DNA of 64,000 nt from Luteococcus japonicus (GTDB lineage Bacteria > Actinomycetota > Actinomycetes > Propionibacteriales > Propionibacteriaceae). Under the pieces are notes generated by a model. It did no database searches. It saw only the letters and a program-made list of their open reading frames with translations, and was not told the DNA's origin. Location: the NCBI RefSeq assembly GCF_003752415.1, contig NZ_RKHG01000001.1:868001-932000 (forward strand). The letters are read 5' to 3'. Each line of letters opens with the position of its first letter. Position 1 is the stretch's first letter. Positions 1-64,000 of the stretch are shown here, in pieces. The position numbers and the translations under genes were made by a program.

Positions 1-1113
1 TTGGTCCCCGAGTCACGGGCGCCCAAGCATCCCGCCACCATCTACACGGACTGGACTCGTCTCCTGGTACGCGTGACCCACGCGGAACTGGTGGCCGAGG
101 GCAAGGACTGTGGCCCGTGGTCGGTCGAGTGGCGCCTGTTTCAACGGGAGGCGGACCCGCTGCCGTCTCGGTCCACGATCGCCCGGATCCTGCGCAGCGA
201 AGGCCTGTCAGCGCCCTCACCCCGCAAACGTCCCCGCGCCTCGTACCGTCGCTTCCGACGAGCCAGGGCCAACGAACTGTGGCAACTCGACGGCATGGAA
301 TGGCACCTGCCTGAGATCGGGCTGGTCACCATCTACCACGTCGTCGACGACCATTCCCGCCTCTGCCCAGCCCTGATCGCCGCGGCAGGTGGCGAGTCCA
401 CGGCCGGCGCCCGGCAGGCCCTCCAATCCGGGATCGACGCGTTCGGCCCGCCTCAGAGCGTGTTGTCCGACAACGGCGCGGCGTTCAACCAGCACCGACG
501 CGGACGCTTGTCCGCGACTGAGGTCTGGCTAGCCGGGCTTGGGATCCGGCCGATCTCGGGGCGGGTCAGCCACCCACAAACCCAAGGCAAGGTCGAACGC
601 TCTCACCAGCCACTGCAACGCTGGCTCCATGCCCGCACACCGACCACCCTGCAGGACCTCACCCAGGCCCTGGACGGCTACCGGAACTGGTACAACCACG
701 AACGCCAACACCAAGGCCTGGGGCATCACCTGACGCCCATGGCCGTCTGGCAAGTAGCCTCCAAGGCCGGACCCGAGCCCCGAGCGATTCCGCTCGACCT
801 GCTCTACAGCCAGTCCTTGCGGCAGCCCACCCAGCCCGCAAAGAACCGGATCGAGGACCGCACTATCGGCGGGAACCTGCGCACCGCGTGGAAGGGCACC
901 AGCATCGGTTTCGGCCCTGACATGGCCCACCAACTGGTCCACCTCGTCGAAACCGACGGCCAGCTCGACATCTTCGACGACAACGGTGAACTCCACGCCA
1001 GCATCCCCTGGCCATCACCCACCAAATACGTCTCGGTCACCCAACCACCCCACCGGCTGGTCCCCGTCATCGACCGCCGCAGCCGCGCCTACAAACTGTC
1101 CCAGATGTCATGA
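1..1113 (+). CDS. IS481-family transposase, 5' end cut by window edge
   Basis: A DDE integrase-core transposase of at least 370 residues. It is open from base 1, so the true start probably lies to the left. The catalytic triad is visible: Asp in WQLDGMEW, Asp in LSDNGAAF and Glu in KVERSHQP, followed by the YNHERQHQGL region typical of rve-type transposases. The expected N-terminal helix-turn-helix is mostly outside the window. The stop codon lies in the inferred right inverted repeat of the IS. It is a different element from the IS481 transposase at 21095-22126, since the protein sequences clearly diverge. Family assignment is firm; completeness is unknown. Confidence 0.9.
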   Translation: MVPESRAPKHPATIYTDWTRLLVRVTHAELVAEGKDCGPWSVEWRLFQREADPLPSRSTIARILRSEGLSAPSPRKRPRASYRRFRRARANELWQLDGMEWHLPEIGLVTIYHVVDDHSRLCPALIAAAGGESTAGARQALQSGIDAFGPPQSVLSDNGAAFNQHRRGRLSATEVWLAGLGIRPISGRVSHPQTQGKVERSHQPLQRWLHARTPTTLQDLTQALDGYRNWYNHERQHQGLGHHLTPMAVWQVASKAGPEPRAIPLDLLYSQSLRQPTQPAKNRIEDRTIGGNLRTAWKGTSIGFGPDMAHQLVHLVETDGQLDIFDDNGELHASIPWPSPTKYVSVTQPPHRLVPVIDRRSRAYKLSQMS

Positions 1114-1147
1114 CATCTGGGAGTCCCAGAAGTGATGAGACATGACA
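1..1147 (+). mobile_element. Right part of an IS481-family insertion sequence
   Basis: Contains the transposase and the right end. The sequence from 1111 to 1147 reads on the minus strand as TGTCATGTCTCATCAC and onwards, a plausible terminal repeat beginning with TG. Directly to its right, from 1149, begins the right half of a palindrome that is complete downstream at 2191-2264. The IS therefore appears to have inserted into or next to the loop of that palindrome. The left end, left inverted repeat and any target duplication are outside the window. Confidence 0.75.
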
Positions 1148-1148
1148 A

Positions 1149-1181
1149 GGTCAGCGACGTCGAAGACCTATCGCAACGTGC
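1149..1181. repeat. Right half-arm of a palindrome, disrupted by the IS
   Basis: These 33 bases match 2231-2263 with three mismatches, so the right arm of the downstream 74-bp palindrome also occurs upstream of the nuclease gene as a direct repeat. The matching left arm is missing because IS481 sequence occupies that position. If intact, the upstream palindrome would have started near 1109. The whole unit would then be about 1,156 bp, close to the 1,158 bp of the related unit at 48981-50138. Confidence 0.8.
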
Positions 1182-1201
1182 AGTTGGGCGGATGACCCGC
1201 T

Positions 1202-1229
1202 GTTGTCACTGTGTTGTCCTGGCGTTGTC
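1202..1229 (+). promoter_or_regulatory. Three GTTGTC direct repeats with 11-bp period
   Basis: GTTGTC occurs at 1202, 1213 and 1224, each 11 bp apart, about one helical turn, about 53 bp upstream of the nuclease start codon. Such phased repeats usually bind a small DNA-binding protein. The winged-helix N-terminus of the downstream product is the obvious candidate, but that is inference. No clear promoter could be assigned. Confidence 0.45.
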
Positions 1230-1281
1230 CGACGCCCCTCAGCCCTTCCGAAGCCCTTGGCAACCAGACACGGTCATCACC

Positions 1282-2205
1282 ATGGAAGAGCCGATGACCC
1301 GCAAACAACTCCTCGCCCTTGGCTGGACGGATGCGACGATCCCCCGGGCCGAGGCAGACGGGAAGCTCCTGCGGCTTCGTCGTGGGGCCTGGGTCACGCA
1401 ATTGCCGTCGAATGCCCGGGAGCTCCACGTGGCTGCCGCCGAGGCTGCTCGAAAGGCCGCCAAGGACGGGACTGTGCTGTCGCACTGGAGTGCCGCCGCG
1501 CTCTGGGGGCTGCCCCTCCCCGATGGCGGGGCACCGGAGATCTACCTCACCCGTGATGGCAAGGGCGGCGGTCTGGTGAAGTCCGACGCCCATCTGGTGA
1601 AGGCCCCCTTGAATCGCGACGAGTGGTGCCTCAAGGACGGGATTCCGGTGACGAACCTCACCCGCACCGTCAACGACGTCGCCCGGATGGCACCCTTCAT
1701 CGACGGTGTGATGGTGGCCGATGCCCTGCTCCGGATGAAGCTTCCGCCGCATCTGCTCAAGGACGCCAACCTCCGGGCGCGGCGCTGGCCCGGCAATGCC
1801 AAGGCCCGACGGGTGCTGGACTTCGCCGACGGCCGGGCGGAGTCGCCCTATGAGTCGAAGTGCCGCGTCAGGCTGGCCGAGATCGGGCTGTCCGGATTCG
1901 TTCCCCAGTGCATCGTCACCGATGCCCGGGGCGACGAGATCGGCAGGATCGACCTCGCTCTCGCGGGGATCAAGCTGGGGCTGGAGTACGACGGGGAGGG
2001 AAAGTACGACGAGCTCGCCGCCCCGGGGCAACGGCCCCAGGACGTCTTCCGCTGCGAGAAGGAACGCGACACCAACCTCCGCCAGGAGGGCTGGTGGATG
2101 CAGCACCTGACCAAGCCCCACGTCAAGGACCTGGCCCGTTTCCGTCGCGTCGTGATGACAGCCCATGCTGCAGCCACCCGGAACCAACAGCGCACGTCGC
2201 GATAG
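1282..2205 (+). CDS. AbiEi-like winged-helix plus PD-(D/E)XK nuclease protein
   Basis: A 307-residue protein with two parts. The N-terminus (about 5-90) resembles the AbiEi_4 winged-helix: RKQL near the start, LRLRRGAWV, then SHWSAAALWGLPLP. The C-terminus (about 185-290) has a Vsr/DUF559-like nuclease core: E187 and E191 in ESPYES, D224 in GRID, E235-x-D237-G-x-x-K241-Y, and E259-K-E-R262. The same layout and motifs recur in the protein at 49170. No AbiEii-type nucleotidyltransferase toxin is adjacent, so an antitoxin role is unsupported. The start at 1282 was chosen because it aligns with the other copy; ATG at 1294 is the alternative. The stop codon lies inside the downstream palindrome. 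Likely a DNA endonuclease; its target is unknown. Confidence 0.75.
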   Translation: MEEPMTRKQLLALGWTDATIPRAEADGKLLRLRRGAWVTQLPSNARELHVAAAEAARKAAKDGTVLSHWSAAALWGLPLPDGGAPEIYLTRDGKGGGLVKSDAHLVKAPLNRDEWCLKDGIPVTNLTRTVNDVARMAPFIDGVMVADALLRMKLPPHLLKDANLRARRWPGNAKARRVLDFADGRAESPYESKCRVRLAEIGLSGFVPQCIVTDARGDEIGRIDLALAGIKLGLEYDGEGKYDELAAPGQRPQDVFRCEKERDTNLRQEGWWMQHLTKPHVKDLARFRRVVMTAHAAATRNQQRTSR

Positions 2206-2264
2206 TTGTTCGACAGTGCTGACCTGGCTGGGTCAGCGACGTCAAAGAACTATCGCGACGTGCG
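2191..2264. repeat. 74-bp imperfect palindrome closing nuclease element A
   Basis: The outer arms are a perfect 17-bp inverted repeat: CGCACGTCGCGATAGTT at 2191-2207 and its complement at 2248-2264. An inner 7-bp pair, GCTGACC at 2218-2224 and GGTCAGC at 2231-2237, shares the same centre, leaving a 6-base loop. The TAG stop of the upstream gene is at 2203-2205, inside the left arm. It could act as a two-way terminator toward the minus-strand gene ending at 2278. However, its length, the lack of a U-tract and the upstream copy of its right arm argue for a mobile-element end or repeat. Confidence 0.85.
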
Positions 2265-2277
2265 AAATGGGCCCGAA

Positions 2278-2889
2278 TCAGCGCCCGAGGGCGGCAGCCT
2301 CGGCACCGATCGTGGTCGAGTCACCGTGGCCGGTGTGCACCACCGTGTCTTCGGGCAGGGCGAAGAGCTTCGCCCTGATGCTGGCCTCCAGGACTTCGCG
2401 CGAGGAGAAGGAACGGCCCGTCGCGCCGGGACCGCCCTGGAAGAGGGTGTCACCGCTGAACAGGACACCCAGGCTGGGCACGTACAGGCACACCGCACCG
2501 GGCGCGTGCCCCGGTGTGTGCAGGACGCGCACGTCATGCCCGGACACGTCGATCACCTGGCCGTCGGCCAGAGGGAGGTCCGGCTCGACGTCGGGATGGG
2601 TGAGGCGCCACAGCTCGACGTCATCGGGGTGCAGCATGATCGGCGCCTCCACCGCGGCCGCCAGTTCCGGGGCCACCCGGACATGGTCGTCGTGGGCGTG
2701 GGTGCACACGATCGCGAGGACGCGGCGCTGGCCCACCACCTCGCGGATCGCCTCGGCGCTGTGCGGGGCGTCGATGACGATGCACTGGGAATCGTCGCCC
2801 AGCACCCACACATTGTTGTCGACGTCGAAGGTCTCGCCGTCGAGGCTGAAAGTGCCGCTGACCACGGCGTGGTCGATCCGCAGAGCCAT
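2278..2889 (-). CDS. MBL-fold metallo-hydrolase, partner of the mycothiol dehydrogenase
   Basis: A 203-residue metallo-beta-lactamase-fold hydrolase. The metal-binding THAHDDH is near residue 65, with further metal ligands in HTPGHAPG, FSGDTLF and VHTGHGD. It starts 3 bases after the stop of the S-(hydroxymethyl)mycothiol dehydrogenase gene, so the two are almost certainly co-transcribed. The same pairing occurs in mycobacteria (Rv2259-Rv2260, from memory). This suggests it hydrolyses the S-formylmycothiol product or a related thioester. The fold is certain; the substrate is inferred from the neighbour. Confidence 0.88.
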   Translation of the reverse strand: MALRIDHAVVSGTFSLDGETFDVDNNVWVLGDDSQCIVIDAPHSAEAIREVVGQRRVLAIVCTHAHDDHVRVAPELAAAVEAPIMLHPDDVELWRLTHPDVEPDLPLADGQVIDVSGHDVRVLHTPGHAPGAVCLYVPSLGVLFSGDTLFQGGPGATGRSFSSREVLEASIRAKLFALPEDTVVHTGHGDSTTIGAEAAALGR

Positions 2890-2892
2890 GCC

Positions 2893-3984
2893 TCAGCCCT
2901 CCAGCTCGACGACGCTGCGCAGCACGTCACCCTTGGCCATCTTGTCGAAGGCCGCCTCCACGTCGCCCAGGGCGATCTTCTCGGTGACGAAGGCGTCCAG
3001 CGGCAACCGGCCCTGGAGGTAGAGGTCCACCAGCATCGGGAAGTCCCGGCTGGGCAGGCAGTCGCCGTACCAGGAGGACTTGATGGCGCCGCCACGGCTG
3101 AAGATCTCGATCAGCGGGGTCTCCCAGACCATGTCCGGGGTGGGAACACCCACCAGCACCACGCGGCCCGCCAGGTCACGCGCCTCGAATGCCTGCTGGA
3201 AGGTTTCGGCGCGCCCGACGGCATCCACCACGACGTCGGCGCCGAAGCCGTCGCAGATCTCCTGGATCTGCTTGACGACGGTGTCGTCGGTGGAGTGGAC
3301 GGTGTGGGTTGCGCCCAGTTCGAGGGCCTTGGTGAGCTTGCGCTCGTCACGGTCGACGGCGACCACCTTGGAGGCACCGGCCAGCACGGCGCCGGCGACG
3401 GCGGCCATGCCGACGCCGCCCAGCCCGATCACCGCGACGGACTCGCCGCGCTTGACCTGCCCGGTGTTGAGCGCGGCGCCCAGGCCGGCCATCAAGCCGC
3501 AGCCGAGCAGGCCGGCGACGGCGGGTTCCGCCTTCTCGTCGACGATGGTGCACTGCCCGGCAGCCACCAGGGTCTTCTCGGCGAAGGCGCCGATGCCCAG
3601 CGCGGGAGTCAGCTCGGTGCCGTCGGTCAGCGTCATCTTCTGCGTCGCATTGGCGGTGTCGAAGCAGTACCAGGGCTCGCCCTTCAGGCAGGCGCGGCAC
3701 TGGCCGCAGACGGCGCGCCAGTTGAGGACGACGTAGTCACCGGGCTTCACATTGGTGACGCCCTCCCCCACGGCCTCCACGACGCCGGCTGCCTCGTGGC
3801 CCAGCAGGAAGGGGAACTCGTCGTTGATGCCGCCCTGCTTGTAGTGCAGGTCCGTGTGGCACACGCCGCAGGCCTGGACCTTCACCACGGCCTCACCGGG
3901 CCCGGGATCGGGGATGACGATGTCGACGAGCTCGACGTCGGCATCCTTGCTGCGGGAGATGACGGCCTTGACAGTCTGCGACAT
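2893..3984 (-). CDS. mscR: S-(hydroxymethyl)mycothiol dehydrogenase
   Basis: A 363-residue zinc-dependent class III-type alcohol dehydrogenase. It shows the catalytic zinc ligands in CGVCHTD and GHEAAG, a structural zinc site [15 protein letters not shown], and the nucleotide-binding loop GLGGVGMAA. It oxidises the spontaneous formaldehyde-mycothiol adduct and can act as an S-nitrosomycothiol reductase. Mycothiol is specific to actinobacteria, which supports the taxonomic placement. The start at 3984 is preceded by AAGGACCTCCCC. The upstream alternative at 4002 would lie within that ribosome-binding region and is less likely. Followed after 3 bp by the MBL-fold hydrolase. Confidence 0.92.
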
Positions 3985-4134
3985 GCGGGGAGGTCCTTTC
4001 AAACAGGCTATGGCTGGTTCAATCCGTTCCCCGAGCGTGCGAGGGGGATCCGGCGACGCAGCGCGAGGAACGAGCGCGGTGCGCGTCGCGGAACAGAAGG
4101 AGTGGTGAGAAGCGACTTCTGCGCTCTCCGGGGC

Positions 4135-4157
4135 CCACGGGGGCGGAGCCCCCGTGG
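4135..4157. terminator. Strong GC hairpin after the small Cys protein
   Basis: CCACGGGGGC at 4135-4144 pairs perfectly with GCCCCCGTGG at 4148-4157 across a 3-base loop. It follows the minus-strand small CDS by 7 bp and has no U-tract, as is common for actinobacterial terminators. The stretch 4003-4134 upstream of mscR holds this and a weaker hairpin near 4107-4122, and otherwise no recognisable gene. Confidence 0.7.
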
Positions 4158-4164
4158 CAGCGGG

Positions 4165-4284
4165 TCAGCGCGGGCAGGTGCAACGGTATGCGGGCTTGAC
4201 GTCCTTCAGGGCGTCCTCAATGTGCTCCCCGCAACCGGCCCAGGTCGGCTTGCCGCAGTTGTCACAGGAGACCTTCTTGCACAT
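4165..4284 (-). CDS. Small Cys-rich conserved protein (39 aa)
   Basis: A short reading frame, MCKKVSCDNCGKPTWAGCG at its start and ending RCTCPR, with six cysteines in 39 residues arranged as CX4CX2CX7C plus CxC. It is preceded by AGGAAAAGCC, a plausible ribosome-binding site, and followed by a strong hairpin. Small proteins with this CDNCGKPTW motif are, from memory, widespread in actinobacteria and of unknown function. A zinc or Fe-S site is likely. It sits between murI and mscR on the same strand as both. Confidence 0.75.
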   Translation of the reverse strand: MCKKVSCDNCGKPTWAGCGEHIEDALKDVKPAYRCTCPR

Positions 4285-4336
4285 GGCTTTTCCTCACGTC
4301 AGGTGTGTGGCTCCATCATGCCATGCTCCGGCAAGC

Positions 4337-5164
4337 TCAGCGACGGCCCAGGACCACGTGCTGCACGTCGTCCACGAAGCCGCCCATCAGGCGCTTACCG
4401 ATGCCCTCGAAGTCATCGTCCCGGCCGGTGGTCAGGAACATCCGCTGGGCATCGCGCGGCTCGTGGTGCAACAGTTCGCGGCGCTGCAGCACGGTGTAGG
4501 TGGCCTTGGCGCACTCCTCGGAGGAGCTGACCAAGGTCACCTCGTCGCCCAGCACGTAGGAGATGACGCCCTGCAACAGCGGGTAGTGGGTGCAGCCCAG
4601 GATCAGGGTGTCGCAGCCGGCGCGCTGGATGGGTTCGAGGTATTCCCGGGCGACGGCCAGCAGCTCGTCGCCACCGGTGACGCCGGCCTCGACGAATTCG
4701 ACGAAGCGGGGGCAGGCCTGGGTGGTCAGCTGCACCTGCGGCGCCACGACGACGGCGTCGTTGTAGGAGCGAGAGTTGGCGGTGGCCTCGGTGCAGATCA
4801 CGCCCATCTTGTTGTTGCGCGTCGCGGCGACGGCGCGGCGGGCGGCGGGCAGGATCACCTCGATGATCGGCAGGTCGTAGCGTTCGCGGGCATCGCGCAG
4901 CGCGGCCGAGGAGGCGGAGTTGCAGGCAATCACCAGGGCCTTGACGCCGTGGGTGACCAGCCGGTCCATGCACTCGATGGCATAGGAGCGCACCTCCGCG
5001 ATGGGCCGGGGGCCGTAGGGGGTGCGGGCCGTGTCGCCGAGGTAGATGATGTCCTCATTGGGCAATTGGTCCAGGATGGCGCGCGCCACCGTCAGACCAC
5101 CGAAACCGGAGTCGAAGATGCCGATCGGTGCCTCGCTGCCGATTTCTGACTCGAAGGGGATCAC
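4337..5164 (-). CDS. murI: Glutamate racemase
   Basis: A 275-residue enzyme that interconverts L- and D-glutamate for peptidoglycan. It shows the family signatures IFDSGFGGLTV near the N-terminus, the first catalytic cysteine in ACNSAS and the second in LGCTHYPLL. Length is normal. Two in-frame GTG starts lie 6 bases apart. The inner one (5162-5164) was chosen because AAGGAA then sits about 6 bases upstream; the outer one at 5170 would be too close to it. Confidence 0.95.
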   Translation of the reverse strand: MIPFESEIGSEAPIGIFDSGFGGLTVARAILDQLPNEDIIYLGDTARTPYGPRPIAEVRSYAIECMDRLVTHGVKALVIACNSASSAALRDARERYDLPIIEVILPAARRAVAATRNNKMGVICTEATANSRSYNDAVVVAPQVQLTTQACPRFVEFVEAGVTGGDELLAVAREYLEPIQRAGCDTLILGCTHYPLLQGVISYVLGDEVTLVSSSEECAKATYTVLQRRELLHHEPRDAQRMFLTTGRDDDFEGIGKRLMGGFVDDVQHVVLGRR

Positions 5165-5223
5165 TCGCACTTCCTTTCAACCCCAGCCATGATAGATCTG
5201 TTCACCCAGACGGGAGCTGCGAC

Positions 5224-5640
5224 ATGACCGGCAAGACCCCACGACCTGGAAGCGCGCTCCACCGGCTTGCCACCGAACGGCCGCTGGCACGCCGCAGCAT
5301 CGCCACCGCCGCGGCCATCCTGGGCGCCACTTCCCTGGCCGGCTGCGTGAAGCGACGGGAGACGGCTCCGGGCACCATCGAGAAGGTGTCCCCGGCCAGC
5401 AGCGAGGGCATCACCTGGCAGGCCCACTTCACCGTCGGCATGGACTTCGACTCCTCGAACCTGACGGTCCAGGAAGAGCTGGAACGGATCGTGCTGCTCC
5501 TGGTTGTCACCACCTCCACTGCCCCGTCCGGCTCGCAGGATGCCTCGGCAACCGAACGCAGCCATGAGTTCCGGCTGGCCAATCCGCGCGGCAAACGACC
5601 CTTCGTCAACGCCGAGGGGCATGACATTCCGGTCGCCTAG
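5224..5640 (+). CDS. Putative lipoprotein of unknown function
   Basis: A 138-residue protein. The N-terminal region has an Arg-Arg pair (ARRSIATAA), a hydrophobic stretch and a lipobox SLAGC with Cys41, suggesting export with lipid attachment, possibly by the Tat route. The mature part is short, acidic and polar, with the segment GITWQAHFTVGMDF. I recognise no domain. The TAG stop overlaps the -10 hexamer of the next gene. Confidence 0.6.
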   Translation: MTGKTPRPGSALHRLATERPLARRSIATAAAILGATSLAGCVKRRETAPGTIEKVSPASSEGITWQAHFTVGMDFDSSNLTVQEELERIVLLLVVTTSTAPSGSQDASATERSHEFRLANPRGKRPFVNAEGHDIPVA

Positions 5641-5650
5641 GCTCGAGCGC

Positions 5651-6160
5651 ATGACCTACGAGAAGACCCCCGACGACTCGCCGCTGGCTCCGATGGACGC
5701 CAATCGATATCTGGTCATCCTCGCTGCCTTCCTCCTCGCGATGTCCACCGGCGGGCACTTCGCGGCGGCGAAGGCCTGCTTCGCGCACGATCCTGACGTG
5801 TCGGTCACCACCGGACTAGCGATCATCCCGGTCATCATGCTGCTGGTCGTGCTCGCCTACACCCGGGTGCCGTTGGAGAGGATCCTTGACCATCTGTTGG
5901 CCTGGTCGGCGCTCATCTTCTTCATCCTGTTCGTGTTGGCGGTCCTTGCTGTGGCTCTCGACTCCCCACTGGTCACGATGTCCTGGCAGGCGATGGCGGC
6001 CCTGGCGACTGCCGGGACCCTGCTGACCGCTGCCGCCTTCGCGAAGGTGGGACATGACTGGAGGCAGTCGGGCCCCGAGAAGTCGGAGACGCTGAGCGTC
6101 TATGCCGTGTGCACCCTGGCCCTGAGCGCCCTTCCGTGGCTGATGGAACTGTTTACCTGA
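5651..6160 (+). CDS. Integral membrane protein, unknown function
   Basis: 169 residues with about five hydrophobic segments, at approximately 19-39, 54-72, 82-103, 113-132 and 150-168. No recognisable family motif. The start looks leaderless: the hexamer TAGGCT at 5638-5643 ends 7 bases before the ATG, and no ribosome-binding site fits between. It converges on feoC. Confidence 0.65.
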   Translation: MTYEKTPDDSPLAPMDANRYLVILAAFLLAMSTGGHFAAAKACFAHDPDVSVTTGLAIIPVIMLLVVLAYTRVPLERILDHLLAWSALIFFILFVLAVLAVALDSPLVTMSWQAMAALATAGTLLTAAAFAKVGHDWRQSGPEKSETLSVYAVCTLALSALPWLMELFT

Positions 6161-6173
6161 TCCCCGAGTGCCC

Positions 6174-6464
6174 TCAGCGTCGCAGGCTGAGCTGCACCAG
6201 CACCGGCCCGCGACGTTCGGTGGACGGGCCCGACGAGCCACAACCCGCATCCCCGTCGGCGGTGCCCGAGGCGCAGCTCCCACAACCACCGCTGGGGCAG
6301 CCCATCGACAGCTCCTTGGCCTCGATCCGGCCCATCCGCCGCAGGTGGTCCACCGAGCTCTGCACCACGTCGGGACTCATCCCGGTGATTCGGGTGATCT
6401 CGTCCAGGCTGCCGGCGCCGCCCTCGAAGGCGGACAGGACCGCGCTGAGTGGCCCGCCGCTCAC
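6174..6464 (-). CDS. feoC: FeoC-like winged-helix, Cys-rich iron transport protein
   Basis: A 96-residue protein. The N-terminal winged-helix (about 1-50) has SLDEITRITGMSPDVVQSSV, typical of FeoC. It is followed by a Cys cluster C56, C61, C64, C75 rich in Gly and Ser, the position where FeoC proteins carry an oxygen-sensitive Fe-S cluster. Its GTG start overlaps the feoB stop (GTGA), so translation is coupled. The tail extends about 20 residues past the cysteines. Role: regulator or stabiliser of FeoB. Confidence 0.82.
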   Translation of the reverse strand: MSGGPLSAVLSAFEGGAGSLDEITRITGMSPDVVQSSVDHLRRMGRIEAKELSMGCPSGGCGSCASGTADGDAGCGSSGPSTERRGPVLVQLSLRR

Positions 6465-8530
6465 CAGAACAGCCTTCCCACCTGGAAGACGGCCACGGCA
6501 CTCAACCAGGCCACCGCCAGCTGCATCGCCACCCCGAAGATCGTCCAGCGCAGACCGATCTCGCGTTTCTGCGCGGCCAGCGTCGCGACGCACGGAGTGT
6601 AGCCGAGCAGGAAGACCATGAAGGCCAGCACCGCGGGAAGAGTGTGTCCACCGGATGACTTCTCGAAGTCGGCAGTGATCCGCTGCCCCAACTTGCCGGC
6701 GTCCTCGCCCTCCTCCGGTTCGTCGACGGCATAGGTCTGGGCCCACGAGGAGATGACCGCTTCCTTGGCGACGAAGCCGACCACCAGGGCGGAGGTGGTC
6801 TGCCACTGGTCGAAGCCGGCGGGTGCGAAGACCGGGGTGACGGCCTTGGCGGCGACGCCGTAGGCGGAGTCCTCCACGGGGACCTCGCCGAACTTCTCGT
6901 GCGTGTTCGTGGGCAGGGACTGCAGCAACCAGACGGCGCACACCGTCGCTACGATGATGCCGGAGGCGGTCTGCAGGAAGCCCTTCAACCGAACCCAGGT
7001 GACGGCGGCAGTGAGCCGGGCGGTGGGCAGTTGGTAGGGCGGCAGGTCCAGCACCAGCGGTTCGGCACCCATGGTGCGCCACAGCGTCTTGCGCAGCGCC
7101 AGACCGCAGACGACAACCATGAGGATGCTGGTGACGTACATCGCGAAGACGACGGTTCCGGCCCACTTGCCGAAGAAGACCGAGCCGAGCATCACGTAGA
7201 CGGTCAGCCGGGCGGTGCAGCTGGTGAAGGGCACCAGCAGTGCGGTGAGGATGCGCTGGCGTTCCTGCGGCAGGATCCTGGTGGCGGAGATGGCCGGGAC
7301 ATTGCAGCCGAAGCCCACCACCAGGGGCAGGAAGGCGCGGCCGGGAAGGCCGAGGGCACGCATCATCCGGTCGGTGACGACGGCGGCCCGGGCCATGTAG
7401 CCGGAGTCCTCCAGCAGGGCGAGCAGCAGGAACATCAGGGCCATCAGGGGCGCGAAGGTGAGCAGCATGCCGACGCCTGACACCAGTCCGTCGACGAGCA
7501 GGCCGTGCACCCATCCGTCGGCCAGACCGGCGCGCTCCAGCAGTGAGGTGACGCCGTCGCTGACCGGTCCGGTGAACAGGCCGTCGAGGAAGTCCTGCAT
7601 CGGTGCCGCGACCACGGTGGTGACCTGGAAGACGCACCACATGACGGCCATGAAGATCAGCGGGCCGATGACGGGTGCGGTGACCCAGCGGTCAACCTTG
7701 TCGCTCCAGGAGGCGCGCGCCTGGCCGGAGTCCCTTGTGCCGGCGGCGACGGCGTTCTCGATGAAGCCGAAACGCTCGTCCTCGCGCACCAGGTCCGCAT
7801 CCAGCGGTGCCAGTTCGGGCGAGGGCAGGTGTGCCAGGGTGCGGGGCGTGGCGTCCGGGGCCCCGAGCACCTCGTGCACGACGCGGGTCAGGTTGTCGAT
7901 GCCTTGTCGGCGACGAGGGTCCAGCGCCACCACGGGGCAGCCGAGTTCGGTGGCCAGGGCGAAGGTGTCGACGTCGATGCCGTGGTGCCGGGCGACGTCG
8001 AGCATGGACAGCGCGACGACCACCTTGACGGCCCGTTCGCGCAGCTGGGCGACGATGTAGAGGCTGCGCGACAGGTGCGCCGCGTCGGCCACCACGACGG
8101 TGACGTCGGGCCGTTCGTCGGCGGGCCCGTCGACGAGCAGTTCACGGGTGAGTGCCTCGTCGGGGCTGACCGGGTCCAGCGAGTAGGCGCCGGGCAGGTC
8201 GATCAGGGTCATCTCCAGCGGGCGGTCCTCGGAGGGCTCGGCACAGTGGCAGTCGTCGCAGTCACAGGTGCGTCCCTCCACGGTGGTGCGCCACACACCG
8301 CGGGAGACGCTGACCGTGGTGCCGGGCCAGTTGCCCATGGTGACGCGCGCACCGGTCAGGGCGTTGAAGAGGGTGGACTTGCCGGAATTGGGCGCGCCCA
8401 CGAGGGCGATCACGGGCGCTTCGGTGCCGGCACCGTTGCCGGAACTGTCCTGGCAGCAGGCCTTGGCGCTGAGCACGTCCTTGCGCTTGCTGACCTGCAG
8501 GAGGGTGGGTGAGTCCGCACCGATGCTCAT
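6461..8530 (-). CDS. feoB: Ferrous iron transporter FeoB
   Basis: 689 residues. N-terminal GTPase domain with G1 GAPNSGKS (45-52), Thr in the GNWPGTT switch and G3 DLPGAYS, followed by the multi-spanning FeoB permease with Gate motifs (GFGCNVPAISATR, GYTPCVATL). It moves Fe2+ across the inner membrane. Unusual: the G-domain has a compact CxCxxCxC insertion (C89, C91, C94, C96) between switch I and G3, plus a CC pair at 25-26. Middle gene of a tightly overlapping feoA-feoB-feoC operon (4-bp overlaps on both sides). Confidence 0.95.
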   Translation of the reverse strand: MSIGADSPTLLQVSKRKDVLSAKACCQDSSGNGAGTEAPVIALVGAPNSGKSTLFNALTGARVTMGNWPGTTVSVSRGVWRTTVEGRTCDCDDCHCAEPSEDRPLEMTLIDLPGAYSLDPVSPDEALTRELLVDGPADERPDVTVVVADAAHLSRSLYIVAQLRERAVKVVVALSMLDVARHHGIDVDTFALATELGCPVVALDPRRRQGIDNLTRVVHEVLGAPDATPRTLAHLPSPELAPLDADLVREDERFGFIENAVAAGTRDSGQARASWSDKVDRWVTAPVIGPLIFMAVMWCVFQVTTVVAAPMQDFLDGLFTGPVSDGVTSLLERAGLADGWVHGLLVDGLVSGVGMLLTFAPLMALMFLLLALLEDSGYMARAAVVTDRMMRALGLPGRAFLPLVVGFGCNVPAISATRILPQERQRILTALLVPFTSCTARLTVYVMLGSVFFGKWAGTVVFAMYVTSILMVVVCGLALRKTLWRTMGAEPLVLDLPPYQLPTARLTAAVTWVRLKGFLQTASGIIVATVCAVWLLQSLPTNTHEKFGEVPVEDSAYGVAAKAVTPVFAPAGFDQWQTTSALVVGFVAKEAVISSWAQTYAVDEPEEGEDAGKLGQRITADFEKSSGGHTLPAVLAFMVFLLGYTPCVATLAAQKREIGLRWTIFGVAMQLAVAWLSAVAVFQVGRLFW

Positions 8531-8790
8531 GCCGCGGTACCGCCCAGGTCGTCGTCACAGGGGGCGGGTTCGACGAAGAGCTTGCCCAGCATCGAGCGGT
8601 CCAGTGCGATCCGCGAACCAGCCACCTGCATCACCCGGCCGCCGCCTGCGGTGGTGTGCATCAGGAGCACCTGGGCGCCGCGCCGGATCCCCAGGGCCGA
8701 CAGTCGGCGGCAGGACTCTGGCGTGCCCTCGGCGCGGACCAGCGTGAGGGGTTGGCCGATGGGGGCCTTGGCAAGGCTCAGCGCGTTCAT
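8527..8790 (-). CDS. feoA: FeoA family protein
   Basis: An 87-residue SH3-like beta-barrel protein with the family pattern LSALGIRRGAQVLL and GSRIALDRSMLGKLFV. It is needed for FeoB activity. First gene of feoABC; its stop overlaps the feoB start as ATGA. The start is probably leaderless, since TAGGGT (minus strand, 8797-8802) ends 6 bases upstream of the ATG. Confidence 0.92.
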   Translation of the reverse strand: MNALSLAKAPIGQPLTLVRAEGTPESCRRLSALGIRRGAQVLLMHTTAGGGRVMQVAGSRIALDRSMLGKLFVEPAPCDDDLGGTAA

Positions 8791-8796
8791 GGGTAC

Positions 8797-8825
8797 ACCC
8801 TAAGGCTTAGGTAAGGCTAAGCACA
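8797..8825 (-). promoter_or_regulatory. feo promoter with IdeR/DtxR-like box
   Basis: The -10 hexamer TAGGGT (minus strand, 8797-8802) sits 6 bases before the feoA ATG. Immediately upstream, 8807-8825 reads TTAGGTAAGGCTAAGCACA on the plus strand. By eye this matches 15 of 19 positions of the DtxR/IdeR consensus TTAGGTTAGGCTAACCTAA. A repressor bound there would cover the -35/-10 spacer, so iron repression of the feo operon is expected. Confidence 0.75.
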
Positions 8826-8891
8826 CGGTGGGGTCGGATATTTCACACGGAAAATTGGTTGCAATCTACCTGCCCCGGACATGACCCGCGC

Positions 8892-9503
8892 TCAAAGAGC
8901 CTCGATCACGCACTCCTGCAACCACCCGGTCCACGCGTAGACCTCGTACATCCACGAGCGCGGATCGCTTTCGGGAAGCTGGGCGGCCTCGTCGGCACTC
9001 ACCTCGTCGGTGATGTCCAGACGAGCAGCCAGGGCCAACCGCACATTCGTGAGCGTCTTCAGCCAGGGCGTCACGTGGTCCGCGGGCACCCGACAACGAC
9101 CACGCCGGTCCGTGCGTTGCAGGTCGTGGATCACCAGGTTGGCGTCGGCCACCTTCTGGCTGCGCTGCTGAGCATGGGTGAAGCGCCGGAAGTCGTGCGA
9201 GGCCGCGGGATCGTCGGGATAGGCATCCGGGAACAGACGCTTGATGACCGGGTCCATCTCGTCCAGCTCGCCGGCCTGTTCGAGGTTCTCGACGGTGGGC
9301 TCGGCATCCTGGACGAACTCAGCCTCCCAGCGAGCAAAGGGATCGCCGGAGACCTGCTCGTGGGCGCCGGTGGCCGAGGTGGCAATCAGGTCCTCGTCGG
9401 TGAGGAGTTCCGCGAGCTGGTCCACCATCCCGGCCAAAAGCCCGGCCTCATCGGTGTCGAAATGGATGGTGATGAAGCCCTCGTCAGGCTCGACGCCCTT
9501 CAT
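8892..9503 (-). CDS. DUF2017 family protein
   Basis: 203 residues, acidic, with no membrane segments. Matches the DUF2017 family that follows clpS in actinobacteria. The ATG overlaps the clpS stop by 4 bases, which sets the start at 9503 rather than an upstream ATG. The C-terminus ([20 protein letters not shown]) is the most recognisable part. Function unknown; the fixed link to clpS suggests a role in adaptor-mediated proteolysis, which is inference. Confidence 0.85.
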
Positions 9504-9808
9504 TCCCCGCGCTCCATCGTGGCCCACAGGCCATAGCCGTGCATCGCGTTCACGTCGCGTTCCATTTGTTCACGGCCGCCGCTGGAGACCACGCACCTCC
9601 CCTCGTTGTGCACCTGGAGCATCAGCTGTTCCGCCTTCTCCCGGCTCATCTTGAAGTAGCTGGTGAAGACATGGGTGACATAGCTCATCAGGTTCACCGG
9701 GTCGTCCCAGACCAGACAGACCCACGGCTGCTGTGCCGCAGCCTGCTCGTCGGCGCGCTCGACGACGGCGGTCCCGCCCGCGGGCGTGATGATGGGCTCG
9801 CTACTCAT
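9500..9808 (-). CDS. clpS: ATP-dependent Clp protease adaptor ClpS
   Basis: 102 residues. The core [16 protein letters not shown], then [17 protein letters not shown] and the segment [17 protein letters not shown], are the ClpS fold that delivers N-degron substrates to ClpA/ClpC. The ATG at 9808 (MSSEP) was chosen; the frame is open further upstream but would run into the preceding gene. It overlaps DUF2017 downstream by 4 bp and the upstream membrane gene by 8 bp. Confidence 0.92.
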
Positions 9809-10067
9809 GCTCCCCATTGTGACGCACTCGGCCACCCGCGGCGCGTCGTCGGCGGATGCGTGCCACCACCACGTCCGCCAGCACCATCACCACACCCCAG
9901 ACAGCCGAGAAGAGCACGATGTCGACGGTGGAGCCTTCCCACCAGCCGATCCACCGGCCCACCAGCCGTAGCACCAGCATCATCACCGCGTACAGCACGG
10001 CCAGACCAACCAGCGACGCCCAGCTACGCTCCGGCGTCGAGTGAGACTCCCCTCCAACTGCAAACAT
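9801..10067 (-). CDS. Small membrane protein, unknown
   Basis: 88 residues with two or three hydrophobic segments (about 15-38, 49-70) and a basic tail with RIRRRR. First gene of the clpS/DUF2017 operon. The start is apparently leaderless: TATACT (minus strand, 10075-10080) ends 7 bases before the ATG. No family recognised. Confidence 0.6.
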
Positions 10068-10095
10068 GCCGAGGAGTATAGGTTCACACGGGCCA

Positions 10096-10137
10096 CTAGT
10101 CAGACAGACTAGACAGCTCCACTAAGTAGTGACACTA
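10096..10137. promoter_or_regulatory. Two dyads upstream of the PadR gene, likely operators
   Basis: CTAGTC at 10096-10101 pairs with GACTAG at 10107-10112, and TAGTG-A-CACTA spans 10127-10137. Both lie just before the PadR start at 10145, where an autoregulated PadR usually binds. The region also separates it from the divergent membrane gene ending its promoter at 10080. Confidence 0.5.
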
Positions 10138-10144
10138 TTGAGTC

Positions 10145-10501
10145 ATGGCAACCCAACCCTGGCCCAGCGAGTGGCTGCGCGGCACCCTCACCCTCGCGGT
10201 GCTGCGCGTGCTCTCCGACGGGCCCACCTACGGCTACGCGATCGCCAACGCGCTGGCCGACGCAGGTTTCGGCGACATCAAGGGCGGCACGCTCTACCCG
10301 CTACTCAGCCGGCTCGAGACCAACGGCCTGGTCGAGACCGAGTGGCGCGAGGGCGACGGCGGCCCCGGCCGCAAGTACTTCCTGCTCTCCGAACTGGGCC
10401 TGCGCCGCTACCACCAACAGGCACCCCTGTGGCGCGCCTTCTGCCAACACACCAGCAACTTCATCCACCCCAACCAGCCCCACCAGAACCCGGAGGCATG
10501 A
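10145..10501 (+). CDS. PadR-family transcriptional regulator
   Basis: 118 residues with the PadR winged-helix: LTLAVLRVLSDGPTYGYAIA, then GTLYPLLSRLETNGLVE and GRKYFLLSELGL. Followed after one base by the gene for a HAAS-type membrane protein, a common PadR partner, so the two are an operon. Probably represses its own promoter through the dyads at 10096-10137. Confidence 0.9.
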   Translation: MATQPWPSEWLRGTLTLAVLRVLSDGPTYGYAIANALADAGFGDIKGGTLYPLLSRLETNGLVETEWREGDGGPGRKYFLLSELGLRRYHQQAPLWRAFCQHTSNFIHPNQPHQNPEA

Positions 10502-10502
10502 C

Positions 10503-11222
10503 ATGAATGCCAAGCAGCTCACCGACAAGCAGTGGCTCGACGAGATGATCATCGAACTTCGCCTGCGCAATGTCCGGGGCCCCGCCATCGGCGACGCGGT
10601 TGCCGCCGTGGAGACGCACTGCGCCGAATCCGGCGAGAGCGCCACCGAGGCCTTCGGCCCCCCGCGCGAGTACGCCCGTTCCCTTGAATTCCCCGCCGAC
10701 CAGGTCAGCAAGACCGCGCCCGGCCAGTGGGTACGCCTGATGTCCCCGATCGCCATTGGCCTCGTTGGGCTGTACCTGGTGCCGGGCATCGTGCTGGCCC
10801 TGTTCACCCACGAGCCCGTCGCGGTGCGGTGGGGCGACATCGCCACGCTGGCGCTGATGGCCGCTGTCGTCGTGCTGCTGGCTCGGGTCCCCGGCGTGCT
10901 GCGGGCCATCCTGCAGCGGTGGATCAACGCTGCCCTGATCCTCGGCGGCGGCATCACGCTGCTGACCATGACCCAGGTGCTGCTCGACGTCACCGCCTTT
11001 CACGTGCCGCTCTGGCTCGCAGCCGTGGTCTGCCTGGCTGCCCTGGCCTACTCGGTGATCGGCATGCGTCAAGTGATCGAGACCGAGCAGGACCTGATCA
11101 TTGACCCCCGCACTCGCCGTCCGATGAACCCCGCCATCGCGGCCGCGGCCAGTTGGATCTTCGTGATCAGCGCCGTCGGGCTGGGCCTGATCAGCGCGAT
11201 CCCGCTCTGGATGGCCAGCTGA
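10503..11222 (+). CDS. HAAS-signalling-domain membrane protein
   Basis: 239 residues. A soluble N-terminus (about 1-60) contains RNVRGPAIGDAVAAVETHC and FGPPREYARSL, resembling the HAAS/DUF1700 domain coupled to PadR regulators. Five or six membrane segments follow from residue about 78. Probably the membrane sensor or effector partner of the PadR protein. No enzymatic motif. Confidence 0.7.
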   Translation: MNAKQLTDKQWLDEMIIELRLRNVRGPAIGDAVAAVETHCAESGESATEAFGPPREYARSLEFPADQVSKTAPGQWVRLMSPIAIGLVGLYLVPGIVLALFTHEPVAVRWGDIATLALMAAVVVLLARVPGVLRAILQRWINAALILGGGITLLTMTQVLLDVTAFHVPLWLAAVVCLAALAYSVIGMRQVIETEQDLIIDPRTRRPMNPAIAAAASWIFVISAVGLGLISAIPLWMAS

Positions 11223-11233
11223 CCAGAAGCAAT

Positions 11234-11300
11234 GGGCGGTCGCTCCGACGTGCCCGGCAGCCACCACGTGGGGGGGTCCACTCCGCACGTCGAACCGCCC
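11234..11300. repeat. 67-bp imperfect palindrome without a gene (D)
   Basis: GGGCGGT at 11234-11240 and CGACGTGC at 11246-11253 pair with GCACGTCG at 11285-11292 and ACCGCCC at 11294-11300. The arms are bulged and the loop is about 30 bases. It starts 12 bases after the HAAS gene stop. It may be a terminator, but its length and its shared CGCACGTCG with the 2191-2264 palindrome suggest a solo member of the same class. Confidence 0.6.
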
Positions 11301-11348
11301 GGTGAAAGCCCCTGTCGCTAGGGCGGATCGTCCAATAGTGTGAAAGCC

Positions 11349-12701
11349 ATGACCACCGCACTGCTGACCGACCACTACGAGCTCACCATGGTCCGCGCGG
11401 CCATGGGATCGGGAACCGCCTTCCGGCGCAGCGTCTTCGAGCTCTTCCCACGACGCCTGCCCGAGGGCCGGCGTTATGGCGTGGTGGCCGGCGTCGGCCG
11501 GATGCTGGAGGCCCTCGAGGAATTCCGCTTCGACGAGGAGACCGTCGCGTGGCTCCTCGAGAGGGACGTGGTCAACGAACAGTGCGCGGCGTGGCTTCGT
11601 GACTACCGCTTCGGCGGCAACATGTGGGGCTACCCGGAGGGTGAGATCTACTTCCCCGGCTCTCCCCTGCTGCGCGTCGAGGGCAGCTTCGCCGAGGCCT
11701 GCATCCTGGAGACCCTGCTGCTGAGCATCTACAACCACGACTCCGCCATCGCCTCGGCCGCCAGCCGGATGACCGCGATGGCCGAGGGCCGTCCCTGCAT
11801 CGAGATGGGGTCGCGCCGCACCCAGGAGCAGTCGGCCGTCGCCGCCGCCCGCGCCGCCTACATCGCCGGCTTCGCCAGCTCGTCGAACCTGGAGGCCGGC
11901 AAGCGTTGGGGCGTGCCCACCGGCGGCACCGCGGCCCACTCCTTCACCCTGCTGCACGACAGCGAGGAGGAGGCCTTCGCCGCCCAGCTCAAGGCACAGG
12001 GCGAGGGCACCACCCTGCTGGTGGACACCTACGACATCGAGAACGCGGTGCGCACCGGCATCAAGCTCACCGAGGGACGGCTGGGCGCCATCCGTCTGGA
12101 CTCGGGCGACCTGGCCATCCAGGCTCGTGAGGTCCGCGACCTGCTCGACGGCCTCGGAGCCGAGAGGACGAAGGTCATCGTCACCAGCGACCTCGACGAG
12201 TGGCAGATCGCCGCCCTGCGCGGCGCCCCCGTCGACGGCTATGGCGTGGGCACCAGCGTCGTGACCGGCTCCGGCCACCCCACCTGCGGCTTCGTCTACA
12301 AGCTCGTCGCCCGTGCGGACTCCGATGATCCGCAGGCCGAGCTGCTGCCGGTCGCCAAGAAGTCCACCAACAAGAACACCGTCGGTGGGCGCAAGTTCGC
12401 GATGCGACGCTTCGACGCCAAGGGCCGAGCCGAGGCGGAGATCGTGGGCATCGGCACCCCGCCCACCGGCGACGCCAATGACCGCCAGTTGATGGTGCCG
12501 CTGGTGGAGAACGGCACGGTCGTCGGCCGCGAGCCGATCGAGAAGGCGCGGGAACGTCACGAGGCCTCCCGCAAGGAACTCCCCAAGGCGGCCCTGCGGG
12601 TCAGCAAGGGTGAGCCCGCCATCCCGACGATCATCCTCGACCACGAGGGCGATGAGACCTACAACCCCTACCTGCACTCAGCAGTGCCCACCAACATCTG
12701 A
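11349..12701 (+). CDS. pncB: Nicotinate phosphoribosyltransferase
   Basis: 450 residues. Nicotinate to NaMN step of NAD salvage. Typical features: LLTDHYELTM at the N-terminus, FELFPRRLPEGR, the catalytic region IEMGSRRTQE, GTAAHS and VGTSVVTG. The ATG at 11349 is 7 bases after TAGTGT (11336-11341), a leaderless arrangement. pncA, which supplies nicotinate, follows after 9 bp. Confidence 0.95.
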   Translation: MTTALLTDHYELTMVRAAMGSGTAFRRSVFELFPRRLPEGRRYGVVAGVGRMLEALEEFRFDEETVAWLLERDVVNEQCAAWLRDYRFGGNMWGYPEGEIYFPGSPLLRVEGSFAEACILETLLLSIYNHDSAIASAASRMTAMAEGRPCIEMGSRRTQEQSAVAAARAAYIAGFASSSNLEAGKRWGVPTGGTAAHSFTLLHDSEEEAFAAQLKAQGEGTTLLVDTYDIENAVRTGIKLTEGRLGAIRLDSGDLAIQAREVRDLLDGLGAERTKVIVTSDLDEWQIAALRGAPVDGYGVGTSVVTGSGHPTCGFVYKLVARADSDDPQAELLPVAKKSTNKNTVGGRKFAMRRFDAKGRAEAEIVGIGTPPTGDANDRQLMVPLVENGTVVGREPIEKARERHEASRKELPKAALRVSKGEPAIPTIILDHEGDETYNPYLHSAVPTNI

Positions 12702-12710
12702 GGAGTCGCC

Positions 12711-13283
12711 ATGTCCAGCACCAGCGCGTTGATCGTCGTCGACGTCCAGAAGGACTTCTGTGAGGGGGGCGCGCTGGCGGTGGCCGGCGGCAACGAGGTG
12801 GCCCGCCGCGTGGCGGAGCTGGTCGCCCATGACAGGGGTGGTTATGCCCACGTCGTGGCGAGCCGGGACCACCACATCGACCCCGGCCCACACTTCAGCA
12901 AGACCCCGGACTTCAAGGACAGCTGGCCTCCACACTGCGTCGTCGGCACCCCGGGCCAGGACTTCCACGAGGCCCTGGCCACACGTGACTTCGATGCTGT
13001 CTTCGACAAGGGCTCCTACAGCGCCGCCTACTCGGCCTTCGAGGGCAGCATCGGTGGCGACGAGGACGGCGAGAGCCTGGTGGACTGGCTACTGCGGCAC
13101 AAGGTGAGCCACGTCGACATCGTCGGCATCGCCACCGACCACTGCGTGCGCGCCACGGCACTGGACGCCGCCCAGGAGGGCTTCACCACCACCGTCCTGC
13201 TCGACCTGACGGCCGCGGTGGACCCGTCGCGCCTGCCACGGCTGCGCGACGAGTTCACCGAGAACGACGTCCGGCTGCGCTGA
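12711..13283 (+). CDS. pncA: Nicotinamidase
   Basis: 190-residue isochorismatase-fold amidohydrolase converting nicotinamide to nicotinate. Catalytic Asp in VDVQKDF, Lys in FDKGSY and Cys in TDHCVRAT, with metal ligands in SRDHHIDPGPHF. Preceded by the ribosome-binding sequence GAGGAG. Co-transcribed with pncB, giving a two-step nicotinamide salvage operon. Insert DEDGES around residue 108 is a surface loop. Confidence 0.95.
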   Translation: MSSTSALIVVDVQKDFCEGGALAVAGGNEVARRVAELVAHDRGGYAHVVASRDHHIDPGPHFSKTPDFKDSWPPHCVVGTPGQDFHEALATRDFDAVFDKGSYSAAYSAFEGSIGGDEDGESLVDWLLRHKVSHVDIVGIATDHCVRATALDAAQEGFTTTVLLDLTAAVDPSRLPRLRDEFTENDVRLR

Positions 13284-13315
13284 CCAGGGCCTCGACAAGC
13301 TCGTCGAGGGGTCAG
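13280..13315. terminator. Bidirectional hairpin between pncA and malQ
   Basis: CCTCGAC (13290-13296) pairs with GTCGAGG (13303-13309) around AAGCTC, extended by CTGACC/GGTCAG outside. It overlaps both converging stop codons, so it can end transcription from both sides. Confidence 0.7.
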
Positions 13316-15462
13316 CGCTGCTCGGGCATCTGGCTGTAGCCGTTCATCACGGCCGCCAGCCGGCTGGCTCGCTCGCTCGCGAAGACGTCCTCCAACAGCA
13401 TCGGGGCGCCGTCGGGGCCGGACAGCGGGACCCGCCAGTTGGGGTACTCGTCGATGGTGCCGGGCTGGTTCTGGGTGCGGCGGTCCCCCACGGCGTCCAC
13501 CAGGGCGGCGTTGAGCACCTTGGACGGGGTCCAGGTCAGCATCCGGTGCATGGCCAGGGTGATCTGCTCCACGTCACGGCTCTGGTAGTCCTCCTCGGAC
13601 AGGGCCCCGTGGTTGCGCAGCGCCTCGATCATCGCCTGTTGCTCAGCGCGGCCGTGCTCCAGCTCGCTCTCCAGGCTCTCGGTGAGCATCCCGAGCTGGT
13701 CGCGCAGCCGGATGTGGTCGCCGGCCAGGTAGCCGGAGGTGGGCGGCAGGTCGTGCGTGGTCACCGAGCTCATGGCGTACTCACGCCAGTGCTCCGGCGG
13801 GGTGGGCTGGCCGTCGGCCTCCATCTCGAACCACATCACCGAGGTGCCCAGGATTCCGCGGCGGCTCAGGTAGTCGCGCACCCAGGGCTGCACGGTGCCC
13901 AGGTCCTCACCGATCACCAGTGCCTGCGCACGGTGTGCCTCCAGGGCCAGGATGCCGATCAGGGCGTCGTGGTCGTAGCGGACGTAGGTGCCCTCCTTGG
14001 CGGACTTGCCCTGCGGCACCCACCACAGCCGGAAGAGGCCGATGATGTGGTCCACGCGCAGGCCACCGGCGTGCCGCAGCACGCCCTGCACCATCTGGCG
14101 GAAGGGGGCGTAGGCCAGGTCCGCAAGCCGGTCCGGCCGCCACGGCGGCTGGCCCCAGTCCTGTCCGAGCTGGCTGTAGGCGTCCGGCGGGGCACCCACG
14201 GTGCAGCCCTGTGCGAAGACGTCGGACATCATCCAGGTCTCGGCACCCGACGCGTTGACGCCGACGGCGAGGTCGCTGACGATGCCGATCGGCATCCCGG
14301 CGTCGCGGGCGGCCTGCTGGGTGCTGGACATCTGGTTCTCGGCGATCCACTGCAGCCACTTGTAGAAGCGGATCCGTCCCTGGTTGGCGCGGTGGAATTC
14401 GGCCACCTCCGGCGAGGTCGGCCGCTGCAACTCAGCTGGCCAGGTGCGCCAGTCGACACCATGCACCTCGTACAGGGCGCACCAGGTGGCGAAGTCGCGC
14501 AGCTGGCGTCCCTCACGGCGGATGAAGTCGTTGAAGGCCATCTCCCGGGCGGGCTTGCGGCCGGCCTCGAAGATGATCTGCAGCGCCTCGGCCTTCGCGG
14601 CCCAGGACTCGTTGCGCAGGATCTGGTCCACGCCATCGATCTCCTTGCGAAGCTTCTTGCGCAGCTTGGGGATCTGCTTGCGCTCGTCGTCGCCGAGCGT
14701 CGCGTACTCCTCGACGGCCTCCGGGCGGATGTAGAGCGGGTTGACGTACATCCGGCTGGTCGGCAGGTAGGGCGAGGGCTCCAGCGGCGGCTGGGGCTGG
14801 GCGGCGTGCAAGGGGTTGACCAGCACATAGCCCGCGAACTGCTGCGTGGAGGACCAGACCGACAGGTCCGCCAGGTCCGTGAGGTCGCCAACGCCCCACG
14901 ACTCCCGGGAACGGACGCTGTACAGCTGGGTGGCGTAGCCCCAGATGCGACGGTCGTGCATGCTGGCCGGCAAGCCCAGGAAGCTGGGGGTGATGATGAG
15001 GCTGGACTCCACCTCGACGTCCTGGCTGCGCAGCACCAGGCGGTGGTAGCCGAGTGGCAGGTCCGCGGGGAGCTGGAAGGTGGCCTCGCCGATCCACTGC
15101 CCGTCGACCTCACGATCCGGCGAGTCATTGGTGGTCTGCCAGGTGTCCCGGGCCTCGCCGTTCTCCAGCCGGATGTAGAGGGAGGCGTCGGCGCCGGAGG
15201 TGACGTGCACGTTGACCCAACCGGGCTGGCCCTGCTCGAGCACGACACATGCCGGAAGCTTGCGGCGCCAGGGGCGCATGCGCAGTTCCTCGACGGCGTC
15301 CTGGGCGCGCTCCGGCGTGGAGGCGTCGATCTCCAGGCTCTTCAGGACGGCGATGATCGTCTCGTCGCTGATCTGGGTCTGGCGGCCCTTCCAGTCCCAG
15401 AACTCGGAGGCGATTCCGAAGTGTTCGGCGAGTTCGGCCAGCAGTGGGTCGTTGAGTGCCAT
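13312..15462 (-). CDS. malQ: 4-alpha-glucanotransferase (amylomaltase)
   Basis: 716 residues, GH77 family, with an N-terminal actinobacterial extension of about 200 residues. Conserved motifs include WGVGDLTDL, the substrate region GVNASGAETWM, the nucleophile region LRVDHIIGLFRLWW, the acid/base region VIGEDLGTV and SVTTHDLPP. It disproportionates maltodextrins. The start at 15462 (MALNDP) gives a normal length; an upstream GTG/ATG would add only 9 residues. Single gene, converging on pncA. Confidence 0.94.
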   Translation of the reverse strand: MALNDPLLAELAEHFGIASEFWDWKGRQTQISDETIIAVLKSLEIDASTPERAQDAVEELRMRPWRRKLPACVVLEQGQPGWVNVHVTSGADASLYIRLENGEARDTWQTTNDSPDREVDGQWIGEATFQLPADLPLGYHRLVLRSQDVEVESSLIITPSFLGLPASMHDRRIWGYATQLYSVRSRESWGVGDLTDLADLSVWSSTQQFAGYVLVNPLHAAQPQPPLEPSPYLPTSRMYVNPLYIRPEAVEEYATLGDDERKQIPKLRKKLRKEIDGVDQILRNESWAAKAEALQIIFEAGRKPAREMAFNDFIRREGRQLRDFATWCALYEVHGVDWRTWPAELQRPTSPEVAEFHRANQGRIRFYKWLQWIAENQMSSTQQAARDAGMPIGIVSDLAVGVNASGAETWMMSDVFAQGCTVGAPPDAYSQLGQDWGQPPWRPDRLADLAYAPFRQMVQGVLRHAGGLRVDHIIGLFRLWWVPQGKSAKEGTYVRYDHDALIGILALEAHRAQALVIGEDLGTVQPWVRDYLSRRGILGTSVMWFEMEADGQPTPPEHWREYAMSSVTTHDLPPTSGYLAGDHIRLRDQLGMLTESLESELEHGRAEQQAMIEALRNHGALSEEDYQSRDVEQITLAMHRMLTWTPSKVLNAALVDAVGDRRTQNQPGTIDEYPNWRVPLSGPDGAPMLLEDVFASERASRLAAVMNGYSQMPEQR

Positions 15463-15522
15463 CGTTGGTTCCAGTCCGTCGTGCTGCAAGGTCCGTGCCA
15501 GCCTAGCGGTCCGGTTGACGAT

Positions 15523-16200
15523 TCATCCCCAAGGATTCAGCCCGTGGTCGAGACTCACGACGCGTGTTCCGGCGGCAAGATCAGTCAGGCTGCGTGACTG
15601 CGGATCCCACAGCGGCCACAGCACACACACCAGCCAGCCGAGACAGGTGGGTGCCAGCAGGCGGAGCACCAGACTGCGACGCAGGGCGCGGTGCCAGACG
15701 AGCCCCCTGGGGCCCTCGAGGTCCACCGGCGCAGAGGCGCTCACCACGCGCAGGTCGTTGCGCGCGTGGCCGACGGTCGCTCCTCGCCAGACGAGGCAGA
15801 TCATGTCGTAGGCGACGCGCAGCACCACTCCGGGGATGGCCGTCACCAGCCACATCTGCACCAGTCCGTAGTCCCACCACTGCAGGGGCCCGGGGATCCC
15901 CCCGTCGGTGAGGATGGAGACGCGCAGGATGCCGACCAACTCGATCAGGAAGGGCTCGTGGAAGCGGCCCAGAACCATCAGGGAGGCGAACCAGAGCAGC
16001 GCGGCGTCCAGCAGGTAGCCGCGGGCTCGCTCCCACCAGCCGGCGGTGCGCGCCGAGACCCCGGCCGTGGCGGTGGGCACTGCCGCCCCGGCGGTGGTCA
16101 GCGACGTCCACGACGCGCCGTCCCACCAGCGCAGCGGCGCCTGCCGGCTGGGATCGGGGTACCAGCCGGCGACGGGTGCCGCCAGAGCGTGTTGCGTCAC
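15523..16200 (-). CDS. DUF2510-RDD membrane protein
   Basis: 225 residues. A short DUF2510 motif at the N-terminus (GWYPDPSRQAPLRWWDGASWT, residues about 12-32) is followed by an RDD domain with RARGYLLDAALL, three or so membrane segments, and a C-terminal segment with LTDLAAGTRVV. The ATG overlaps the stop of a homologous upstream gene by 4 bp. The pair probably arose by duplication. Function unknown; some RDD proteins are ion transporters or sortase-like helpers. Confidence 0.82.
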   Translation of the reverse strand: MTQHALAAPVAGWYPDPSRQAPLRWWDGASWTSLTTAGAAVPTATAGVSARTAGWWERARGYLLDAALLWFASLMVLGRFHEPFLIELVGILRVSILTDGGIPGPLQWWDYGLVQMWLVTAIPGVVLRVAYDMICLVWRGATVGHARNDLRVVSASAPVDLEGPRGLVWHRALRRSLVLRLLAPTCLGWLVCVLWPLWDPQSRSLTDLAAGTRVVSLDHGLNPWG

Positions 16201-17027
16201 CTGCTGCGGACCACCTGGGTACGGCCGGCCATGTCATGGAGCGTCTGGCGCTTCTTGGTCCACAAGGGCAACAGGTAGTTCACCAGGGCCACCAGAGGAA
16301 TCAGGCTCAACATGCTGAACATTCCGGCCCGTGCGAGTGCACGCCCCCAGGCCAACGGCCTGGGTGCGCGGCCTTCGTCGACCGGGACCACGCGGATCCC
16401 CAACAGCTTCTGGCCCAGCGTCGCGCCCAGGAAGCGCCACAGGAGCAGCAGGTAGGCCAGGGTGACGGCGAAGCTGATCAGCTGCAGACCCTGGCTGGGG
16501 CCGGTGAGCCCGTAGCGTTCCACCATCTCCGGGCCCGACACCTGCGTGGTGTTGCCGGACTGGGCCTCCGCGATGATGTCTTGCATCATCTGCTGGGAGC
16601 CGTGCCACAGGCGGCTCACGAAATTCCATCCGAGCAGGGCGGAGACCGCGCTGATCAGGAAGGAATCGATGATCCAGGCAACCGCTCGGCGCCCCCAGCC
16701 GGACAGCGGGACACCGTCGGCGGTCTGCGCGGCGGGCCCGGCGGGCGCCTGCCACGGCTGGGCGGGCTGCCCGGGCATCGGTGCTGCGCCCTGGTAGGGG
16801 CCGTAGCCCTGCTGGGGCATCTGCTGCTGGGGCATCCGCTGCTGGGGCATGGCGACGGGTGCCTGCGTCGGCGCCGCCGCCCACGGGTCCGCGGGCGGAG
16901 CCGGAGCCATCGGGGCCACCTGCGCGGGACGGGTGTTGTGCGTCCAGCGTTCACCGTCCCAGTAGCGCTCGCGGGTGGCGTCTGCGGGGTCCGGGTACCA
17001 GTCCATCGGAGGGTTGCTCGAAGTCAC
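16197..17027 (-). CDS. DUF2510-RDD membrane protein with Gln/Pro-rich linker
   Basis: 276 residues. DUF2510 motif DWYPDPADATRERYWDGERW at 9-28, a Pro/Gln/Met-rich low-complexity linker (about 40-105, repeated MPQQ units), then an RDD domain (GWGRRAVAWIIDSFL and GATLGQKLLGIRVVPV, ending TLHDMAGRTQVV). Paralogue of the next gene, with a 4-bp overlap. A GTG start is used. Confidence 0.85.
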   Translation of the reverse strand: MTSSNPPMDWYPDPADATRERYWDGERWTHNTRPAQVAPMAPAPPADPWAAAPTQAPVAMPQQRMPQQQMPQQGYGPYQGAAPMPGQPAQPWQAPAGPAAQTADGVPLSGWGRRAVAWIIDSFLISAVSALLGWNFVSRLWHGSQQMMQDIIAEAQSGNTTQVSGPEMVERYGLTGPSQGLQLISFAVTLAYLLLLWRFLGATLGQKLLGIRVVPVDEGRAPRPLAWGRALARAGMFSMLSLIPLVALVNYLLPLWTKKRQTLHDMAGRTQVVRSR

Positions 17028-17039
17028 CCCTCCAATATG

Positions 17040-18425
17040 TCATGCGGCGCCAGCGGAAGCATTGCGGACGTGGCCGATCCGTGCCGCGGCAAGCAGACCC
17101 GCCAGGCAGGCCAGGGCGGCCGCGGTGAAGAGCCAGCCGAAGGTGTGGTTGCCCGCGGCACTGCCGTGCAGGCTGTGGAAGATGGTGCCGGCCACCGCTC
17201 CGGTCATCGCATTGCCGAGGCCCTCGGCCGTCTGCAGCGAGGAGGTGTTGCGCCCCAGTTGCCCCGGCTCGGACAGTGCCATCACAGCCAGTGAGCCGCT
17301 GGCGATGGCCAGTCCCATGCCGAAGCCGCCGACGGTCCAGCCAACGGCCGCGAGCAGCAGGGTGCCCCGCGGATGCCACGAGGAGAGGGCGATGGCCACC
17401 AACCCGAAGGCGGTGCAGGCCACGCCCAGCTGGATGATCTGGTCTCGTCGCAGCCCGAACCAGGGGCGCGACTGCACCCAGGAGCCGACGGTCCAGCCCA
17501 GCGAACCGATCGTCAGCGCCAGACCGGCCCGGAAGAGCGACATGCCGCGCAGCTCCACCATGCTCAACGGTAGGAAGGACTCGGCGGCGAAGAAGGCACC
17601 CGCCTGGCAGGCACGGGACCAGACGACCGCGCTCAGGCCGCGTCCCACCCGCAGGAAGCCCGGCGGCATCAGCCGTGGCACGGCCACCAGCAGTCCGGCC
17701 AGCGCCGCCGCTCCCAGGGCCGCACCGCGCCAGTCCAGCATCTGCCCGGCGCCCTGCAATGCGGCGACGCAGGCCGCGGCGACGGCCGCTGCCCAGAGCG
17801 GCACCGGATCGGCACCCTCGTGGTCCGGCTCATGACTGCGCTGCAGGGCCATCAGGGGCCGGGCCGCCAGTGCCGAGGCGGCCAACAGCAGTGGCACCAG
17901 GCTCCAGAAGACCCAGTGCCAGCCCCAGTGGCGGGTGATCGCGGCGGAGATGGGCGGCCCGAGGAAGGCGGGCATCACCCAGCAGAAGCTGAAGGCGGTC
18001 ATGATGGAGGCGCGCTCGTGCTCGTCAAAGGCATGGGCGACCACCACCATCAGACAGAGGTTCATCGCTCCGCCTCCCACGCCCTGGAGGAAGCGGGCCA
18101 GGACGAGCACCAGCATCGACGGCGCGGCGCCCGCGAGCAGCAGACCCACGAGGAAGAGTGCCGTGCCGATGGCCAGGGGTTTCACCGGCCCGACCCGGTC
18201 CGCCAGACGCCCCGCCAGCGCTGTGGAGAAGACCATGCCGAGCACGAAGAGGGTGAAGGCCCACGCGTACAGGCCGAGGCTGCCCAGCTCCTTGGCTGCC
18301 TGCGGCATCGCGGTCGCGACGGCGACCGACTCGAAGGCGACGCACACGATGCCGGCCAACAGGCCGACGGTCAGGGCCCGTCGGCCACCGCGCAACTCGT
18401 CGGAAGTCATCGCGCCGGAACTCAT
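17040..18425 (-). CDS. MFS transporter, probable drug exporter
   Basis: 461 residues with about 14 membrane segments. The signature between helices 2 and 3, AGRLADRVGPVKPLAIG, is of the major facilitator type. Resembles the 14-helix DHA2 exporters. The start at 18425 overlaps the GNAT gene stop (ATGA), so the two form an operon. Substrate not predictable. Confidence 0.88.
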   Translation of the reverse strand: MSSGAMTSDELRGGRRALTVGLLAGIVCVAFESVAVATAMPQAAKELGSLGLYAWAFTLFVLGMVFSTALAGRLADRVGPVKPLAIGTALFLVGLLLAGAAPSMLVLVLARFLQGVGGGAMNLCLMVVVAHAFDEHERASIMTAFSFCWVMPAFLGPPISAAITRHWGWHWVFWSLVPLLLAASALAARPLMALQRSHEPDHEGADPVPLWAAAVAAACVAALQGAGQMLDWRGAALGAAALAGLLVAVPRLMPPGFLRVGRGLSAVVWSRACQAGAFFAAESFLPLSMVELRGMSLFRAGLALTIGSLGWTVGSWVQSRPWFGLRRDQIIQLGVACTAFGLVAIALSSWHPRGTLLLAAVGWTVGGFGMGLAIASGSLAVMALSEPGQLGRNTSSLQTAEGLGNAMTGAVAGTIFHSLHGSAAGNHTFGWLFTAAALACLAGLLAAARIGHVRNASAGAA

Positions 18426-18850
18426 CGCAGCTGGCAGATCCCGTGGGCACGCACGGTGCCATCGGGCATGGTCTCGTCGTGGGTGGGGTCGAAGCCGTGG
18501 TCGTGGAGGAAGGCTGCGCCCTCCTGCCCGGTGGCGAAACTGGTAATGCTGATGGCCTTGAGTCTTCGGGCACGTTCCTCCAGGACCGTCCACAGCCGCT
18601 CACCAAGGCCGAAGTGGCGCACCACCCGGTCCACCAGGATCCATGCCTGAACGGTGCCCTGCTGGCCGGCGACGGGCCGCAACCAGGCCATCCCGACGGG
18701 ATTGCCGTCCCGCCCGTCGAGGATCCAGTACTCGGTGGCGGGATCGTCGGTGAGCATCCCCCACTGCGCCAGGACCGGGTCATCGGCGCCCGTACGGCGG
18801 ATGTCGGGCTCCCGGGGCGTGTCCCGTCGAAGGGTGCTGAACAGTGCCAT
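18422..18850 (-). CDS. GNAT-family acetyltransferase
   Basis: 142 residues. The GNAT fold is suggested by the strand pattern EYWILDGRDGNPVGMAWL, GTVQAWILVDRVVRHFGLG and the C-terminal GAAFLHDHGFDP. The acetyl-CoA loop is degenerate (VRHFGLGERLW in place of QxxGxG/A), so activity is uncertain. Leaderless start: TAGGGT (minus strand, 18858-18863) ends 7 bases before the ATG. Translationally coupled to the MFS gene; an exporter paired with an acetyltransferase hints at resistance. Confidence 0.75.
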   Translation of the reverse strand: MALFSTLRRDTPREPDIRRTGADDPVLAQWGMLTDDPATEYWILDGRDGNPVGMAWLRPVAGQQGTVQAWILVDRVVRHFGLGERLWTVLEERARRLKAISITSFATGQEGAAFLHDHGFDPTHDETMPDGTVRAHGICQLR

Positions 18851-18895
18851 GCAGCAGACCCTAGCGTCTGCCACCGACAGCCTAGGATGGGGCGC

Positions 18896-19162
18896 ATGAG
18901 TCAACAGCTGGCACCCGGTTCCCAGACGGTCATAGACGAGCGCACCCAGGACATGGAGGCGGGCGACCAGGAGCGCTTCAGCCACTACGTCCCCAAGGCC
19001 AAGCTCACCGAGGCCATGGTGATGGGCACTCCCGTCGTGGCGCTGTGCGGCAAGGTCTGGGTACCCAGCCGCAATCCCGAGAAGTTCCCGGTCTGCCCCG
19101 ACTGCAAGGAGATCTGGGAGAGCCTCAACGACAAGGGCGGTCCCAAGGATCCCGACGCCTGA
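18896..19162 (+). CDS. DUF3039 family protein
   Basis: 88 residues. The C-terminal half ALCGKVWVPSRNPEKFPVCP with CPDCKEIWESL holds a probable zinc-binding CX(n)CxxC and is diagnostic of DUF3039, an actinobacterial family of unknown role. TAGGAT at 18883-18888, 7 bases before the ATG, indicates leaderless expression. Divergent from the GNAT gene. Confidence 0.88.
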   Translation: MSQQLAPGSQTVIDERTQDMEAGDQERFSHYVPKAKLTEAMVMGTPVVALCGKVWVPSRNPEKFPVCPDCKEIWESLNDKGGPKDPDA

Positions 19163-19191
19163 TCGGCCCAGAAGGCGTGGCCGGGGTGGGC

Positions 19192-19560
19192 TCAGCTCGT
19201 CGCCGACACCAGCTGGGCCCACCCGTCGACGGACTTCTCGTCACCGGTGACGGTGAGCCGGAGGCTCTGACCGGCCACCTCCGCCAGGGCGGCCTGCTCG
19301 ATGCTGCCCGGGCAGCTGACCACCACGCCCTCGGTCTGGTTGCCGCTGGCCTGTTCGACGGTCAGCTTTCCCTTGCCGGTGCAGTTGGCCCGCAGCACGT
19401 GCCGACCGGCCGTGCGCGGCGTCCAGGTACCGCTGGCATGGCCGTAGGTGTGCACGGTCAGCACGGCGTCGCGCTGCTCCACCAGCGGCTGCGCCGGACG
19501 CAGACAGCCCGAGCACAGGGTGAGCACCAGTAGCGGAAGCAGCACGCGTCGCGACGTCAT
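19192..19560 (-). CDS. Small secreted lipoprotein
   Basis: 122 residues. Signal peptide with lipobox TLCSGC (Cys19), then a beta-rich mature part with two more cysteines (RANCTGKG, VVSCPGS), probably a disulfide. No domain recognised. Its predicted -10 TAGGTT (minus strand, 19567-19572), 6 bases before the ATG, straddles the inferred IS boundary at 19569, so the mobile element may have altered its expression. Confidence 0.7.
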   Translation of the reverse strand: MTSRRVLLPLLVLTLCSGCLRPAQPLVEQRDAVLTVHTYGHASGTWTPRTAGRHVLRANCTGKGKLTVEQASGNQTEGVVVSCPGSIEQAALAEVAGQSLRLTVTGDEKSVDGWAQLVSATS

Positions 19561-19700
19561 GCCCCCAACCTAGACGGTATGGGTGACCCCGATTCAGGGG
19601 TGAGAGCTCTGGCAGGCCGGGGCCTCGCCGCGCAACGATTCGTGGGTTGCCGGACAGGGTGGGCCTGTCTGGCCTTTCCGACATACGTGGGAGGCCCCGG

Positions 19701-20783
19701 TTGTTTACCGAGCGTACGAGTGTTGGTCTGGATGTGCATGCCCGCTCCGTGGTGGCGCATGCGATGGACGTCCAGACCGGCGAGATCTTCAAAGCCCGAC
19801 TCTGCCCCGACCCTGTGGAAGTGACGGCCTGGATCAAGGCCCTGCCCGGCCCGGCCGCGGCGATCTATGAGGCTGGCCCGACCGGTTACGGTCTGGCCCG
19901 GACCCTGCTGGGCAATGACATCCGAACGGTGGTCGCCGCGCCGTCCAAGCTCCAGAGGCCAGCCGGATCGAGGGTGAAGACTGATGCGATCGACGCTGAA
20001 CACCTCTCGATGCTGCTCCGGCTGGACGCGTTCACTGCGGTCGCGGTTCCTGATGAGCTGACCGAGGCTGCTCGTGACCTGGTGAGGACCCGCGAGGACT
20101 GCCGTAGTGACTTGATGCGTGCCAGGCATCGGTTGTCGAAGCTGCTGCTGCGTCACGGGATCGTCTATTCGGGCGGGCAGACCTGGAGCAACGCGCATGA
20201 CGCCTGGCTCAAACGCCAGCACTTCGACTCGCCCTTGGTCCAGGCCGCCTTCGATGAGGCCTACGACAGTGTTGTCACGATCACGGCGCGCCGTGATCGT
20301 CTCGACGAGCGCATCACCGCCATGGCTGCCGACAGTCCTTGGACCAACACCATCCACCGGCTCGGCTGTCTGCGGGGGATCTCGACGCTGACAGGGTTCG
20401 GTCTGGCGGTCGAGATCGGCGACTGGACCCGGTTCACCGGGAACTCCATCGGATCTTTCGTCGGCCTCGTCCCGTCCGAGAACTCATCCGGCCAGTCACG
20501 CTCACTCGGTCCGATCACGAAGACCGGCAACGGTCATGCCCGGCGGCTGCTGGTCGAGGCCGCTTGGCACCACCAGCACCGCTACGTTCCCGGCAAGACG
20601 ATCCGTGACCGTTGGGATCTTGCGTCCCCGGCTGCCCGGGCCCGCGGTGACCTGGGCAACCGGCGGTTGAACCATCGCTGGAACCAGTTCAAAGCCCGCA
20701 AGAAGGCCAACAACATCGCCAACGCCGCGATCGCCCGCGAACTCGCCGGGTGGTGCTGGTCCCTCGCCGTCCTCGACGACTGA
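19701..20783 (+). CDS. IS110-family transposase, copy 1
   Basis: 360 residues from TTG at 19701, chosen because GGGAGG lies 8 bases upstream; an in-frame TTG at 19647 is less likely. N-terminal DEDD RuvC-like domain (SVGLDVHARSVVAHAMD, then YEAGPTGYG and KTDAIDAEHL) and C-terminal Transposase_20 domain with LRGISTLTGFGLAVEIGDW, FVGLVPSENSSG and GHARRLLVEAAW (catalytic Ser region). IS110 enzymes are RNA-guided recombinases using a bridge/seek RNA. The identical second copy lies on the opposite strand. Confidence 0.93.
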   Translation: MFTERTSVGLDVHARSVVAHAMDVQTGEIFKARLCPDPVEVTAWIKALPGPAAAIYEAGPTGYGLARTLLGNDIRTVVAAPSKLQRPAGSRVKTDAIDAEHLSMLLRLDAFTAVAVPDELTEAARDLVRTREDCRSDLMRARHRLSKLLLRHGIVYSGGQTWSNAHDAWLKRQHFDSPLVQAAFDEAYDSVVTITARRDRLDERITAMAADSPWTNTIHRLGCLRGISTLTGFGLAVEIGDWTRFTGNSIGSFVGLVPSENSSGQSRSLGPITKTGNGHARRLLVEAAWHHQHRYVPGKTIRDRWDLASPAARARGDLGNRRLNHRWNQFKARKKANNIANAAIARELAGWCWSLAVLDD

Positions 20784-21020
20784 CGTCGAGGCCCACAAAC
20801 TTGACCTGAAGACCGGCCGGTCATGGGGTGACGCAGCGACCGGAACGACCCGCGAAACACCTATGAGCAGCCGCCCTGACCGGCGGCGACGCTCGATCCT
20901 AGACACGCGTGACGTTCCGAGCCGAAAGCACCGTCCTGCGGTAACCAACCCGCGAATATCAGACTGACATCGCCGTCGTATAGACACGCGAAACCCCTGA
21001 CCACATCCACTTCAGGTCAA
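20784..21020 (+). ncRNA. Candidate bridge/seek RNA region of IS110 copy 1
   Basis: About 240 noncoding bases after the transposase. The 11-bp inverted pair TTGACCTGAAG (20801-20811) and CTTCAGGTCAA (21010-21020) encloses it. Inside are repeated short segments (CCCGCGAAACACCT near 20848 and ACGCGAAACCCCT near 20985; TAGACACGCG twice). IS110/IS1111 elements encode their guide RNA in one noncoding end, and this is the longer end here. The 5' end (19569-19700) also has hairpins and cannot be excluded. Confidence 0.4.
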
Positions 21021-21094
21021 CACAGGAGAGGCGCCGCCAGGCATCCAGCCCGGCGGCGCCTCGTCCTGCCCTCTTGACAAAACCCACACCCATA

Positions 21095-22126
21095 TCAGGT
21101 GTTTGAGGTCATCACGTTCATGACGCGGGCTGGGGTGCGGGTGGCTGGTGGCTGGTTCCCGCAGGCGGTGTGGGTCCGATGGTAGTTGTAGTGGACGTTC
21201 CAGACCTTGATGGCTGCGCTGCGTTGGGCGTCTGAGGTGAACGGTCGGGCGTAGAGGAATTCCTCGGCCAGGATCCGGTTGTAGCGTTCGACCTTGCCGT
21301 TGTGTCGGGGGGTGTAGGCCCGGATGTACTGGTGCTTCGCGACGTGGCCGGTGATGGAGCGTTCGAAGGCGTGGGCCTTGTAGCAGGGCCCGTTGTCGGT
21401 GACCAGCCGGGTGATCCGGCCGATTCCGTGGAGCGAGAACCAGGCGCGGGCGCGGGCCCAGAACCCGATCACGGTGGTGGCTTTCTCGTCGGGCAGGGCT
21501 TCGGTGTAGGCCAGCCTGCTGAACCCGTCGATGGCCGAGTGGAAGTAGGTGTAACCCACCTTCTGGCCCTTCTTCGCGCGGTTCGCTTGGCGTGCTTGGT
21601 CGGAGTCGCGGCCGTGGATGCGCCAGCCGCCGCCGTCGGGGATCTTGCCCGCCTTCTTCACATCCATGTGGATCATGTGGCCGGGGTAGCGGGCCGTGAT
21701 CTTCTGGGGTTCCCGCACGGGTTCGCCGTCGAGGTCGAGGAAGCGACGCCGGTGCAGGTTGTGGAGCCGTAGGTGGCGTTGGATCGTGGAGGTCGAGACC
21801 CGCAAGCCGTGTTTCTCGGCGAGTTCGGTGCTGATCTTGGCCGCGGACCACTTCTTGGCCCGGCGCAGCTTCAGCGCTTCCTCGATCACGTTGTCGGGGG
21901 TTCGGGTGGGGCTGGTGTGTGGGGCGCTGGAGCCGTCCAGCAGCCCTGGGTCGCCGAGGTCGCGGTGCCGGTTGACCCATTTGGAGGCGCAGGCGCGGGA
22001 GATGCCCATCTCCTTCGCGACGTGGGCGATCGGGCGGTGCTGGCAGCGTTCCACGAGCCGGCGGCGGCCCTCCAGGGACAGGGGTGCGTTAGCGTGGGTG
22101 TTCAAGGGCAGGTCTTTCTGACTCAA
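21095..22126 (-). CDS. IS481-family transposase (centre of nested structure)
   Basis: 343 residues. N-terminal helix-turn-helix (LSLEGRRRLVERCQHRP to SRACASKWVNRH), then a DDE domain with Asp in MIHMDVKKAGKI, Asp in LVTDNGPCYKA and Glu in KVERYNRILAEEF. Full length and intact. The stop codon is inside the left inverted arm. Imperfect terminal repeats are visible: GGTGTTTGAGGTCATCACG near 21098 versus GGTGTTGCGGGTCATGACG on the other strand near 22217. The right arm also brings TTGACA-like promoter sequence facing the gene. Confidence 0.93.
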   Translation of the reverse strand: MSQKDLPLNTHANAPLSLEGRRRLVERCQHRPIAHVAKEMGISRACASKWVNRHRDLGDPGLLDGSSAPHTSPTRTPDNVIEEALKLRRAKKWSAAKISTELAEKHGLRVSTSTIQRHLRLHNLHRRRFLDLDGEPVREPQKITARYPGHMIHMDVKKAGKIPDGGGWRIHGRDSDQARQANRAKKGQKVGYTYFHSAIDGFSRLAYTEALPDEKATTVIGFWARARAWFSLHGIGRITRLVTDNGPCYKAHAFERSITGHVAKHQYIRAYTPRHNGKVERYNRILAEEFLYARPFTSDAQRSAAIKVWNVHYNYHRTHTACGNQPPATRTPARVMNVMTSNT

Positions 22127-22295
22127 CGTGATGACGGCTTAGACACCACTCATCCTGTCGAGAGACCTGCCCCCTTCGCATCCCCAGCCGTGTCTACAAC
22201 GTCATGACCCGCAACACCTGATATGGGTGTGGGTTTTGTCAAGAGGGCAGGACGAGGCGCCGCCGGGCTGGATGCCTGGCGGCGCCTCTCCTGTG

Positions 22296-22532
22296 TTGAC
22301 CTGAAGTGGATGTGGTCAGGGGTTTCGCGTGTCTATACGACGGCGATGTCAGTCTGATATTCGCGGGTTGGTTACCGCAGGACGGTGCTTTCGGCTCGGA
22401 ACGTCACGCGTGTCTAGGATCGAGCGTCGCCGCCGGTCAGGGCGGCTGCTCATAGGTGTTTCGCGGGTCGTTCCGGTCGCTGCGTCACCCCATGACCGGC
22501 CGGTCTTCAGGTCAAGTTTGTGGGCCTCGACG
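22296..22532 (-). ncRNA. Candidate bridge/seek RNA region of IS110 copy 2
   Basis: Mirror of 20784-21020, with the same 11-bp closing pair and internal repeats. If a guide RNA is made here it would be identical to that of copy 1, so both copies would share target specificity. Confidence 0.4.
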
Positions 22533-23615
22533 TCAGTCGTCGAGGACGGCGAGGGACCAGCACCACCCGGCGAGTTCGCGGGCGATCGCGGCGTTGGCGA
22601 TGTTGTTGGCCTTCTTGCGGGCTTTGAACTGGTTCCAGCGATGGTTCAACCGCCGGTTGCCCAGGTCACCGCGGGCCCGGGCAGCCGGGGACGCAAGATC
22701 CCAACGGTCACGGATCGTCTTGCCGGGAACGTAGCGGTGCTGGTGGTGCCAAGCGGCCTCGACCAGCAGCCGCCGGGCATGACCGTTGCCGGTCTTCGTG
22801 ATCGGACCGAGTGAGCGTGACTGGCCGGATGAGTTCTCGGACGGGACGAGGCCGACGAAAGATCCGATGGAGTTCCCGGTGAACCGGGTCCAGTCGCCGA
22901 TCTCGACCGCCAGACCGAACCCTGTCAGCGTCGAGATCCCCCGCAGACAGCCGAGCCGGTGGATGGTGTTGGTCCAAGGACTGTCGGCAGCCATGGCGGT
23001 GATGCGCTCGTCGAGACGATCACGGCGCGCCGTGATCGTGACAACACTGTCGTAGGCCTCATCGAAGGCGGCCTGGACCAAGGGCGAGTCGAAGTGCTGG
23101 CGTTTGAGCCAGGCGTCATGCGCGTTGCTCCAGGTCTGCCCGCCCGAATAGACGATCCCGTGACGCAGCAGCAGCTTCGACAACCGATGCCTGGCACGCA
23201 TCAAGTCACTACGGCAGTCCTCGCGGGTCCTCACCAGGTCACGAGCAGCCTCGGTCAGCTCATCAGGAACCGCGACCGCAGTGAACGCGTCCAGCCGGAG
23301 CAGCATCGAGAGGTGTTCAGCGTCGATCGCATCAGTCTTCACCCTCGATCCGGCTGGCCTCTGGAGCTTGGACGGCGCGGCGACCACCGTTCGGATGTCA
23401 TTGCCCAGCAGGGTCCGGGCCAGACCGTAACCGGTCGGGCCAGCCTCATAGATCGCCGCGGCCGGGCCGGGCAGGGCCTTGATCCAGGCCGTCACTTCCA
23501 CAGGGTCGGGGCAGAGTCGGGCTTTGAAGATCTCGCCGGTCTGGACGTCCATCGCATGCGCCACCACGGAGCGGGCATGCACATCCAGACCAACACTCGT
23601 ACGCTCGGTAAACAA
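22533..23615 (-). CDS. IS110-family transposase, copy 2
   Basis: Protein identical to copy 1 over its full length, in opposite orientation and also pointing toward the central IS481. Same TTG start choice with GGGAGG upstream. The complete identity indicates recent duplication or ongoing gene conversion between the arms. Confidence 0.93.
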   Translation of the reverse strand: MFTERTSVGLDVHARSVVAHAMDVQTGEIFKARLCPDPVEVTAWIKALPGPAAAIYEAGPTGYGLARTLLGNDIRTVVAAPSKLQRPAGSRVKTDAIDAEHLSMLLRLDAFTAVAVPDELTEAARDLVRTREDCRSDLMRARHRLSKLLLRHGIVYSGGQTWSNAHDAWLKRQHFDSPLVQAAFDEAYDSVVTITARRDRLDERITAMAADSPWTNTIHRLGCLRGISTLTGFGLAVEIGDWTRFTGNSIGSFVGLVPSENSSGQSRSLGPITKTGNGHARRLLVEAAWHHQHRYVPGKTIRDRWDLASPAARARGDLGNRRLNHRWNQFKARKKANNIANAAIARELAGWCWSLAVLDD

Positions 23616-23767
23616 CCGGGGCCTCCCACGTATGTCGGAAAGGCCAGACAGGCCCACCCTGTCCGGCAACCCACGAATCGTTGCGCGGCGAGGCCCCGGC
23701 CTGCCAGAGCTCTCACCCCTGAATCGGGGTCACCCATACCGTCTAGGGGCGGCGCCGCATCGTGGGA

Positions 23768-23805
23768 TCCCACTGGGGTGGTCTTCGGCTGCCACCCCGG
23801 TGGGA
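23768..23805 (-). terminator. Hairpin terminator of the C39-like peptidase gene
   Basis: TCCCACTGGGGTGG (from 23768) pairs with CCACCCCGGTGGGA (to 23805) around a short loop containing CTTCGG. It lies 3 bases past the stop of the minus-strand peptidase gene. Confidence 0.75.
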
Positions 23806-23808
23806 CGC

Positions 23809-25113
23809 TCACCAGGTGGGCAACCCTGCCGGACGCACCGGCAGGGCACGCCCCTTGGGGTACATCACGTAGGCAGTGCCGCCGCTTCGGCCCCAGGCGG
23901 ACTCGAACTGGGCGCGGTTGTAGGTGCGCGGCACCAGCGAGTTGCTGGCCTTCAGGCCCGAGGCCGGGTCATTGACCCGCACATTGCCACTGGCGTCGAA
24001 GCCACGCAGCACCATCAGGTGGCCATTGGTGCCGAAGCCCGCGCCGGTCAGCTGGCTGGAGGTGAAGCTGGTGGAGACCACCAGCGGGATACCGGCCTTG
24101 ATGAACAGTTCGGCCTCGGTCAGGCTGCGCAGCCGGGTGACGAAGCCCTGCAGCCCACGAGCCGAGGCGTAGGCGACGTTGAAGGGCCAGTTGCCGGCGC
24201 CCTTGAAGCCGGCATCCCACACACCCCGCACCACCTGTTCCACCTGCGGATTGGTGTGCGGCGTGGGCAGCACCCAGGCCGTCTCGCCGGCGGGGGCACC
24301 GGCCTTCCAGTAGTCCAACACCATGGCGGTCGACGTCGGTGAACACCAGGCCTCTCCCCCGCCATTCCAGGCCGGGTAGTGCCCCACGTGCAGCATCTGG
24401 CTGTACGCGGGCACGCCAAGGTTCACGCCCCGCGCGACCCCGACCGGGCTGACGGGGGTGGTGGACTGCTTGGCCGTCGAGGCAACCACGGACAGCTGGG
24501 AGACGATGGGCATGGCCGTCGTCCCGAGGGTGCGGAGCAGTTCCAGACGGACCTGGTAGTGGCTCAGCGTGATGCCACTCTGCGCCACCAGGGTGTCGGT
24601 GGACACCCGAGCGATGGCGTCGGACTGCGAGTTCACGCTGGTGCGGGTGGGGCTGGTGGCTTTCGGTGAGGACGAGCTCCACAGCCCCATCACGAACCAC
24701 TTGGACCACGCGCCGGCGCTGCTGCGGGCGCGCAGCAGGACGCGCACCGCGCTCCCCGGGTGGGTGCTGGCATTCCAGGAGGCGATCAGCTCCTTGGCCG
24801 CAAGGCCGCTGCCAACCACCTGACTGGTCCACGTGGCGACCCCCTGGGTGAGGGTCCGCCCGGCGTACACGTCCCGACAGGTCGTCGTGCGCCGAGCACC
24901 GCTGAAGTAGAGACCTTGGCTGGACAGGCCGGTACCCGAGTGTGTCCCGGCGTTGTAGCCAGTGCCGGACCACCGCACGAGCCGGGCATTGCGTGCAGTG
25001 GCGGCGTGCGCTTCGACGGCCAGCAGCGGCGCGCCCAGCAGGGCGAGGGGTGCGGCTCCGAGCAGGCCACGGCGGGTGACGGATGTGGGGGTCAGCGAGG
25101 ACTGGGCAGCCAT
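23809..25113 (-). CDS. Secreted C39-family peptidase, Tat signal
   Basis: 434 residues. Twin-arginine signal TRRGLLGAAPLALLGAPLLA with cleavage after AHA near residue 37. A beta-rich N-terminal domain (about 40-220) is followed by a papain-like peptidase_C39_2 domain with Cys in GEAWCSPTSTAM, His in GTNGHLMVLRGFD and Asp/Asn in VRVNDPAS. Probably an extracellular cysteine peptidase. No transporter or bacteriocin gene is nearby. Its 5' region is intact, unlike the neighbour across the IS. Confidence 0.85.
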   Translation of the reverse strand: MAAQSSLTPTSVTRRGLLGAAPLALLGAPLLAVEAHAATARNARLVRWSGTGYNAGTHSGTGLSSQGLYFSGARRTTTCRDVYAGRTLTQGVATWTSQVVGSGLAAKELIASWNASTHPGSAVRVLLRARSSAGAWSKWFVMGLWSSSSPKATSPTRTSVNSQSDAIARVSTDTLVAQSGITLSHYQVRLELLRTLGTTAMPIVSQLSVVASTAKQSTTPVSPVGVARGVNLGVPAYSQMLHVGHYPAWNGGGEAWCSPTSTAMVLDYWKAGAPAGETAWVLPTPHTNPQVEQVVRGVWDAGFKGAGNWPFNVAYASARGLQGFVTRLRSLTEAELFIKAGIPLVVSTSFTSSQLTGAGFGTNGHLMVLRGFDASGNVRVNDPASGLKASNSLVPRTYNRAQFESAWGRSGGTAYVMYPKGRALPVRPAGLPTW

Positions 25114-25152
25114 GCCGCCGAGTCAATCATGATGGGCGGCATAGCACCAAGG

Positions 25153-25578
25153 TCAGCTGCTGGTGGCGAGGTGACGCAGCGCCAGTTCGTAGCCGCCCAA
25201 CCCCAGTCCGGCGATCACACCCTCAGCACAAGGGGTGATGACGCTGTGGCGTCGGAAGTCCTCCCGGGCATGCACATTGCTGATGTGCACCTCCAGGACG
25301 CGCGGCACCTGCACCACGGCATCGGCGAGGGCGATCGAGTAGTGCGTCCATGCCGCCGGGTTCAGCACGACGGGGGTCTTCGCGTCGGCGGCCTCGTGCA
25401 ACCAGCCCACCAACTCGGCCTCGGAATCCGTCTGGCGCACCTCGACGTCCAGGCCCAGTTCGGCACCCAGCAGCACCAGGCGCTGCGCGAGCTGCTCGTG
25501 GGTGGTCGCGCCGTAGACCTCCGGTTGCCGCTTGCCCAGCCGCCCCAGGTTGACGCCATTCAGGACCAGTACCTTCAT
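25153..25578 (-). CDS. aroQ: 3-dehydroquinate dehydratase, type II
   Basis: 141 residues. Shikimate pathway. Type II motifs: [17 protein letters not shown] (catalytic Arg and Tyr), [12 protein letters not shown], and [17 protein letters not shown] (catalytic His). The active-site lid differs from the common NLNLLG form but keeps the key residues. The start at 25578 was chosen from the conserved N-terminus. Lies 11 bp downstream of the SIS gene on the same strand. Confidence 0.93.
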
Positions 25579-25588
25579 CGTGCTCTCC

Positions 25589-26629
25589 TCACCACTCGTC
25601 GGACCCCCGGCCCAGCCCCAAGGCCAGGTAGACCGAGGCATAGCGTCCCTGCTGCAGGAGCTCGACATAGCGGTCGAGGGCACCCAGGTATTCGGTGGGC
25701 TCCGAGGCGATCGTGCAGACCCGCACCCCCTGTCCTTCGGCCAGACTGACCAGGGTGCCGCGGTCACGGCGCACCCGCTCGTCGGTGCTGCCGTCGTCGA
25801 TGATCACGAGGACGCACGTACGCGGCGCCCCATCCTCCTCGAAGGGATCACGGAAGGGGTCCCGCGGGGCACAGGCCGAGAGCACGGGGAGCAGGGCGTC
25901 GGCATCGGCGCTCAGGGCGGGACGGCCGCTGGCGCGGCGCAGGGCCTCGGCGATCCGACGAGCGGCGCGCGCGGCCAGCACGGAACCTCCCCACACCAGG
26001 GGTTGGGCCTCGGCCAGCGCGACGGCCAGGTCCTTGGCCGGATTGCTCGCCAGGTCCCGGTGGGGACTGCAGCGCTCGGCCACCAGGTCCACCCGGGCAG
26101 CGATCCGTTCGTGGTCGACGGCCGGCCCCAGGCCCATCTCGTGCAGCAACTCCAGGGTGACGACGACGGTCGCCAGTGGGTCGCTGTGCTCCACCGGCAG
26201 CACGAGGGTGCTACGCGAGGCAGCCTGCTCGGCGATCGGCGAATCCGGATTGGCGGCCACCACGAGGCTGGCCCCCCGACGCACCGCCTCGGCAACCGCA
26301 CCCATCAGGTCCCGTTCACTCCCCTCGCTCGCCAGCACGACCACCAGGTCCAGCGGCCCAACCCAGCCGGGCAGGCCACCGGTCGACCAGGCGATGAAGG
26401 GCACCGGGCAGACGGGCTCCAGCATCGCGCGCACCAGTCGTGCCTCGGCGCCCAGCGCGACGACGCCACGGGGACGGTCGGGGGCCAACATTCCCGCGCG
26501 CACCGGACGCGCCGCATCCCCCAGCACCCGCACCCGGGCACCGGCGGCGGCCAGCCGTCGCAGCTCGGTGTCCACCGTGGACAGGGCCGCCGCGTCATCG
26601 AGCCGGGACTCGTCGAACTCCAGGGTCAT
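25589..26629 (-). CDS. SIS-domain protein, TobH/phosphomannose isomerase-like
   Basis: 346 residues. Sugar isomerase fold with [32 protein letters not shown] (phosphosugar-binding loop) and [11 protein letters not shown]. It holds the position of M. tuberculosis Rv3256c, beside manB. Related to bifunctional phosphoglucose/phosphomannose isomerases, but the catalytic Glu/His pair is not evident, so a regulatory or sugar-phosphate-binding role is possible. The start at 26629 follows the Trm112-like gene by 5 bp. Confidence 0.8.
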
Positions 26630-26634
26630 GGCAC

Positions 26635-26829
26635 TCAGCGGGCCGCGGGGCGGCGCGCCTCGTCGATCAACAGGACGGGAATGCCGTCGCGCACCTGGAA
26701 GGCCAGCGCGCAGGCATTGTTGGTGCACGCCAGCTCGTGCCGGTCATAGTCGACGGCGAACTTGCTGTGGCAGGCCGGGCAGGCCGCGATCTCCAGGAAG
26801 GTCGGCGACAGTTCCATCTGGTCGGGCAT
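26635..26829 (-). CDS. Trm112-like zinc protein
   Basis: 64 residues. CPACHSKFAVDYDRHELACTN shows the CxxC...C zinc site, followed by FQVRDGIPVLLIDEAR, diagnostic of the Trm112/YcaR family. Eukaryotic Trm112 activates methyltransferases; bacterial versions are of unknown role. Sits between the SIS and phosphomannomutase-like genes as in other actinobacteria. Confidence 0.9.
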   Translation of the reverse strand: MPDQMELSPTFLEIAACPACHSKFAVDYDRHELACTNNACALAFQVRDGIPVLLIDEARRPAAR

Positions 26830-26897
26830 CGAATTCTCCTGCAGTGACGGGGCTCGTGGCGCGGTGCGGGTGCCCGCGGCGCCCCCAGTCTAGGGCC

Positions 26898-28103
26898 TCA
26901 GGCGACCGCGGCCAGGATGCTGCACAGGTCGTCGCGCACCGCCTCCATCACGGCGCGGTCTGCCGCCTCGACCACCAGCCGCAGCCCCTGGCCATCGTCG
27001 GGACGCAGGCTGGCGCTCCATTCCCCGCGCGCTCCGGCCTCACCGGAAAGCGTCAGACCGTCCCCGCAGTCGCTCTGCACACGATGGTGCTCGAAGGCCT
27101 CCCCCACCGCGCGCAGTGCCGCGTCGGCGTCGCCCACGGCCAGGTTGATCTCCCCCGATGTGGCGCTGTGGGCACAGCGGCTCACCAGGGCGGAAAGCGG
27201 CTCGCCGGAGATCCCGAGGCATTCCATCAGGCGCAGGGCGGTCAGCATCCCGCCGTGTGTTCCGAACAGGTCTCCTGGCCGGCTGCCTCCGACGATCTGG
27301 GTGACGGCGTCATCGGGGACCAGCACGCCAGCCTCGTCCAGCACGGCGCAGCGGTCCCCGTCCCCGTCGAAGACCAGACCGAGGTCGGCACCACTGGTCC
27401 GCACCCGTGCGGCGGCCTGCACCAGACTGGCCGGTTGCGACGGGTTGGGGCCGTGCTGCGGGAAGGTCCCGTCGAGGACCCGGTTGAGCAGCTCGAGGTG
27501 GAGCCCGAGCTTCTCCTCGCCGAGGACGGCCGGTGCATCGAGCGCGACCATGCCATTGCCGGCATCCACCACCACGTGCAGTCCGGCCAGGGCATCGGCG
27601 TCCACCTGCGCACGCAGGTGGGTGGCGTAGTCGGTCAGGGTCTCGTCGGCGGTGATGCTGCCCAGCACGCCGACCTTGGGCCGGGGCGAGCGCTCGAACT
27701 CCTCAGCACGGGCGGCGAGGCGGTCCAGGAAGGCCTCGTCGACGGGCACCGCGCCCGCCTGCCACAGCAGGATCCCGTTGACCGCGGCACCCAGGTGACC
27801 GCCGGTGATCATGACCCCCGGCACCTCGAGGACGGCGGAGCTGTAGACCAGCTGGTCCGTGCTGCAGAGCCCGAGGTCCACCACATCCGCCCCCTGGGAC
27901 AGAGCCCCTTCGGCCACGGCCCTGGCCAGGTCTGCGCTGGTGGGGCGCATGTCATGCCCCATCACCAGGGCCTGGCCGGACAGGCCGACAAGATGTACGA
28001 ACGCGGCACCAATGGCGCGCGCACCGGCGGTGTCCCACTGCGCGGCGTCGGTCCCGACGATCCCGCACAGCCCACCGCCGGAGAAAATTCCCCGACTGAG
28101 CAT
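26898..28103 (-). CDS. Phosphomannomutase-like protein lacking catalytic residues
   Basis: 401 residues, at the locus where actinobacteria keep manB. The overall alpha-phosphohexomutase layout remains: ARAIGAAFVHL, GHDMRPTSADLARA, the metal loop FDGDGDRC (D246, D248, D250) and VVEAADRAV. The active-site loop TASHNP is TGGHLG here (T100-G105), so the phosphoserine position is Gly102. The sugar-specificity loop GEHSAHY and the block around it are not found. The phosphate loop RASNTEP reads RPDDGQG-like. Length is about 60 short of typical ManB. Probably a pseudoenzyme or a divergent sugar-phosphate-binding protein. The frame is intact. Confidence 0.82.
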   Translation of the reverse strand: MLSRGIFSGGGLCGIVGTDAAQWDTAGARAIGAAFVHLVGLSGQALVMGHDMRPTSADLARAVAEGALSQGADVVDLGLCSTDQLVYSSAVLEVPGVMITGGHLGAAVNGILLWQAGAVPVDEAFLDRLAARAEEFERSPRPKVGVLGSITADETLTDYATHLRAQVDADALAGLHVVVDAGNGMVALDAPAVLGEEKLGLHLELLNRVLDGTFPQHGPNPSQPASLVQAAARVRTSGADLGLVFDGDGDRCAVLDEAGVLVPDDAVTQIVGGSRPGDLFGTHGGMLTALRLMECLGISGEPLSALVSRCAHSATSGEINLAVGDADAALRAVGEAFEHHRVQSDCGDGLTLSGEAGARGEWSASLRPDDGQGLRLVVEAADRAVMEAVRDDLCSILAAVA

Positions 28104-28141
28104 GTCTTTCCCCCGATTGACTACCCGACAATGTAGCGGGA

Positions 28142-28540
28142 TCAACCCCGGGGACGTTCTCCATCCGCGATGACGCGCAGGTGTCTCTTCTCCGCCAGCA
28201 CCACGATGTCGGCCTGGTCCGCCGGACCTGCAGGACCTGACACCGGGGTGGCGGGAATCTCCTCCGGGAGCATTCCCACCTCCCGCACGGCATTGGCCAG
28301 CGCCAGCAGGTCGTCGTCGGGCACCGGAGGCGGGGTGCTGCCGATCTCCGGGAGCCGGACCACCTCCCAGCCGCGCGGTGCGGACAGGCTCTCGCAGTGG
28401 GTGCGGCACAGGTCATAGCTGCCCGGAATGTGTTCCGGGGCAAGGGGTCCGAGCACCGCCGTCGAATCCGCATAGACATAGGTCAGCGTCGCAACGGCTG
28501 CGGTGGAGCAGCCGGCCTTCGTACAGCGTCTGTGGGCCAC
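28142..28540 (-). CDS. DUF3499 family protein
   Basis: 132 residues. The N-terminal RRCTKAGCSTAAVATLTYVY and SYDLCRTHCESLSAPRGWEV carry paired cysteines for zinc. This is the DUF3499 family, located beside manB and whiB2 in actinobacteria (Rv3258c position). GTG start; TAACCT (minus strand, 28547-28552) lies 6 bases upstream, so leaderless. Function unknown. Confidence 0.9.
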   Translation of the reverse strand: MAHRRCTKAGCSTAAVATLTYVYADSTAVLGPLAPEHIPGSYDLCRTHCESLSAPRGWEVVRLPEIGSTPPPVPDDDLLALANAVREVGMLPEEIPATPVSGPAGPADQADIVVLAEKRHLRVIADGERPRG

Positions 28541-28589
28541 CGGGCGAGGTTATCGCCTGCAGGCGGACAGCGGCCACTACAGTGGCGGC
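28541..28589. promoter_or_regulatory. Compact divergent leaderless promoter pair
   Basis: Only 49 bases separate two divergent start codons. TAACCT (minus, 28547-28552) serves the DUF3499 gene and TACAGT (plus, 28578-28583) serves the metallopeptidase gene, each 6 bases from its start codon. The -35 regions must overlap the opposite promoter or gene, so the two genes may interfere with or be coordinated by each other. Confidence 0.6.
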
Positions 28590-29024
28590 ATGCCTCGCCG
28601 CCGTGACCGCCATGACCGTGGACTGAGGGGCCCCATTGCCCTGCCCAACCAGCTCACCGGCCGCGTCGTACCCCTTCGCCGACGCCTTGGCCGTCAGGAA
28701 TTCTTCACCGAGGCGGTCACCGACGCCATCGCCAGGATCGGCGTCAGCTATCCCGGCGGTCTCGACGGTGTCGACGTGGGCGTCGAGGAGGTGCCCTATC
28801 TCGCCACCCTGTGGAGCGGTGACCGGGTGCCGCTGGCGGTCTCGGTGGAGGCGACGAGCCTTCGTCCGGCGCAGATCGTGGTCTATCGCAGGCCGCTGGA
28901 GCACCGCGCCCCCACCCGGGGCGAGCTGCGGGACCTGGTGCACCGCACCCTCGTCGAACAGTTGGCGGCCCTCACCGCCCAGAACGTGCGCGACATCGAT
29001 CCCACCCTGGATGACGAGGACTGA
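28590..29024 (+). CDS. Metallopeptidase-family (zincin-like DUF1025) protein
   Basis: 144 residues. Matches the family of Rv3259, divergent from DUF3499. Recognisable parts: LPNQLTGRVVPLRRRLGRQEFF, VEEVPYLATLWSGDRVPLA and QIVVYRRPLEHRA. The zincin HExxH is not present; the helix reads HRTLVEQLAAL. So a peptidase activity is not supported for this copy. The ATG at 28590 is leaderless (TACAGT 6 bases upstream). Confidence 0.8.
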   Translation: MPRRRDRHDRGLRGPIALPNQLTGRVVPLRRRLGRQEFFTEAVTDAIARIGVSYPGGLDGVDVGVEEVPYLATLWSGDRVPLAVSVEATSLRPAQIVVYRRPLEHRAPTRGELRDLVHRTLVEQLAALTAQNVRDIDPTLDDED

Positions 29025-29028
29025 GCCC

Positions 29029-29556
29029 ATGACCGTGCGCGTCGCCTTCCTGCGGGGCATCAACGTCGGCAAGGCCCACCGGGTGCCGATGGCCGGACTG
29101 CGCGCGCTTGCCACCGGGCTTGGCCTGACCGACGTCGCCACCCACCTGCAGTCCGGGAACCTGCTGCACTCCTCCGAGGCAGATCCCGAGGCCGACCGGC
29201 TGCGTCTGGCGGCCGCCCTGGAGGAAGCCTTCGGCTTCACCGTCGACGTCGTCGTGGTCGAGGCCGACCGGCTGGCAGACCTGGTGGCCGCGCACCCCTT
29301 CGCCGACGGCGACCCCAAGCGGGTGCACCTGGGCTTCGCACCCGGTGCGCTGCCACACGGCCTGCGCGACGAGCTCGAGGCGCTCGCCCGGGAGGGAGAA
29401 CGCTTCGAGGTACGTGACGACGTGCTCTTCGCGGACTTCGGTCAGGGCGTGCACGACTCCCGGGCGGGCAATGCCCTGGCCCGTCTGGTCAGGCCCGGTT
29501 TCGTGACGCTGCGCAATCTCGCGACCGTGGGCGCCCTGGTGGAGCGCAGCCGCTGA
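29029..29556 (+). CDS. DUF1697 family protein
   Basis: 175 residues with FLRGINVGKAHRVPMAGLRA, THLQSGNLL and the C-terminal TLRNLATVGALVE, all diagnostic of DUF1697. Probably co-transcribed with the preceding gene (4-bp gap). Function unknown. Confidence 0.9.
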   Translation: MTVRVAFLRGINVGKAHRVPMAGLRALATGLGLTDVATHLQSGNLLHSSEADPEADRLRLAAALEEAFGFTVDVVVVEADRLADLVAAHPFADGDPKRVHLGFAPGALPHGLRDELEALAREGERFEVRDDVLFADFGQGVHDSRAGNALARLVRPGFVTLRNLATVGALVERSR

Positions 29557-29558
29557 CG

Positions 29559-30836
29559 TCAGCGCAGCGACTGGTCCTGACGGGGCGGCTGCGTGCTGCG
29601 GGTCGCCCCCGTCTCCTGCCCCGGCACGAGGGCCAGGGCCCCGTCATCCAGCACTGCGCCGGCCACCAGCGGCCCTTGGGCAGACCAGGCGATGCTGCCG
29701 GCCGTGGCGGGCATGGGCACCGAAACCACCGCCCCCGCCCCGATGGTGTGCTCCGCCTGCTTCCCGTCGACGACCAAGCGCACCGGGACGTTCGCATCGG
29801 AGGCATTGGTGAACAGGGCATGTCCGCCCCCTGGGCCGACCAGCAGGCCGGACGTGGTGGGCCGCTGACCCGTCATCGCCGCCAGGTCCTTGCCCACGAC
29901 GCTGTCGACGCTGGCCGCGACCGGGTGGTCCGACACGACGGACAGTGCCCCGGACTCCCCCGCAAAGGAACGGCTCACGTCGGTCCGCAGGGTGCTGCCC
30001 GGCTCGACGACGAGCCGTCCGGCGCCGGTGGGTTCGAAGCCGCCACGGCTGCCGTGGGCCCGCACGGTGACCGTCGCGGCCTCGGCGCCGGGATTGGTGA
30101 GCAGCAAGGTGCTGCGGCCGCCTGCCGGCACGGCCGGGATCACCAGGCCGGTGCGCAAGGCGCCCCCGGGAATGTGATCCGCACCCTCCGGGCCGTCGGC
30201 CAGGGCCCAGGCGGCAACGCGCCCCTGGGTGGCGATGATCCGGGCCCCGACGGGCTTTCCGGCCGGCGCCTGCACGGAGAGGGGCACCGCGCGCTGACCC
30301 CGAGCGGGAACGGTGATCGAGGAGGTGCCGACGGCCGACAGCTCCCCCTTCTCGCCGTGCAGCGTGATGTCCACCAGGGCATCGACCGTCCCGGGGTTGA
30401 CCAGCACCAGCCGTGCGCGGGCGGGATCGGTGACCTGCACCACCTGCTCCGGCGCCGCGGGCTGACAGGCACCCCACCAGGAGACACCCACCCGTGGCAC
30501 GTCACGCAGCCACAGCCCACCGGCCGCCTGCTCCTTCCCGGCCGGCAGGACGACGGGTTGACTGGCCTCCCCCACCGCGGCCGGCGTGGTGGTCACCGCA
30601 CCGGCGCCTGCGGCAGACAGCACACTGGCCCCGCTGCTGCCCCGTGGCGCGGACGGGCAGGCCAGGGCTCGGGCCGCGGCGCTCTGGGCTCCGTCCCCGC
30701 TCGCCACCTCCCGGTCAGGATGGGCGGGCAGCAGCAGGGGCACCAGGCCGAACAGTCCGGCGGCCACGGCGATCCCCGCGGCGGGCAGCACCCGTCGCGG
30801 CGTGAGCGGGGTCTGGGGGTGTGCTGGGTTGCTCAT
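29559..30836 (-). CDS. DUF5719 family secreted or membrane-anchored protein
   Basis: 425 residues. One N-terminal membrane segment (about 19-40, AGIAVAAGLFGLVPLLLP), then an extracytoplasmic beta-sandwich-rich region with repeated units such as LVLVNPGTVDALVDITLHG and LLLTNPGAEAATVTVRAHG. DUF5719 proteins follow the large glycosyltransferase near whiB2 in actinobacteria. Overlaps the glycosyltransferase by 4 bp. Likely a partner in the assembly of a surface glycan; inferred from context. Confidence 0.8.
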   Translation of the reverse strand: MSNPAHPQTPLTPRRVLPAAGIAVAAGLFGLVPLLLPAHPDREVASGDGAQSAAARALACPSAPRGSSGASVLSAAGAGAVTTTPAAVGEASQPVVLPAGKEQAAGGLWLRDVPRVGVSWWGACQPAAPEQVVQVTDPARARLVLVNPGTVDALVDITLHGEKGELSAVGTSSITVPARGQRAVPLSVQAPAGKPVGARIIATQGRVAAWALADGPEGADHIPGGALRTGLVIPAVPAGGRSTLLLTNPGAEAATVTVRAHGSRGGFEPTGAGRLVVEPGSTLRTDVSRSFAGESGALSVVSDHPVAASVDSVVGKDLAAMTGQRPTTSGLLVGPGGGHALFTNASDANVPVRLVVDGKQAEHTIGAGAVVSVPMPATAGSIAWSAQGPLVAGAVLDDGALALVPGQETGATRSTQPPRQDQSLR

Positions 30837-33733
30837 CGGTTGCTCCTGCGGCCGGGCTGGGCCGCTGCCCGGCGGGGTCCTTCGGCGGCGGCGGTGGTGG
30901 GGGCGGCCAGTACGGCAAGCACCAGCAGGGCCAGGATGCCCAGCCCGGCCGGCCATCCACGGCGCGGGCCTGCCCATTCACGGTCCGGTGTGCGGGTGAC
31001 CAGACCGGTCACGGTCCAGGTGGTGGCCCCCTCGCGTGCCTCGGCGGGGCCGAGGCCGGGGGTGTCGGAGACGGCGCTGACCAGGCCGTCGTCACCGCCG
31101 CGCAGCCACAGGTGTCCGATGCCCAGGGCCCGGGCGCCGTCGGCCAGGTCCTCGCCGGCGGTTCCCGAGGCCATCGCGGCGGCAAGGGCCTGCGCCTGCT
31201 GTCGTAGGGCCGGGTCCGGAACCTGGTCCCCCTCGGCGCTGCCCCAGCGGGGCAGGTCTCGCGCATGGAGGGACCAGCGGGCCGGGATCGACCCTGCGTC
31301 GACCAGCAGGGTGCGAGTGGCGCGGTTGGACTGCTCGACGGCCACCACGCTGGCCGGGAGTTCCGTGCGGGTGCGGTGCACGGGGGCCCCCGCTGCTCCC
31401 AGCCACCAGCCGAGCTGGCCTGCCGCCAGCAGCGCGAGCAGGATCCCCGTCGCACGGCGCAGCAGCCGGCCGGGGTTCAGGGCTGAGGGGTTCAGGGCTG
31501 AGGGGGTCAGGGCTGCCGGGCACAGTGCCAGCAGCACGAGGGTGGCCAGCAGCAGCCAGCCCGACGCATCGGCGCGGACCGTGCCGCCGTGCAGTGGCAG
31601 CGCGAGGCGTGGCAGCACCAGACCGAGTACCCACGCGGTCAGGGCTGCCCCCGCCAGGGCCAGGCGTCGGGTGCGCGGATCCACCACGAGGGCCCAGCAG
31701 GCGGCCAGCCAGAGCAGGGCAGCTCCGACGGAGAAGAGCCACCAGGGGGTGTTCCCCCACGGGGTGCTGGCGTGGACGGCGCGGGCGGCGAGCAGCGGAT
31801 CGGGGCCGGTGAGCAGACGCGACGGGGTCCGCACCAGGCCAACCAGCCACGGCGCGAGGGCCAGCAGGGGCCCGAAGACCGCCACGGCCAGTCCGGGGAC
31901 GTGCAGGCTTCCTCGACGCATGGCGCCGGCCAGGGCAAAGCCCCACAGCGGCAGCAACAGCGCGGGAAGGGCCACGGCGGCAAGCGTGCTCCAGAGCGCA
32001 TAGCGGGCCGGTGCGCGCAGCTTCTCCACCGCGGCATCGTCCTCGTCGCGGCGCACCCAGTCCAGCCAGGCGGCTGCTGCCAACGGGAGGGCGACCCCCA
32101 GCAGGGCGCCCCCCGGCGAGCCGGAGCCGGTGACGCCCAGAAGGGGCAGAGAGAGGCCCCAGACGAGGGACAGCAGCAGCCGGGCTGCGGTGGTGCGCGG
32201 CGGCAGCAGGCGATGCCACAGGGCCGTGCCGGCGAGCATGGCCACCGGGACCGCCAGTAATTGGGCGAGCAGGACGAACCAGCCGGGCCGGCCCAGCCCC
32301 ACCAGGGATCCGAGCGCGCCGAGCCCCAACCACGGAGCATTGGCGAGTTGGCCGTCGGGTGTGCGCAGCCAGGCATCGAGGGCTCCGGACAGGGTGGCCG
32401 GGGCCGGGGCAAGGGCGGGTCCGGTCAGGGTGCCGAAGCCGAACAACCGCCTGCCGGCGACCAGCGCGGCCAGCAGGACCAGTGTCATGGCGACGGGCAC
32501 CAGCAGCGAGCGGCGGGCCCGGCGGCCGTCGACCCGATCGGTGGTGAGTTCGTCGATGCTGGTATCGGCCTCTCTCTCCGGCAGCACCCGGTCGCTGACC
32601 CAGCTGGCGAACTGGTCCGCTCGCAAGCGCAGCATCCGGCCGCGAGGCGGGCGCAGGTGGGTGGTGTCGGCGCGGCTGGTGGTGTAGGCGACTCGACGGT
32701 GCAGGGCGGCGGTCAGGCTGCGGGTGGTGAGCAGTTCCCAGGCCGCGGCCAGCTCGTCCAGGCTTCGTCCCGGCGCCTTGCCCAGCAGGTGACCCAGTGC
32801 GAACACGACCGCCGTCAGTGCGAGCCGCAGGCTGGTCAGGGTCGGGTGCTGGGAGTGGGCCGCGACGGTGCGCATGCCCAGCAGCCGGTCGGTACGGTCC
32901 GGCCGGGGCGCCAGTGCCGCCTCGCGTTGCCCCGTGCGTCCGGCCCAGCGGTGGTGGATGCCAGCGGCCGGGCAGGTGACCACGCGCAGGCCCGCCTCGT
33001 GTGCGCGCCATCCCAGGTCCAGCCCGTCGCGGAAGAGCGGCAGTTCCGGACTGGTGCCACCCAGCTCCCGCCATGCGTCGCGGGAGACCAGCAGGCCGGC
33101 AGTGGAGCCGCCCAGCACCTCGCCGCTGGCGAGTTGGTGCTGGTCCACGTCGCCGGTCTCCACGTCCAGCACGCGGGCACCGCTTCCGGCGATGGTCTGG
33201 CCCAGTTCGCCGATCCTGTTCGCGTGATTGCGGCGGCGTGGCTCGAGGAGTTTGGGGACGACGATGTCGCAGCCCTCACCCTGGCGCAGCAGCTCGGCGA
33301 GGGCATCGGGGCGGGGTTCGACGTCGTCGTGCAGCAGCCACAACCATGTGACGGATTCGTCGAGGCCGGACTCGACGGCGCGCACGGCATCACCGAAGCC
33401 GTCCTGGGCACGACCCTGACGGCATTCGCTGACCAGCCCCTCGTCGAGGGCCTTCGCCAGAAGGGAGGCGGAAGCGTCGGTTGAGCCGTTGTCCACGGCG
33501 ATGATGGCGGGGCGTGGATCGAGCCGGGCCAACGCGACGAGAGTTCGCGCGAGCCACGGCTCGGCATTGTGGACGACCAGGACGGCGGTGGTGCTGGAAG
33601 GATCGACCCTTCGGGGGTTGGTCGAGCTCTCCTGTTGGGCCCAAGCCCACTGGTCGTCGGGGTCAGGCGCGGCGCTTGAGCTTGCGTCGTTCGCGCTCGC
33701 TGAGTCCTCCCCAGATACCGAAGCGTTCGTCAT
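30833..33733 (-). CDS. Large membrane glycosyltransferase, family 2 domain
   Basis: About 966 residues. N-terminal GT-A domain (about 45-290): TAVLVVHNAEPWLARTL, IIAVDNGSTD, the DxD-like LLHDDVEP, and FRDGLDLGWRAHEAGL. Then a long region with roughly 12-14 membrane segments. Makes or transfers a sugar on the cell surface; acceptor unknown. ATG at 33733 is the first good start, but it lies 71 bp inside whiB2 in another frame; a GTG slightly downstream is possible. DUF5719 gene follows with overlap. Confidence 0.82.
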   Translation of the reverse strand: MTNASVSGEDSASANDASSSAAPDPDDQWAWAQQESSTNPRRVDPSSTTAVLVVHNAEPWLARTLVALARLDPRPAIIAVDNGSTDASASLLAKALDEGLVSECRQGRAQDGFGDAVRAVESGLDESVTWLWLLHDDVEPRPDALAELLRQGEGCDIVVPKLLEPRRRNHANRIGELGQTIAGSGARVLDVETGDVDQHQLASGEVLGGSTAGLLVSRDAWRELGGTSPELPLFRDGLDLGWRAHEAGLRVVTCPAAGIHHRWAGRTGQREAALAPRPDRTDRLLGMRTVAAHSQHPTLTSLRLALTAVVFALGHLLGKAPGRSLDELAAAWELLTTRSLTAALHRRVAYTTSRADTTHLRPPRGRMLRLRADQFASWVSDRVLPEREADTSIDELTTDRVDGRRARRSLLVPVAMTLVLLAALVAGRRLFGFGTLTGPALAPAPATLSGALDAWLRTPDGQLANAPWLGLGALGSLVGLGRPGWFVLLAQLLAVPVAMLAGTALWHRLLPPRTTAARLLLSLVWGLSLPLLGVTGSGSPGGALLGVALPLAAAAWLDWVRRDEDDAAVEKLRAPARYALWSTLAAVALPALLLPLWGFALAGAMRRGSLHVPGLAVAVFGPLLALAPWLVGLVRTPSRLLTGPDPLLAARAVHASTPWGNTPWWLFSVGAALLWLAACWALVVDPRTRRLALAGAALTAWVLGLVLPRLALPLHGGTVRADASGWLLLATLVLLALCPAALTPSALNPSALNPGRLLRRATGILLALLAAGQLGWWLGAAGAPVHRTRTELPASVVAVEQSNRATRTLLVDAGSIPARWSLHARDLPRWGSAEGDQVPDPALRQQAQALAAAMASGTAGEDLADGARALGIGHLWLRGGDDGLVSAVSDTPGLGPAEAREGATTWTVTGLVTRTPDREWAGPRRGWPAGLGILALLVLAVLAAPTTAAAEGPRRAAAQPGRRSNR

Positions 33734-33920
33734 GGGCCAATGCGTACTCAAGGCACTCCGCCTTCGCGTCACAGGTCTGGCAGACCTTCTTTGCCTCCCT
33801 GGTGGAGCCGCCCTTCTCAGGAAAGAAGGCTTCGGGGTCGGTCTGGGCGCACAGGGCGCGTTCCTGCCAGCCAAGGACTCCGTCCTCGACGTCGGGGATC
33901 AGTGTCAGCAGTTCAGCCAT
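33663..33920 (-). CDS. whiB2: WhiB-family regulator, WhiB2/WhmD type
   Basis: 85 residues. Four Fe-S cysteines: one in RALCAQTD, the CxxC of KKVCQTCDAKAEC, and the last Cys in that segment, then the GIWGGLSERERRKLKR turn and basic tail. WhiB2/WhmD/WhiB acts in septation and cell division. The position next to the mannose genes matches Rv3260c. Promoter at 34005-34033 gives a leader of about 80 bases. The 3' end overlaps the predicted start of the glycosyltransferase. Confidence 0.93.
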   Translation of the reverse strand: MAELLTLIPDVEDGVLGWQERALCAQTDPEAFFPEKGGSTREAKKVCQTCDAKAECLEYALAHDERFGIWGGLSERERRKLKRRA

Positions 33921-34004
33921 GCTCGTCCTCTCGACCGCTCCTGGGCAGTCGGGGGCCTGCCCAAAAATAATAGGGGTCGCATCTGATGCGTGCCCCCGCG
34001 ATCA

Positions 34005-34033
34005 ATTACAGGGGTGTAGTTCGTTCGCGTCAA
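34005..34033 (-). promoter_or_regulatory. Probable whiB2 promoter
   Basis: On the minus strand TTGACG (34028-34033) and TGTAAT (34005-34010) are separated by exactly 17 bases, the best -35/-10 pair seen in the window. Transcription would start near 33998 and leave about 78 bases before the whiB2 ATG, long enough for regulation by WhiB proteins or a structured leader. Confidence 0.7.
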
Positions 34034-34089
34034 GCCGGAGTGGCCGATTGACAAACATGTCCAACGCACTCCACGAGGCCCGGCGGCCC

Positions 34090-34884
34090 TCAGGAGTCAT
34101 GGCGCGCGGGCGCCCAGCTCACCGAGCCGTCGCCCGACTGCTTGTCAGGCGCGTCTTGGGCCGCGGGCTCGGCCGGTGCCTCGCCGGTGGCCAACTCCCC
34201 TGCCGTGGCCCACGGGCCGCGGGAGACGTGTTCCGCTGCCGGAAGTTCGGGACTGGCATCGTCGGGCAGCTTCCAGCCGGAGGCCTGCTGCCCCGGGTGC
34301 CCCCAGGTGGTGGCGGCGGCTCCGCTGGCGGCATCCCCGGCGCGCGTCCAGACGGCGCCTGCCGCCTGCTCCGCCGTCCAGCTGGCCTGCTGGCGCGGCT
34401 CCTCGACGACGGCGGGTGAGGGCGCGGACGTGGGCAGCGCGGCGCGCTCGGGTTCGTGGACGGAACGGGCCGCACCCCACAGGATCTGGGCGGCCGCGAA
34501 CTTCACGGCGATCTCGAGGACACCGCCCAGGATGTCGAGGACGAAGGCGAAGATGCCTCCCCGAACGCCGAACAGGCTGACCACCAGGAAGACCAGCTCC
34601 AGCAGCGCCGCCGTCGTGACCATCACCGCCGCCAGCCGCACGACCGCACGACCCCTGGAGGTCACCGGTTTCACCAGCACACAGCTCAGGGCCGCAGCCA
34701 GGCAGAGCAGCACCATGACGACGCTCAGCGAACTCCCGCCGATGGCACGCGCCACCTCCGTGAGCACCGTCCCCTGGGACAGCAGGTAGCCCCCACGGAC
34801 CAGGGACATGACGATGTAGACGACGCTGACACCCAGGACCACCCAGGCGGCCGGCTGCCGGTAGCGCTTCACTGATTCTGCCAT
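34090..34884 (-). CDS. Four-helix membrane protein with disordered tail
   Basis: 264 residues. Four membrane segments (about 13-33, 49-68, 84-106, 113-137) followed by an Ala/Pro/Trp-containing, probably disordered, C-terminal tail of about 120 residues. No family recognised. Leaderless start, TACTCT ending 6 bases before the ATG. Confidence 0.65.
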   Translation of the reverse strand: MAESVKRYRQPAAWVVLGVSVVYIVMSLVRGGYLLSQGTVLTEVARAIGGSSLSVVMVLLCLAAALSCVLVKPVTSRGRAVVRLAAVMVTTAALLELVFLVVSLFGVRGGIFAFVLDILGGVLEIAVKFAAAQILWGAARSVHEPERAALPTSAPSPAVVEEPRQQASWTAEQAAGAVWTRAGDAASGAAATTWGHPGQQASGWKLPDDASPELPAAEHVSRGPWATAGELATGEAPAEPAAQDAPDKQSGDGSVSWAPARHDS

Positions 34885-34919
34885 GGCACAAGAGTAGGGC
34901 CAGCCGTCCGGGTTCGGGG

Positions 34920-35999
34920 TCAGGCGAGTTCCGGGCCCACCTGCTCGGCCACCAGGCCGACGAGTTCCTTGACCCGCTGGGACTGCTCCAGCGGCACCAC
35001 CATGGTTGCCTGCGGGGTGACGCAGACCACCATGCCGGTGATACCGGCCACCGCGACGACGGTGCCGGGATTGCCGCGGTTGATGACCAGGTTGTTGCTG
35101 GAGTCCAGGCAGACCGTGACACCCTCGCGGGCATTGCCGTCCTCGTCGGTGGCAATCTGCTCGGCCAGTGCGGCGAAACCGCCCAGGTCAACCCACTGGA
35201 TGTTCAGCGGGACGGCGACGACATGTGCGCTGCCCTTGCCCTGGCTGACGGGCTCCATGACTGCGTAGTCGACGGAGACCTTCTCCAGCTCGGGGTAGAT
35301 CTCCCCCAGCTTTTCCGGGTGCTCGGCGAGCTCCAGGACGCTGGCGTGCGTCTGCGGCAGCAGCTGGCGCAGCTGCTCCAGGACGGTGGAGGTCCGCCAC
35401 ACGAACATGCCGGAATTCCACCAGTACTGGCCGCTGGCCACGTACTGCTCAGCCACCTCCAGCGACGGCTTCTCCTTGAACTCGGTGATCGCGCTGGCCT
35501 GGGGGAAGTCCGCCAGGGCCTCCCCTCGCTTGAGGTAGCCGTAGCCGGTCTGCGGGCTGTCCGGCACGACGCCGAAGGTCACCAGTGCGGTCTCGTCGGC
35601 CTCGGCGATCCGGTAGGCCTGTTCCAGGGCCTGGGCGAACTCCTCGACGGGGGTGATGATCTGGTCCGCAGTCAAGACCGCCACCACGGCCTCCGCATCA
35701 CGCTTCTCCAGCACCGCCGCCGGCCAGGCGACGGCATTGAGGGAGTCTCGGCCGATGGGCTCACCCAACAGGTTCTCTTCAGGCATTTCGGGCAGCTGCC
35801 GGGCCACCACGTCGGTGTAGGCCGCCCCGCAGCACACCAGGATGTTCGCGTCTGGCACCATGCCCGCCACGCGCTCGTAGGCCAGCCGCAGCAGGCTCTT
35901 TCCGTCAACCAGTTCAAGGAGTTGCTTCGGCTCGCCCTTGCGGGAGAGCGGCCACAACCGGGTGCCCGAACCGCCGGCCATGATCACCACATGTCTCAT
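34920..35999 (-). CDS. manC: Mannose-1-phosphate guanylyltransferase
   Basis: 359 residues. Nucleotidyltransferase signature VVIMAGGSGTRLWPLSRKGEPKQ at the N-terminus, the metal-binding VLTADQII, then FKEKPSLEVAEQY, WWNSGMFVW and VDYAVMEPVS. Makes GDP-mannose from Man-1-P. No isomerase domain is fused. Leaderless, with TAGGCT (minus, 36007-36012) 7 bases before the ATG. Man-1-P must come from an enzyme outside the window, since the local phosphomannomutase looks inactive. Confidence 0.93.
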   Translation of the reverse strand: MRHVVIMAGGSGTRLWPLSRKGEPKQLLELVDGKSLLRLAYERVAGMVPDANILVCCGAAYTDVVARQLPEMPEENLLGEPIGRDSLNAVAWPAAVLEKRDAEAVVAVLTADQIITPVEEFAQALEQAYRIAEADETALVTFGVVPDSPQTGYGYLKRGEALADFPQASAITEFKEKPSLEVAEQYVASGQYWWNSGMFVWRTSTVLEQLRQLLPQTHASVLELAEHPEKLGEIYPELEKVSVDYAVMEPVSQGKGSAHVVAVPLNIQWVDLGGFAALAEQIATDEDGNAREGVTVCLDSSNNLVINRGNPGTVVAVAGITGMVVCVTPQATMVVPLEQSQRVKELVGLVAEQVGPELA

Positions 36000-36061
36000 G
36001 CCGGTGAGCCTATCGGCCCATCCCGAGCACGCGCTGTGAACCGGCCGCCTACGATGGCTCA

Positions 36062-36778
36062 ATGAGCAATGCCTTCTGCCCCATCACAGCCCTCGAGCAG
36101 CGAGTGCACCGCGACGGAGCACAACCCCTGCTGACCTGTTACGACGAGGCGGACGGTTCCCGGGTGGAGTTCTCCGCCCGCACGCTGGCCAACTGGGTGG
36201 ACAAGACGGCAAACCTGATCGAGGCCGTCGGACTCGACGAGGGCAGCGAGCTGGGTCTTCCGCTGCTGCTCAGCCATCCCGGCCACTGGGTCGGCCTGGT
36301 CTGGACGCTGGCCGCCTGGCAGGTGGGGGCGACGGTCTTCGCCGTCCCGCGCGATGACCTGGAACGCGTCGAGCTGGCCGTTGTCGGCCCCGAGAACCCG
36401 CACCCCGTCCCGGGCGTCGAGACCGTCGTCTGCTCGCTGCACCCCCTGGGAGCCGGCCTCCCCACACCGGTCGCGGGTGTCACCGACTATGCCGAGGTGC
36501 TCAGCCAACCCGATGTGCACTGGCGCAATCCCGCCCCGCAGATCTGGCTCGACGATGGTGAACAGCAGGTGGGGGCCGAGGCCCTGGCGGCCATCACCCC
36601 CGTCGCGGGGCGCAACGTCGTCCTCCCGGGTGCCGACGGTCCGTGGGCAGACCTCGGCCGGCTGCTACTGGCTCCCCTGGCCGGCGGTGGCTCCGTGGTG
36701 GTGGTGAACAACTGCGAGCTTCCTGACCGTCTGGAAGCGATTGCCGCTGCCGAGAGGGCAGACCTCGGCCCGAAGTGA
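36062..36778 (+). CDS. TIGR03089 family protein
   Basis: 238 residues. Resembles a truncated acyl-CoA synthetase N-terminal domain: FSARTLANWVDKTANLI and GDEG-like LDEGSELGLPL, as in the actinobacterial TIGR03089 family (Rv3268 position). The P-loop and AMP-binding C-terminus are absent, so it is not a full ligase. Leaderless with TACGAT 6 bases upstream. Confidence 0.88.
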   Translation: MSNAFCPITALEQRVHRDGAQPLLTCYDEADGSRVEFSARTLANWVDKTANLIEAVGLDEGSELGLPLLLSHPGHWVGLVWTLAAWQVGATVFAVPRDDLERVELAVVGPENPHPVPGVETVVCSLHPLGAGLPTPVAGVTDYAEVLSQPDVHWRNPAPQIWLDDGEQQVGAEALAAITPVAGRNVVLPGADGPWADLGRLLLAPLAGGGSVVVVNNCELPDRLEAIAAAERADLGPK

Positions 36779-36784
36779 CCCATC

Positions 36785-37711
36785 ATGGGCGACCATGGAG
36801 CAATGCTCCCACACGGCCCCACCACCCCCGTGCCCCACGGATTCGCCGAGATCTTCGCCGAGGCGCTGGGAGCCAGCCCGTTCACCCTGGTCCAACTCCA
36901 GCAGGAACTGGCCCGGCGCAAGGTGACGCTGTCGGTGGCCACTCTCAGCTATTGGCAGACGGGCCGTTCCCAACCGGCGCGAGCCGGGTCGATCCGCGCG
37001 CTGGGCGTGATCGAGGAGATCCTGGGGCTGCCCAACAGCACCCTGTTGTCTGCATTGCCCCGCTCGGCGCAGCCAGCATGGAGCCCGATCACGGCCCTGG
37101 AGGACCATGAGCCCGCCAGCCAAGTGCTGGAGAGCATGGGCCTGGGCTTCAACAACCCCCTGTCCAACATCGTCTTGGCCGACTTCACCCACTGCGGCCT
37201 GCCCGGGGGCCTCGAGCGGCAGGCGGTGAGACGCCTCGTGTGCGCCGACGCTGAGGGGGTCCGGCGCTTCCCCGGGGTCTTCCATGGCGCCGAGCCAGGC
37301 CTGCACCCTCCGCGCGTCGTACCCGGAACCGGCATCCAGCTGGGCGAGGTGATCGAGATTCCCGGCCAGTGTGCCGTGGCGGTCGAGTTCCTGTTCCCGC
37401 ATCCCCTGTCGCTGGGTGAACTCGCCTGGTACGAGTACACCGTGGAGTGGGAGGCCGACGATGACCCGCACAACTACCACAGCCTGGCGCTGACCACCCA
37501 GGTCAAGGCCGTGACGATGGGCGCGATCTTCCACGAAGATCCGCCCGCTGCGGCTCGTCTGCTGCACACGACCCCGGACGGCTCCACCATCAGCCAGCTG
37601 GCCAGCTGGGGACAGACCGAGGGAGACATCCAGTTCACCCTGCGCAATGCACCGCCAGGGATCATGGACCTGGAGTGGTGGGCGGCCGGCAGCGACCCGG
37701 TCTGGTCCTGA
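36785..37711 (+). CDS. Helix-turn-helix regulator with unknown C-terminal domain
   Basis: 308 residues. The N-terminus (about 20-75: VQLQQELARRKVTLSVATLS and YWQTGRSQPARAGS) is an XRE-like DNA-binding domain. The C-terminal 200 residues include LFPHPLSLGELAWYEYTVEW and NYHSLALTTQ, unknown to me. Starts 7 bp after TIGR03089, so probably co-transcribed. An inner ATG at 36803 is possible. Confidence 0.72.
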   Translation: MGDHGAMLPHGPTTPVPHGFAEIFAEALGASPFTLVQLQQELARRKVTLSVATLSYWQTGRSQPARAGSIRALGVIEEILGLPNSTLLSALPRSAQPAWSPITALEDHEPASQVLESMGLGFNNPLSNIVLADFTHCGLPGGLERQAVRRLVCADAEGVRRFPGVFHGAEPGLHPPRVVPGTGIQLGEVIEIPGQCAVAVEFLFPHPLSLGELAWYEYTVEWEADDDPHNYHSLALTTQVKAVTMGAIFHEDPPAAARLLHTTPDGSTISQLASWGQTEGDIQFTLRNAPPGIMDLEWWAAGSDPVWS

Positions 37712-37712
37712 G

Positions 37713-38768
37713 TCAGCCCACCGGGGGCTCGGCGGCCCGCTCGCGCTGGTCTGCGGGCAGTCCGACGATGGCTCCCGCTCCCCAGGCGAGGTGCATCACG
37801 GTGAGCACCAGCGGCAGCCGGGCGCGGACCTGGGGCTCGATCTCGCGTCGCATGCCCACCGACGCGGCCGTCACACCGGCAAGGTAGCCAGCCGGAGCCA
37901 CCAGGCCCCAGCGCATCCACCGCGGCCCCACGAGGGCGCCCGTCAGCCCGCACAGGCTTCCCGCGGCGATGGCCAGCACCGCGGCCGGCGGGGCCAAGTA
38001 GCGAGGGCTCGCCGTGTCCGGATTGCGCCTCATCACCTCGCGGCGCCACTGGCCGGTCTTGAAGAACTGCTTGGCCAGTGCCTTCACCGTGGAACGCGGC
38101 CGGTAGGTGACCTCCAGCTCGGGCGAGAACCACACCGTCTCCCCCGCCTTGCGCAAGCGGTAGTTGAGGTCCCAGTCCTGGGCGCGCAGCAGGCTCGGGT
38201 CGTAGCCGCCCACAGCACGCAGCGCGTCGCGACGGAAGACGCCCAGGAAGACCGTCTCGGCCGGGCCCTCGGGCGAGTCGGCCAAGTGGAAGCTGCCGCC
38301 ACCCAGACCGATCCGGGAGGTGTAGGCGACGGCGACGGCCTCCTCGAAGGGGGTCGTGCCGCGGGCCGCCATCAGGCCGCCCACATTGGCGGCGCCGGTG
38401 CGCTGCAGGATCTCCACTGCCTTGTCGATGTAGCCGGGCGCCAGCTCCCCATGCGCGTCGACCCGCACGATGATGTCGTGCTGGCTCGCGGCGATGGCCA
38501 GGTTGAGTGCCTCCGGGGTGGTGCCCGACGGATTGGGCACCACGGTGATCCGCGGGTCCTGGGCGGCCAGTTCCTGGGCGATGGCCTCGGTGCGGTCCGT
38601 GCTGGGTCCGACCGCCAGTATCACCTCCATCGGGTGGTCCTGGGCCAGCACGCCGGCCACGGACGCGGCCAGGTGCCGCTCCTCGTTCAGCACCGGGATC
38701 ACGACGCTGACCGGCGGCTTCACGTGGTCCGGGGAGGGGCTGGCGGCATCGTGGACGGGGCTGGTCAT
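37713..38768 (-). CDS. Glycosyltransferase family 2, with membrane C-terminus
   Basis: 351 residues. GT-A domain: VSVVIPVLNEERHLAASV, the DxD motif VRVDAHGE, FLGVFRRDALRAVGGYD and QDWDLNYRLRKAGE. Three or so membrane segments at the C-terminus. Succinoglycan-type (ExoA-like) transferases look similar. Product probably cell-surface polysaccharide. Converges tail to tail with the HTH gene with 1 bp between. Confidence 0.88.
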   Translation of the reverse strand: MTSPVHDAASPSPDHVKPPVSVVIPVLNEERHLAASVAGVLAQDHPMEVILAVGPSTDRTEAIAQELAAQDPRITVVPNPSGTTPEALNLAIAASQHDIIVRVDAHGELAPGYIDKAVEILQRTGAANVGGLMAARGTTPFEEAVAVAYTSRIGLGGGSFHLADSPEGPAETVFLGVFRRDALRAVGGYDPSLLRAQDWDLNYRLRKAGETVWFSPELEVTYRPRSTVKALAKQFFKTGQWRREVMRRNPDTASPRYLAPPAAVLAIAAGSLCGLTGALVGPRWMRWGLVAPAGYLAGVTAASVGMRREIEPQVRARLPLVLTVMHLAWGAGAIVGLPADQRERAAEPPVG

Positions 38769-38863
38769 GCGGGACATTCTTCCAGCACCCTCGAAGTGCC
38801 CGGCTTCCGGCTCGCCGCCATGCCTCAGCAAGGGCTTGGGATTGGCTCGCTAACTTTGGGTGC

Positions 38864-40192
38864 ATGGACCCACGTCACGACTCGCGTCGCCAGCAGGACC
38901 TCGACTGGTTGTACGGCTCCGAGCGGCCCAGCATCGACCAGACCCGCGTGATGGACAAGACGGAACTGGCGGAACTGGAGCACCGACGGACCAAGGCCGC
39001 CCAGTCCGCCGCCGCCACCGGTGCCCAGGCGGCGCAGGCGGCGAACCCGCCGCAGCGTGTGGTGCACTCGGAGGCCGATGTGACTCCCCGCCCCAGCACT
39101 CGTTCCCGTCGTGACATGGCCACGGAAGAACCCCGTCGCGAACCCTCGCGTCCCGTCGCGCCACCGCCACCCCCGCAGCCGCCCAGGACCAGGCCCACGG
39201 CACCCCCGGCGGCACGTCCCCCGGCCGGCAGGCCACGGGGGCGGCGCAACTGGGCGCGCCTGGTCGGCATCGCCCTGCTGGCCTGGCTGGTGTGGTTGGT
39301 GGCCGTTCCCATGGTGGCACTCACCATGTCCAACAAGGTCCAGGAGCAGCCCTCCGGTGACCGGCCCGCGAAGCAGCCCGGGACCACGACCCTGCTGGTC
39401 GGTTCCGATGCCCGCGAGGATCTCAGCGCCGAGGAGCAGGCCAAGCTCGGCACCGGCACGGAGACCGGCAAGCGCACGGACACGATGATGCTGCTCTACA
39501 CCCCGGACAGCGGCCGTCCGGTCCTGGTGAGTCTGCCCCGTGACTCCTATGTCAGCATCCCCGGGTACGGACACAACAAGCTCAATGCCGCCTACTCCCT
39601 GGGTGGCCCGCAACTCCTGGTCAAGACCGTGGAACAGGACACCGGCCTGCGGGTGGACAACTACATGGAGGTGGGTTTCGACGGCTTCTCCAAAGTCGTG
39701 GATGCCGTCGGTGGCGTGAAGATGTGCCTCGAGTCCCCCATGGTGGACAAGGACTCCCACACCAATCTGCCGGCGGGCTGCCAGAAGCTGAGCGGCACCA
39801 ATGCGCTGGGCTATGTCCGGATGCGCAAGGCAGACCCGACGGGCGACCTGGGCCGGATGAAGCGCCAGCGGGCCATGATGGGCGCCATTGTCAAGAAGTC
39901 CATGAGCCCGATGACCTTCATCAACCCCGTGCGCTACTGGCGGCTGAACATGGCGGTCTCCGGCGCGGTCCTGCGCGGCGAGGACACCGGCATCACGGAC
40001 CTGGCCTCGGCGGGCAATTCGATCCGCAAGATCTCCGGTGGCGACGGGCTGCAGCTGGCAGTTCCGTTGGCCAATGCCAATGCCACCACGGCGGCCGGAT
40101 CCTCCATCCTGTGGGACGACGAGGCGGCGGCAGACATGTTCGGCCAGATGGCCCGGGGAGACACGTCGGGGCTGGACAAGTACGCCAAGTGA
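38864..40192 (+). CDS. LytR-CpsA-Psr (LCP) family protein
   Basis: 442 residues. Pro-rich cytoplasmic region (1-128), one membrane anchor (about 130-152), then the LCP domain with TTLLVGSDARED, KRTDTMMLLYTP, LVSLPRDSYVSIPGYG, KLNAAYSLGG and MRKADPTGDLGRMKRQR (Arg residues binding pyrophosphate). Attaches glycopolymers to peptidoglycan. It fits the adjacent glycosyltransferases and the Rv3267 position. Leaderless: TAACTT at 38851-38856, 7 bases before ATG. Confidence 0.93.
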   Translation: MDPRHDSRRQQDLDWLYGSERPSIDQTRVMDKTELAELEHRRTKAAQSAAATGAQAAQAANPPQRVVHSEADVTPRPSTRSRRDMATEEPRREPSRPVAPPPPPQPPRTRPTAPPAARPPAGRPRGRRNWARLVGIALLAWLVWLVAVPMVALTMSNKVQEQPSGDRPAKQPGTTTLLVGSDAREDLSAEEQAKLGTGTETGKRTDTMMLLYTPDSGRPVLVSLPRDSYVSIPGYGHNKLNAAYSLGGPQLLVKTVEQDTGLRVDNYMEVGFDGFSKVVDAVGGVKMCLESPMVDKDSHTNLPAGCQKLSGTNALGYVRMRKADPTGDLGRMKRQRAMMGAIVKKSMSPMTFINPVRYWRLNMAVSGAVLRGEDTGITDLASAGNSIRKISGGDGLQLAVPLANANATTAAGSSILWDDEAAADMFGQMARGDTSGLDKYAK

Positions 40193-40270
40193 CCTGACCC
40201 GCTACGACCACGGTCTTGGTGCAGGGCGCGGCTGCTGGCAGTGGTCCCCGCGGTCACCTAGCGTCGTCCT

Positions 40271-41275
40271 GTGGACACCCTGACTGACCTGGCCATCGAG
40301 ATTCGCGGCCTGCGCAAGAGCTACCGCACCCTGCGCGGTGGACAACGGATCGCCGTCGACTCCCTGGACCTGCAGGTGCCGCAGGGCGGCGTGCACGGAT
40401 TCCTCGGGCCCAATGGCTCCGGCAAGACCACCACCATCAAGATGCTGCTGGGCCTGGTGCGTCCGGACCGGGGCAGCATGAGCGTGCTGGGCCACCCGGT
40501 GCCCGACCGCCTGCCGCAGGTGATCGCGCGGATCGGCGCCGTGGTGGAGCGGCCGCGCTTCTTCCCGAACTTCAGTGGCCGGCTGAACCTCGAGCTCGCC
40601 GCGGACGCCGGTGGCTTGCCCCGGGCACGGGTGGACCGCGTGCTGGACCAGGTGGGCCTGCTCGCCCGCGCCAAGGACCCCTACCGCACCTACAGCCTGG
40701 GCATGCAGCAACGCCTGGCCGTGGCCAGCACCCTGCTCAAGGACCCGGAATTGCTCATCTTCGACGAACCCACCAATGGCCTTGACCCGGCCGGGATCCA
40801 CGAGGTGCGCGAGACCATCCGCAACCTGGGGCGGGAGGGCCGCACCGTGCTGGTCAGCTCCCACCTGTTGTCCGAGGTGGAGCAGATGGCTGACACCGTG
40901 AGCATCATCGGCAAGGGACGCCTGCTGACCAGCGGCTCGGTGGTCGAACTCCTGGGGGCCCGGGCCAGCCGGATGCGGATCCGCGTGGACGACTCCACGC
41001 GCGCAGCCCAGCTGCTGGTCCAGAACGGTCTGCAGGTGGTGCCGGACGGCACCGCCCTGTTGGTGGAGTCCGCCGGTGACCCGGCGCGAATCACCCGGCT
41101 GCTGGCCGACGAGGGCCTCTACCTCCGGGAACTGGTCAGTGTCCGTCGGGATCTGGAGGCGGTCTACCTGGAACTCACCGACGGTGAGGGCCTCTCCCCA
41201 GACCAGGGCCCCGGCATCGAACTTCCGCCGCTGTCCCGAACCATCGCTTCCCGAACCACTGCGAAGGAGTCCTGA
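40271..41275 (+). CDS. ABC transporter ATP-binding protein, drug-type
   Basis: 334 residues. Walker A GPNGSGKTT, signature YSLGMQQR (BcrA-like variant), Walker B LLIFDEPTNGLDP and H-loop SSHLLSEVEQ, plus a C-terminal extension of about 100 residues. GTG start, leaderless with TAGCGT at 40259-40264. Pairs with the permease that starts 1 bp after its stop. Likely exporter or self-protection pump. Confidence 0.92.
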   Translation: MDTLTDLAIEIRGLRKSYRTLRGGQRIAVDSLDLQVPQGGVHGFLGPNGSGKTTTIKMLLGLVRPDRGSMSVLGHPVPDRLPQVIARIGAVVERPRFFPNFSGRLNLELAADAGGLPRARVDRVLDQVGLLARAKDPYRTYSLGMQQRLAVASTLLKDPELLIFDEPTNGLDPAGIHEVRETIRNLGREGRTVLVSSHLLSEVEQMADTVSIIGKGRLLTSGSVVELLGARASRMRIRVDDSTRAAQLLVQNGLQVVPDGTALLVESAGDPARITRLLADEGLYLRELVSVRRDLEAVYLELTDGEGLSPDQGPGIELPPLSRTIASRTTAKES

Positions 41276-41276
41276 C

Positions 41277-42260
41277 ATGCTGCGACTCGTGCGGGCGGAA
41301 CTGCGCCGTCTTGCTCACCGCCGGACCACCATCTGGACGCTGGCGGCGCTGCTGCTCGCCCTGTCGGCCCTCGGCTATGGCGCCTGGAAGTCCTCGGCTC
41401 CACCGACCCCGGCACAGCAGGCCGCGGCCCGGCAGGGCTGGGAGGAAGCACGCAAGGACTGGGAACTCAACAAGCACATCCAGATCCAGGAGTGCGAGCG
41501 GAGCAACGCGGAGCTGCGCAGCCAGGGCGTGGACTCCCTGATGGAGTGCACCGAGGAGAACCTCGCGCCGAAGGCCCACTACTACGGCGTCCAGGCTGGC
41601 CCAGTCTCCCAGCTCACCACCGGTCTGCACTTCGCGGCCGCCCTCGGGCTCACCGCAGTGTGTGTCGTGATCGGCGCCAGTTTCATCGGGGCCGAGTTCA
41701 GCACGGGGAACATGGCGGGCTGGCTCCTGCAGGAACCGCGCCGCAGCCGGGTCTTCTGGGCCAAGTTGCTGACTCTGGCCGCTGCGTCAGTCGGCCTGTG
41801 CGTGGTGACCTGTGCGATCGCACTGGCCGGGATCGGGGCGATCGGCCAGGTCAACGGGCTCGCCTGGGACCTGACATCCACCGACCAAGTCCGCCTGATC
41901 GGCCGCCTGGCACTCGCCAGCCTGATGGCGATCGCGGCCGGGTTGGCGGCAGCCGGGCTGGCATTCCTGACCCGTCACACCGCGGCAGTCTTGGGGGTGA
42001 TGGCTGCCCTGGGCGTCGGCTCCGCGATTCTGACCGGAAGCCAGAGCCGCCTCCAGCGCTTCAGCCTGGTCAACAATGTGGAGGCCTGGGTCGACGGCCC
42101 CAAGAGCTATCTGGTGGCCATCTGCCGCCGCGATGGAACGGACTGCGAGTACCCGCAACGCGTCCTGGAACGAGGCGACGCGGGGCTCTTCCTGTTCGGA
42201 CTGGCGGCGCTGGCCGTCGCGCTGGGTTGGTGGTCCTTCCGGCGTCGCGACGTTGCGTGA
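41277..42260 (+). CDS. ABC-2 type permease
   Basis: 327 residues. First helix at about 20-37, an external loop with two cysteines (QECERSN, MECTEEN), then five helices from about 115; final RR rich tail. ABC-2 type partner of the preceding ATPase. The extracellular loop Cys pair may form a disulfide. Confidence 0.87.
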   Translation: MLRLVRAELRRLAHRRTTIWTLAALLLALSALGYGAWKSSAPPTPAQQAAARQGWEEARKDWELNKHIQIQECERSNAELRSQGVDSLMECTEENLAPKAHYYGVQAGPVSQLTTGLHFAAALGLTAVCVVIGASFIGAEFSTGNMAGWLLQEPRRSRVFWAKLLTLAAASVGLCVVTCAIALAGIGAIGQVNGLAWDLTSTDQVRLIGRLALASLMAIAAGLAAAGLAFLTRHTAAVLGVMAALGVGSAILTGSQSRLQRFSLVNNVEAWVDGPKSYLVAICRRDGTDCEYPQRVLERGDAGLFLFGLAALAVALGWWSFRRRDVA

Positions 42261-42291
42261 CGGGTCCTTGACCCGGCGCTGAACGCACGTT

Positions 42292-42314
42292 TAATTTATT
42301 GAACGTGAGTTCAA
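42292..42314. promoter_or_regulatory. TetR operator over a leaderless promoter
   Basis: TTGACC (42268-42273) and TAATTT (42292-42297) form a promoter with an 18-base spacer. TTGAAC-GTGA-GTTCAA (42299-42314) is a perfect 6-bp inverted repeat that includes the GTG start at 42305. A bound repressor would block both start of transcription and translation. Confidence 0.7.
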
Positions 42315-42970
42315 ACCCTGCCGACCTCCTGCCCCAGGCACGCATCCGCCTGGCGGCCCTGGAACTGTTCGGCACCCAGGGCTTCGTGAAGACGACGATC
42401 CGCCAGATCGCCGCACGTGCCGGCGTCTCCCCCGGCCTCGTGATTCACCACTTCGGCAGCAAGAACCAGCTGCGAGCACACTGCGACGACTGGGTGATGG
42501 ACCTGATCGAGCAGGAGAAGACGCTGCTCACCATCGGACCCCAGCCGGCCCTGCGGGACTACCTCGCCGAACACCCCGAGTACGAGCCGGTGATGGCCTA
42601 TCTGGTCACCGGCCTGCGGGAGGGCGGCAAGATCGCGGACCGGATCTACACCCGGACCGTCGCCATGACCGAAGGCATGCTGGACCTGGCCGAGGCCAAC
42701 GGCCTGGTCCGGATACCCGAGGACCGGGAGGCCGCCACGGCCTTCCTGGTGGCCAGCTCGCTGGGTTTCCTGATGCTCTCGGACCAGTTCGCCCGCCAGC
42801 TGGGTGGTCAACACCTGAACGACCCCGATGTGGTCGCTCGTTATGGCCTGGTTGCCGCCGAAGTCTTCACCCATGGCCTGTTCACGCCTGCCTACCTGGA
42901 GGCGCTGAAGGCCGCCAACACCACGCCCCCGGGAGACGGGAATGAACGACCTCGCAATCCAGACCACTGA
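42305..42970 (+). CDS. TetR-family repressor of the downstream ABC exporter
   Basis: 221 residues. N-terminal helix-turn-helix ([20 protein letters not shown] and [19 protein letters not shown]). GTG at 42305 was preferred over TTG at 42299, because the -10 is 7 bases upstream. The 3' end overlaps the next ATPase gene by 29 bp, so one operon is likely. Probably self-regulated through the 42299-42314 dyad and induced by the substrate. Confidence 0.9.
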
Positions 42971-43847
42971 CCTGGTCAAGACCTTCGGCAAGGTGCGGGC
43001 CCTCGACGGGCTCAACCTCGAAGTCCCCACCGGCCAGGTGCACGGCTTCCTCGGCCCCAATGGCGCCGGGAAGTCCACCACCATCCGCGTCCTGCTCGGC
43101 CTGCTGCGCGCCGACGGCGGCACGGCACGCCTGCTGGGAGGCGACCCCTGGAACCAGGCACCAGAAGTGCACCGCCGCCTGGCCTATGTGCCGGGCGACG
43201 TGAACCTGTGGCCCAACCTGACCGGCGGGGAGTCCATCGACATCCTCGGCCGCGCCCGCGGCGGCCTGGACAAGGCCAAGCGCGCCGAGCTGATCGAGGT
43301 CTTCGGCCTCGACCCCCGCAAGAAGGGCCGGGCCTATTCCAAGGGCAACCGGCAGAAGGTCGCGCTGGTGGCGGCACTGGCCTCGAATGTGGACCTGCTG
43401 CTGCTCGACGAGCCCACCAGCGGACTGGACCCGCTGATGGAACGCGTCTTCACCGACCGGATCCGCGCCGAACGCGCCCAGGGGCGCACCGTCCTGTTGA
43501 GCTCGCACATCCTGAGTGAGGTGGAGGCGCTGTGTGACCACGTCTCGATCATCCGCGCCGGGCGCGTCGTGGAGACGGGCACCCTCGACGAGCTGCGGCA
43601 CCTGCACAGCCTGCAGGTCACCGCGGGCCTGGACAGCGTGCCCGCCGAGCTGGGCACCATGCCGGGCGTGCACGACCTGCAGGTGGAGGGGACCAGGATC
43701 CGCGCCCACGTCGATGCGGACCAGATGAATGCCGTGCTCACGGTGCTCACCCGGCACGGGGTGCGCAATCTCACCTCGACCCCGCCCACCCTCGAGGAGC
43801 TCTTCCTGAGCCACTACGACGCCGGGAGCAAGGGGGCGGCGAAATGA
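42942..43847 (+). CDS. ABC transporter ATP-binding protein
   Basis: 301 residues. Walker [10 protein letters not shown], signature YSKGNRQKV (variant), Walker [15 protein letters not shown]-loop [10 protein letters not shown]. The variant signature matches the family that pairs with polyketide-antibiotic-type exporters. Overlaps both neighbours (29 bp and 4 bp). Confidence 0.92.
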
Positions 43848-45451
43848 GCACCCTCACCGGCACCGGGCTGATGCTGCGGCTGGCCCTGCGACGCAACTGG
43901 CTCTTCTGGACCCTGTGGATCCTGGGCCTGGCCTGCCTGATGCCCCTTACCTCCACCCAGTACGACACCATCATCCCGCCCGGCACGGACCCGCGGGCCA
44001 CGCTGGAGCCGTTGCGCACGAATCCGTCGATGCTGGCGCTGCTGGGCCCCGCCTTCGACATCTACACCAAGGGCGGTTTCGTCTTCTGGCGGGTGGGCGG
44101 TTTTGCCGGCATGTTCGCCGGCCTGATGGGCGGTTTCGGGATCATCCGGGCCACCCGCGCCGAGGAGGAGGAAGGAAGGCTGGAGCTGCTGCGCTCCGGC
44201 GCTGTCGGCAGACACGCTCCGCTGGCCGGTGCCCTGCTGCTGTCCACTCTGGGCTGCGTGCTGTTGGCGGCAGTCACGGCGGCATGGACCGCAGCCGCGG
44301 GCCTGCCGCTGGCGGGATCCGTGGCCGGCGGCGCCGCCATCGCCGTCGAGGGGCTCGTCTTCGTCGGGCTCGGGGCGGTCTGCGCACAGGTCTTCGAGAA
44401 CTCGCGCAGCGCCCGCGCCTGGACGCTGGGCCTGTTCTGGGGCGGGATGCTCCTGCTGCGGATGATCGTCGACGGCGCCGGCCCCGACGCGTCCTACACC
44501 GCACTGCGCTGGGCCATCCCCCTGGAGTGGGGCATGCTGGTGCGCCCCTTCTCCGACGAACGCTGGTGGGTGCTGCTGCTGCCCCTGGGCCTGTCCCTCG
44601 CGCTGGTGGCGCTGGCCTTCCGGTTGGAGTCCGCCCGCGACCACCTCTCGGGGCTGCGCCAGAGCGCCCCGGGCCGCGCCGAGGCACCGGGCTGGATGAA
44701 TGGCGCCTGGGGACTGGCCTGGCGACTGCAACGCGGCGCGTTGCTGGGCTGGCTGGCAGCCGTAGTGGTCTGCTCGGCCGGCATCGGATCCATCATGAGT
44801 CAGATGGACCAGTCCATCGCCGCCAATCCCCAGATGGGCGAGATGCTGCAGAAGATGGGCGGCAGCGCCAACCTGCAACTGTCCTTCTACGTCGCGATGA
44901 TCGCCATCATGGGCACGGTGGTGGCCATCATGGCGGCCTCGATGCTGGCCCGGCTGCGCACCGAGGAGGTCCGCGGACATGCCGAGCAGATGCTGGCGAC
45001 GGTCACCAGCCGTTGGAGCCTGGCTCTCAGCCACCTGGTGCTCGCCCTGGGCGGATCCTGCCTGGCCTTCCTGGCGGTCGGCGCCTCGATGCCGCTGGTG
45101 CAGGCACAGCGCCAGGGCGACTGGGCCCTGGTGGGCCAGTACTTCCGCACGGCGGCCGGCCTGTTGCCGGGCCTGTGGCTGGTCGTCGGGATCGCGATGC
45201 TGCTGATCGGCTGGTTGCCCCGGCTGACCTCGCTGGTCTGGGCCGTGCTGGGCTGGACGCTGTTCTGCACCTGGTTCGCGGTGCTCTTCGACCTGCCCGG
45301 CTGGCTGGTCCGCCTGCAACCATGGGGTCACCTGGCCCACCTGCCCCGCGACCCGATGGACTGGACCGCCTTCGCCGTGGAGACGGCGCTGGCCCTCGCG
45401 TTGCTGGTGCTCGGCCTGGTGGGATACCGGCGCAGGAGCATTCCCGCCTAG
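43844..45451 (+). CDS. ABC exporter permease, 12-helix antibiotic type
   Basis: 535 residues with two sets of about six membrane segments separated by a loop near 265-290. It matches the single-chain permeases of antibiotic exporters: [18 protein letters not shown] at the N-terminus, [21 protein letters not shown] and [18 protein letters not shown]. It forms an exporter with the preceding ATPase under TetR control. Its TAG stop overlaps the purE stop on the other strand. Confidence 0.9.
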
Positions 45452-45996
45452 TGGTTGTGCAGCCGCACCTTCTCGCCCTTGGCCATCGCCAGGTCACGCA
45501 GGCTGGCCTGGAAGTCCAGCATCTTCTGGGTCAGCCCTGCGTCGCCGGCGGCGATCATCCGGGCCGCGAGCAGGCCGGCATTGCGGGCATTGCCGATGCT
45601 GACGGTCGCGACGGGCACCCCGGCGGGCATCTGCACGATGCTGAGCAGGGAGTCCATCCCGTCGAGGTACTTCAGCGGCACGGGCACGCCGATCACCGGA
45701 AGCGGGGTCAGCGCGGCCAACATGCCGGGCAGGTGTGCCGCGCCCCCGGCGCCGGCGATGATGCAGCGCAGGCCACGAGCGTGGGCCTGGCGGCCGTAGG
45801 TCACCATGTCCTCCGGCATCCGGTGGGCACTGACGACGTCGGCCTCCCAGGCGATGCCGAACTCGTCGAGGGCGACGGTGGCAGCCTCCATCGTGGGCCA
45901 GTCGGAGTCGGAGCCCATCACGATCCCCACCAGCGGGGCAATCGGTTCGGACTGGGCCAGCACGGACAGCGGGGTGGTCAGGTCAGGATCAGGCAT
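45448..45996 (-). CDS. purE: N5-carboxyaminoimidazole ribonucleotide mutase
   Basis: 182 residues with a 20-residue N-terminal extension. PurE motifs [39 protein letters not shown] and [12 protein letters not shown]. Purine biosynthesis. The stop shares CTAG with the opposite permease gene. It overlaps purK by 8 bp. Confidence 0.95.
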
Positions 45997-47191
45997 TGGG
46001 GTCTCCCATCAGGTAGCCGGCGGCGTGCCGGGCTCGCTTGGTGACGTCGCCAGGGTCGTCGCCATAGGTGGTGACGTGGCCCACCTTGCGGCCTGGCTTC
46101 ACGTCCTTGCCGTACAGGTGGACACGCAGCTTGCGGTCCCGCGCGAAGCAGTGCTGCAGGGCACCGGTGAGGTCCTCCTCGGTGCCACCCAGCACATTGG
46201 TCATGACGACGTGGGGTGCCCGCAGCCCCGGATCTCCCAGGGGCAGGTCCAGCACGGCGCGCAGGTGGTTCTCGAACTGGCTGGTGTGCGCCCCGTCGAT
46301 GGTCCAGTGGGCGGTGTTGTGCGGACGCATCGCCAACTCGTTGACCACCACGGAACCGTCGGCGCGCTGCATCAGCTCGACAGCCAACAGGCCGGTGATG
46401 CCGAGCTCCCCGGCAATCCGCAGGGCGAGTTGCTGCACCTCGCTGGCCTGTTCCTCGGCCAGATCCGGGGCCGGGCTGGTGGTCTCGGTGCAGATCCCGC
46501 CGGTCTGGGTGGTCTCGGTGACCGGGTAGGCAACCGCCTGCCCTTCGGGTGAACGGGCCACCAGGCAGGACAGTTCACGACGGAAGTCGACGAACTCCTC
46601 GGCGACGATCACGACGCCTTCGCGGCTGATGGTGCCACCGTCGACGGTGCTGCCCTCCTGGGCGATCACCTCGAAGGGCTCGGCCACCTGCTCGGGCCCG
46701 TCGATCTTCCACACCCCCTTGCCGTCGTAGCCGCCGCGGGAGATCTTGGCGATCACCGGCCAGCCGATCCGTTCGCCGAAGGCCACCAGCTGTTCGGGGC
46801 TCTCGCAGATCTCGAAGACGGGGTTCGGCGCGCCGAGTTCGGCCATCCGGCGACGCATCACGGCCTTGTCCTGGGCGTGCACCAGCGCGTCGGGTCCGGG
46901 ACGCACGGCGACGCCGGACTCCTGGACGGCACGCAGCAGGTCCACCGGTACGTGCTCATGGTCGAAGGTGATCACGTCGCAGCTGGCCGCAAAGGCCAGC
47001 AGCTGGTCACGGTCGGTGTAGTCGCCGACGGTGACGTCACGCACCACCTGGGCTGCCGAGACGTCGGGGCCCTCGGCCAACAGGCGCACCCGGATTCCCA
47101 GGCCGATGCTGGCCTGGTGCATCATCCGGGCCAGCTGGCCACCCCCGACGATGCCGACGACATAGGGACGCGAAGTCTGTGCACTGCTCAC
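45989..47191 (-). CDS. purK: 5-(carboxyamino)imidazole ribonucleotide synthase
   Basis: 400 residues. ATP-grasp enzyme: [33 protein letters not shown] and [17 protein letters not shown]-dependent carboxylation of AIR, acting just before PurE. GTG start; TAAAGT (minus, 47198-47203) lies 6 bases upstream, so it is probably leaderless. Confidence 0.95.
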
Positions 47192-47256
47192 GGGCCGACT
47201 TTACCGTCCTGGAGGGGCCTGCCCGGACCTTGCCACTGACCCGCAGGCCCAGCACG

Positions 47257-48387
47257 ATGGGTCCTGTGACCCAGCATCCCTATGATCCCCTGGCCACCCT
47301 GCGCGGCGACGACGGTGGCACCTTCGACGTCTTTCTGCACGGCATGGTCTTCCTGGACATCATCTTCACCGGTCTGGCCAAGGCCCCGGACCACGGCGAG
47401 GAGATCTGGTCCGAGGGAATGGGCTCCTGCCCGGGCGGCATCGCGAACCTTGCCGTGGCCACCTCGCGTCTGGGCCTGCGCACCGCGCTGGGGGCCGCCT
47501 TCGGCGACGATGACTATGGCGAGTTCTGCTGGCGCACCCTGACGGAGCAGGAACACGTGAACCTGGACCATTCCCGTCGCTATCCCGGCTGGCACTCCCC
47601 CGTGACCGTCTCACTGGCCATCGGCGACGATCGTCAGATGGTCACGCACGGTCACGACGCACCGGAATCCGCCACCGCCATGATCGGAACGATGCCGCGG
47701 GCGCGGGCCTGCCTGCTGGACCTCAAGCCCGACGTGCCGCTCTACGAGGACCAGGAGCTGACCTGGGCGGCCCAGGCCAGGCAGAGCGGTTCACTGCTCT
47801 TCGCCGATGTCGGTTTCGACCCGTCGGGCCGCTGGTCGCCGAGCGTGCTGGACCAGCTGCAGTTCTGTCACGCCTTCATGCCCAATGCCGTCGAGGCGAT
47901 GGCCTACACCCGGACCGACACCCCGACCGATGCGCTCTACGTCCTGGCCGACCGGGTGCCGTTGGCTGTGGTCACCGACGGCCCGCGGGGCGCGGTGGCC
48001 ATCGACTCCATCTCCGGTGAGGAGGCCCAGGTGCCCGCGCTCCGGGTCAAGGCGATCGACGCAACGGGCGCCGGCGACGTCTTCGGGGCGGCGCTGGTGC
48101 TGGGCACGCTGGCCCAGTGGCGGCTGGCGGATCGGCTCGCCTTTGCATCGCTGTGTTCGTCCTTGGCGGTGCAGCAGGTCGGTGGTTCCCTGGCGGCACC
48201 CGGCTGGGGAGACATCGCCGACTGGTGGCAGCGGATCAAGACGCTCGAACCCGATGTGCACGCGCCGCGCGCCTATCTGGACAGCGTGCGACGCCGGTAC
48301 GCCTTCCTCGACGAGATCGTGCCGCACGTGCCGCACACGGCCGTGCGTCGGGCGGCCGCGACCATCGCCCGGCTGTCAGACGCCTGA
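47257..48387 (+). CDS. PfkB-family carbohydrate kinase
   Basis: 376 residues. Signature 1 region GMGSCPGGIANLAVATSRLG and signature 2 IDATGAGDVFGAAL (Asp274 as base). Shows the N-terminal substrate lid and an unusual C-terminal extension (about 330-376). Substrate not predictable from sequence; ribose, fructose-6-P or nucleoside are possible. ATG 47257 chosen; GTG at 47266 also possible. Confidence 0.88.
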   Translation: MGPVTQHPYDPLATLRGDDGGTFDVFLHGMVFLDIIFTGLAKAPDHGEEIWSEGMGSCPGGIANLAVATSRLGLRTALGAAFGDDDYGEFCWRTLTEQEHVNLDHSRRYPGWHSPVTVSLAIGDDRQMVTHGHDAPESATAMIGTMPRARACLLDLKPDVPLYEDQELTWAAQARQSGSLLFADVGFDPSGRWSPSVLDQLQFCHAFMPNAVEAMAYTRTDTPTDALYVLADRVPLAVVTDGPRGAVAIDSISGEEAQVPALRVKAIDATGAGDVFGAALVLGTLAQWRLADRLAFASLCSSLAVQQVGGSLAAPGWGDIADWWQRIKTLEPDVHAPRAYLDSVRRRYAFLDEIVPHVPHTAVRRAAATIARLSDA

Positions 48388-48391
48388 CGGC

Positions 48392-48937
48392 TCAGTCGGC
48401 CAGTTCCTCGTTGACCCAGTCGTCGGCGGACCTCACGGTGCCCAGGGCCGGAGCCCCGAAGAGCAGTTCGGAGAGCATGACGTGGACATGTTCCACGTCG
48501 GGGATGTCACGCAGGTAGACGGGGTCCTCTGCGGCCGTGGTCAGCTTCAGCGAGCCGCAGCCCAGCATCCGGTCCAGCAGTCCGCGTTCGCTGGCGATGT
48601 CATTGATCCGGGTCAGGGGCAGGTCATGGCTGGTGCGGGTGATGATCCCCTGCCGGTGGATGATCCGACGATTGGTCAGGGTCCAGGTGTTCGACAGCCA
48701 GCGCAGTACGGGCAGCAGCACACCGACGATCAGCAGCACGCCGACCAGGCCCAGCGCCGCCCAGCTGCCCCAGGGCTCTGCCTCGGGCGGCATCTTGGCG
48801 AGCCCAGCCCCCAGGCCGACGGCCAGCAGCACGAGCACCAGCACCGGGAGGATCAAGGCCTTCACGTGTGTGTGCATCTGGCGCACCACCTCCTCCTCGG
48901 CACCCAGGCGACGGCGGGATCGTGGCGCATTGGTCAT
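48392..48937 (-). CDS. PH-domain (bPH2) membrane protein
   Basis: 181 residues. Two membrane segments (about 26-46, 58-78), then a bacterial PH-like domain with WTLTNRRIIHRQGIITRTSHD, LTRINDIASERGLLDRMLG and GSLKLTTAAEDP. Matches the Rv3278c position next to birA. Leaderless start: TACCGT ends 6 bases before the ATG. Role unknown. Confidence 0.88.
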   Translation of the reverse strand: MTNAPRSRRRLGAEEEVVRQMHTHVKALILPVLVLVLLAVGLGAGLAKMPPEAEPWGSWAALGLVGVLLIVGVLLPVLRWLSNTWTLTNRRIIHRQGIITRTSHDLPLTRINDIASERGLLDRMLGCGSLKLTTAAEDPVYLRDIPDVEHVHVMLSELLFGAPALGTVRSADDWVNEELAD

Positions 48938-48980
48938 GCGTCCACGGTACCCGGGCACCGGATCTGCCCGGGCCGGACAA

Positions 48981-49053
48981 CACTTCGACCCTCCCGATGC
49001 TGCTTCGACCCTCATGGAGGGGGGGTCGAAGCAGCACCTCGGGGGTCGAAGTG
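48981..49053. repeat. 73-bp imperfect palindrome, upstream end of element B
   Basis: Outer arms CACTTCGACC and GGTCGAAGTG; inner arms TGCTGCTTCGACCC and GGGTCGAAGCAGCA. A single-base bulge offsets the two. The core motif CTTCGACC occurs twice per arm. Closely similar to 50069-50138 in the same orientation, so the two flank the nuclease gene as direct repeats, each internally palindromic. It lies 43 bp upstream of the PH-domain start. Confidence 0.9.
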
Positions 49054-49169
49054 GCCTGCCAGCGCGTCGGGTGCGTTGCGCCATCCACAGAACCGGTCCG
49101 TCGAGGAATTGTCCACAGGGCTTCGACGAGGTCTTGGCGCGGTCCGCGGGGACCATCAGCCTTGGCCCC

Positions 49170-50084
49170 ATGTCCCGTCTGGTCACGCATCGCCAACTCC
49201 GCGCCGAGGGCTTCGACGCCCATGAGGTCTCCCGAAAGGTGTCCGCCGGGTCCTTCCACCGGATCCGCCGCGGGGTCTACCTCGACGGTGAGCCCAAGGA
49301 CGACCGTGTGGGGCGCTATCTGGTGCAGTGCTGTGCCGTTCTGGCCCGGTGCGGACCGGAGACGGTGCTCAGCCATGCCTCGGCGGCGGCCGCATGGGGC
49401 CTGCCCCTGCCCTGGGCGGCTCTGGGCACCGTGCACGTCATCCAGCCTCGACGCAAGGGCGGCCGAAGCCGTGCGGGGGTGTGCGTGCACCGGGCGAAAC
49501 TCGGCGACGACGCCTGTCTGCGCTTCGGCCACCGGGTGACCACGCTCCCCCGCACTCTGGTGGACCTTGGCCGGTCTCTGGACCTCGGGTGGGCGGTGGC
49601 CGCCATGGACGATGCCCTGCACCACCAGCGGTGCGCCCACCATGAGCTGGCCACGGCATTGCGGGACCAGGCCGGCAGGCCCGGATGCCGCGGGGCGGCC
49701 CGCGCCGTCGCGCTGGCCGACCACAGGTCTGAGAGCGTCGGCGAGTCACTGTCTCGCGTCCTGTTGGTCCAGGCCGGGCTGGGCCCGGACGAGTTGCAGC
49801 ATGAATTCCCCCACTCCAATGGGGTGGACCGGGTCGACTTCTGGTGGGAGTGCGGAGTCGTGGGTGAGTTCGACGGTCAGCTGAAGTACCGGGCCCAGGC
49901 GATGCCGGGAATGAGCCCGGATGAGGTGCTCTGGGCGGAGAAGCAGCGAGAGGACCGGCTGCGCCGTCGCGGGCTCGTCGTCGTGCGGTGGACCTGGGAC
50001 GAGTTGCTGCACCAACCCGAGGTGGTCGTCGCCCGCATTCGGGAGGCGCTGGCCACAGCGCGCGCCGCGCCTCGACCCTCCTGA
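49170..50084 (+). CDS. AbiEi-like winged-helix plus PD-(D/E)XK nuclease protein
   Basis: 304 residues, paralogous in layout to the protein at 1282. N-terminal winged-helix ([40 protein letters not shown]). C-terminal DUF559/Vsr-like nuclease: E192 in [10 protein letters not shown]223 in RVDFWW, E233-x-D235-G-x-x-K239-Y, E257-K-Q-R260. The stop lies inside the downstream palindrome. Before the gene, TTGTCCACA (49109-49117) and CATCCACAG (49082-49090) resemble DnaA boxes. No partner toxin gene is present. Inserted between core genes (PH-domain and birA). Likely a site-specific nuclease acting on the palindrome or its target; unproven. Confidence 0.78.
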
Positions 50085-50138
50085 TGCTGCTTCGACCCAC
50101 ATGGGCGGGGGTCGAAGCAACACCTCGGAGGTCGAAGC
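50069..50138. repeat. 70-bp imperfect palindrome, downstream end of element B
   Basis: GCCTCGACC to GGTCGAAGC outside, GCTTCGACCC to GGGTCGAAGC inside. Nearly the same sequence as 48981-49053. The TGA stop of the nuclease gene at 50082-50084 lies in the left arm, 13 bases from its edge. Element A has the same arrangement with a different palindrome sequence. Confidence 0.9.
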
Positions 50139-50160
50139 GGCACCGGGGCCACAGCGGATC

Positions 50161-50188
50161 CGGCTGTGCCAACCGTTGGCACGAGCCG
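50161..50188. terminator. Hairpin between element B and birA
   Basis: CGGCT-GTGCCAA-CCG-TTGGCAC-G-AGCCG: 12 paired bases with one bulge. Lies 39 bp past the birA stop on the minus strand and past element B on the plus strand, so it may end both transcripts. Probably belongs to the original core locus. Confidence 0.7.
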
Positions 50189-50226
50189 CGCCACAAATGG
50201 AACGCTCGTCGGCGATGCCCGCCGGC

Positions 50227-51024
50227 CTACTGGAGGCGCAGGTGGAAGACGTCCCCGGCGCTGAAGGCCTGCAGTCCGGAGGGGGTGCGCACCACCAGGC
50301 GGCCGAACTCGTCGACCGACTCACCAGTGCCCAGGACATTGGTCTGTTCGTCGATCATCACCCGAAGTGGACGGCCAATCGAGGCGCACCGGCGGAGGTA
50401 TTCGTCGTGCACCTGGCCGTCGCGCTCCCACAGCTCATAGAGGCGGGCGAACTCGGTGAAGACGGCGGCCAGGACCTCCGACTTGTCCTCTTCCAGACCG
50501 GCGAGGCGCAGGGAGGTGGCCGTGGGGACCGGCAGTTCCGCCTCGTCGAGGCTGATGTTGATCCCGACGCCGACCACCGCGGCCGCGGGCCCTTGGGAGG
50601 ACTCCACGCGCTCGGACAGGATGCCGCACAACTTCTTGCCGTCGATCAGGACGTCATTGGGCCATTTCAGCTCCACACGGCCCCGTTCGGCCCCCGTGGC
50701 ACGCTCAATCCCCGTGGAGACGGCCATTCCGGCAAGCAGGGAGAGCCAGCCCCAGTCCCTTGCCGGCCGCGTGGGGCGCAGCAGCAGGGAGAAGGCCACG
50801 GAGGCTCCTGCGGGGGTCTCCCAGCGACGCTCGAAGCGCCCCCGCCCGGCGGTCTGTTCCTCGCTGACCAACACCATGCCGTCGGCCGGGCTGGTGCGCG
50901 CCAGCTCCGCGAGATCGGCATTCGTGGAACCCGTCGTCGCGACGCACTGCACAGTGCGCCACAGGGGCACCTCGCGGAGCAGCTGGACGAGGCGTTCGTG
51001 GTCGACCGGAGGGCTGGCTGGCAT
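50227..51024 (-). CDS. birA: Biotin-[acyl-CoA-carboxylase] ligase
   Basis: 265 residues. Signature [27 protein letters not shown], the lysine region [19 protein letters not shown] and GVGINIS. No N-terminal DNA-binding domain, so it acts only as ligase. Divergent from the carboxylase beta gene it serves indirectly. Leaderless start with TAACCT (minus, 51032-51037) 7 bases upstream. Confidence 0.94.
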
Positions 51025-51105
51025 GCGCCGAAGGTTAGTCCCGAGGCATGGAATTGCACAGTCGCCCGGTTCCAAGACCACCTGCCACGCGCTAGGGTCT
51101 GCCCC

Positions 51106-52689
51106 ATGGAGATCGACATCCAAACCACCGCTGGAAAGATCGCCGATCTGGGCCGCCGCATTGACGCCGCTGTCAATGCTGCTTCGCCCGCGGCAGTCGA
51201 GAAGCAGCATGCCAAGGGCAAGATGACCGCACGCGAGCGAGTGCTCGCCCTATTGGACGAGGGGACATTCGCCGAGCTCGACGAGTTCTCTCGCCACCGC
51301 TCCGTGGCCTTCGGCCTGGAGAAGAAGCGCCCCTACGGCGACGGCGTGATCGTCGGCGTCGGTGCCATCAATGGCCGTCCGGTCTGTGTGTTCAGCCAGG
51401 ACGTGGCCATCTTCGGTGGTGCGCTGGGCCAGGTCTACGGCGAGAAGATCGTGAAGATCCTCGACTTCGCCATCAAGACCGGTTGCCCCATCATCGGCAT
51501 CAATGAGGGCGGCGGCGCCCGTATCCAGGAGGGCGTGGTCTCCCTGGGCCTGTACGGCGAGATCTTCCGCCGCAACACCCACGCGTCGGGTGTCATCCCG
51601 CAGATCAGCCTGATCATGGGTGCCGCGGCCGGCGGTCACGTGTACTCCCCCGCCCTGACCGACTTCACGATCATGGTGGACAAGACCTCGCAGATGTTCA
51701 TCACGGGCCCCGCCGTCATCAAGACGGTAACCGGCGAAGACGTCACGCTCGAGGAGCTGGGCGGCGCCCGCACCCACAACACCAAGTCCGGCAATGCCCA
51801 CTACCTGGCCGCCGACGAGAACGACGCCCTCGAGTACGTGCGTGAGCTGCTCAGCTACCTCCCGCAGAACAACCTCGAGGATGCGCCGATCTTCGACGAC
51901 GAAGAGGTCGACCTCACCATCACGGACCACGACCGCAAGCTCACGACGCTGATCCCGGACTCCCCGAACCAGCCGTACGACATGCGCGAGGTCATCCGCA
52001 CCGTGCTCGACGACGACGAATTCCTCGAGGTCCAGGCGCTCTTCGCCCAGAACATCATCTGCGGCTTCGGCCGGATCGAGGGCCGCTCAATCGGCATCGT
52101 CGCCAACCAGCCGATGCAGTTCGCCGGCTGTCTGGACATCGACGCCGCAGAGAAGGCCGCCCGCTTCGTGCGCACCTGCGATGCCTTCAACATCCCCGTG
52201 CTGACCTTCGTCGACACCCCCGGCTTCCTGCCCGGCGTGGGGCAGGAGCATGCCGGCATCATCCGCCGCGGCGCCAAGCTGATCTACGCCTATGCGGAGG
52301 CCACCGTGCCGCTGGTGACGGTCATCACCCGCAAGGCCTACGGCGGCGCCTACGACGTCATGGGTTCCAAGCACCTGGGCGCCGACATCAACCTCGCCTG
52401 GCCCACCGCGCAGATCGCCGTGATGGGCGCCGAGGGTGCCGTCGACATCCTGTACAAGAAGGAGCTCGCCGAGATCGAGGATCCAGAGGGCAAGGCGGCT
52501 CGTCGCAAGGAACTCATCGACGCCTACAACAGCGAGCTGGCCAACCCGTACGTTGCCTCGGAGCGCGGCTACGTGGACCAGATCATCTACCCGCACGAGA
52601 CTCGCGCCGAGTGCATCCGCGTGCTTCGTCTGCTGCGCACCAAGCGTGAGGTGCTGCCGCCGAAGAAGCACGGCAACATTCCGCTGTGA
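51106..52689 (+). CDS. Acyl-CoA (propionyl-CoA) carboxylase beta subunit
   Basis: 527 residues. Carboxyltransferase with [39 protein letters not shown] (acyl-CoA/biotin site), [13 protein letters not shown] and KHGNIPL at the C-terminus. Followed by the epsilon subunit as in actinobacterial AccD5-AccE5, so propionyl-CoA carboxylation to methylmalonyl-CoA is likely. The biotinylated alpha subunit is not in the window. Leaderless: TAGGGT at 51093-51098, 7 bases before ATG. Confidence 0.94.
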
Positions 52690-52703
52690 TCGGGGAACAG
52701 GAC

Positions 52704-52943
52704 ATGAGCGAGACCGACAAGACCGAGGAAGCCCTGCTCACCGTGCAGGTGGGCGGGGGCAATCCGAGCGATGACGAGATGGCCGCCGTGCTGGCGGTGC
52801 TCCAGGCTGCCACGTCGGCCAGTGGCCCCGTCGAGAACATCGACGACCGTCCCCTGGCGGGTGGCTGGAACACCTACCACCGGGTGCTTCGTCGTACGAC
52901 CAATCCTGGCCGCGAGGCCTGGCGGTACAGCGCTCGTCCCTGA
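52704..52943 (+). CDS. Acyl-CoA carboxylase epsilon subunit
   Basis: 79 residues. Core VQVGGGNPSDDEMAAVLAVL and the C-terminal WRYSARP fit the small epsilon subunit that stabilises the alpha-beta complex. ATG at 52704 preferred over the in-frame GTG at 52686 overlapping the beta stop. Operon with the beta subunit. Confidence 0.88.
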   Translation: MSETDKTEEALLTVQVGGGNPSDDEMAAVLAVLQAATSASGPVENIDDRPLAGGWNTYHRVLRRTTNPGREAWRYSARP

Positions 52944-52954
52944 CGACGCACGAT

Positions 52955-53028
52955 CTCCTGCATGACGGACTTCAGCTCCCACGTCCACCGTTGGTGACCG
53001 GGAGCTGAAGTCTGTCCGCCATCAGGAG
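52955..53028. repeat. 74-bp imperfect palindrome without a gene (C)
   Basis: GACTTCAGCTCCC (52968-52980) pairs perfectly with GGGAGCTGAAGTC (53000-53012), and CTCCTG (52955-52960) with CAGGAG (53023-53028) further out. Size and two-tier structure match the palindromes of elements A and B, but no nuclease gene is attached. It lies 11 bp after the carboxylase epsilon gene, and an IS3 element begins a few bases to its right. It may serve as the operon terminator. Confidence 0.75.
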
Positions 53029-53051
53029 AAAAGCCCCTGACGCGGAAGCTG

Positions 53052-54125
53052 TCAACCTGTGTGGAGACACTCGCGGCGGGTTTGCTCGTCGAGGATGCCG
53101 TCGGGGTTGAGCCAGGCATGTGCGGGTGGTGTGGCCAGGTGGGGTGGCTGAGTGAATCGTTGGGGATATCGGTGGGCGAGGGCCTCAAGAGTGGCTTGGC
53201 GTCGGTGGTGGACCTGGTGCCAGGTGCCGTCGTGAACCGACTGGGGCGTGTGGCCGGCCAGGGATGAGTGGGCGTGGTGCTGGTTGTAGTCGGTGACCCG
53301 ACGTGCGGCCCAAGACCGGGCGGCGTCGAGGTCGGTGAAGTATCCGGGCCAGTCACGGTGGTACTTCGCGGTCTTGAACCATGACTCCATGTGGGGGTTG
53401 TCGTTGGAGACCCGCGGCCGGTTGCGGGAGCGGGTGATGCCCATCGCGCGGAACACGCGGGCGAGTTCGTCGGACATCATCGACGGACCTCCATCGGAGT
53501 GGACGATGCGGGGATGGACGCCGTGCGTGGTGAATGCGGTGGTGAACATGTCGGCAGCCAGCTGGTCATCCTCGCAGTCCTCGACACGCCAAGCCATGAT
53601 CCGGCGGGAGAACACGTCAATGACGGCATACAGGTTGAACCATTGGCCCTTGTACCGGCCGGGCAGCTTGGTGATGTCCCAGCACCACACCTGGTTGGGG
53701 CCGGTGGCATGCCACTGCGGCATCGCCGACGAGCGCTTGCGGGAACGTCGAGCAGTGGTGCAACGGATCCGTTCGGCGCGGGCGATGCGGTACCAGGTCG
53801 ACAACGACGCCACCGGATCCCCGGCGTCCAACGCGTCGAACCACGCCTGATACGCGCTGATTCCCTGCTGCGCCGCCGAGCGCAACAGGCCGATGATGCG
53901 CTGCTGGTCCTGCTCCCCGACCCGGTTCGGGTAGGCCCGCCCCCGGTGTGGTGTCGGGCTGGCGATCCCGGGACGGGGATGACTGCGGTAGTGCCACGAC
54001 GAACGCGACAACCCGATCACCGACAACGATCGCCGCAGGCTCCAACCCGCCTGGCGCAGGTCGTCCACCAGCGCCTGTTCGGCCGCCAAGAACCGCTCCT
54101 GCTCGGCGCTGACCTGCCCCGTCAC
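53052..54125 (-). CDS. IS3-family transposase OrfB
   Basis: 357 residues. DDE catalytic core: Asp in VWCWDITKLPGRY, Asp in IVHSDGGPSM, Glu in NPHMESWFKTAKYH. Helix-turn-helix-like N-terminus (WSLRRSLSVIGLSRSSWHYR). GTG start overlaps the orfA stop as GTGA, so translation is coupled, not necessarily by frameshifting. Apparently intact. Confidence 0.93.
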   Translation of the reverse strand: MTGQVSAEQERFLAAEQALVDDLRQAGWSLRRSLSVIGLSRSSWHYRSHPRPGIASPTPHRGRAYPNRVGEQDQQRIIGLLRSAAQQGISAYQAWFDALDAGDPVASLSTWYRIARAERIRCTTARRSRKRSSAMPQWHATGPNQVWCWDITKLPGRYKGQWFNLYAVIDVFSRRIMAWRVEDCEDDQLAADMFTTAFTTHGVHPRIVHSDGGPSMMSDELARVFRAMGITRSRNRPRVSNDNPHMESWFKTAKYHRDWPGYFTDLDAARSWAARRVTDYNQHHAHSSLAGHTPQSVHDGTWHQVHHRRQATLEALAHRYPQRFTQPPHLATPPAHAWLNPDGILDEQTRRECLHTG

Positions 54126-54502
54126 TCGCCGTTGGTGGGCCCCTGCCTGACGGACAGCTGCTGCAAGAGCCCGATAGCTTTTCCCAACGCATCATTGGCC
54201 CGGGTCAACGACTCGATCTGCTCCCGAGCCTGCCGCGCCTCTTCCTCACGAGCCTGACGCTCGATGGCCAACTGCGCCTTCAACCGGGCGAACTCCGCCC
54301 CATCCGTGGCACTCATACGCGCAGTATCGCGAGGCTCCAACCCCAACTCCAAGTCCCCATACAAGTACTGCCGACGCCACGACTGCATCCGCCGCTGGGA
54401 AACCCCATGCTCATCCAGCCACCGCCCCTTCGACCCCTGCGGCAACACCAAGTACTCAGCCACCAACTCCGCCCGCTCCCTCGCGGTCCGCTGCTCAATC
54501 AT
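54122..54502 (-). CDS. IS3-family OrfA, DNA-binding protein
   Basis: 126 residues from ATG at 54502. The helix-turn-helix is LVAEYLVLPQGSKGRWLDEH to QRRMQSWRRQYLY, followed by a coiled-coil/leucine-rich region (about 70-110). The frame is open upstream but leaves the element, so the ATG inside the terminal repeat was chosen. Confidence 0.88.
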   Translation of the reverse strand: MIEQRTARERAELVAEYLVLPQGSKGRWLDEHGVSQRRMQSWRRQYLYGDLELGLEPRDTARMSATDGAEFARLKAQLAIERQAREEEARQAREQIESLTRANDALGKAIGLLQQLSVRQGPTNGE

Positions 54503-54599
54503 CACGGCACCTCCCTGACTCACAACCAGCTTGCCAATCAGGGACGGGAGCCTCATCTGTGCCACGGTTGGGGGTAGTAGACCTTGAAAGGACCTGCCC

Positions 54600-55250
54600 A
54601 TGAGCGCCCTGAACGATATCCTCGCTGCCCTGCCGATCCAGCAGCTGGCCGACCAGCTCGGTGAGGAGCCCGCCGCCGTTGAGAAGGCTGCGGCACCCGC
54701 AGTCACGAGCATCCTGGGTGGCCTCACCCAGAATGCCCAGACCCCCGAGGGCGAGCTGTCGCTGGCCGAGGCCCTGCAGCAGCACCAGGACACCGGCCTC
54801 GTCGCCGAGGACGCCCCCGTGCAGCTGGAGGCCGTGGACACCGCCGACGGTGAGAAGATCGTCAACCACGTCTTCGGCAACCAGACCGAGGGTGTCGCGC
54901 AGGCTCTCAGCTCCCAGGCCGGTGTCAGCAGCGCCTTGGTCAACAGGCTGCTGCCCATCCTGGCCCCGATCGTGCTGAACTACCTGGCCAAGCAGCTGGG
55001 CGGCAGCAACAGCGCCGCCGGCAACATCCTCGGCCAGGTGCTCGGCGGCGCCGGCCAGCAGGCCGGCACCAATGCCAACTCCGGCATGCTCGGTGGCGTG
55101 CTCTCCCAGGTGCTCGGCAGTGTCCTGGGCGGCGGCCAGCAGGACAATCCCTTCGATGCCACCAATGCGCAGGCCACGACGCAGCAGGCGCAGGCCACCG
55201 GTGGCGACATCGTGAGCCAGATACTGGGCGGTCTGCTCGGCAAGAAGTGA
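54600..55250 (+). CDS. DUF937 family protein
   Basis: 216 residues. Begins MSALNDILAALPIQQLADQL; DUF937 pattern with EKAAAPAVTSILGGL and LVNRLLPILAPIVLNYLAKQ, then Gly/Gln-rich tail with LGGGQQDNPFD. Related to YidB-type proteins; function unknown. Ribosome-binding site AAAGGA upstream. The IS3 element ends 57 bp upstream and may have changed its promoter. Confidence 0.88.
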   Translation: MSALNDILAALPIQQLADQLGEEPAAVEKAAAPAVTSILGGLTQNAQTPEGELSLAEALQQHQDTGLVAEDAPVQLEAVDTADGEKIVNHVFGNQTEGVAQALSSQAGVSSALVNRLLPILAPIVLNYLAKQLGGSNSAAGNILGQVLGGAGQQAGTNANSGMLGGVLSQVLGSVLGGGQQDNPFDATNAQATTQQAQATGGDIVSQILGGLLGKK

Positions 55251-55279
55251 ACCAACTGTTCACCTTCTGAACTTCACTG

Positions 55280-55313
55280 GCGCACGCGCCCGGCCTAGGC
55301 TGGGCGCGTGCGC
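55280..55313. promoter_or_regulatory. 12-bp hairpin overlapping the maf start
   Basis: GCGCACGCGCCC (55280-55291) pairs exactly with GGGCGCGTGCGC (55302-55313) around GGCCTAGGCT. The right arm includes the GTG start of maf (55308) and the loop contains its -10 TAGGCT. It may terminate the DUF937 transcript, or its DNA form may overlap the promoter. Confidence 0.6.
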
Positions 55314-55910
55314 TTCATTCTGGCTTCCTCGTCCCCCGCCCGCCTCAAGACCCTTGCCGGTGCAGGGATTGCGGCCGAGGTGATCCGCCCGGACCTGGAC
55401 GAGAGCACGGTCACCGCACCGTCACCCGCCCAGCTCACCGCGGAGCTGGCCCGGTTGAAGGCCGCCTGCGTCGTGGACGCCCTGGCCGCAGAACGGGGTT
55501 ACGCCCTGGTGGCCTGCGACTCCATGCTGGAGCTCGACGGGCGCGCCTGGGGCCGCCCGTCGAGCCCCGAGGAGGCCGTGGCGCGGTGGCAGGCGATGCG
55601 GGGCCGCACCGCCAAGCTGCACACCGGGCACCACGTCGTGGTGGCCGACGAGCGCGGGGTGCGGGAGGTCAACCGCGTCGGCACCACCGGCGTGACCTTC
55701 GCGGACCTGGCCGATGACGAGATCGAGGCCTATGTGGCCACCGGTGAGCCCGTGCGTGTGGCGGGGGCCTTCGCCATCGACGGCTTGGGCGGCCCTTTCG
55801 TGACGGGCATCACCGGTGACTACCACAATGTGGTGGGCATTTCCCTGCCCCTGGTCCGGCAGATGCTGCTGGACCTGGGCGTGGAGTGGCACACCTTGTG
55901 GGATCAATAG
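55308..55910 (+). CDS. maf: Maf-like nucleoside triphosphate pyrophosphatase
   Basis: 200 residues. Starts RFILASSSPARLKTL; the catalytic ACDSMLELDGRAWGRP, KLHTGHHVV and the later EAYVATGEPVRVAGAFAIDG fit Maf. Hydrolyses non-canonical or excess NTPs. GTG start is leaderless with TAGGCT 6 bases upstream (55296-55301). Same position as Rv3282 after accE5. Confidence 0.93.
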   Translation: MRFILASSSPARLKTLAGAGIAAEVIRPDLDESTVTAPSPAQLTAELARLKAACVVDALAAERGYALVACDSMLELDGRAWGRPSSPEEAVARWQAMRGRTAKLHTGHHVVVADERGVREVNRVGTTGVTFADLADDEIEAYVATGEPVRVAGAFAIDGLGGPFVTGITGDYHNVVGISLPLVRQMLLDLGVEWHTLWDQ

Positions 55911-56018
55911 CCGGTCCGCTGGACAACGCGTTCTTGGCAGGTGCGGCGTTTGCGGAGACCTGACCAGAGCTCTTGTGCCCGCCGGATCCCATCGAGGAGG
56001 CGTTCAGGAGGGATCGTC

Positions 56019-56456
56019 ATGAAGCGCAAATACCCTGTCTTGACCACAACTCTGGCTCTTGCGATTGCCGGAGCGTCGCCTGCATTCGCGGGAGTCGATC
56101 GAACCACGTCGGACACCTTCAGCGCCGGGATCGATGCACCGCGGACAGCCACCTTCAGAGAGCAGCTGAAGATCGGTGGCGTGGTCAACGCTGTCACGTA
56201 CACGACCACGATCGTCTGGACTTCCACTGAGGATCAGGTGGACAAGGTTGTGTCTTGCCACAGCTTCGTGTCTAGTGCCATCCCCTACCGGACGGCTAGC
56301 CATGAGAGTTGGTCGAGCCGCAACGCCAAGCTGGGAACGGCCAATTGCTCCTCGCACTTCCAGTTGACGATCGTCAACGGTGCCTACTACTCCCATTACC
56401 AGTACATGAAGGTGAACGGCTACTACGTCATCTCGAAGAGGTCGACGGATGCCTAG
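56019..56456 (+). CDS. Small secreted protein, unknown
   Basis: 145 residues. Signal peptide (1-24, KRKYPVLTTTLALAIAGASP, cleavage after FAG or AFA). The mature part contains two cysteines (VSCHSF, TANCSSH), many Thr/Ser/Tyr and no known domain. Strong ribosome-binding site CAGGAGGGA. GC content is visibly lower and codon use less biased than neighbours, suggesting recent acquisition. Ends in a bidirectional hairpin. Confidence 0.7.
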   Translation: MKRKYPVLTTTLALAIAGASPAFAGVDRTTSDTFSAGIDAPRTATFREQLKIGGVVNAVTYTTTIVWTSTEDQVDKVVSCHSFVSSAIPYRTASHESWSSRNAKLGTANCSSHFQLTIVNGAYYSHYQYMKVNGYYVISKRSTDA

Positions 56457-56473
56457 ACCGGAACCGCCAGAGT

Positions 56474-56510
56474 GGCTTGGTCTCGGCCGCCGGATGCACG
56501 AGGCCAAGCC
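56474..56510. terminator. Bidirectional hairpin between secreted protein and metI
   Basis: GGCTTGG-T-CTCG pairs with CGAG-G-CCAAGCC, eleven pairs with one mismatch. It lies between two converging genes. Confidence 0.72.
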
Positions 56511-56521
56511 GCCCGTTCCGA

Positions 56522-57193
56522 CTAGTCGCGCTTGTGGGCCAGGCCGCGCACGATGGCATCGCCGATGGACTGGATGATCTGCACGACGACCACCAGCACG
56601 ACCACCGATGCCAGCAGCACCGGGGTGTTGAAACGCTGGTAGCCGTAACGAATGGCGAAGTCACCCACGCCACCGCCGCCGATGGTGCCGGCCATCGCCG
56701 AGTAGCCGATCAGCATGACCAGGGTCAGCGTCGCACCGGCGACGAAGGGGCTCATCGCCTCCGGCAGCAGCACCTTGCGCACGATCTGCCCCGTGCTCGC
56801 GCCCATCACCCGGGCGGCCTCGATCTTGCCCGGGGAGACCTCGCGCAGGGCGGACTCCACCACGCGGCCGAAGAAGGGGATGGCGCCAATGGACAGCGGC
56901 ACCACCGCGGCCATCGGGCCATAGGCCGTGCCCACCACCAGCCGAGTGAAGGGGATCACTGCGATCAGCAGGATCAGGAAGGGCAGCGAACGAAAGACGT
57001 TGACGATGGCGCCGAAGACCTTGTTGAAGGCCTTGTTGGGACGCAGTCCGTCGTGGTCGGTCAGTCTCAGGGCCACCCCGACGAGGGTGCCGAAGACCAG
57101 GGTGATCAGGAAGCTCAGGGCCACCATCTGTCCGGTCTCGAGCAGCGCCTTCCACAGCTCTGGCAGGGACTCCGCAATGGATGTCTTGTTCAC
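56522..57193 (-). CDS. metI: Methionine ABC transporter permease
   Basis: 223 residues. MetI permease: ALLETGQMVALSFLITLVFG, FRSLPFLILLIAVIPFTRL and the EAA loop REVSPGKIEAARVMGAST. Overlaps metN by 4 bp; last gene of metQ-metN-metI. Confidence 0.93.
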   Translation of the reverse strand: MNKTSIAESLPELWKALLETGQMVALSFLITLVFGTLVGVALRLTDHDGLRPNKAFNKVFGAIVNVFRSLPFLILLIAVIPFTRLVVGTAYGPMAAVVPLSIGAIPFFGRVVESALREVSPGKIEAARVMGASTGQIVRKVLLPEAMSPFVAGATLTLVMLIGYSAMAGTIGGGGVGDFAIRYGYQRFNTPVLLASVVVLVVVVQIIQSIGDAIVRGLAHKRD

Positions 57194-58185
57194 TTGCTCA
57201 CCGTCACTCCGCGCTCGTTGAAGAACTGCCTGATCAGGGCATCGTCGAGGCCCCCGCCGTGCGGATGGTCGAAGGCGACGCGCAGCCGGCCCACCTTGTG
57301 GCCGGCGATCTGTTCCACCGAGCCGCCGAGGATGGACACGTTGATGCCCGTCTCCCGGGTGAAGGTGCTGATCAGGGGTTCGCTGACGCCCTGGTTGACG
57401 AAGCTCAGCAGCTGGCTGCGCCCCTCGAAGGCGTCCTGGGCCCGGCCGAGCGGGATCAGCTGGTCCGCGATCCGGCTCTCCGGGTCCGAGACCAGCTCCA
57501 GCAGGTTGCCGTGTTCCACGACGCGCCCGTCCGCCATCAGGGCGGCACCGTCGCAGATGCGGCGCACGACGTCCGACTCGTGGGTGATGAGCAGCACCGT
57601 GAGACCCATCCGGTCTCGAAGGTCCTTGACGAGGTCGAGGATCTGCTCGGTGGTGGTCGGGTCAAGTGCACTGGTGGCTTCGTCCATCAACAGCATCTGG
57701 GGCCGGGTGGCCAGCGCACGGGCGATGCCGACACGCTGCTTCTGTCCGCCGGAGAGCTGCGAGGGATGGGCCTGGGCCTTGTCGGGCAGCCCGACGAGGT
57801 CCAGCAGTTCCGTGACGCGGGGGGCGATGTCCTGCTTCTTCTCCCCCGCCAGTTCCAGGCCGAAGGCGACATTGTCAAAGACCGTGCGGCTGGCCAGCAG
57901 GTTGAAGTGCTGGAAGATGGTGCCCATCTGGCGGCGCACCGAGCGCAATTCCTTGCCCTGCAGCGAGGTCCAGTCGGTGCCGGCCACGCGGATGGTGCCG
58001 CTGGTGACCTCCTCCAGGTGGTTCAGGCAGCGCAGCAGCGTGGTCTTGCCCGCGCCGGAGCGGCCCAAGATGCCGTAGATCTGACCCTGCTCAATGGTGA
58101 GGCTCACGTCGTCCAGAGCCACCACCGGCGCGGCATTCTTGCCGCGGCCGGGGTAGTGCTTCGTGACGTGTTCGAAGCTGATCAC
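57190..58185 (-). CDS. metN: Methionine ABC transporter ATP-binding protein
   Basis: 331 residues. Walker A GRSGAGKTT, signature LSGGQKQR, Walker B MLLMDEATSALDP, then the C-terminal NIL (C2) domain with QSLLSFVNQ-like region that senses methionine and inhibits the transporter. GTG start (58185) overlaps the metQ stop as GTGA. The frame extends upstream but that would run through metQ. Confidence 0.94.
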   Translation of the reverse strand: MISFEHVTKHYPGRGKNAAPVVALDDVSLTIEQGQIYGILGRSGAGKTTLLRCLNHLEEVTSGTIRVAGTDWTSLQGKELRSVRRQMGTIFQHFNLLASRTVFDNVAFGLELAGEKKQDIAPRVTELLDLVGLPDKAQAHPSQLSGGQKQRVGIARALATRPQMLLMDEATSALDPTTTEQILDLVKDLRDRMGLTVLLITHESDVVRRICDGAALMADGRVVEHGNLLELVSDPESRIADQLIPLGRAQDAFEGRSQLLSFVNQGVSEPLISTFTRETGINVSILGGSVEQIAGHKVGRLRVAFDHPHGGGLDDALIRQFFNERGVTVSK

Positions 58186-59033
58186 GACTGCTTGGCGGGC
58201 AGCACGGAGCCCTGGTAGTTGCTGGTGATCCAGTCCTGGATCTCCTTGCTCTGCAGTGCCTCGGCGAGCTTGGTGACGCGCGGGTCGTCCTTCTTGTCCG
58301 CCTTGACCACCAGCAGGTTCGCGTAAGGGTTGTCGGTGGCGGTCTCCAGCGTCAGGGCGTCGGTCTTGGGCTTGAGGCCGGCCTCCAGCGCGTAGTTGCC
58401 GTTGATCACGGACAGGTCCACCTTGGCATCGTCCAGGGTGGCGGCGAGCTGCGGCCGGTCGATCTGGACGAACTTGAGTCCCTTGGGGTTGGCGGTGATG
58501 TTCTTCTCGGTGATCTGGGAGAAGTCCAGGTCCTTGTCGGTGGGCTTGACGTCGAGGGTGACCAGCTTGGCCTGCTGCAGCAGGAAGAGGGCGCGCACCA
58601 GGTTGGAGGGATCCGACGGGATGGCGATGGTGGCGCCGCTGGGGACGGCGTCGAGGTCCTTGACCTTCTTGGAGTACAGGCCGAGGGGTTCGACGTGGAC
58701 GGTCGCGGCGCTGACCAGGTCCTCGGAACCCTGCTGCTTCAGCCAAGTGTCCAGGTAGGGCTTGTGCTGGAAGAAGTTCGCGTCGACGTCGCCGCTGGCG
58801 GTGAGCTGGTTGACGTCGATGTCACCGGCGATGCCCTTGATCTCGATCTTGGTGTCCCCGAGCACGCCGAGCTCGTCGACCTTCTTCAGGATGTCGGTGT
58901 GCGGGGTGGCGTCGGCCAGCACGACGAGCGGCTTGGAGGCGTCGGTGCCGGCGCCGGCACCGCAGGCCGTCAGTCCGACGGTGAGGAAGAGGGCGAGCAG
59001 GCCCGCGAAGAGCGAGCGAATGGTCCTGGTCAT
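58182..59033 (-). CDS. metQ: Methionine-binding lipoprotein
   Basis: 283 residues. Lipobox LTAC (Cys24), MetQ motifs LVVLADATPHTDIL, DANFFQHKPYLD and SVINGNYALEAGL. Binds methionine at the cell surface and hands it to MetNI. First structural gene of the operon. A ribosome-binding site AAGGA sits 7 bases upstream. Preceded by a 129-base leader and the Met/Cys-rich peptide gene at 59163. Confidence 0.94.
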   Translation of the reverse strand: MTRTIRSLFAGLLALFLTVGLTACGAGAGTDASKPLVVLADATPHTDILKKVDELGVLGDTKIEIKGIAGDIDVNQLTASGDVDANFFQHKPYLDTWLKQQGSEDLVSAATVHVEPLGLYSKKVKDLDAVPSGATIAIPSDPSNLVRALFLLQQAKLVTLDVKPTDKDLDFSQITEKNITANPKGLKFVQIDRPQLAATLDDAKVDLSVINGNYALEAGLKPKTDALTLETATDNPYANLLVVKADKKDDPRVTKLAEALQSKEIQDWITSNYQGSVLPAKQS

Positions 59034-59162
59034 GTCAATCCTTCGTGATGGTCCCGGGCACGGGATGCGAATGCGTGATTTGCGGCTGGCTTCCTGACAA
59101 CACCACCGGGAGCTTGGCTCGACCGGGCCCACCCGTTTCCGGGCAAGATGCGAAAGGCGTTG

Positions 59163-59246
59163 TCAGCCGAACATTCGGCGCATCATGGGCGCGCAGCACA
59201 TCACGGGCATGGTATGGCCCGTCATGATCTCGCACTTGCATGGCAT
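59163..59246 (-). CDS. Met/Cys-rich leader peptide of the metQNI operon
   Basis: 27 codons (first residues MPCKCEIMTGHTM, then PVMCCAPMMRRMFG). Seven Met and four Cys. Starts at ATG 59246, stop 129 bases before metQ. A -10 TAGATT (minus, 59254-59259) ends 7 bases before the ATG, so the peptide would be translated from the very 5' end. The density of sulfur amino acids, directly upstream of a methionine transporter, is the hallmark of a translation-sensing attenuator. The downstream 129 bases contain GC hairpins (CCCGG-AAA-CGGG near 59120, CCCG-TGCC-CGGG near 59055). No SAM riboswitch was recognised. Role is inferred. Confidence 0.7.
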   Translation of the reverse strand: MPCKCEIMTGHTMPVMCCAPMMRRMFG

Positions 59247-59253
59247 GCCGCAG

Positions 59254-59284
59254 AATCTATCCTGCCGCGCCTCCTCGGTGCCAA
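59254..59284 (-). promoter_or_regulatory. Probable promoter of the metQNI leader
   Basis: TTGGCA (minus, 59279-59284) and TAGATT (59254-59259) with a 19-base spacer. Transcription is predicted to begin at or near the A of the leader-peptide ATG. Confidence 0.55.
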
Positions 59285-59304
59285 TCCAGCCAGAGTGTGG
59301 GCGT

Positions 59305-59718
59305 TCAGGAAGGCATCGGCTGCTGTCGCAGGGTGAGGGCACAGACGTCATCGGAGCAGGTGAAAGCCCCTTGCCAGTCCGGGTTGTGGAAGAGCATCGA
59401 GTCGTTGGCATTGGCGTCGACCTGCCAGCCCGTGGGAAGTCGACCGGCCAGCCAACCGGACAGGAGCCTGCGCTGGCTAGGGTCCGCGGTGAGGGTGACG
59501 ACATTGGGTTGGTCGATACGGCTGGTCACCGCGGTCTGCGCCGGGAGCCAGAAGTCCCGGGGCCCGTGATTGAAGAGCAGTTCGCGCAGGGTGACTCCCC
59601 CGGCCGGTGGGGTGGGGCTGGGCCTCGCGGCACCAGTGCTGGTGACGGCGGCGGGCTGGCCCGATGCGCAGCCAGCCAGCAGCAGGATGCCGACAAGGCC
59701 TGCAACAAGACGTCTCAT
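59305..59718 (-). CDS. Putative lipoprotein
   Basis: 137 residues. Signal with lipobox LLAGC (Cys17), Pro/Thr-rich linker, then a compact domain with DFWLPAQTAV, TLTADPSQRRLL and a Cys pair in FTCSDDVCALTL. No domain recognised. Its ATG overlaps the TetR stop, so the TetR gene and this gene are co-transcribed. Confidence 0.7.
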   Translation of the reverse strand: MRRLVAGLVGILLLAGCASGQPAAVTSTGAARPSPTPPAGGVTLRELLFNHGPRDFWLPAQTAVTSRIDQPNVVTLTADPSQRRLLSGWLAGRLPTGWQVDANANDSMLFHNPDWQGAFTCSDDVCALTLRQQPMPS

Positions 59719-60320
59719 GCGCCATCTCCCGGAAAGTCGGCCGCGGCGCGCGCCAGGTGCACCATCCAGGCGGGGCCATGCCGTCGCAGGTCCTCGTGGG
59801 GCGCGGTCAGCGCGTGCAGGATCAGTCCGTCCATGGCGGCGATGGCCAGGCGTGCCGCCACCTCGGGTTCCGTGACCCCTTGGGCGGCGAGGTGCCCCGC
59901 GGCCATGTCCACGAAGCCCTGTCGCCACCGGGCGATTGCCTCGCGCAGTTCCGGGCGATGGGAGGCATACAGGAAGAGTTCGAAGCGCGCCCGCTCCGCC
60001 TCGGGGTCCGTCAGGAATCCGGCGGCCATCGCCCGCATCGCCTCGTCCTGGGTGGCCTCGTCCATCACGCCCGGCTCCAAGGTGGCTCCATCAACGGTGG
60101 CGGCGGCGTGCTCCAGGAAGGCGTCCCCCGAGTGGGCCATGTGCTCGAGCACGGCGGCCAGCAGGTCCTCGCGGGAACCGAAGTGGTAGCGCGTCGATCC
60201 GCGGGCCACGCCCGCCTCCTCCTCGACGCTGCGGTGGGTGACGGCCTGCACGCCGCTGGCGCCGAGCAGGCGCACGGCGGCGTCCAGCAGCCTGTCCCGC
60301 GTCGTGCTTGATCCGTCCAC
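59715..60320 (-). CDS. TetR-family repressor
   Basis: 201 residues. N-terminal DNA-binding domain (LLDAAVRLLGASGVQAVTHR and VEEEAGVARGSTRYHFGSRE). GTG at 60320 was chosen because TAGCCT (minus, 60327-60332) lies 6 bases upstream; GTG at 60326 would clash with the -10. A double dyad at 60336-60370 precedes it, shared with the divergent broken methyltransferase. Confidence 0.9.
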   Translation of the reverse strand: MDGSSTTRDRLLDAAVRLLGASGVQAVTHRSVEEEAGVARGSTRYHFGSREDLLAAVLEHMAHSGDAFLEHAAATVDGATLEPGVMDEATQDEAMRAMAAGFLTDPEAERARFELFLYASHRPELREAIARWRQGFVDMAAGHLAAQGVTEPEVAARLAIAAMDGLILHALTAPHEDLRRHGPAWMVHLARAAADFPGDGA

Positions 60321-60335
60321 CCCCACAGGCTAGCC

Positions 60336-60370
60336 TTTCGACAAACGTCGAATTGCGACACTTGTCGAAA
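60336..60370. promoter_or_regulatory. Double TetR-type operator
   Basis: TTTCGACAA at 60336-60344 pairs with TTGTCGAAA at 60362-60370. Two sub-dyads are nested inside: TTCGAC-AAAC-GTCGAA and CGAC-ACTT-GTCG. Located between the TetR gene and a divergent remnant gene, so it probably controls both. Confidence 0.7.
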
Positions 60371-60858
60371 TGGAGTTCGAGATGGCCACCCATCCCCTGT
60401 TTGCCCTCGCCTGCTCGAGACGCCGCGGCGGCTGGCCAGCGGCGAGCGCTTCGCTGTCTCCGAAGCGGATCCGGCGGTGATCGCGCGCAGCTGGCGCCTG
60501 AGCGAGCCGTGGATCACGTCCGCACTGGAACGCTGCGCGCCCCAGTTCGGGCCAGTCAGACTGCTGGAGGTGGGCTGCGGCTCCGGCGCACACATCCCCA
60601 CGTCGCGATGTTGTGCCGGGCGACCTGACGCTGCACCAGAGCATCTACTACTTCCGCGAGCAAGAACAGACCGCCCTCTTCGAGCACCTGTCCGGCTTCC
60701 TTGCCCCGGGCGGGACACTGCTGGTCACAACCGCGGTGCGCACCGGCCAGCTGTCCTCGGCGACGCTGGACCTGTGGGGCGCAATGAGCGAGGGAACCTC
60801 GCGCCTGCCTGCCCTCCAGAGCTGGGCCCCGCCGGCACCGAAGTGGTCCTGGGCCTAG
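60370..60858 (+). pseudogene. Broken class I SAM methyltransferase
   Basis: The intact order of a methyltransferase can be followed only across frames. One frame begins at the ATG (60370) but stops soon. The next (from about 60407) reads LLETPRRLASGERFAVSEAD up to the SAM-binding EVGCGSGAH. A third frame from about 60613 continues GDLTLHQSIYYFREQEQTAL to PGGTLLVTTAV. So there is at least one frameshift and one internal deletion between motif I and the C-terminus. It was probably the target of the divergent TetR repressor. Confidence 0.75.
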
Positions 60859-60867
60859 GCTGAACCC

Positions 60868-61569
60868 ATGACCACGAGCAGCAAGGCCCATCGTCCCGTC
60901 GCGCTGGTCACCGGCGCGAACCGCGGCATCGGCCGCGCCATTGCCCACCGCCTCGCCGACACCCACCACGTGCTGGTCGGTGGCCGCCATGCTGCCGCCG
61001 TGCAGGCCCTCGTCGACGAGCTGCCCAGTGCAGCACCCTTCGTCTGCGACCTGACCGACGAGGCCTCGGTCGCCGCCGCCGCTGGGGCCATCGACCGCCT
61101 CGACGTGCTCGTCCACTCGGCCGGGCTCAGCTCCCACGGCACCCTGGCAGAGACTCCCGCGGAGGACTGGCGACGCCTCTACGAGATGAATGTCGTCGCC
61201 GTCGCCACCCTCACCCGCCTGCTGCTCCCCCGCCTGCGCGAAGCGCACGGCCAGGTGGTCACCATCAACTCCGGATCGGGCTTCACGTCCAAGCCCGGCA
61301 ATGGCGTCTACTCGGCCAGCAAGTTCGCCCTGCGCGCCCTCACCGACGCCCTGCGCGAGGAGGAACGCGGCACGGTGCGGGTCAGCTCGATCCACCCCGG
61401 CCGCGTCGACACCGACATGCAGGTGGAGCTCCAGGCGCAGCTCGGCCGCGAGTACGACCCCGACGAGCACTTGCGCCCCTCGTCGGTGGCCGAGGCGGTG
61501 GCGCTGGCAGTCTTCGCCAGCCCGGAGGCCATGGTCGAGGAGCTCAGCATCCGTCCCGTCGTGAAGTAG
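60868..61569 (+). CDS. Short-chain dehydrogenase/reductase
   Basis: 233 residues. Nucleotide loop TGANRGIGRA, LVHSAGL-type NAG equivalent, catalytic Ser in INSGSGF, Tyr-x-x-x-Lys in VYSASKFAL. Substrate unknown. Leaderless start: TAGGCT at 60856-60861, 6 bases before the ATG. Confidence 0.92.
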   Translation: MTTSSKAHRPVALVTGANRGIGRAIAHRLADTHHVLVGGRHAAAVQALVDELPSAAPFVCDLTDEASVAAAAGAIDRLDVLVHSAGLSSHGTLAETPAEDWRRLYEMNVVAVATLTRLLLPRLREAHGQVVTINSGSGFTSKPGNGVYSASKFALRALTDALREEERGTVRVSSIHPGRVDTDMQVELQAQLGREYDPDEHLRPSSVAEAVALAVFASPEAMVEELSIRPVVK

Positions 61570-61570
61570 C

Positions 61571-62386
61571 TCAGGCGAAGTCGGCCCGACGGGCGGCCCG
61601 ACGCAGGATCCGTAACATCGCGGGCCCCAGGAGCACCACCAGCGCGGCATTGCTCAGCGCCCGGCCACCATTCCACGCCATCGACGTGGCCAGGTTGTAG
61701 AGCACGAAGCGGTGCAGGTTCGTGCCCAACGGAGCCCCGGGCAGGAAGGACCACTGCGAGCTCGGGCCCAGGGTGAACGGCCAGAAGGCCAGGTCCATCA
61801 GCCAGCCGTAGGCAAAACCCATCACCACGCCGTAGACGGCCAGCAGGGCAATCTCCAACCGCCCCCGCAGCCGCGGCAGCAGCCCCGCTCCCAGCCCGAC
61901 GAATCCCGCCGCGAGCATCTGGTAGGGCAACCACGGCCCCACCCCGGAGGTCAGCAGCGCCGAACAGAACAGCGTCGTGTTGCCCAGCACGAAACCGAAG
62001 CCCGGCCCGAAGACGCGCCCCGCGATGATGATCAGGAAGAAGATCGCCTCCAGCCCGGCTGTGCCGGCACCCAAGGGCCTCACCGCGGCACCGACCGCCG
62101 ACAGCACGCCCAACAGGGCCAGTGCCTTCACATCCAGGTCGTCATTGCCCAGTTGCGTCATCACCAGCGCAATCACCACCGGCAGCACCAGCGCGAAGAC
62201 CAGCGGCGTACGCCCGTCGCCGGACAGCGTCGCCCCCGGATGCCACAGCAGGGGCCAGCAGAAGGCCATCAGGGACATCACGCTGGCCACGGTGAGCATC
62301 AGGGCCGAGTGCCAGGAGACGCGGACGACTCCCCTCGACTGGCTCGGGGGACGGGGATCCGGGCTTGGGGGCCGTGACTCAGCCAC
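61571..62386 (-). CDS. ECF transporter S component
   Basis: 271 residues from GTG. About eight membrane segments with the S-component-like stretch AGTAGLEAIFFLIIIAGRVFGPGFG and ALLTSGVGPWLPYQMLAAGFVGL. Cargo unknown. Overlaps the ATPase gene by 8 bp. Together with that gene and the truncated upstream gene it forms an ECF-type importer, probably for a vitamin or metal. Confidence 0.82.
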   Translation of the reverse strand: MAESRPPSPDPRPPSQSRGVVRVSWHSALMLTVASVMSLMAFCWPLLWHPGATLSGDGRTPLVFALVLPVVIALVMTQLGNDDLDVKALALLGVLSAVGAAVRPLGAGTAGLEAIFFLIIIAGRVFGPGFGFVLGNTTLFCSALLTSGVGPWLPYQMLAAGFVGLGAGLLPRLRGRLEIALLAVYGVVMGFAYGWLMDLAFWPFTLGPSSQWSFLPGAPLGTNLHRFVLYNLATSMAWNGGRALSNAALVVLLGPAMLRILRRAARRADFA

Positions 62387-63974
62387 GTGAGACCGCCTCT
62401 GCCAGCTCGTCGGGCGTGAGCAGTTCGACGGGACTGAAGACCTTGCTGGTCTGCGGCGCGAAGGTGGGTGAACTGGTGCACACGGCGCGGGTGGGGCCAT
62501 CGGCGACGAGGTCACCATCGGCCATCACGATGGTGCGCTGGGTGGCTGCGGCGGCGAACTCGACGTCGTGGGTGCTGACGACGATGCAGGAGCCGGCGGC
62601 GGCCAGGTCGTCGAGGATGCCGTGCAGGTGCTGCTTCATCGCGTAGTCGAGGCCCCGGGTGGGCTCATCCAACAGGATCATCGTCGGGCGCGCCGCCAAC
62701 TGGATGGCCAGCACCAACGCCAGGCGTTGTCCCTCGGACAGGTCACGCGGGTGGCGTTGCGGATCGAGGTCCACCCCCAGCCGGTCCAGGATCGCAACGG
62801 TGGTCCCGGCCGGCGAGGCCGTCTCCCGGTCCGCCTGGGCGCACTCCTGGGCGACGGTGGGCAGGTAGAGCAGGTCCGAGGCATTCTGTGGCACCAGCGA
62901 GACCACTTCGCGGGCATGGGCGGCGTCCACCCGGCGCGGGTCCGTCCCGTCGATGTCAATCTCGCCCGAGCTGGCGGTGGCCCCTTGCAGGGCCCACATC
63001 AGGGAGGACTTCCCGGCACCATTGCGGCCCATCAGGGCGATGGTGCTGCCGCGGGTGAAGTCCAGGCTGATCCCGTTGACCGCGCAGAGGTCGTCGTAGG
63101 CCACGCGCAGGTCCCGCACACTGCAGACGATCTCCCCGGCCGGCGGCGTTTGCGCTGGCAGGGGCCGCAGCTCGATGCGCTCCGCCGTGGCGCGACGGCG
63201 GGCGTCGCGGACGCTGAGCGGAACCTCCGCCCAACCCAGCACCCGGGCCATCGCGCTGAGCGGCGGCACCACATCAGCCCGTGCCATCACCTCACCGGCG
63301 ATGCCGTACTGCACGGACCCGTCGCCGGGCAGCCAGAGGACGGTGTCGGCGTACTGCATGACGCGTTCCAGCCGGTGCTCGGCCAGCACGACGGTCAACC
63401 CCACCTCGTGCACCAGCGTGGTGATGGAGCCCAGCACGTCGGCCGCGGCATTGGGGTCCAGGGCGCTGGTGGGTTCGTCGAGCACCACGACGCGCGGTTG
63501 GGCGGCCAGCACCGCGGCGATGGCGACGCGCTGCTGCTGGCCGCCGGACAGTTCGATCAGCGGCCGACGGCGCAGGTCCGCGATGCCCATCACGTCGAGG
63601 GTCTCCTCCACCCGCTTGCGCATGGCTGCCGGATGGATGCCGAGCTGTTCCATGCCATAGGACACCTCGTCCTCGACGCGGTCGGTGACGAAACCGGACA
63701 GCGGGTTCTGCCCGACGAAACCGACCACCTCGGCCAGGTCACGCGGACGATTGCGGCGGGTCGAGCGGCCGTCGACGCGCACCTCACCGGACAGGTGCCC
63801 GCCGCTGAAGTGCGGCACCAGGCCATTGATGCTGCCCAGCAGGGTGGACTTCCCGGTTCCGGTGCGGCCCACCACCAGGCACAGGTCGCCCTCGCCGATG
63901 GTCAGGTCGACGTGTTCCAGGGTTGGCGCCTCGGCCCCGGAGTGGCGGATGCTGACGTCGTCGAAAGTGATCAC
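62379..63974 (-). CDS. Tandem ABC ATPase of an ECF-type transporter
   Basis: 531 residues with two fused ATPase halves. First: Walker A GRTGTGKST, signature LSGGQQQR, Walker B VVVLDEPTSALDP. Second: Walker A GRNGAGKSS, signature LSEGQR (one mismatch), Walker B MILLDEPTRGLD. Fused A and A' subunits are known in ECF systems. GTG start overlaps the stop of an upstream gene as GTGA. Confidence 0.9.
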   Translation of the reverse strand: MITFDDVSIRHSGAEAPTLEHVDLTIGEGDLCLVVGRTGTGKSTLLGSINGLVPHFSGGHLSGEVRVDGRSTRRNRPRDLAEVVGFVGQNPLSGFVTDRVEDEVSYGMEQLGIHPAAMRKRVEETLDVMGIADLRRRPLIELSGGQQQRVAIAAVLAAQPRVVVLDEPTSALDPNAAADVLGSITTLVHEVGLTVVLAEHRLERVMQYADTVLWLPGDGSVQYGIAGEVMARADVVPPLSAMARVLGWAEVPLSVRDARRRATAERIELRPLPAQTPPAGEIVCSVRDLRVAYDDLCAVNGISLDFTRGSTIALMGRNGAGKSSLMWALQGATASSGEIDIDGTDPRRVDAAHAREVVSLVPQNASDLLYLPTVAQECAQADRETASPAGTTVAILDRLGVDLDPQRHPRDLSEGQRLALVLAIQLAARPTMILLDEPTRGLDYAMKQHLHGILDDLAAAGSCIVVSTHDVEFAAAATQRTIVMADGDLVADGPTRAVCTSSPTFAPQTSKVFSPVELLTPDELAEAVSRG

Positions 63975-64000
63975 AACTCGTCCTTCGGGGGTCTCGGCGT
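63971..64000 (-). CDS. C-terminal end of an upstream gene, probably the EcfT subunit
   Basis: The last nine codons (TPRPPKDEL) and stop overlap the ATPase start by 4 bp. The remainder lies outside the window. The operon order suggests the EcfT transmembrane subunit, but only context supports this. Confidence 0.5.
   Translation of the reverse strand, partial: TPRPPKDEL

Follow-up and report, generated by a model that had tools for sequence, protein, structure and literature searches.

Methionine genes are usually described as being under SAM riboswitches, T-boxes or repressors, the first two being the usual RNA controls of these genes in other bacteria. In attenuators of the trp type the sensor codons lie near segment 1 and the stop codon at segment 2 of the leader RNA, and the 1:2 and 2:3 pairings exclude one another. 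The closest described relatives of the present locus are cysteine leaders of Actinobacteria: leaderless Cys-rich ORFs were reported in mycobacteria (Shell et al., 2015), and mycobacterial leaderless polycysteine ORFs reportedly act as cysteine-responsive attenuators (Canestrari et al., 2020). An earlier survey proposes cysteine leader peptides as candidates for Mycobacterium, for the cys operon of Propionibacterium acnes and for cbs of Bifidobacterium longum, describes these leaders as lacking obvious terminators, with Rho suggested instead, and states that the methionine operons of the Actinobacteria surveyed showed no conserved RNA structure in their upstream regions (Seliverstov et al., 2005; PMC1262725).

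The leader frame of this study precedes a metQNI operon of Luteococcus japonicus within the window, by which we mean the whole stretch of 64,000 nucleotides analysed. Like the mycobacterial polycysteine ORFs it is short, stands at the putative 5' end of its transcript, is leaderless as judged by its spacing, carries a run of Cys codons near its end (in the window as in 13/13 distinct metQ leaders) and would form the opening cistron ahead of an operon for sulphur amino acids; unlike them it is also Met-rich, lies before a methionine importer and has a possible 1:2/2:3 switch anchored on its stop codon. It differs too in that no consistent sequestration of the ribosome-binding site was predicted, so its membership in the polycysteine attenuators is partial. 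The likeness to trp-type attenuators lies in the sensor codons for the operon's own amino acid (7 Met before metQNI) and, in relatives, in the stop codon at segment 2 with 1:2 and 2:3 pairings that may exclude one another; since no 3:4 terminator with a U-run was found, and the window species is without 1:2, membership here is likewise partial. With the leaders of the 2005 survey it shares an actinobacterial host, a Cys run near the stop and the lack of an obvious terminator, whereas its place before a methionine importer and its conserved helix set it apart from what that survey reports (Seliverstov et al., 2005; PMC1262725). Unlike SAM riboswitches and T-boxes, the locus matches no such model. 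Our best reading is that it would be a leaderless cysteine attenuator in a variant form enriched in methionine, acting through a stop-codon-anchored RNA switch, and the mode of action is less in doubt than the family membership.

The leader frame ahead of metQNI and its conservation

The features of the locus are as follows:

59279..59284, minus strand: -35-like hexamer TTGGCA, by eye, absent from the calls of the strict scan
59254..59259, minus strand: -10-like TAGATT, 7 bases ahead of the leader ATG
59163..59246, minus strand: leaderless-type leader ORF of 27 codons with 7 Met and 4 Cys, stop TGA at 59165-59163, conserved in relatives and set against a chance control
59156..59165, minus strand: region 2, TGACAACGCC, starting on the leader stop codon and pairing with region 3
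59105..59155, minus strand: inner hairpins within the 2:3 stem (minimum-energy fold), aligning poorly with relatives
59095..59104, minus strand: region 3, GGTGTTGTCA, with 8/8 core pairs to region 2 and 0/500 shuffles as good
59052..59065, minus strand: small hairpin TCCCG-TGCC-CGGGA ahead of the metQ ribosome-binding site, by eye, in a mostly gapped stretch in relatives
59039..59043, minus strand: metQ Shine-Dalgarno AAGGA, by eye
58182..59033, minus strand: metQ, NlpA-family lipoprotein (PF03180, E 2e-69)
57190..58185, minus strand: metN, ATPase with NIL domain (PF00005 and PF09383)
56522..57193, minus strand: metI, permease (PF00528)

Reading of the ORFs bore out the frame of 27 codons, with seven Met and four Cys, that the original prediction had placed before metQ (minus strand, 59246-59163; translation from ATG 59246 to TGA 59163, MPCKCEIMTGHTMPVMCCAPMMRRMFG), as well as the 129 bases it gave between the leader stop and the metQ ATG at 59033. 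The frame sits between metQ, the operon being assigned as metQNI by domain content, and a small gene at 59305-59718 for which no Pfam match was found. Upstream of a small lipoprotein-like gene, and on the same strand as metQNI, lies a TetR-family regulator (window 59715-60326), and at 60477-60858 of the window short overlapping frames resemble fragments of a broken methyltransferase gene (VGCGSGAH). The plausible promoter of the original prediction is visible by eye as the two hexamers, 19 bases apart, with 7 bases between TAGATT and the ATG, although a strict sigma-70 consensus scan of 58950-59400 (16-18 spacing, 9/12 matches) calls no promoter. This arrangement is, as far as the letters go, the layout of a leaderless message, and its spacing is that expected if transcription begins on the A of the ATG. 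A chance control counted every ATG/GTG start of ORFs of 15-40 codons in the window (n=842): the leader alone has TANNNT 6-8 bases ahead of its start and ranks first for internal Met (6), as against a maximum of 4 in 40 Markov-simulated windows, where leaderless-type ORFs reached at most 6 Met+Cys compared with 10 in the leader.

A search for MetQ over 196 relatives gave 40 genomes at E 1e-30 or better, from which 30 loci were read, the window's included, and a further search, over 391 genomes from the order (50 with a match), added three new loci, L031-L033, making 33 in all. A leader was recognised as an ORF of 15-45 codons with CysCys, TANNNT being allowed 6-8 bases ahead of the start. Such a leader is present at 14/33 metQ loci, the window among them (L001-L013 and L016), and in 14/14 the TANNNT is followed by exactly 7 bases and ATG or GTG. 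As L007 and L008 are copies, L008 was dropped, leaving 13 distinct metQ leaders. Among the other 19 loci, 18 have no TANNNT-led ORF of 15-45 codons at all, the sole exception being L018, whose ORF has no internal Met. No leader was seen at L014, L015 and L017, although metQ seems to come first there too, and at L019-L030 a MetI-like end lies upstream in 10/12 (by eye), that is, metQ is last in the operon.

The leaders are 23 to 31 codons long, with CysCys, also the selection criterion, in 13/13 distinct leaders at 16 to 20 codons past the start; typical ends are MMMPMCCRRMPA, MMMPTCCRRMCA, LMMPMCCRRMPR and MMMPMCCRCMPA. At least three internal Met occur in 13/14 CysCys leaders, L013 having one, and in L009 and L004 Cys replaces part of the Met run. 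CCRRM is found in 8/13 distinct leaders and a CGA codon ahead of the last Met in 11/13, for which no conserved pairing partner was seen. In the six pairs formed by four close leaders (L005, L006, L011, L012), pS (0-0.07) is below pN (0.08-0.21); since silent sites change less than replacement sites, it is not the peptide itself that is kept, and we read this as a constraint at the RNA level. Frame, leaderless layout and Met/Cys content are thus retained before metQ in relatives while the sequence changes, as had been anticipated.

We infer that the leader-bearing family is the Propionibacteriaceae. Searches of the two main genera (13 and 8 genomes) gave no new metQ loci. In a check for spread beyond the family, the 80 listed loci held two CysCys leaders, both already known; a Met-rich ORF seen at L108, a Chloroflexota locus, was put down to chance.

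Pairing of the leader RNA around the stop codon

Of the GC hairpins claimed for the spacer two are present, but the one beside the ribosome-binding site lies in sequence that has no counterpart in relatives; the conserved helix is, on the alignment, not that hairpin but the stem starting on the stop codon of the leader. In the window this is a 10-bp stem, UGACAACGCC/GGUGUUGUCA (59165-59156 with 59104-59095), and two of its pairs differ from relatives by compensatory changes on both sides. The alignment comprised 12 distinct leaders, L016 and L018 being left out, and in 12/12 region 2, running from the stop and mostly TGACAGCACGG, pairs with CCGTGCTGTCGG 59-84 bases further on. Across the 12-pair helix, 94.4% of 144 cells are paired, as against 28.7-53.0% when the partners are slid, and three pairs are changed on both sides (4/500 shuffles as high), figures which lean toward this helix since RNAalifold proposed it on the same alignment. 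When the stretch from region 2 to region 3 was folded, the stem formed in 12/12 leaders (z -1.2 to -3.8; window -2.9), closing a domain with inner hairpins in each of them.

Region 3 nearly copies the CysCys codons of the leader together with the preceding base, GTGCTGTC, and these codons (region 1) can therefore pair with region 2 instead. Seven or eight of 8 such pairs are available in 10/12 leaders, six in L004 and five in the window, the last no better than shuffles (568/2000). Folding from CysCys to region 2 gave the 1:2 hairpin in 11/12 (z -1.1 to -5.6), whilst in the window it did not form (z +0.7). Both pairings are accordingly present in 10/12 aligned leaders by pair count and in 11/12 by folding, the window being without 1:2. 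Covariation of 1:2 over 23 leaders, metQ and cysteine types together, was not above shuffles (150 versus a mean of 149.96), so complementarity and folding are what speaks for this pairing. Neither helix is present in L016 by pair count (1:2 3/8, 2:3 6/8), and folding gave neither in L016 or L018.

Cysteine-type leaders of related genomes

A covariance model, R1, was built from the 12 leaders and run over the 196 relatives, where it recovered the 12 training loci and the copy in G039 at E 1.4e-15 or better; L016 was not found. The next places, in G034 (E 1.6e-7) and G102 (E 4.2e-7), both precede cysK; their leaderless-type ORFs end MCRCCRHQA and MCRCCRPRA, and their regions 1, 2 and 3 are GTGTTGTC, GACAACAC and GTGTTGTC. 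Below the 13 strong matches eight stretches were read (L144-L151), the L018 place being read within its metQ locus: L144, L145, L147 and L148 are leaders, and L146, L149, L150 and L151, at weaker R1 places, were judged to be chance. Two of the six weaker places led to a Cys leader, one before cysK (G096) and one before an SBP_bac_5 gene near a cysK copy (G024). In L147 (1659-1903) the leader, ending MCMCACCRMSN, is followed by the gene of an SBP_bac_5 substrate-binding protein, with a second copy of cysK close by, which may hint that the transporter carries a sulphur compound or peptide. Many interspersed TGTTGTCCGTTTCTGACAACA-like inverted repeats, often doubled, were noticed in G096 (contigs 206, 233, 236, 251, 296, 297, 326, 355 and others) and are possibly the ends of a mobile element.

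A survey of cysK covered 59/116 genomes, with 49 cysK stretches taken and the gene motif found in 37/50 loci scanned. Leaderless-type ORFs with any Cys occurred in seven, of which five were counted as Cys leaders, L157 and L171 (ending CCPES) being dropped; L171, upstream of a cysK copy of G060, has a leaderless-type ORF, MITERVTPSSPSFATRCCPES, with CysCys, which remains uncounted. Cys leaders upstream of cysK were also found in G024, G039, G017 and G056. A pattern search yielded two more, L212 and L214, before operons in which cysK is joined by genes for a membrane protein and, by eye, for a thioredoxin-like protein; the other in-frame leaderless-type ORFs among the loci returned (L216, L217, L254) were all known places, and L232 was dropped as chance. 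The 1:2 score of 4/8 for L214 results from taking its second CysCys, the first being the one that fits the search pattern. Cys-rich leaderless-type ORFs thus stand before cysK or cysK operons in Propionibacteriaceae at L144, L145, L148, L155, L167, L173, L183, L212 and L214, and four of these (L144, L145, L212, L214) are three-segment elements with Cys codons. The 2:3 pairing is 8/8 in 5/10 cysteine-type leaders, all five found via the model or the pattern; the cysK leaders found by neither (L155, L167, L173, L183) have no clear 2:3, with 6-7/8 in a best-of search.

The codon content of the leader follows the operon. With L018 left out, internal Met makes up 51/311 codons in the 13 distinct metQ leaders versus 19/235 in the 10 cysteine-type leaders (Mann-Whitney p 0.001), and internal Cys 40/311 versus 41/235 (p 0.006), both p values being optimistic since the leaders are related by descent. 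Since cysK in relatives lies behind leaderless Cys-rich leaders, of which some share the RNA layout, the metQ leader would be kin to the known cysteine leaders but enriched in methionine. For the window's own cysK, the stretch read holds no leader of this kind. Across 396 genomes of the phylum R1 gave one strong match, the window's own, and its four weak matches (E 1.2e-4 to 9.4e-4) had no leaderless-type ORF with at least two Cys; between these genomes and the 80 listed loci, no convincing leader was found outside the family.

Proposed mechanism and rival explanations

The leaderless-type leader peptide probably acts as a ribosome-based sensor of Met (and probably Cys) charging which switches the RNA before metQNI. 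Transcription would start on the leader ATG, and ribosomes, loading without a Shine-Dalgarno sequence, would translate its run of Met and Cys codons. With an ample supply of charged Met-tRNA, and probably of Cys-tRNA, translation would proceed to the stop codon and the ribosome would leave; in most relatives the end of the leader could then fold back (1:2), leaving region 3 free and metQNI low, most likely because Rho ends transcription in the C-rich, untranslated part of the spacer ahead of metQ. A ribosome stalled on the Met or Cys codons would cover region 1, so that 2:3 forms and metQNI is switched on. The window species shows the 2:3 half alone; its region 2 would be blocked directly by a ribosome standing at the stop codon. 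Our confidence is lowered by L016, which is without both helices, and by the cysK leaders that were found independently of pairing and have no clear 2:3.

Partition-function runs, in which the ribosome footprint was entered as a forbidden stretch, speak partly for this scheme and partly against it. In its favour, with the third codon ahead of CysCys occupied by the footprint, predicted 2:3 is at least 0.63 in 11/12 leaders, L003 having 0.17. In the ribosome-free RNA 1:2 is predicted at a probability of 0.43-1.0 in 8/12 leaders; against the scheme, 2:3 is at 0.98 or above in the other four, the window included, and in the window predicted 2:3 drops from 0.98 to 0.63 with the ribosome on a Met codon.

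In the mycobacterial polycysteine attenuators, stalling reportedly frees a sequestered downstream ribosome-binding site. Predicted openness of the metQ Shine-Dalgarno sequence (0.27-0.81 at 14 loci and four ribosome positions) shows no consistent change, and control by sequestration was set aside because the predictions for stalling disagree, L009, L012 and L013 opening and L007 closing. An intrinsic terminator was rejected as well: none is found in the window, no downstream partner of region 3 that could serve as a fourth segment beats shuffles in the 12 leaders (lowest P 0.12), and the longest T-run in the 14 leader-metQ spacers is 3. Rho-dependent termination is the favoured output step, and the C-rich stretch from region 3 to the Shine-Dalgarno sequence (127 C versus 69 G in 344 bases of 12 leaders) would suit Rho, weak evidence though this is.

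As to what is sensed, we tentatively suggest a dual sensor, in which the Met run reads methionyl-tRNA while CysCys has two roles, one in sensing cysteine and one as segment 1 of the RNA switch; such a leader would have arisen from a cysteine attenuator and been re-tuned to a methionine importer. In relatives CysCys may also take part in base pairing, so its conservation need not mean that Cys is sensed. This qualifies the Met/Cys-sensing reading of the original prediction, as does the kinship with cysteine leaders; the conserved Met-rich frame upholds it, and the interpretation, correct at its core, is supported in part. It is unlikely that the leader is instead a plain cysteine attenuator, with MetQNI in a cysteine-responsive set and the Met codons incidental or kept for the RNA. 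The constant CysCys (13/13, as selected for), the single internal Met of L013, the Cys in place of Met in L009 and L004 and the Cys-rich leaders before cysK would all agree with it, but metQ leaders have Met at twice the frequency of cysteine-type leaders, and none of the pairing segments found takes in the MMMP codons, which this pairing therefore does not explain.

A so far undescribed RNA that binds a ligand or protein, formed by the 2:3 domain with the short ORF merely marking the start of the transcript, seems improbable: the stem does enclose inner hairpins in 12/12 aligned leaders, but conservation in loops and junctions is poor, as is the alignment of the window's inner part, no Rfam family matches in the window, and the stem begins exactly on the stop codon, which ties it to translation. 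More improbable still is an arrest peptide, whose C-terminal tail, MPxCCRRM, would stall the ribosome for a small molecule such as S-adenosylmethionine rather than for uncharged tRNA. The tail is the most conserved part of the leader (CCRRM and the CGA codon, as counted above), yet its codons share bases with a pairing segment, six different residues occur before CysCys (M, V, D, Q, L, T), the window and L016 carry extra residues between CC and RRM, and silent sites have changed less than replacement sites. A frame arising by chance in an ordinary 5' region, for which the failure of the strict scan to call a promoter might speak, is scarcely credible in the face of the conservation at metQ loci, the slid and shuffled helices and the simulated windows.

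The dual sensor, if true, would be the first leader-peptide attenuator for methionine as far as we have found; among the matches listed in open-licence papers there was no methionine leader peptide, nor a metQ with a regulatory leader peptide, which is no proof of novelty. By counting methionyl-tRNA, a leader would read methionine as the ribosome itself uses it, although every protein also starts with Met. The metQ leaders beside the cysK leaders form a test set for the re-tuning of codon content between amino acids, and they offer a candidate conserved RNA switch for actinobacterial leaders, in which the 2005 survey saw attenuator parts missing (Seliverstov et al., 2005).

The original prediction had set the locus apart from SAM riboswitches, and rightly so: a riboswitch or T-box was rejected, no Rfam family reaching its gathering score in the window, and at E up to 10 the stretch 58950-59360 gave two unrelated chance-level matches and neither a SAM riboswitch nor a T-box. 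No SAM-I match was found in the genome of the window. A SAM-IV riboswitch match does occur elsewhere in it (L265 1501-1618, G000:C1:1562058-1562175; 47.3 bits, cut-off 38), directly ahead of an ORF without a Pfam match, and riboswitch and leader-peptide control by methionine compounds may therefore coexist in one cell.
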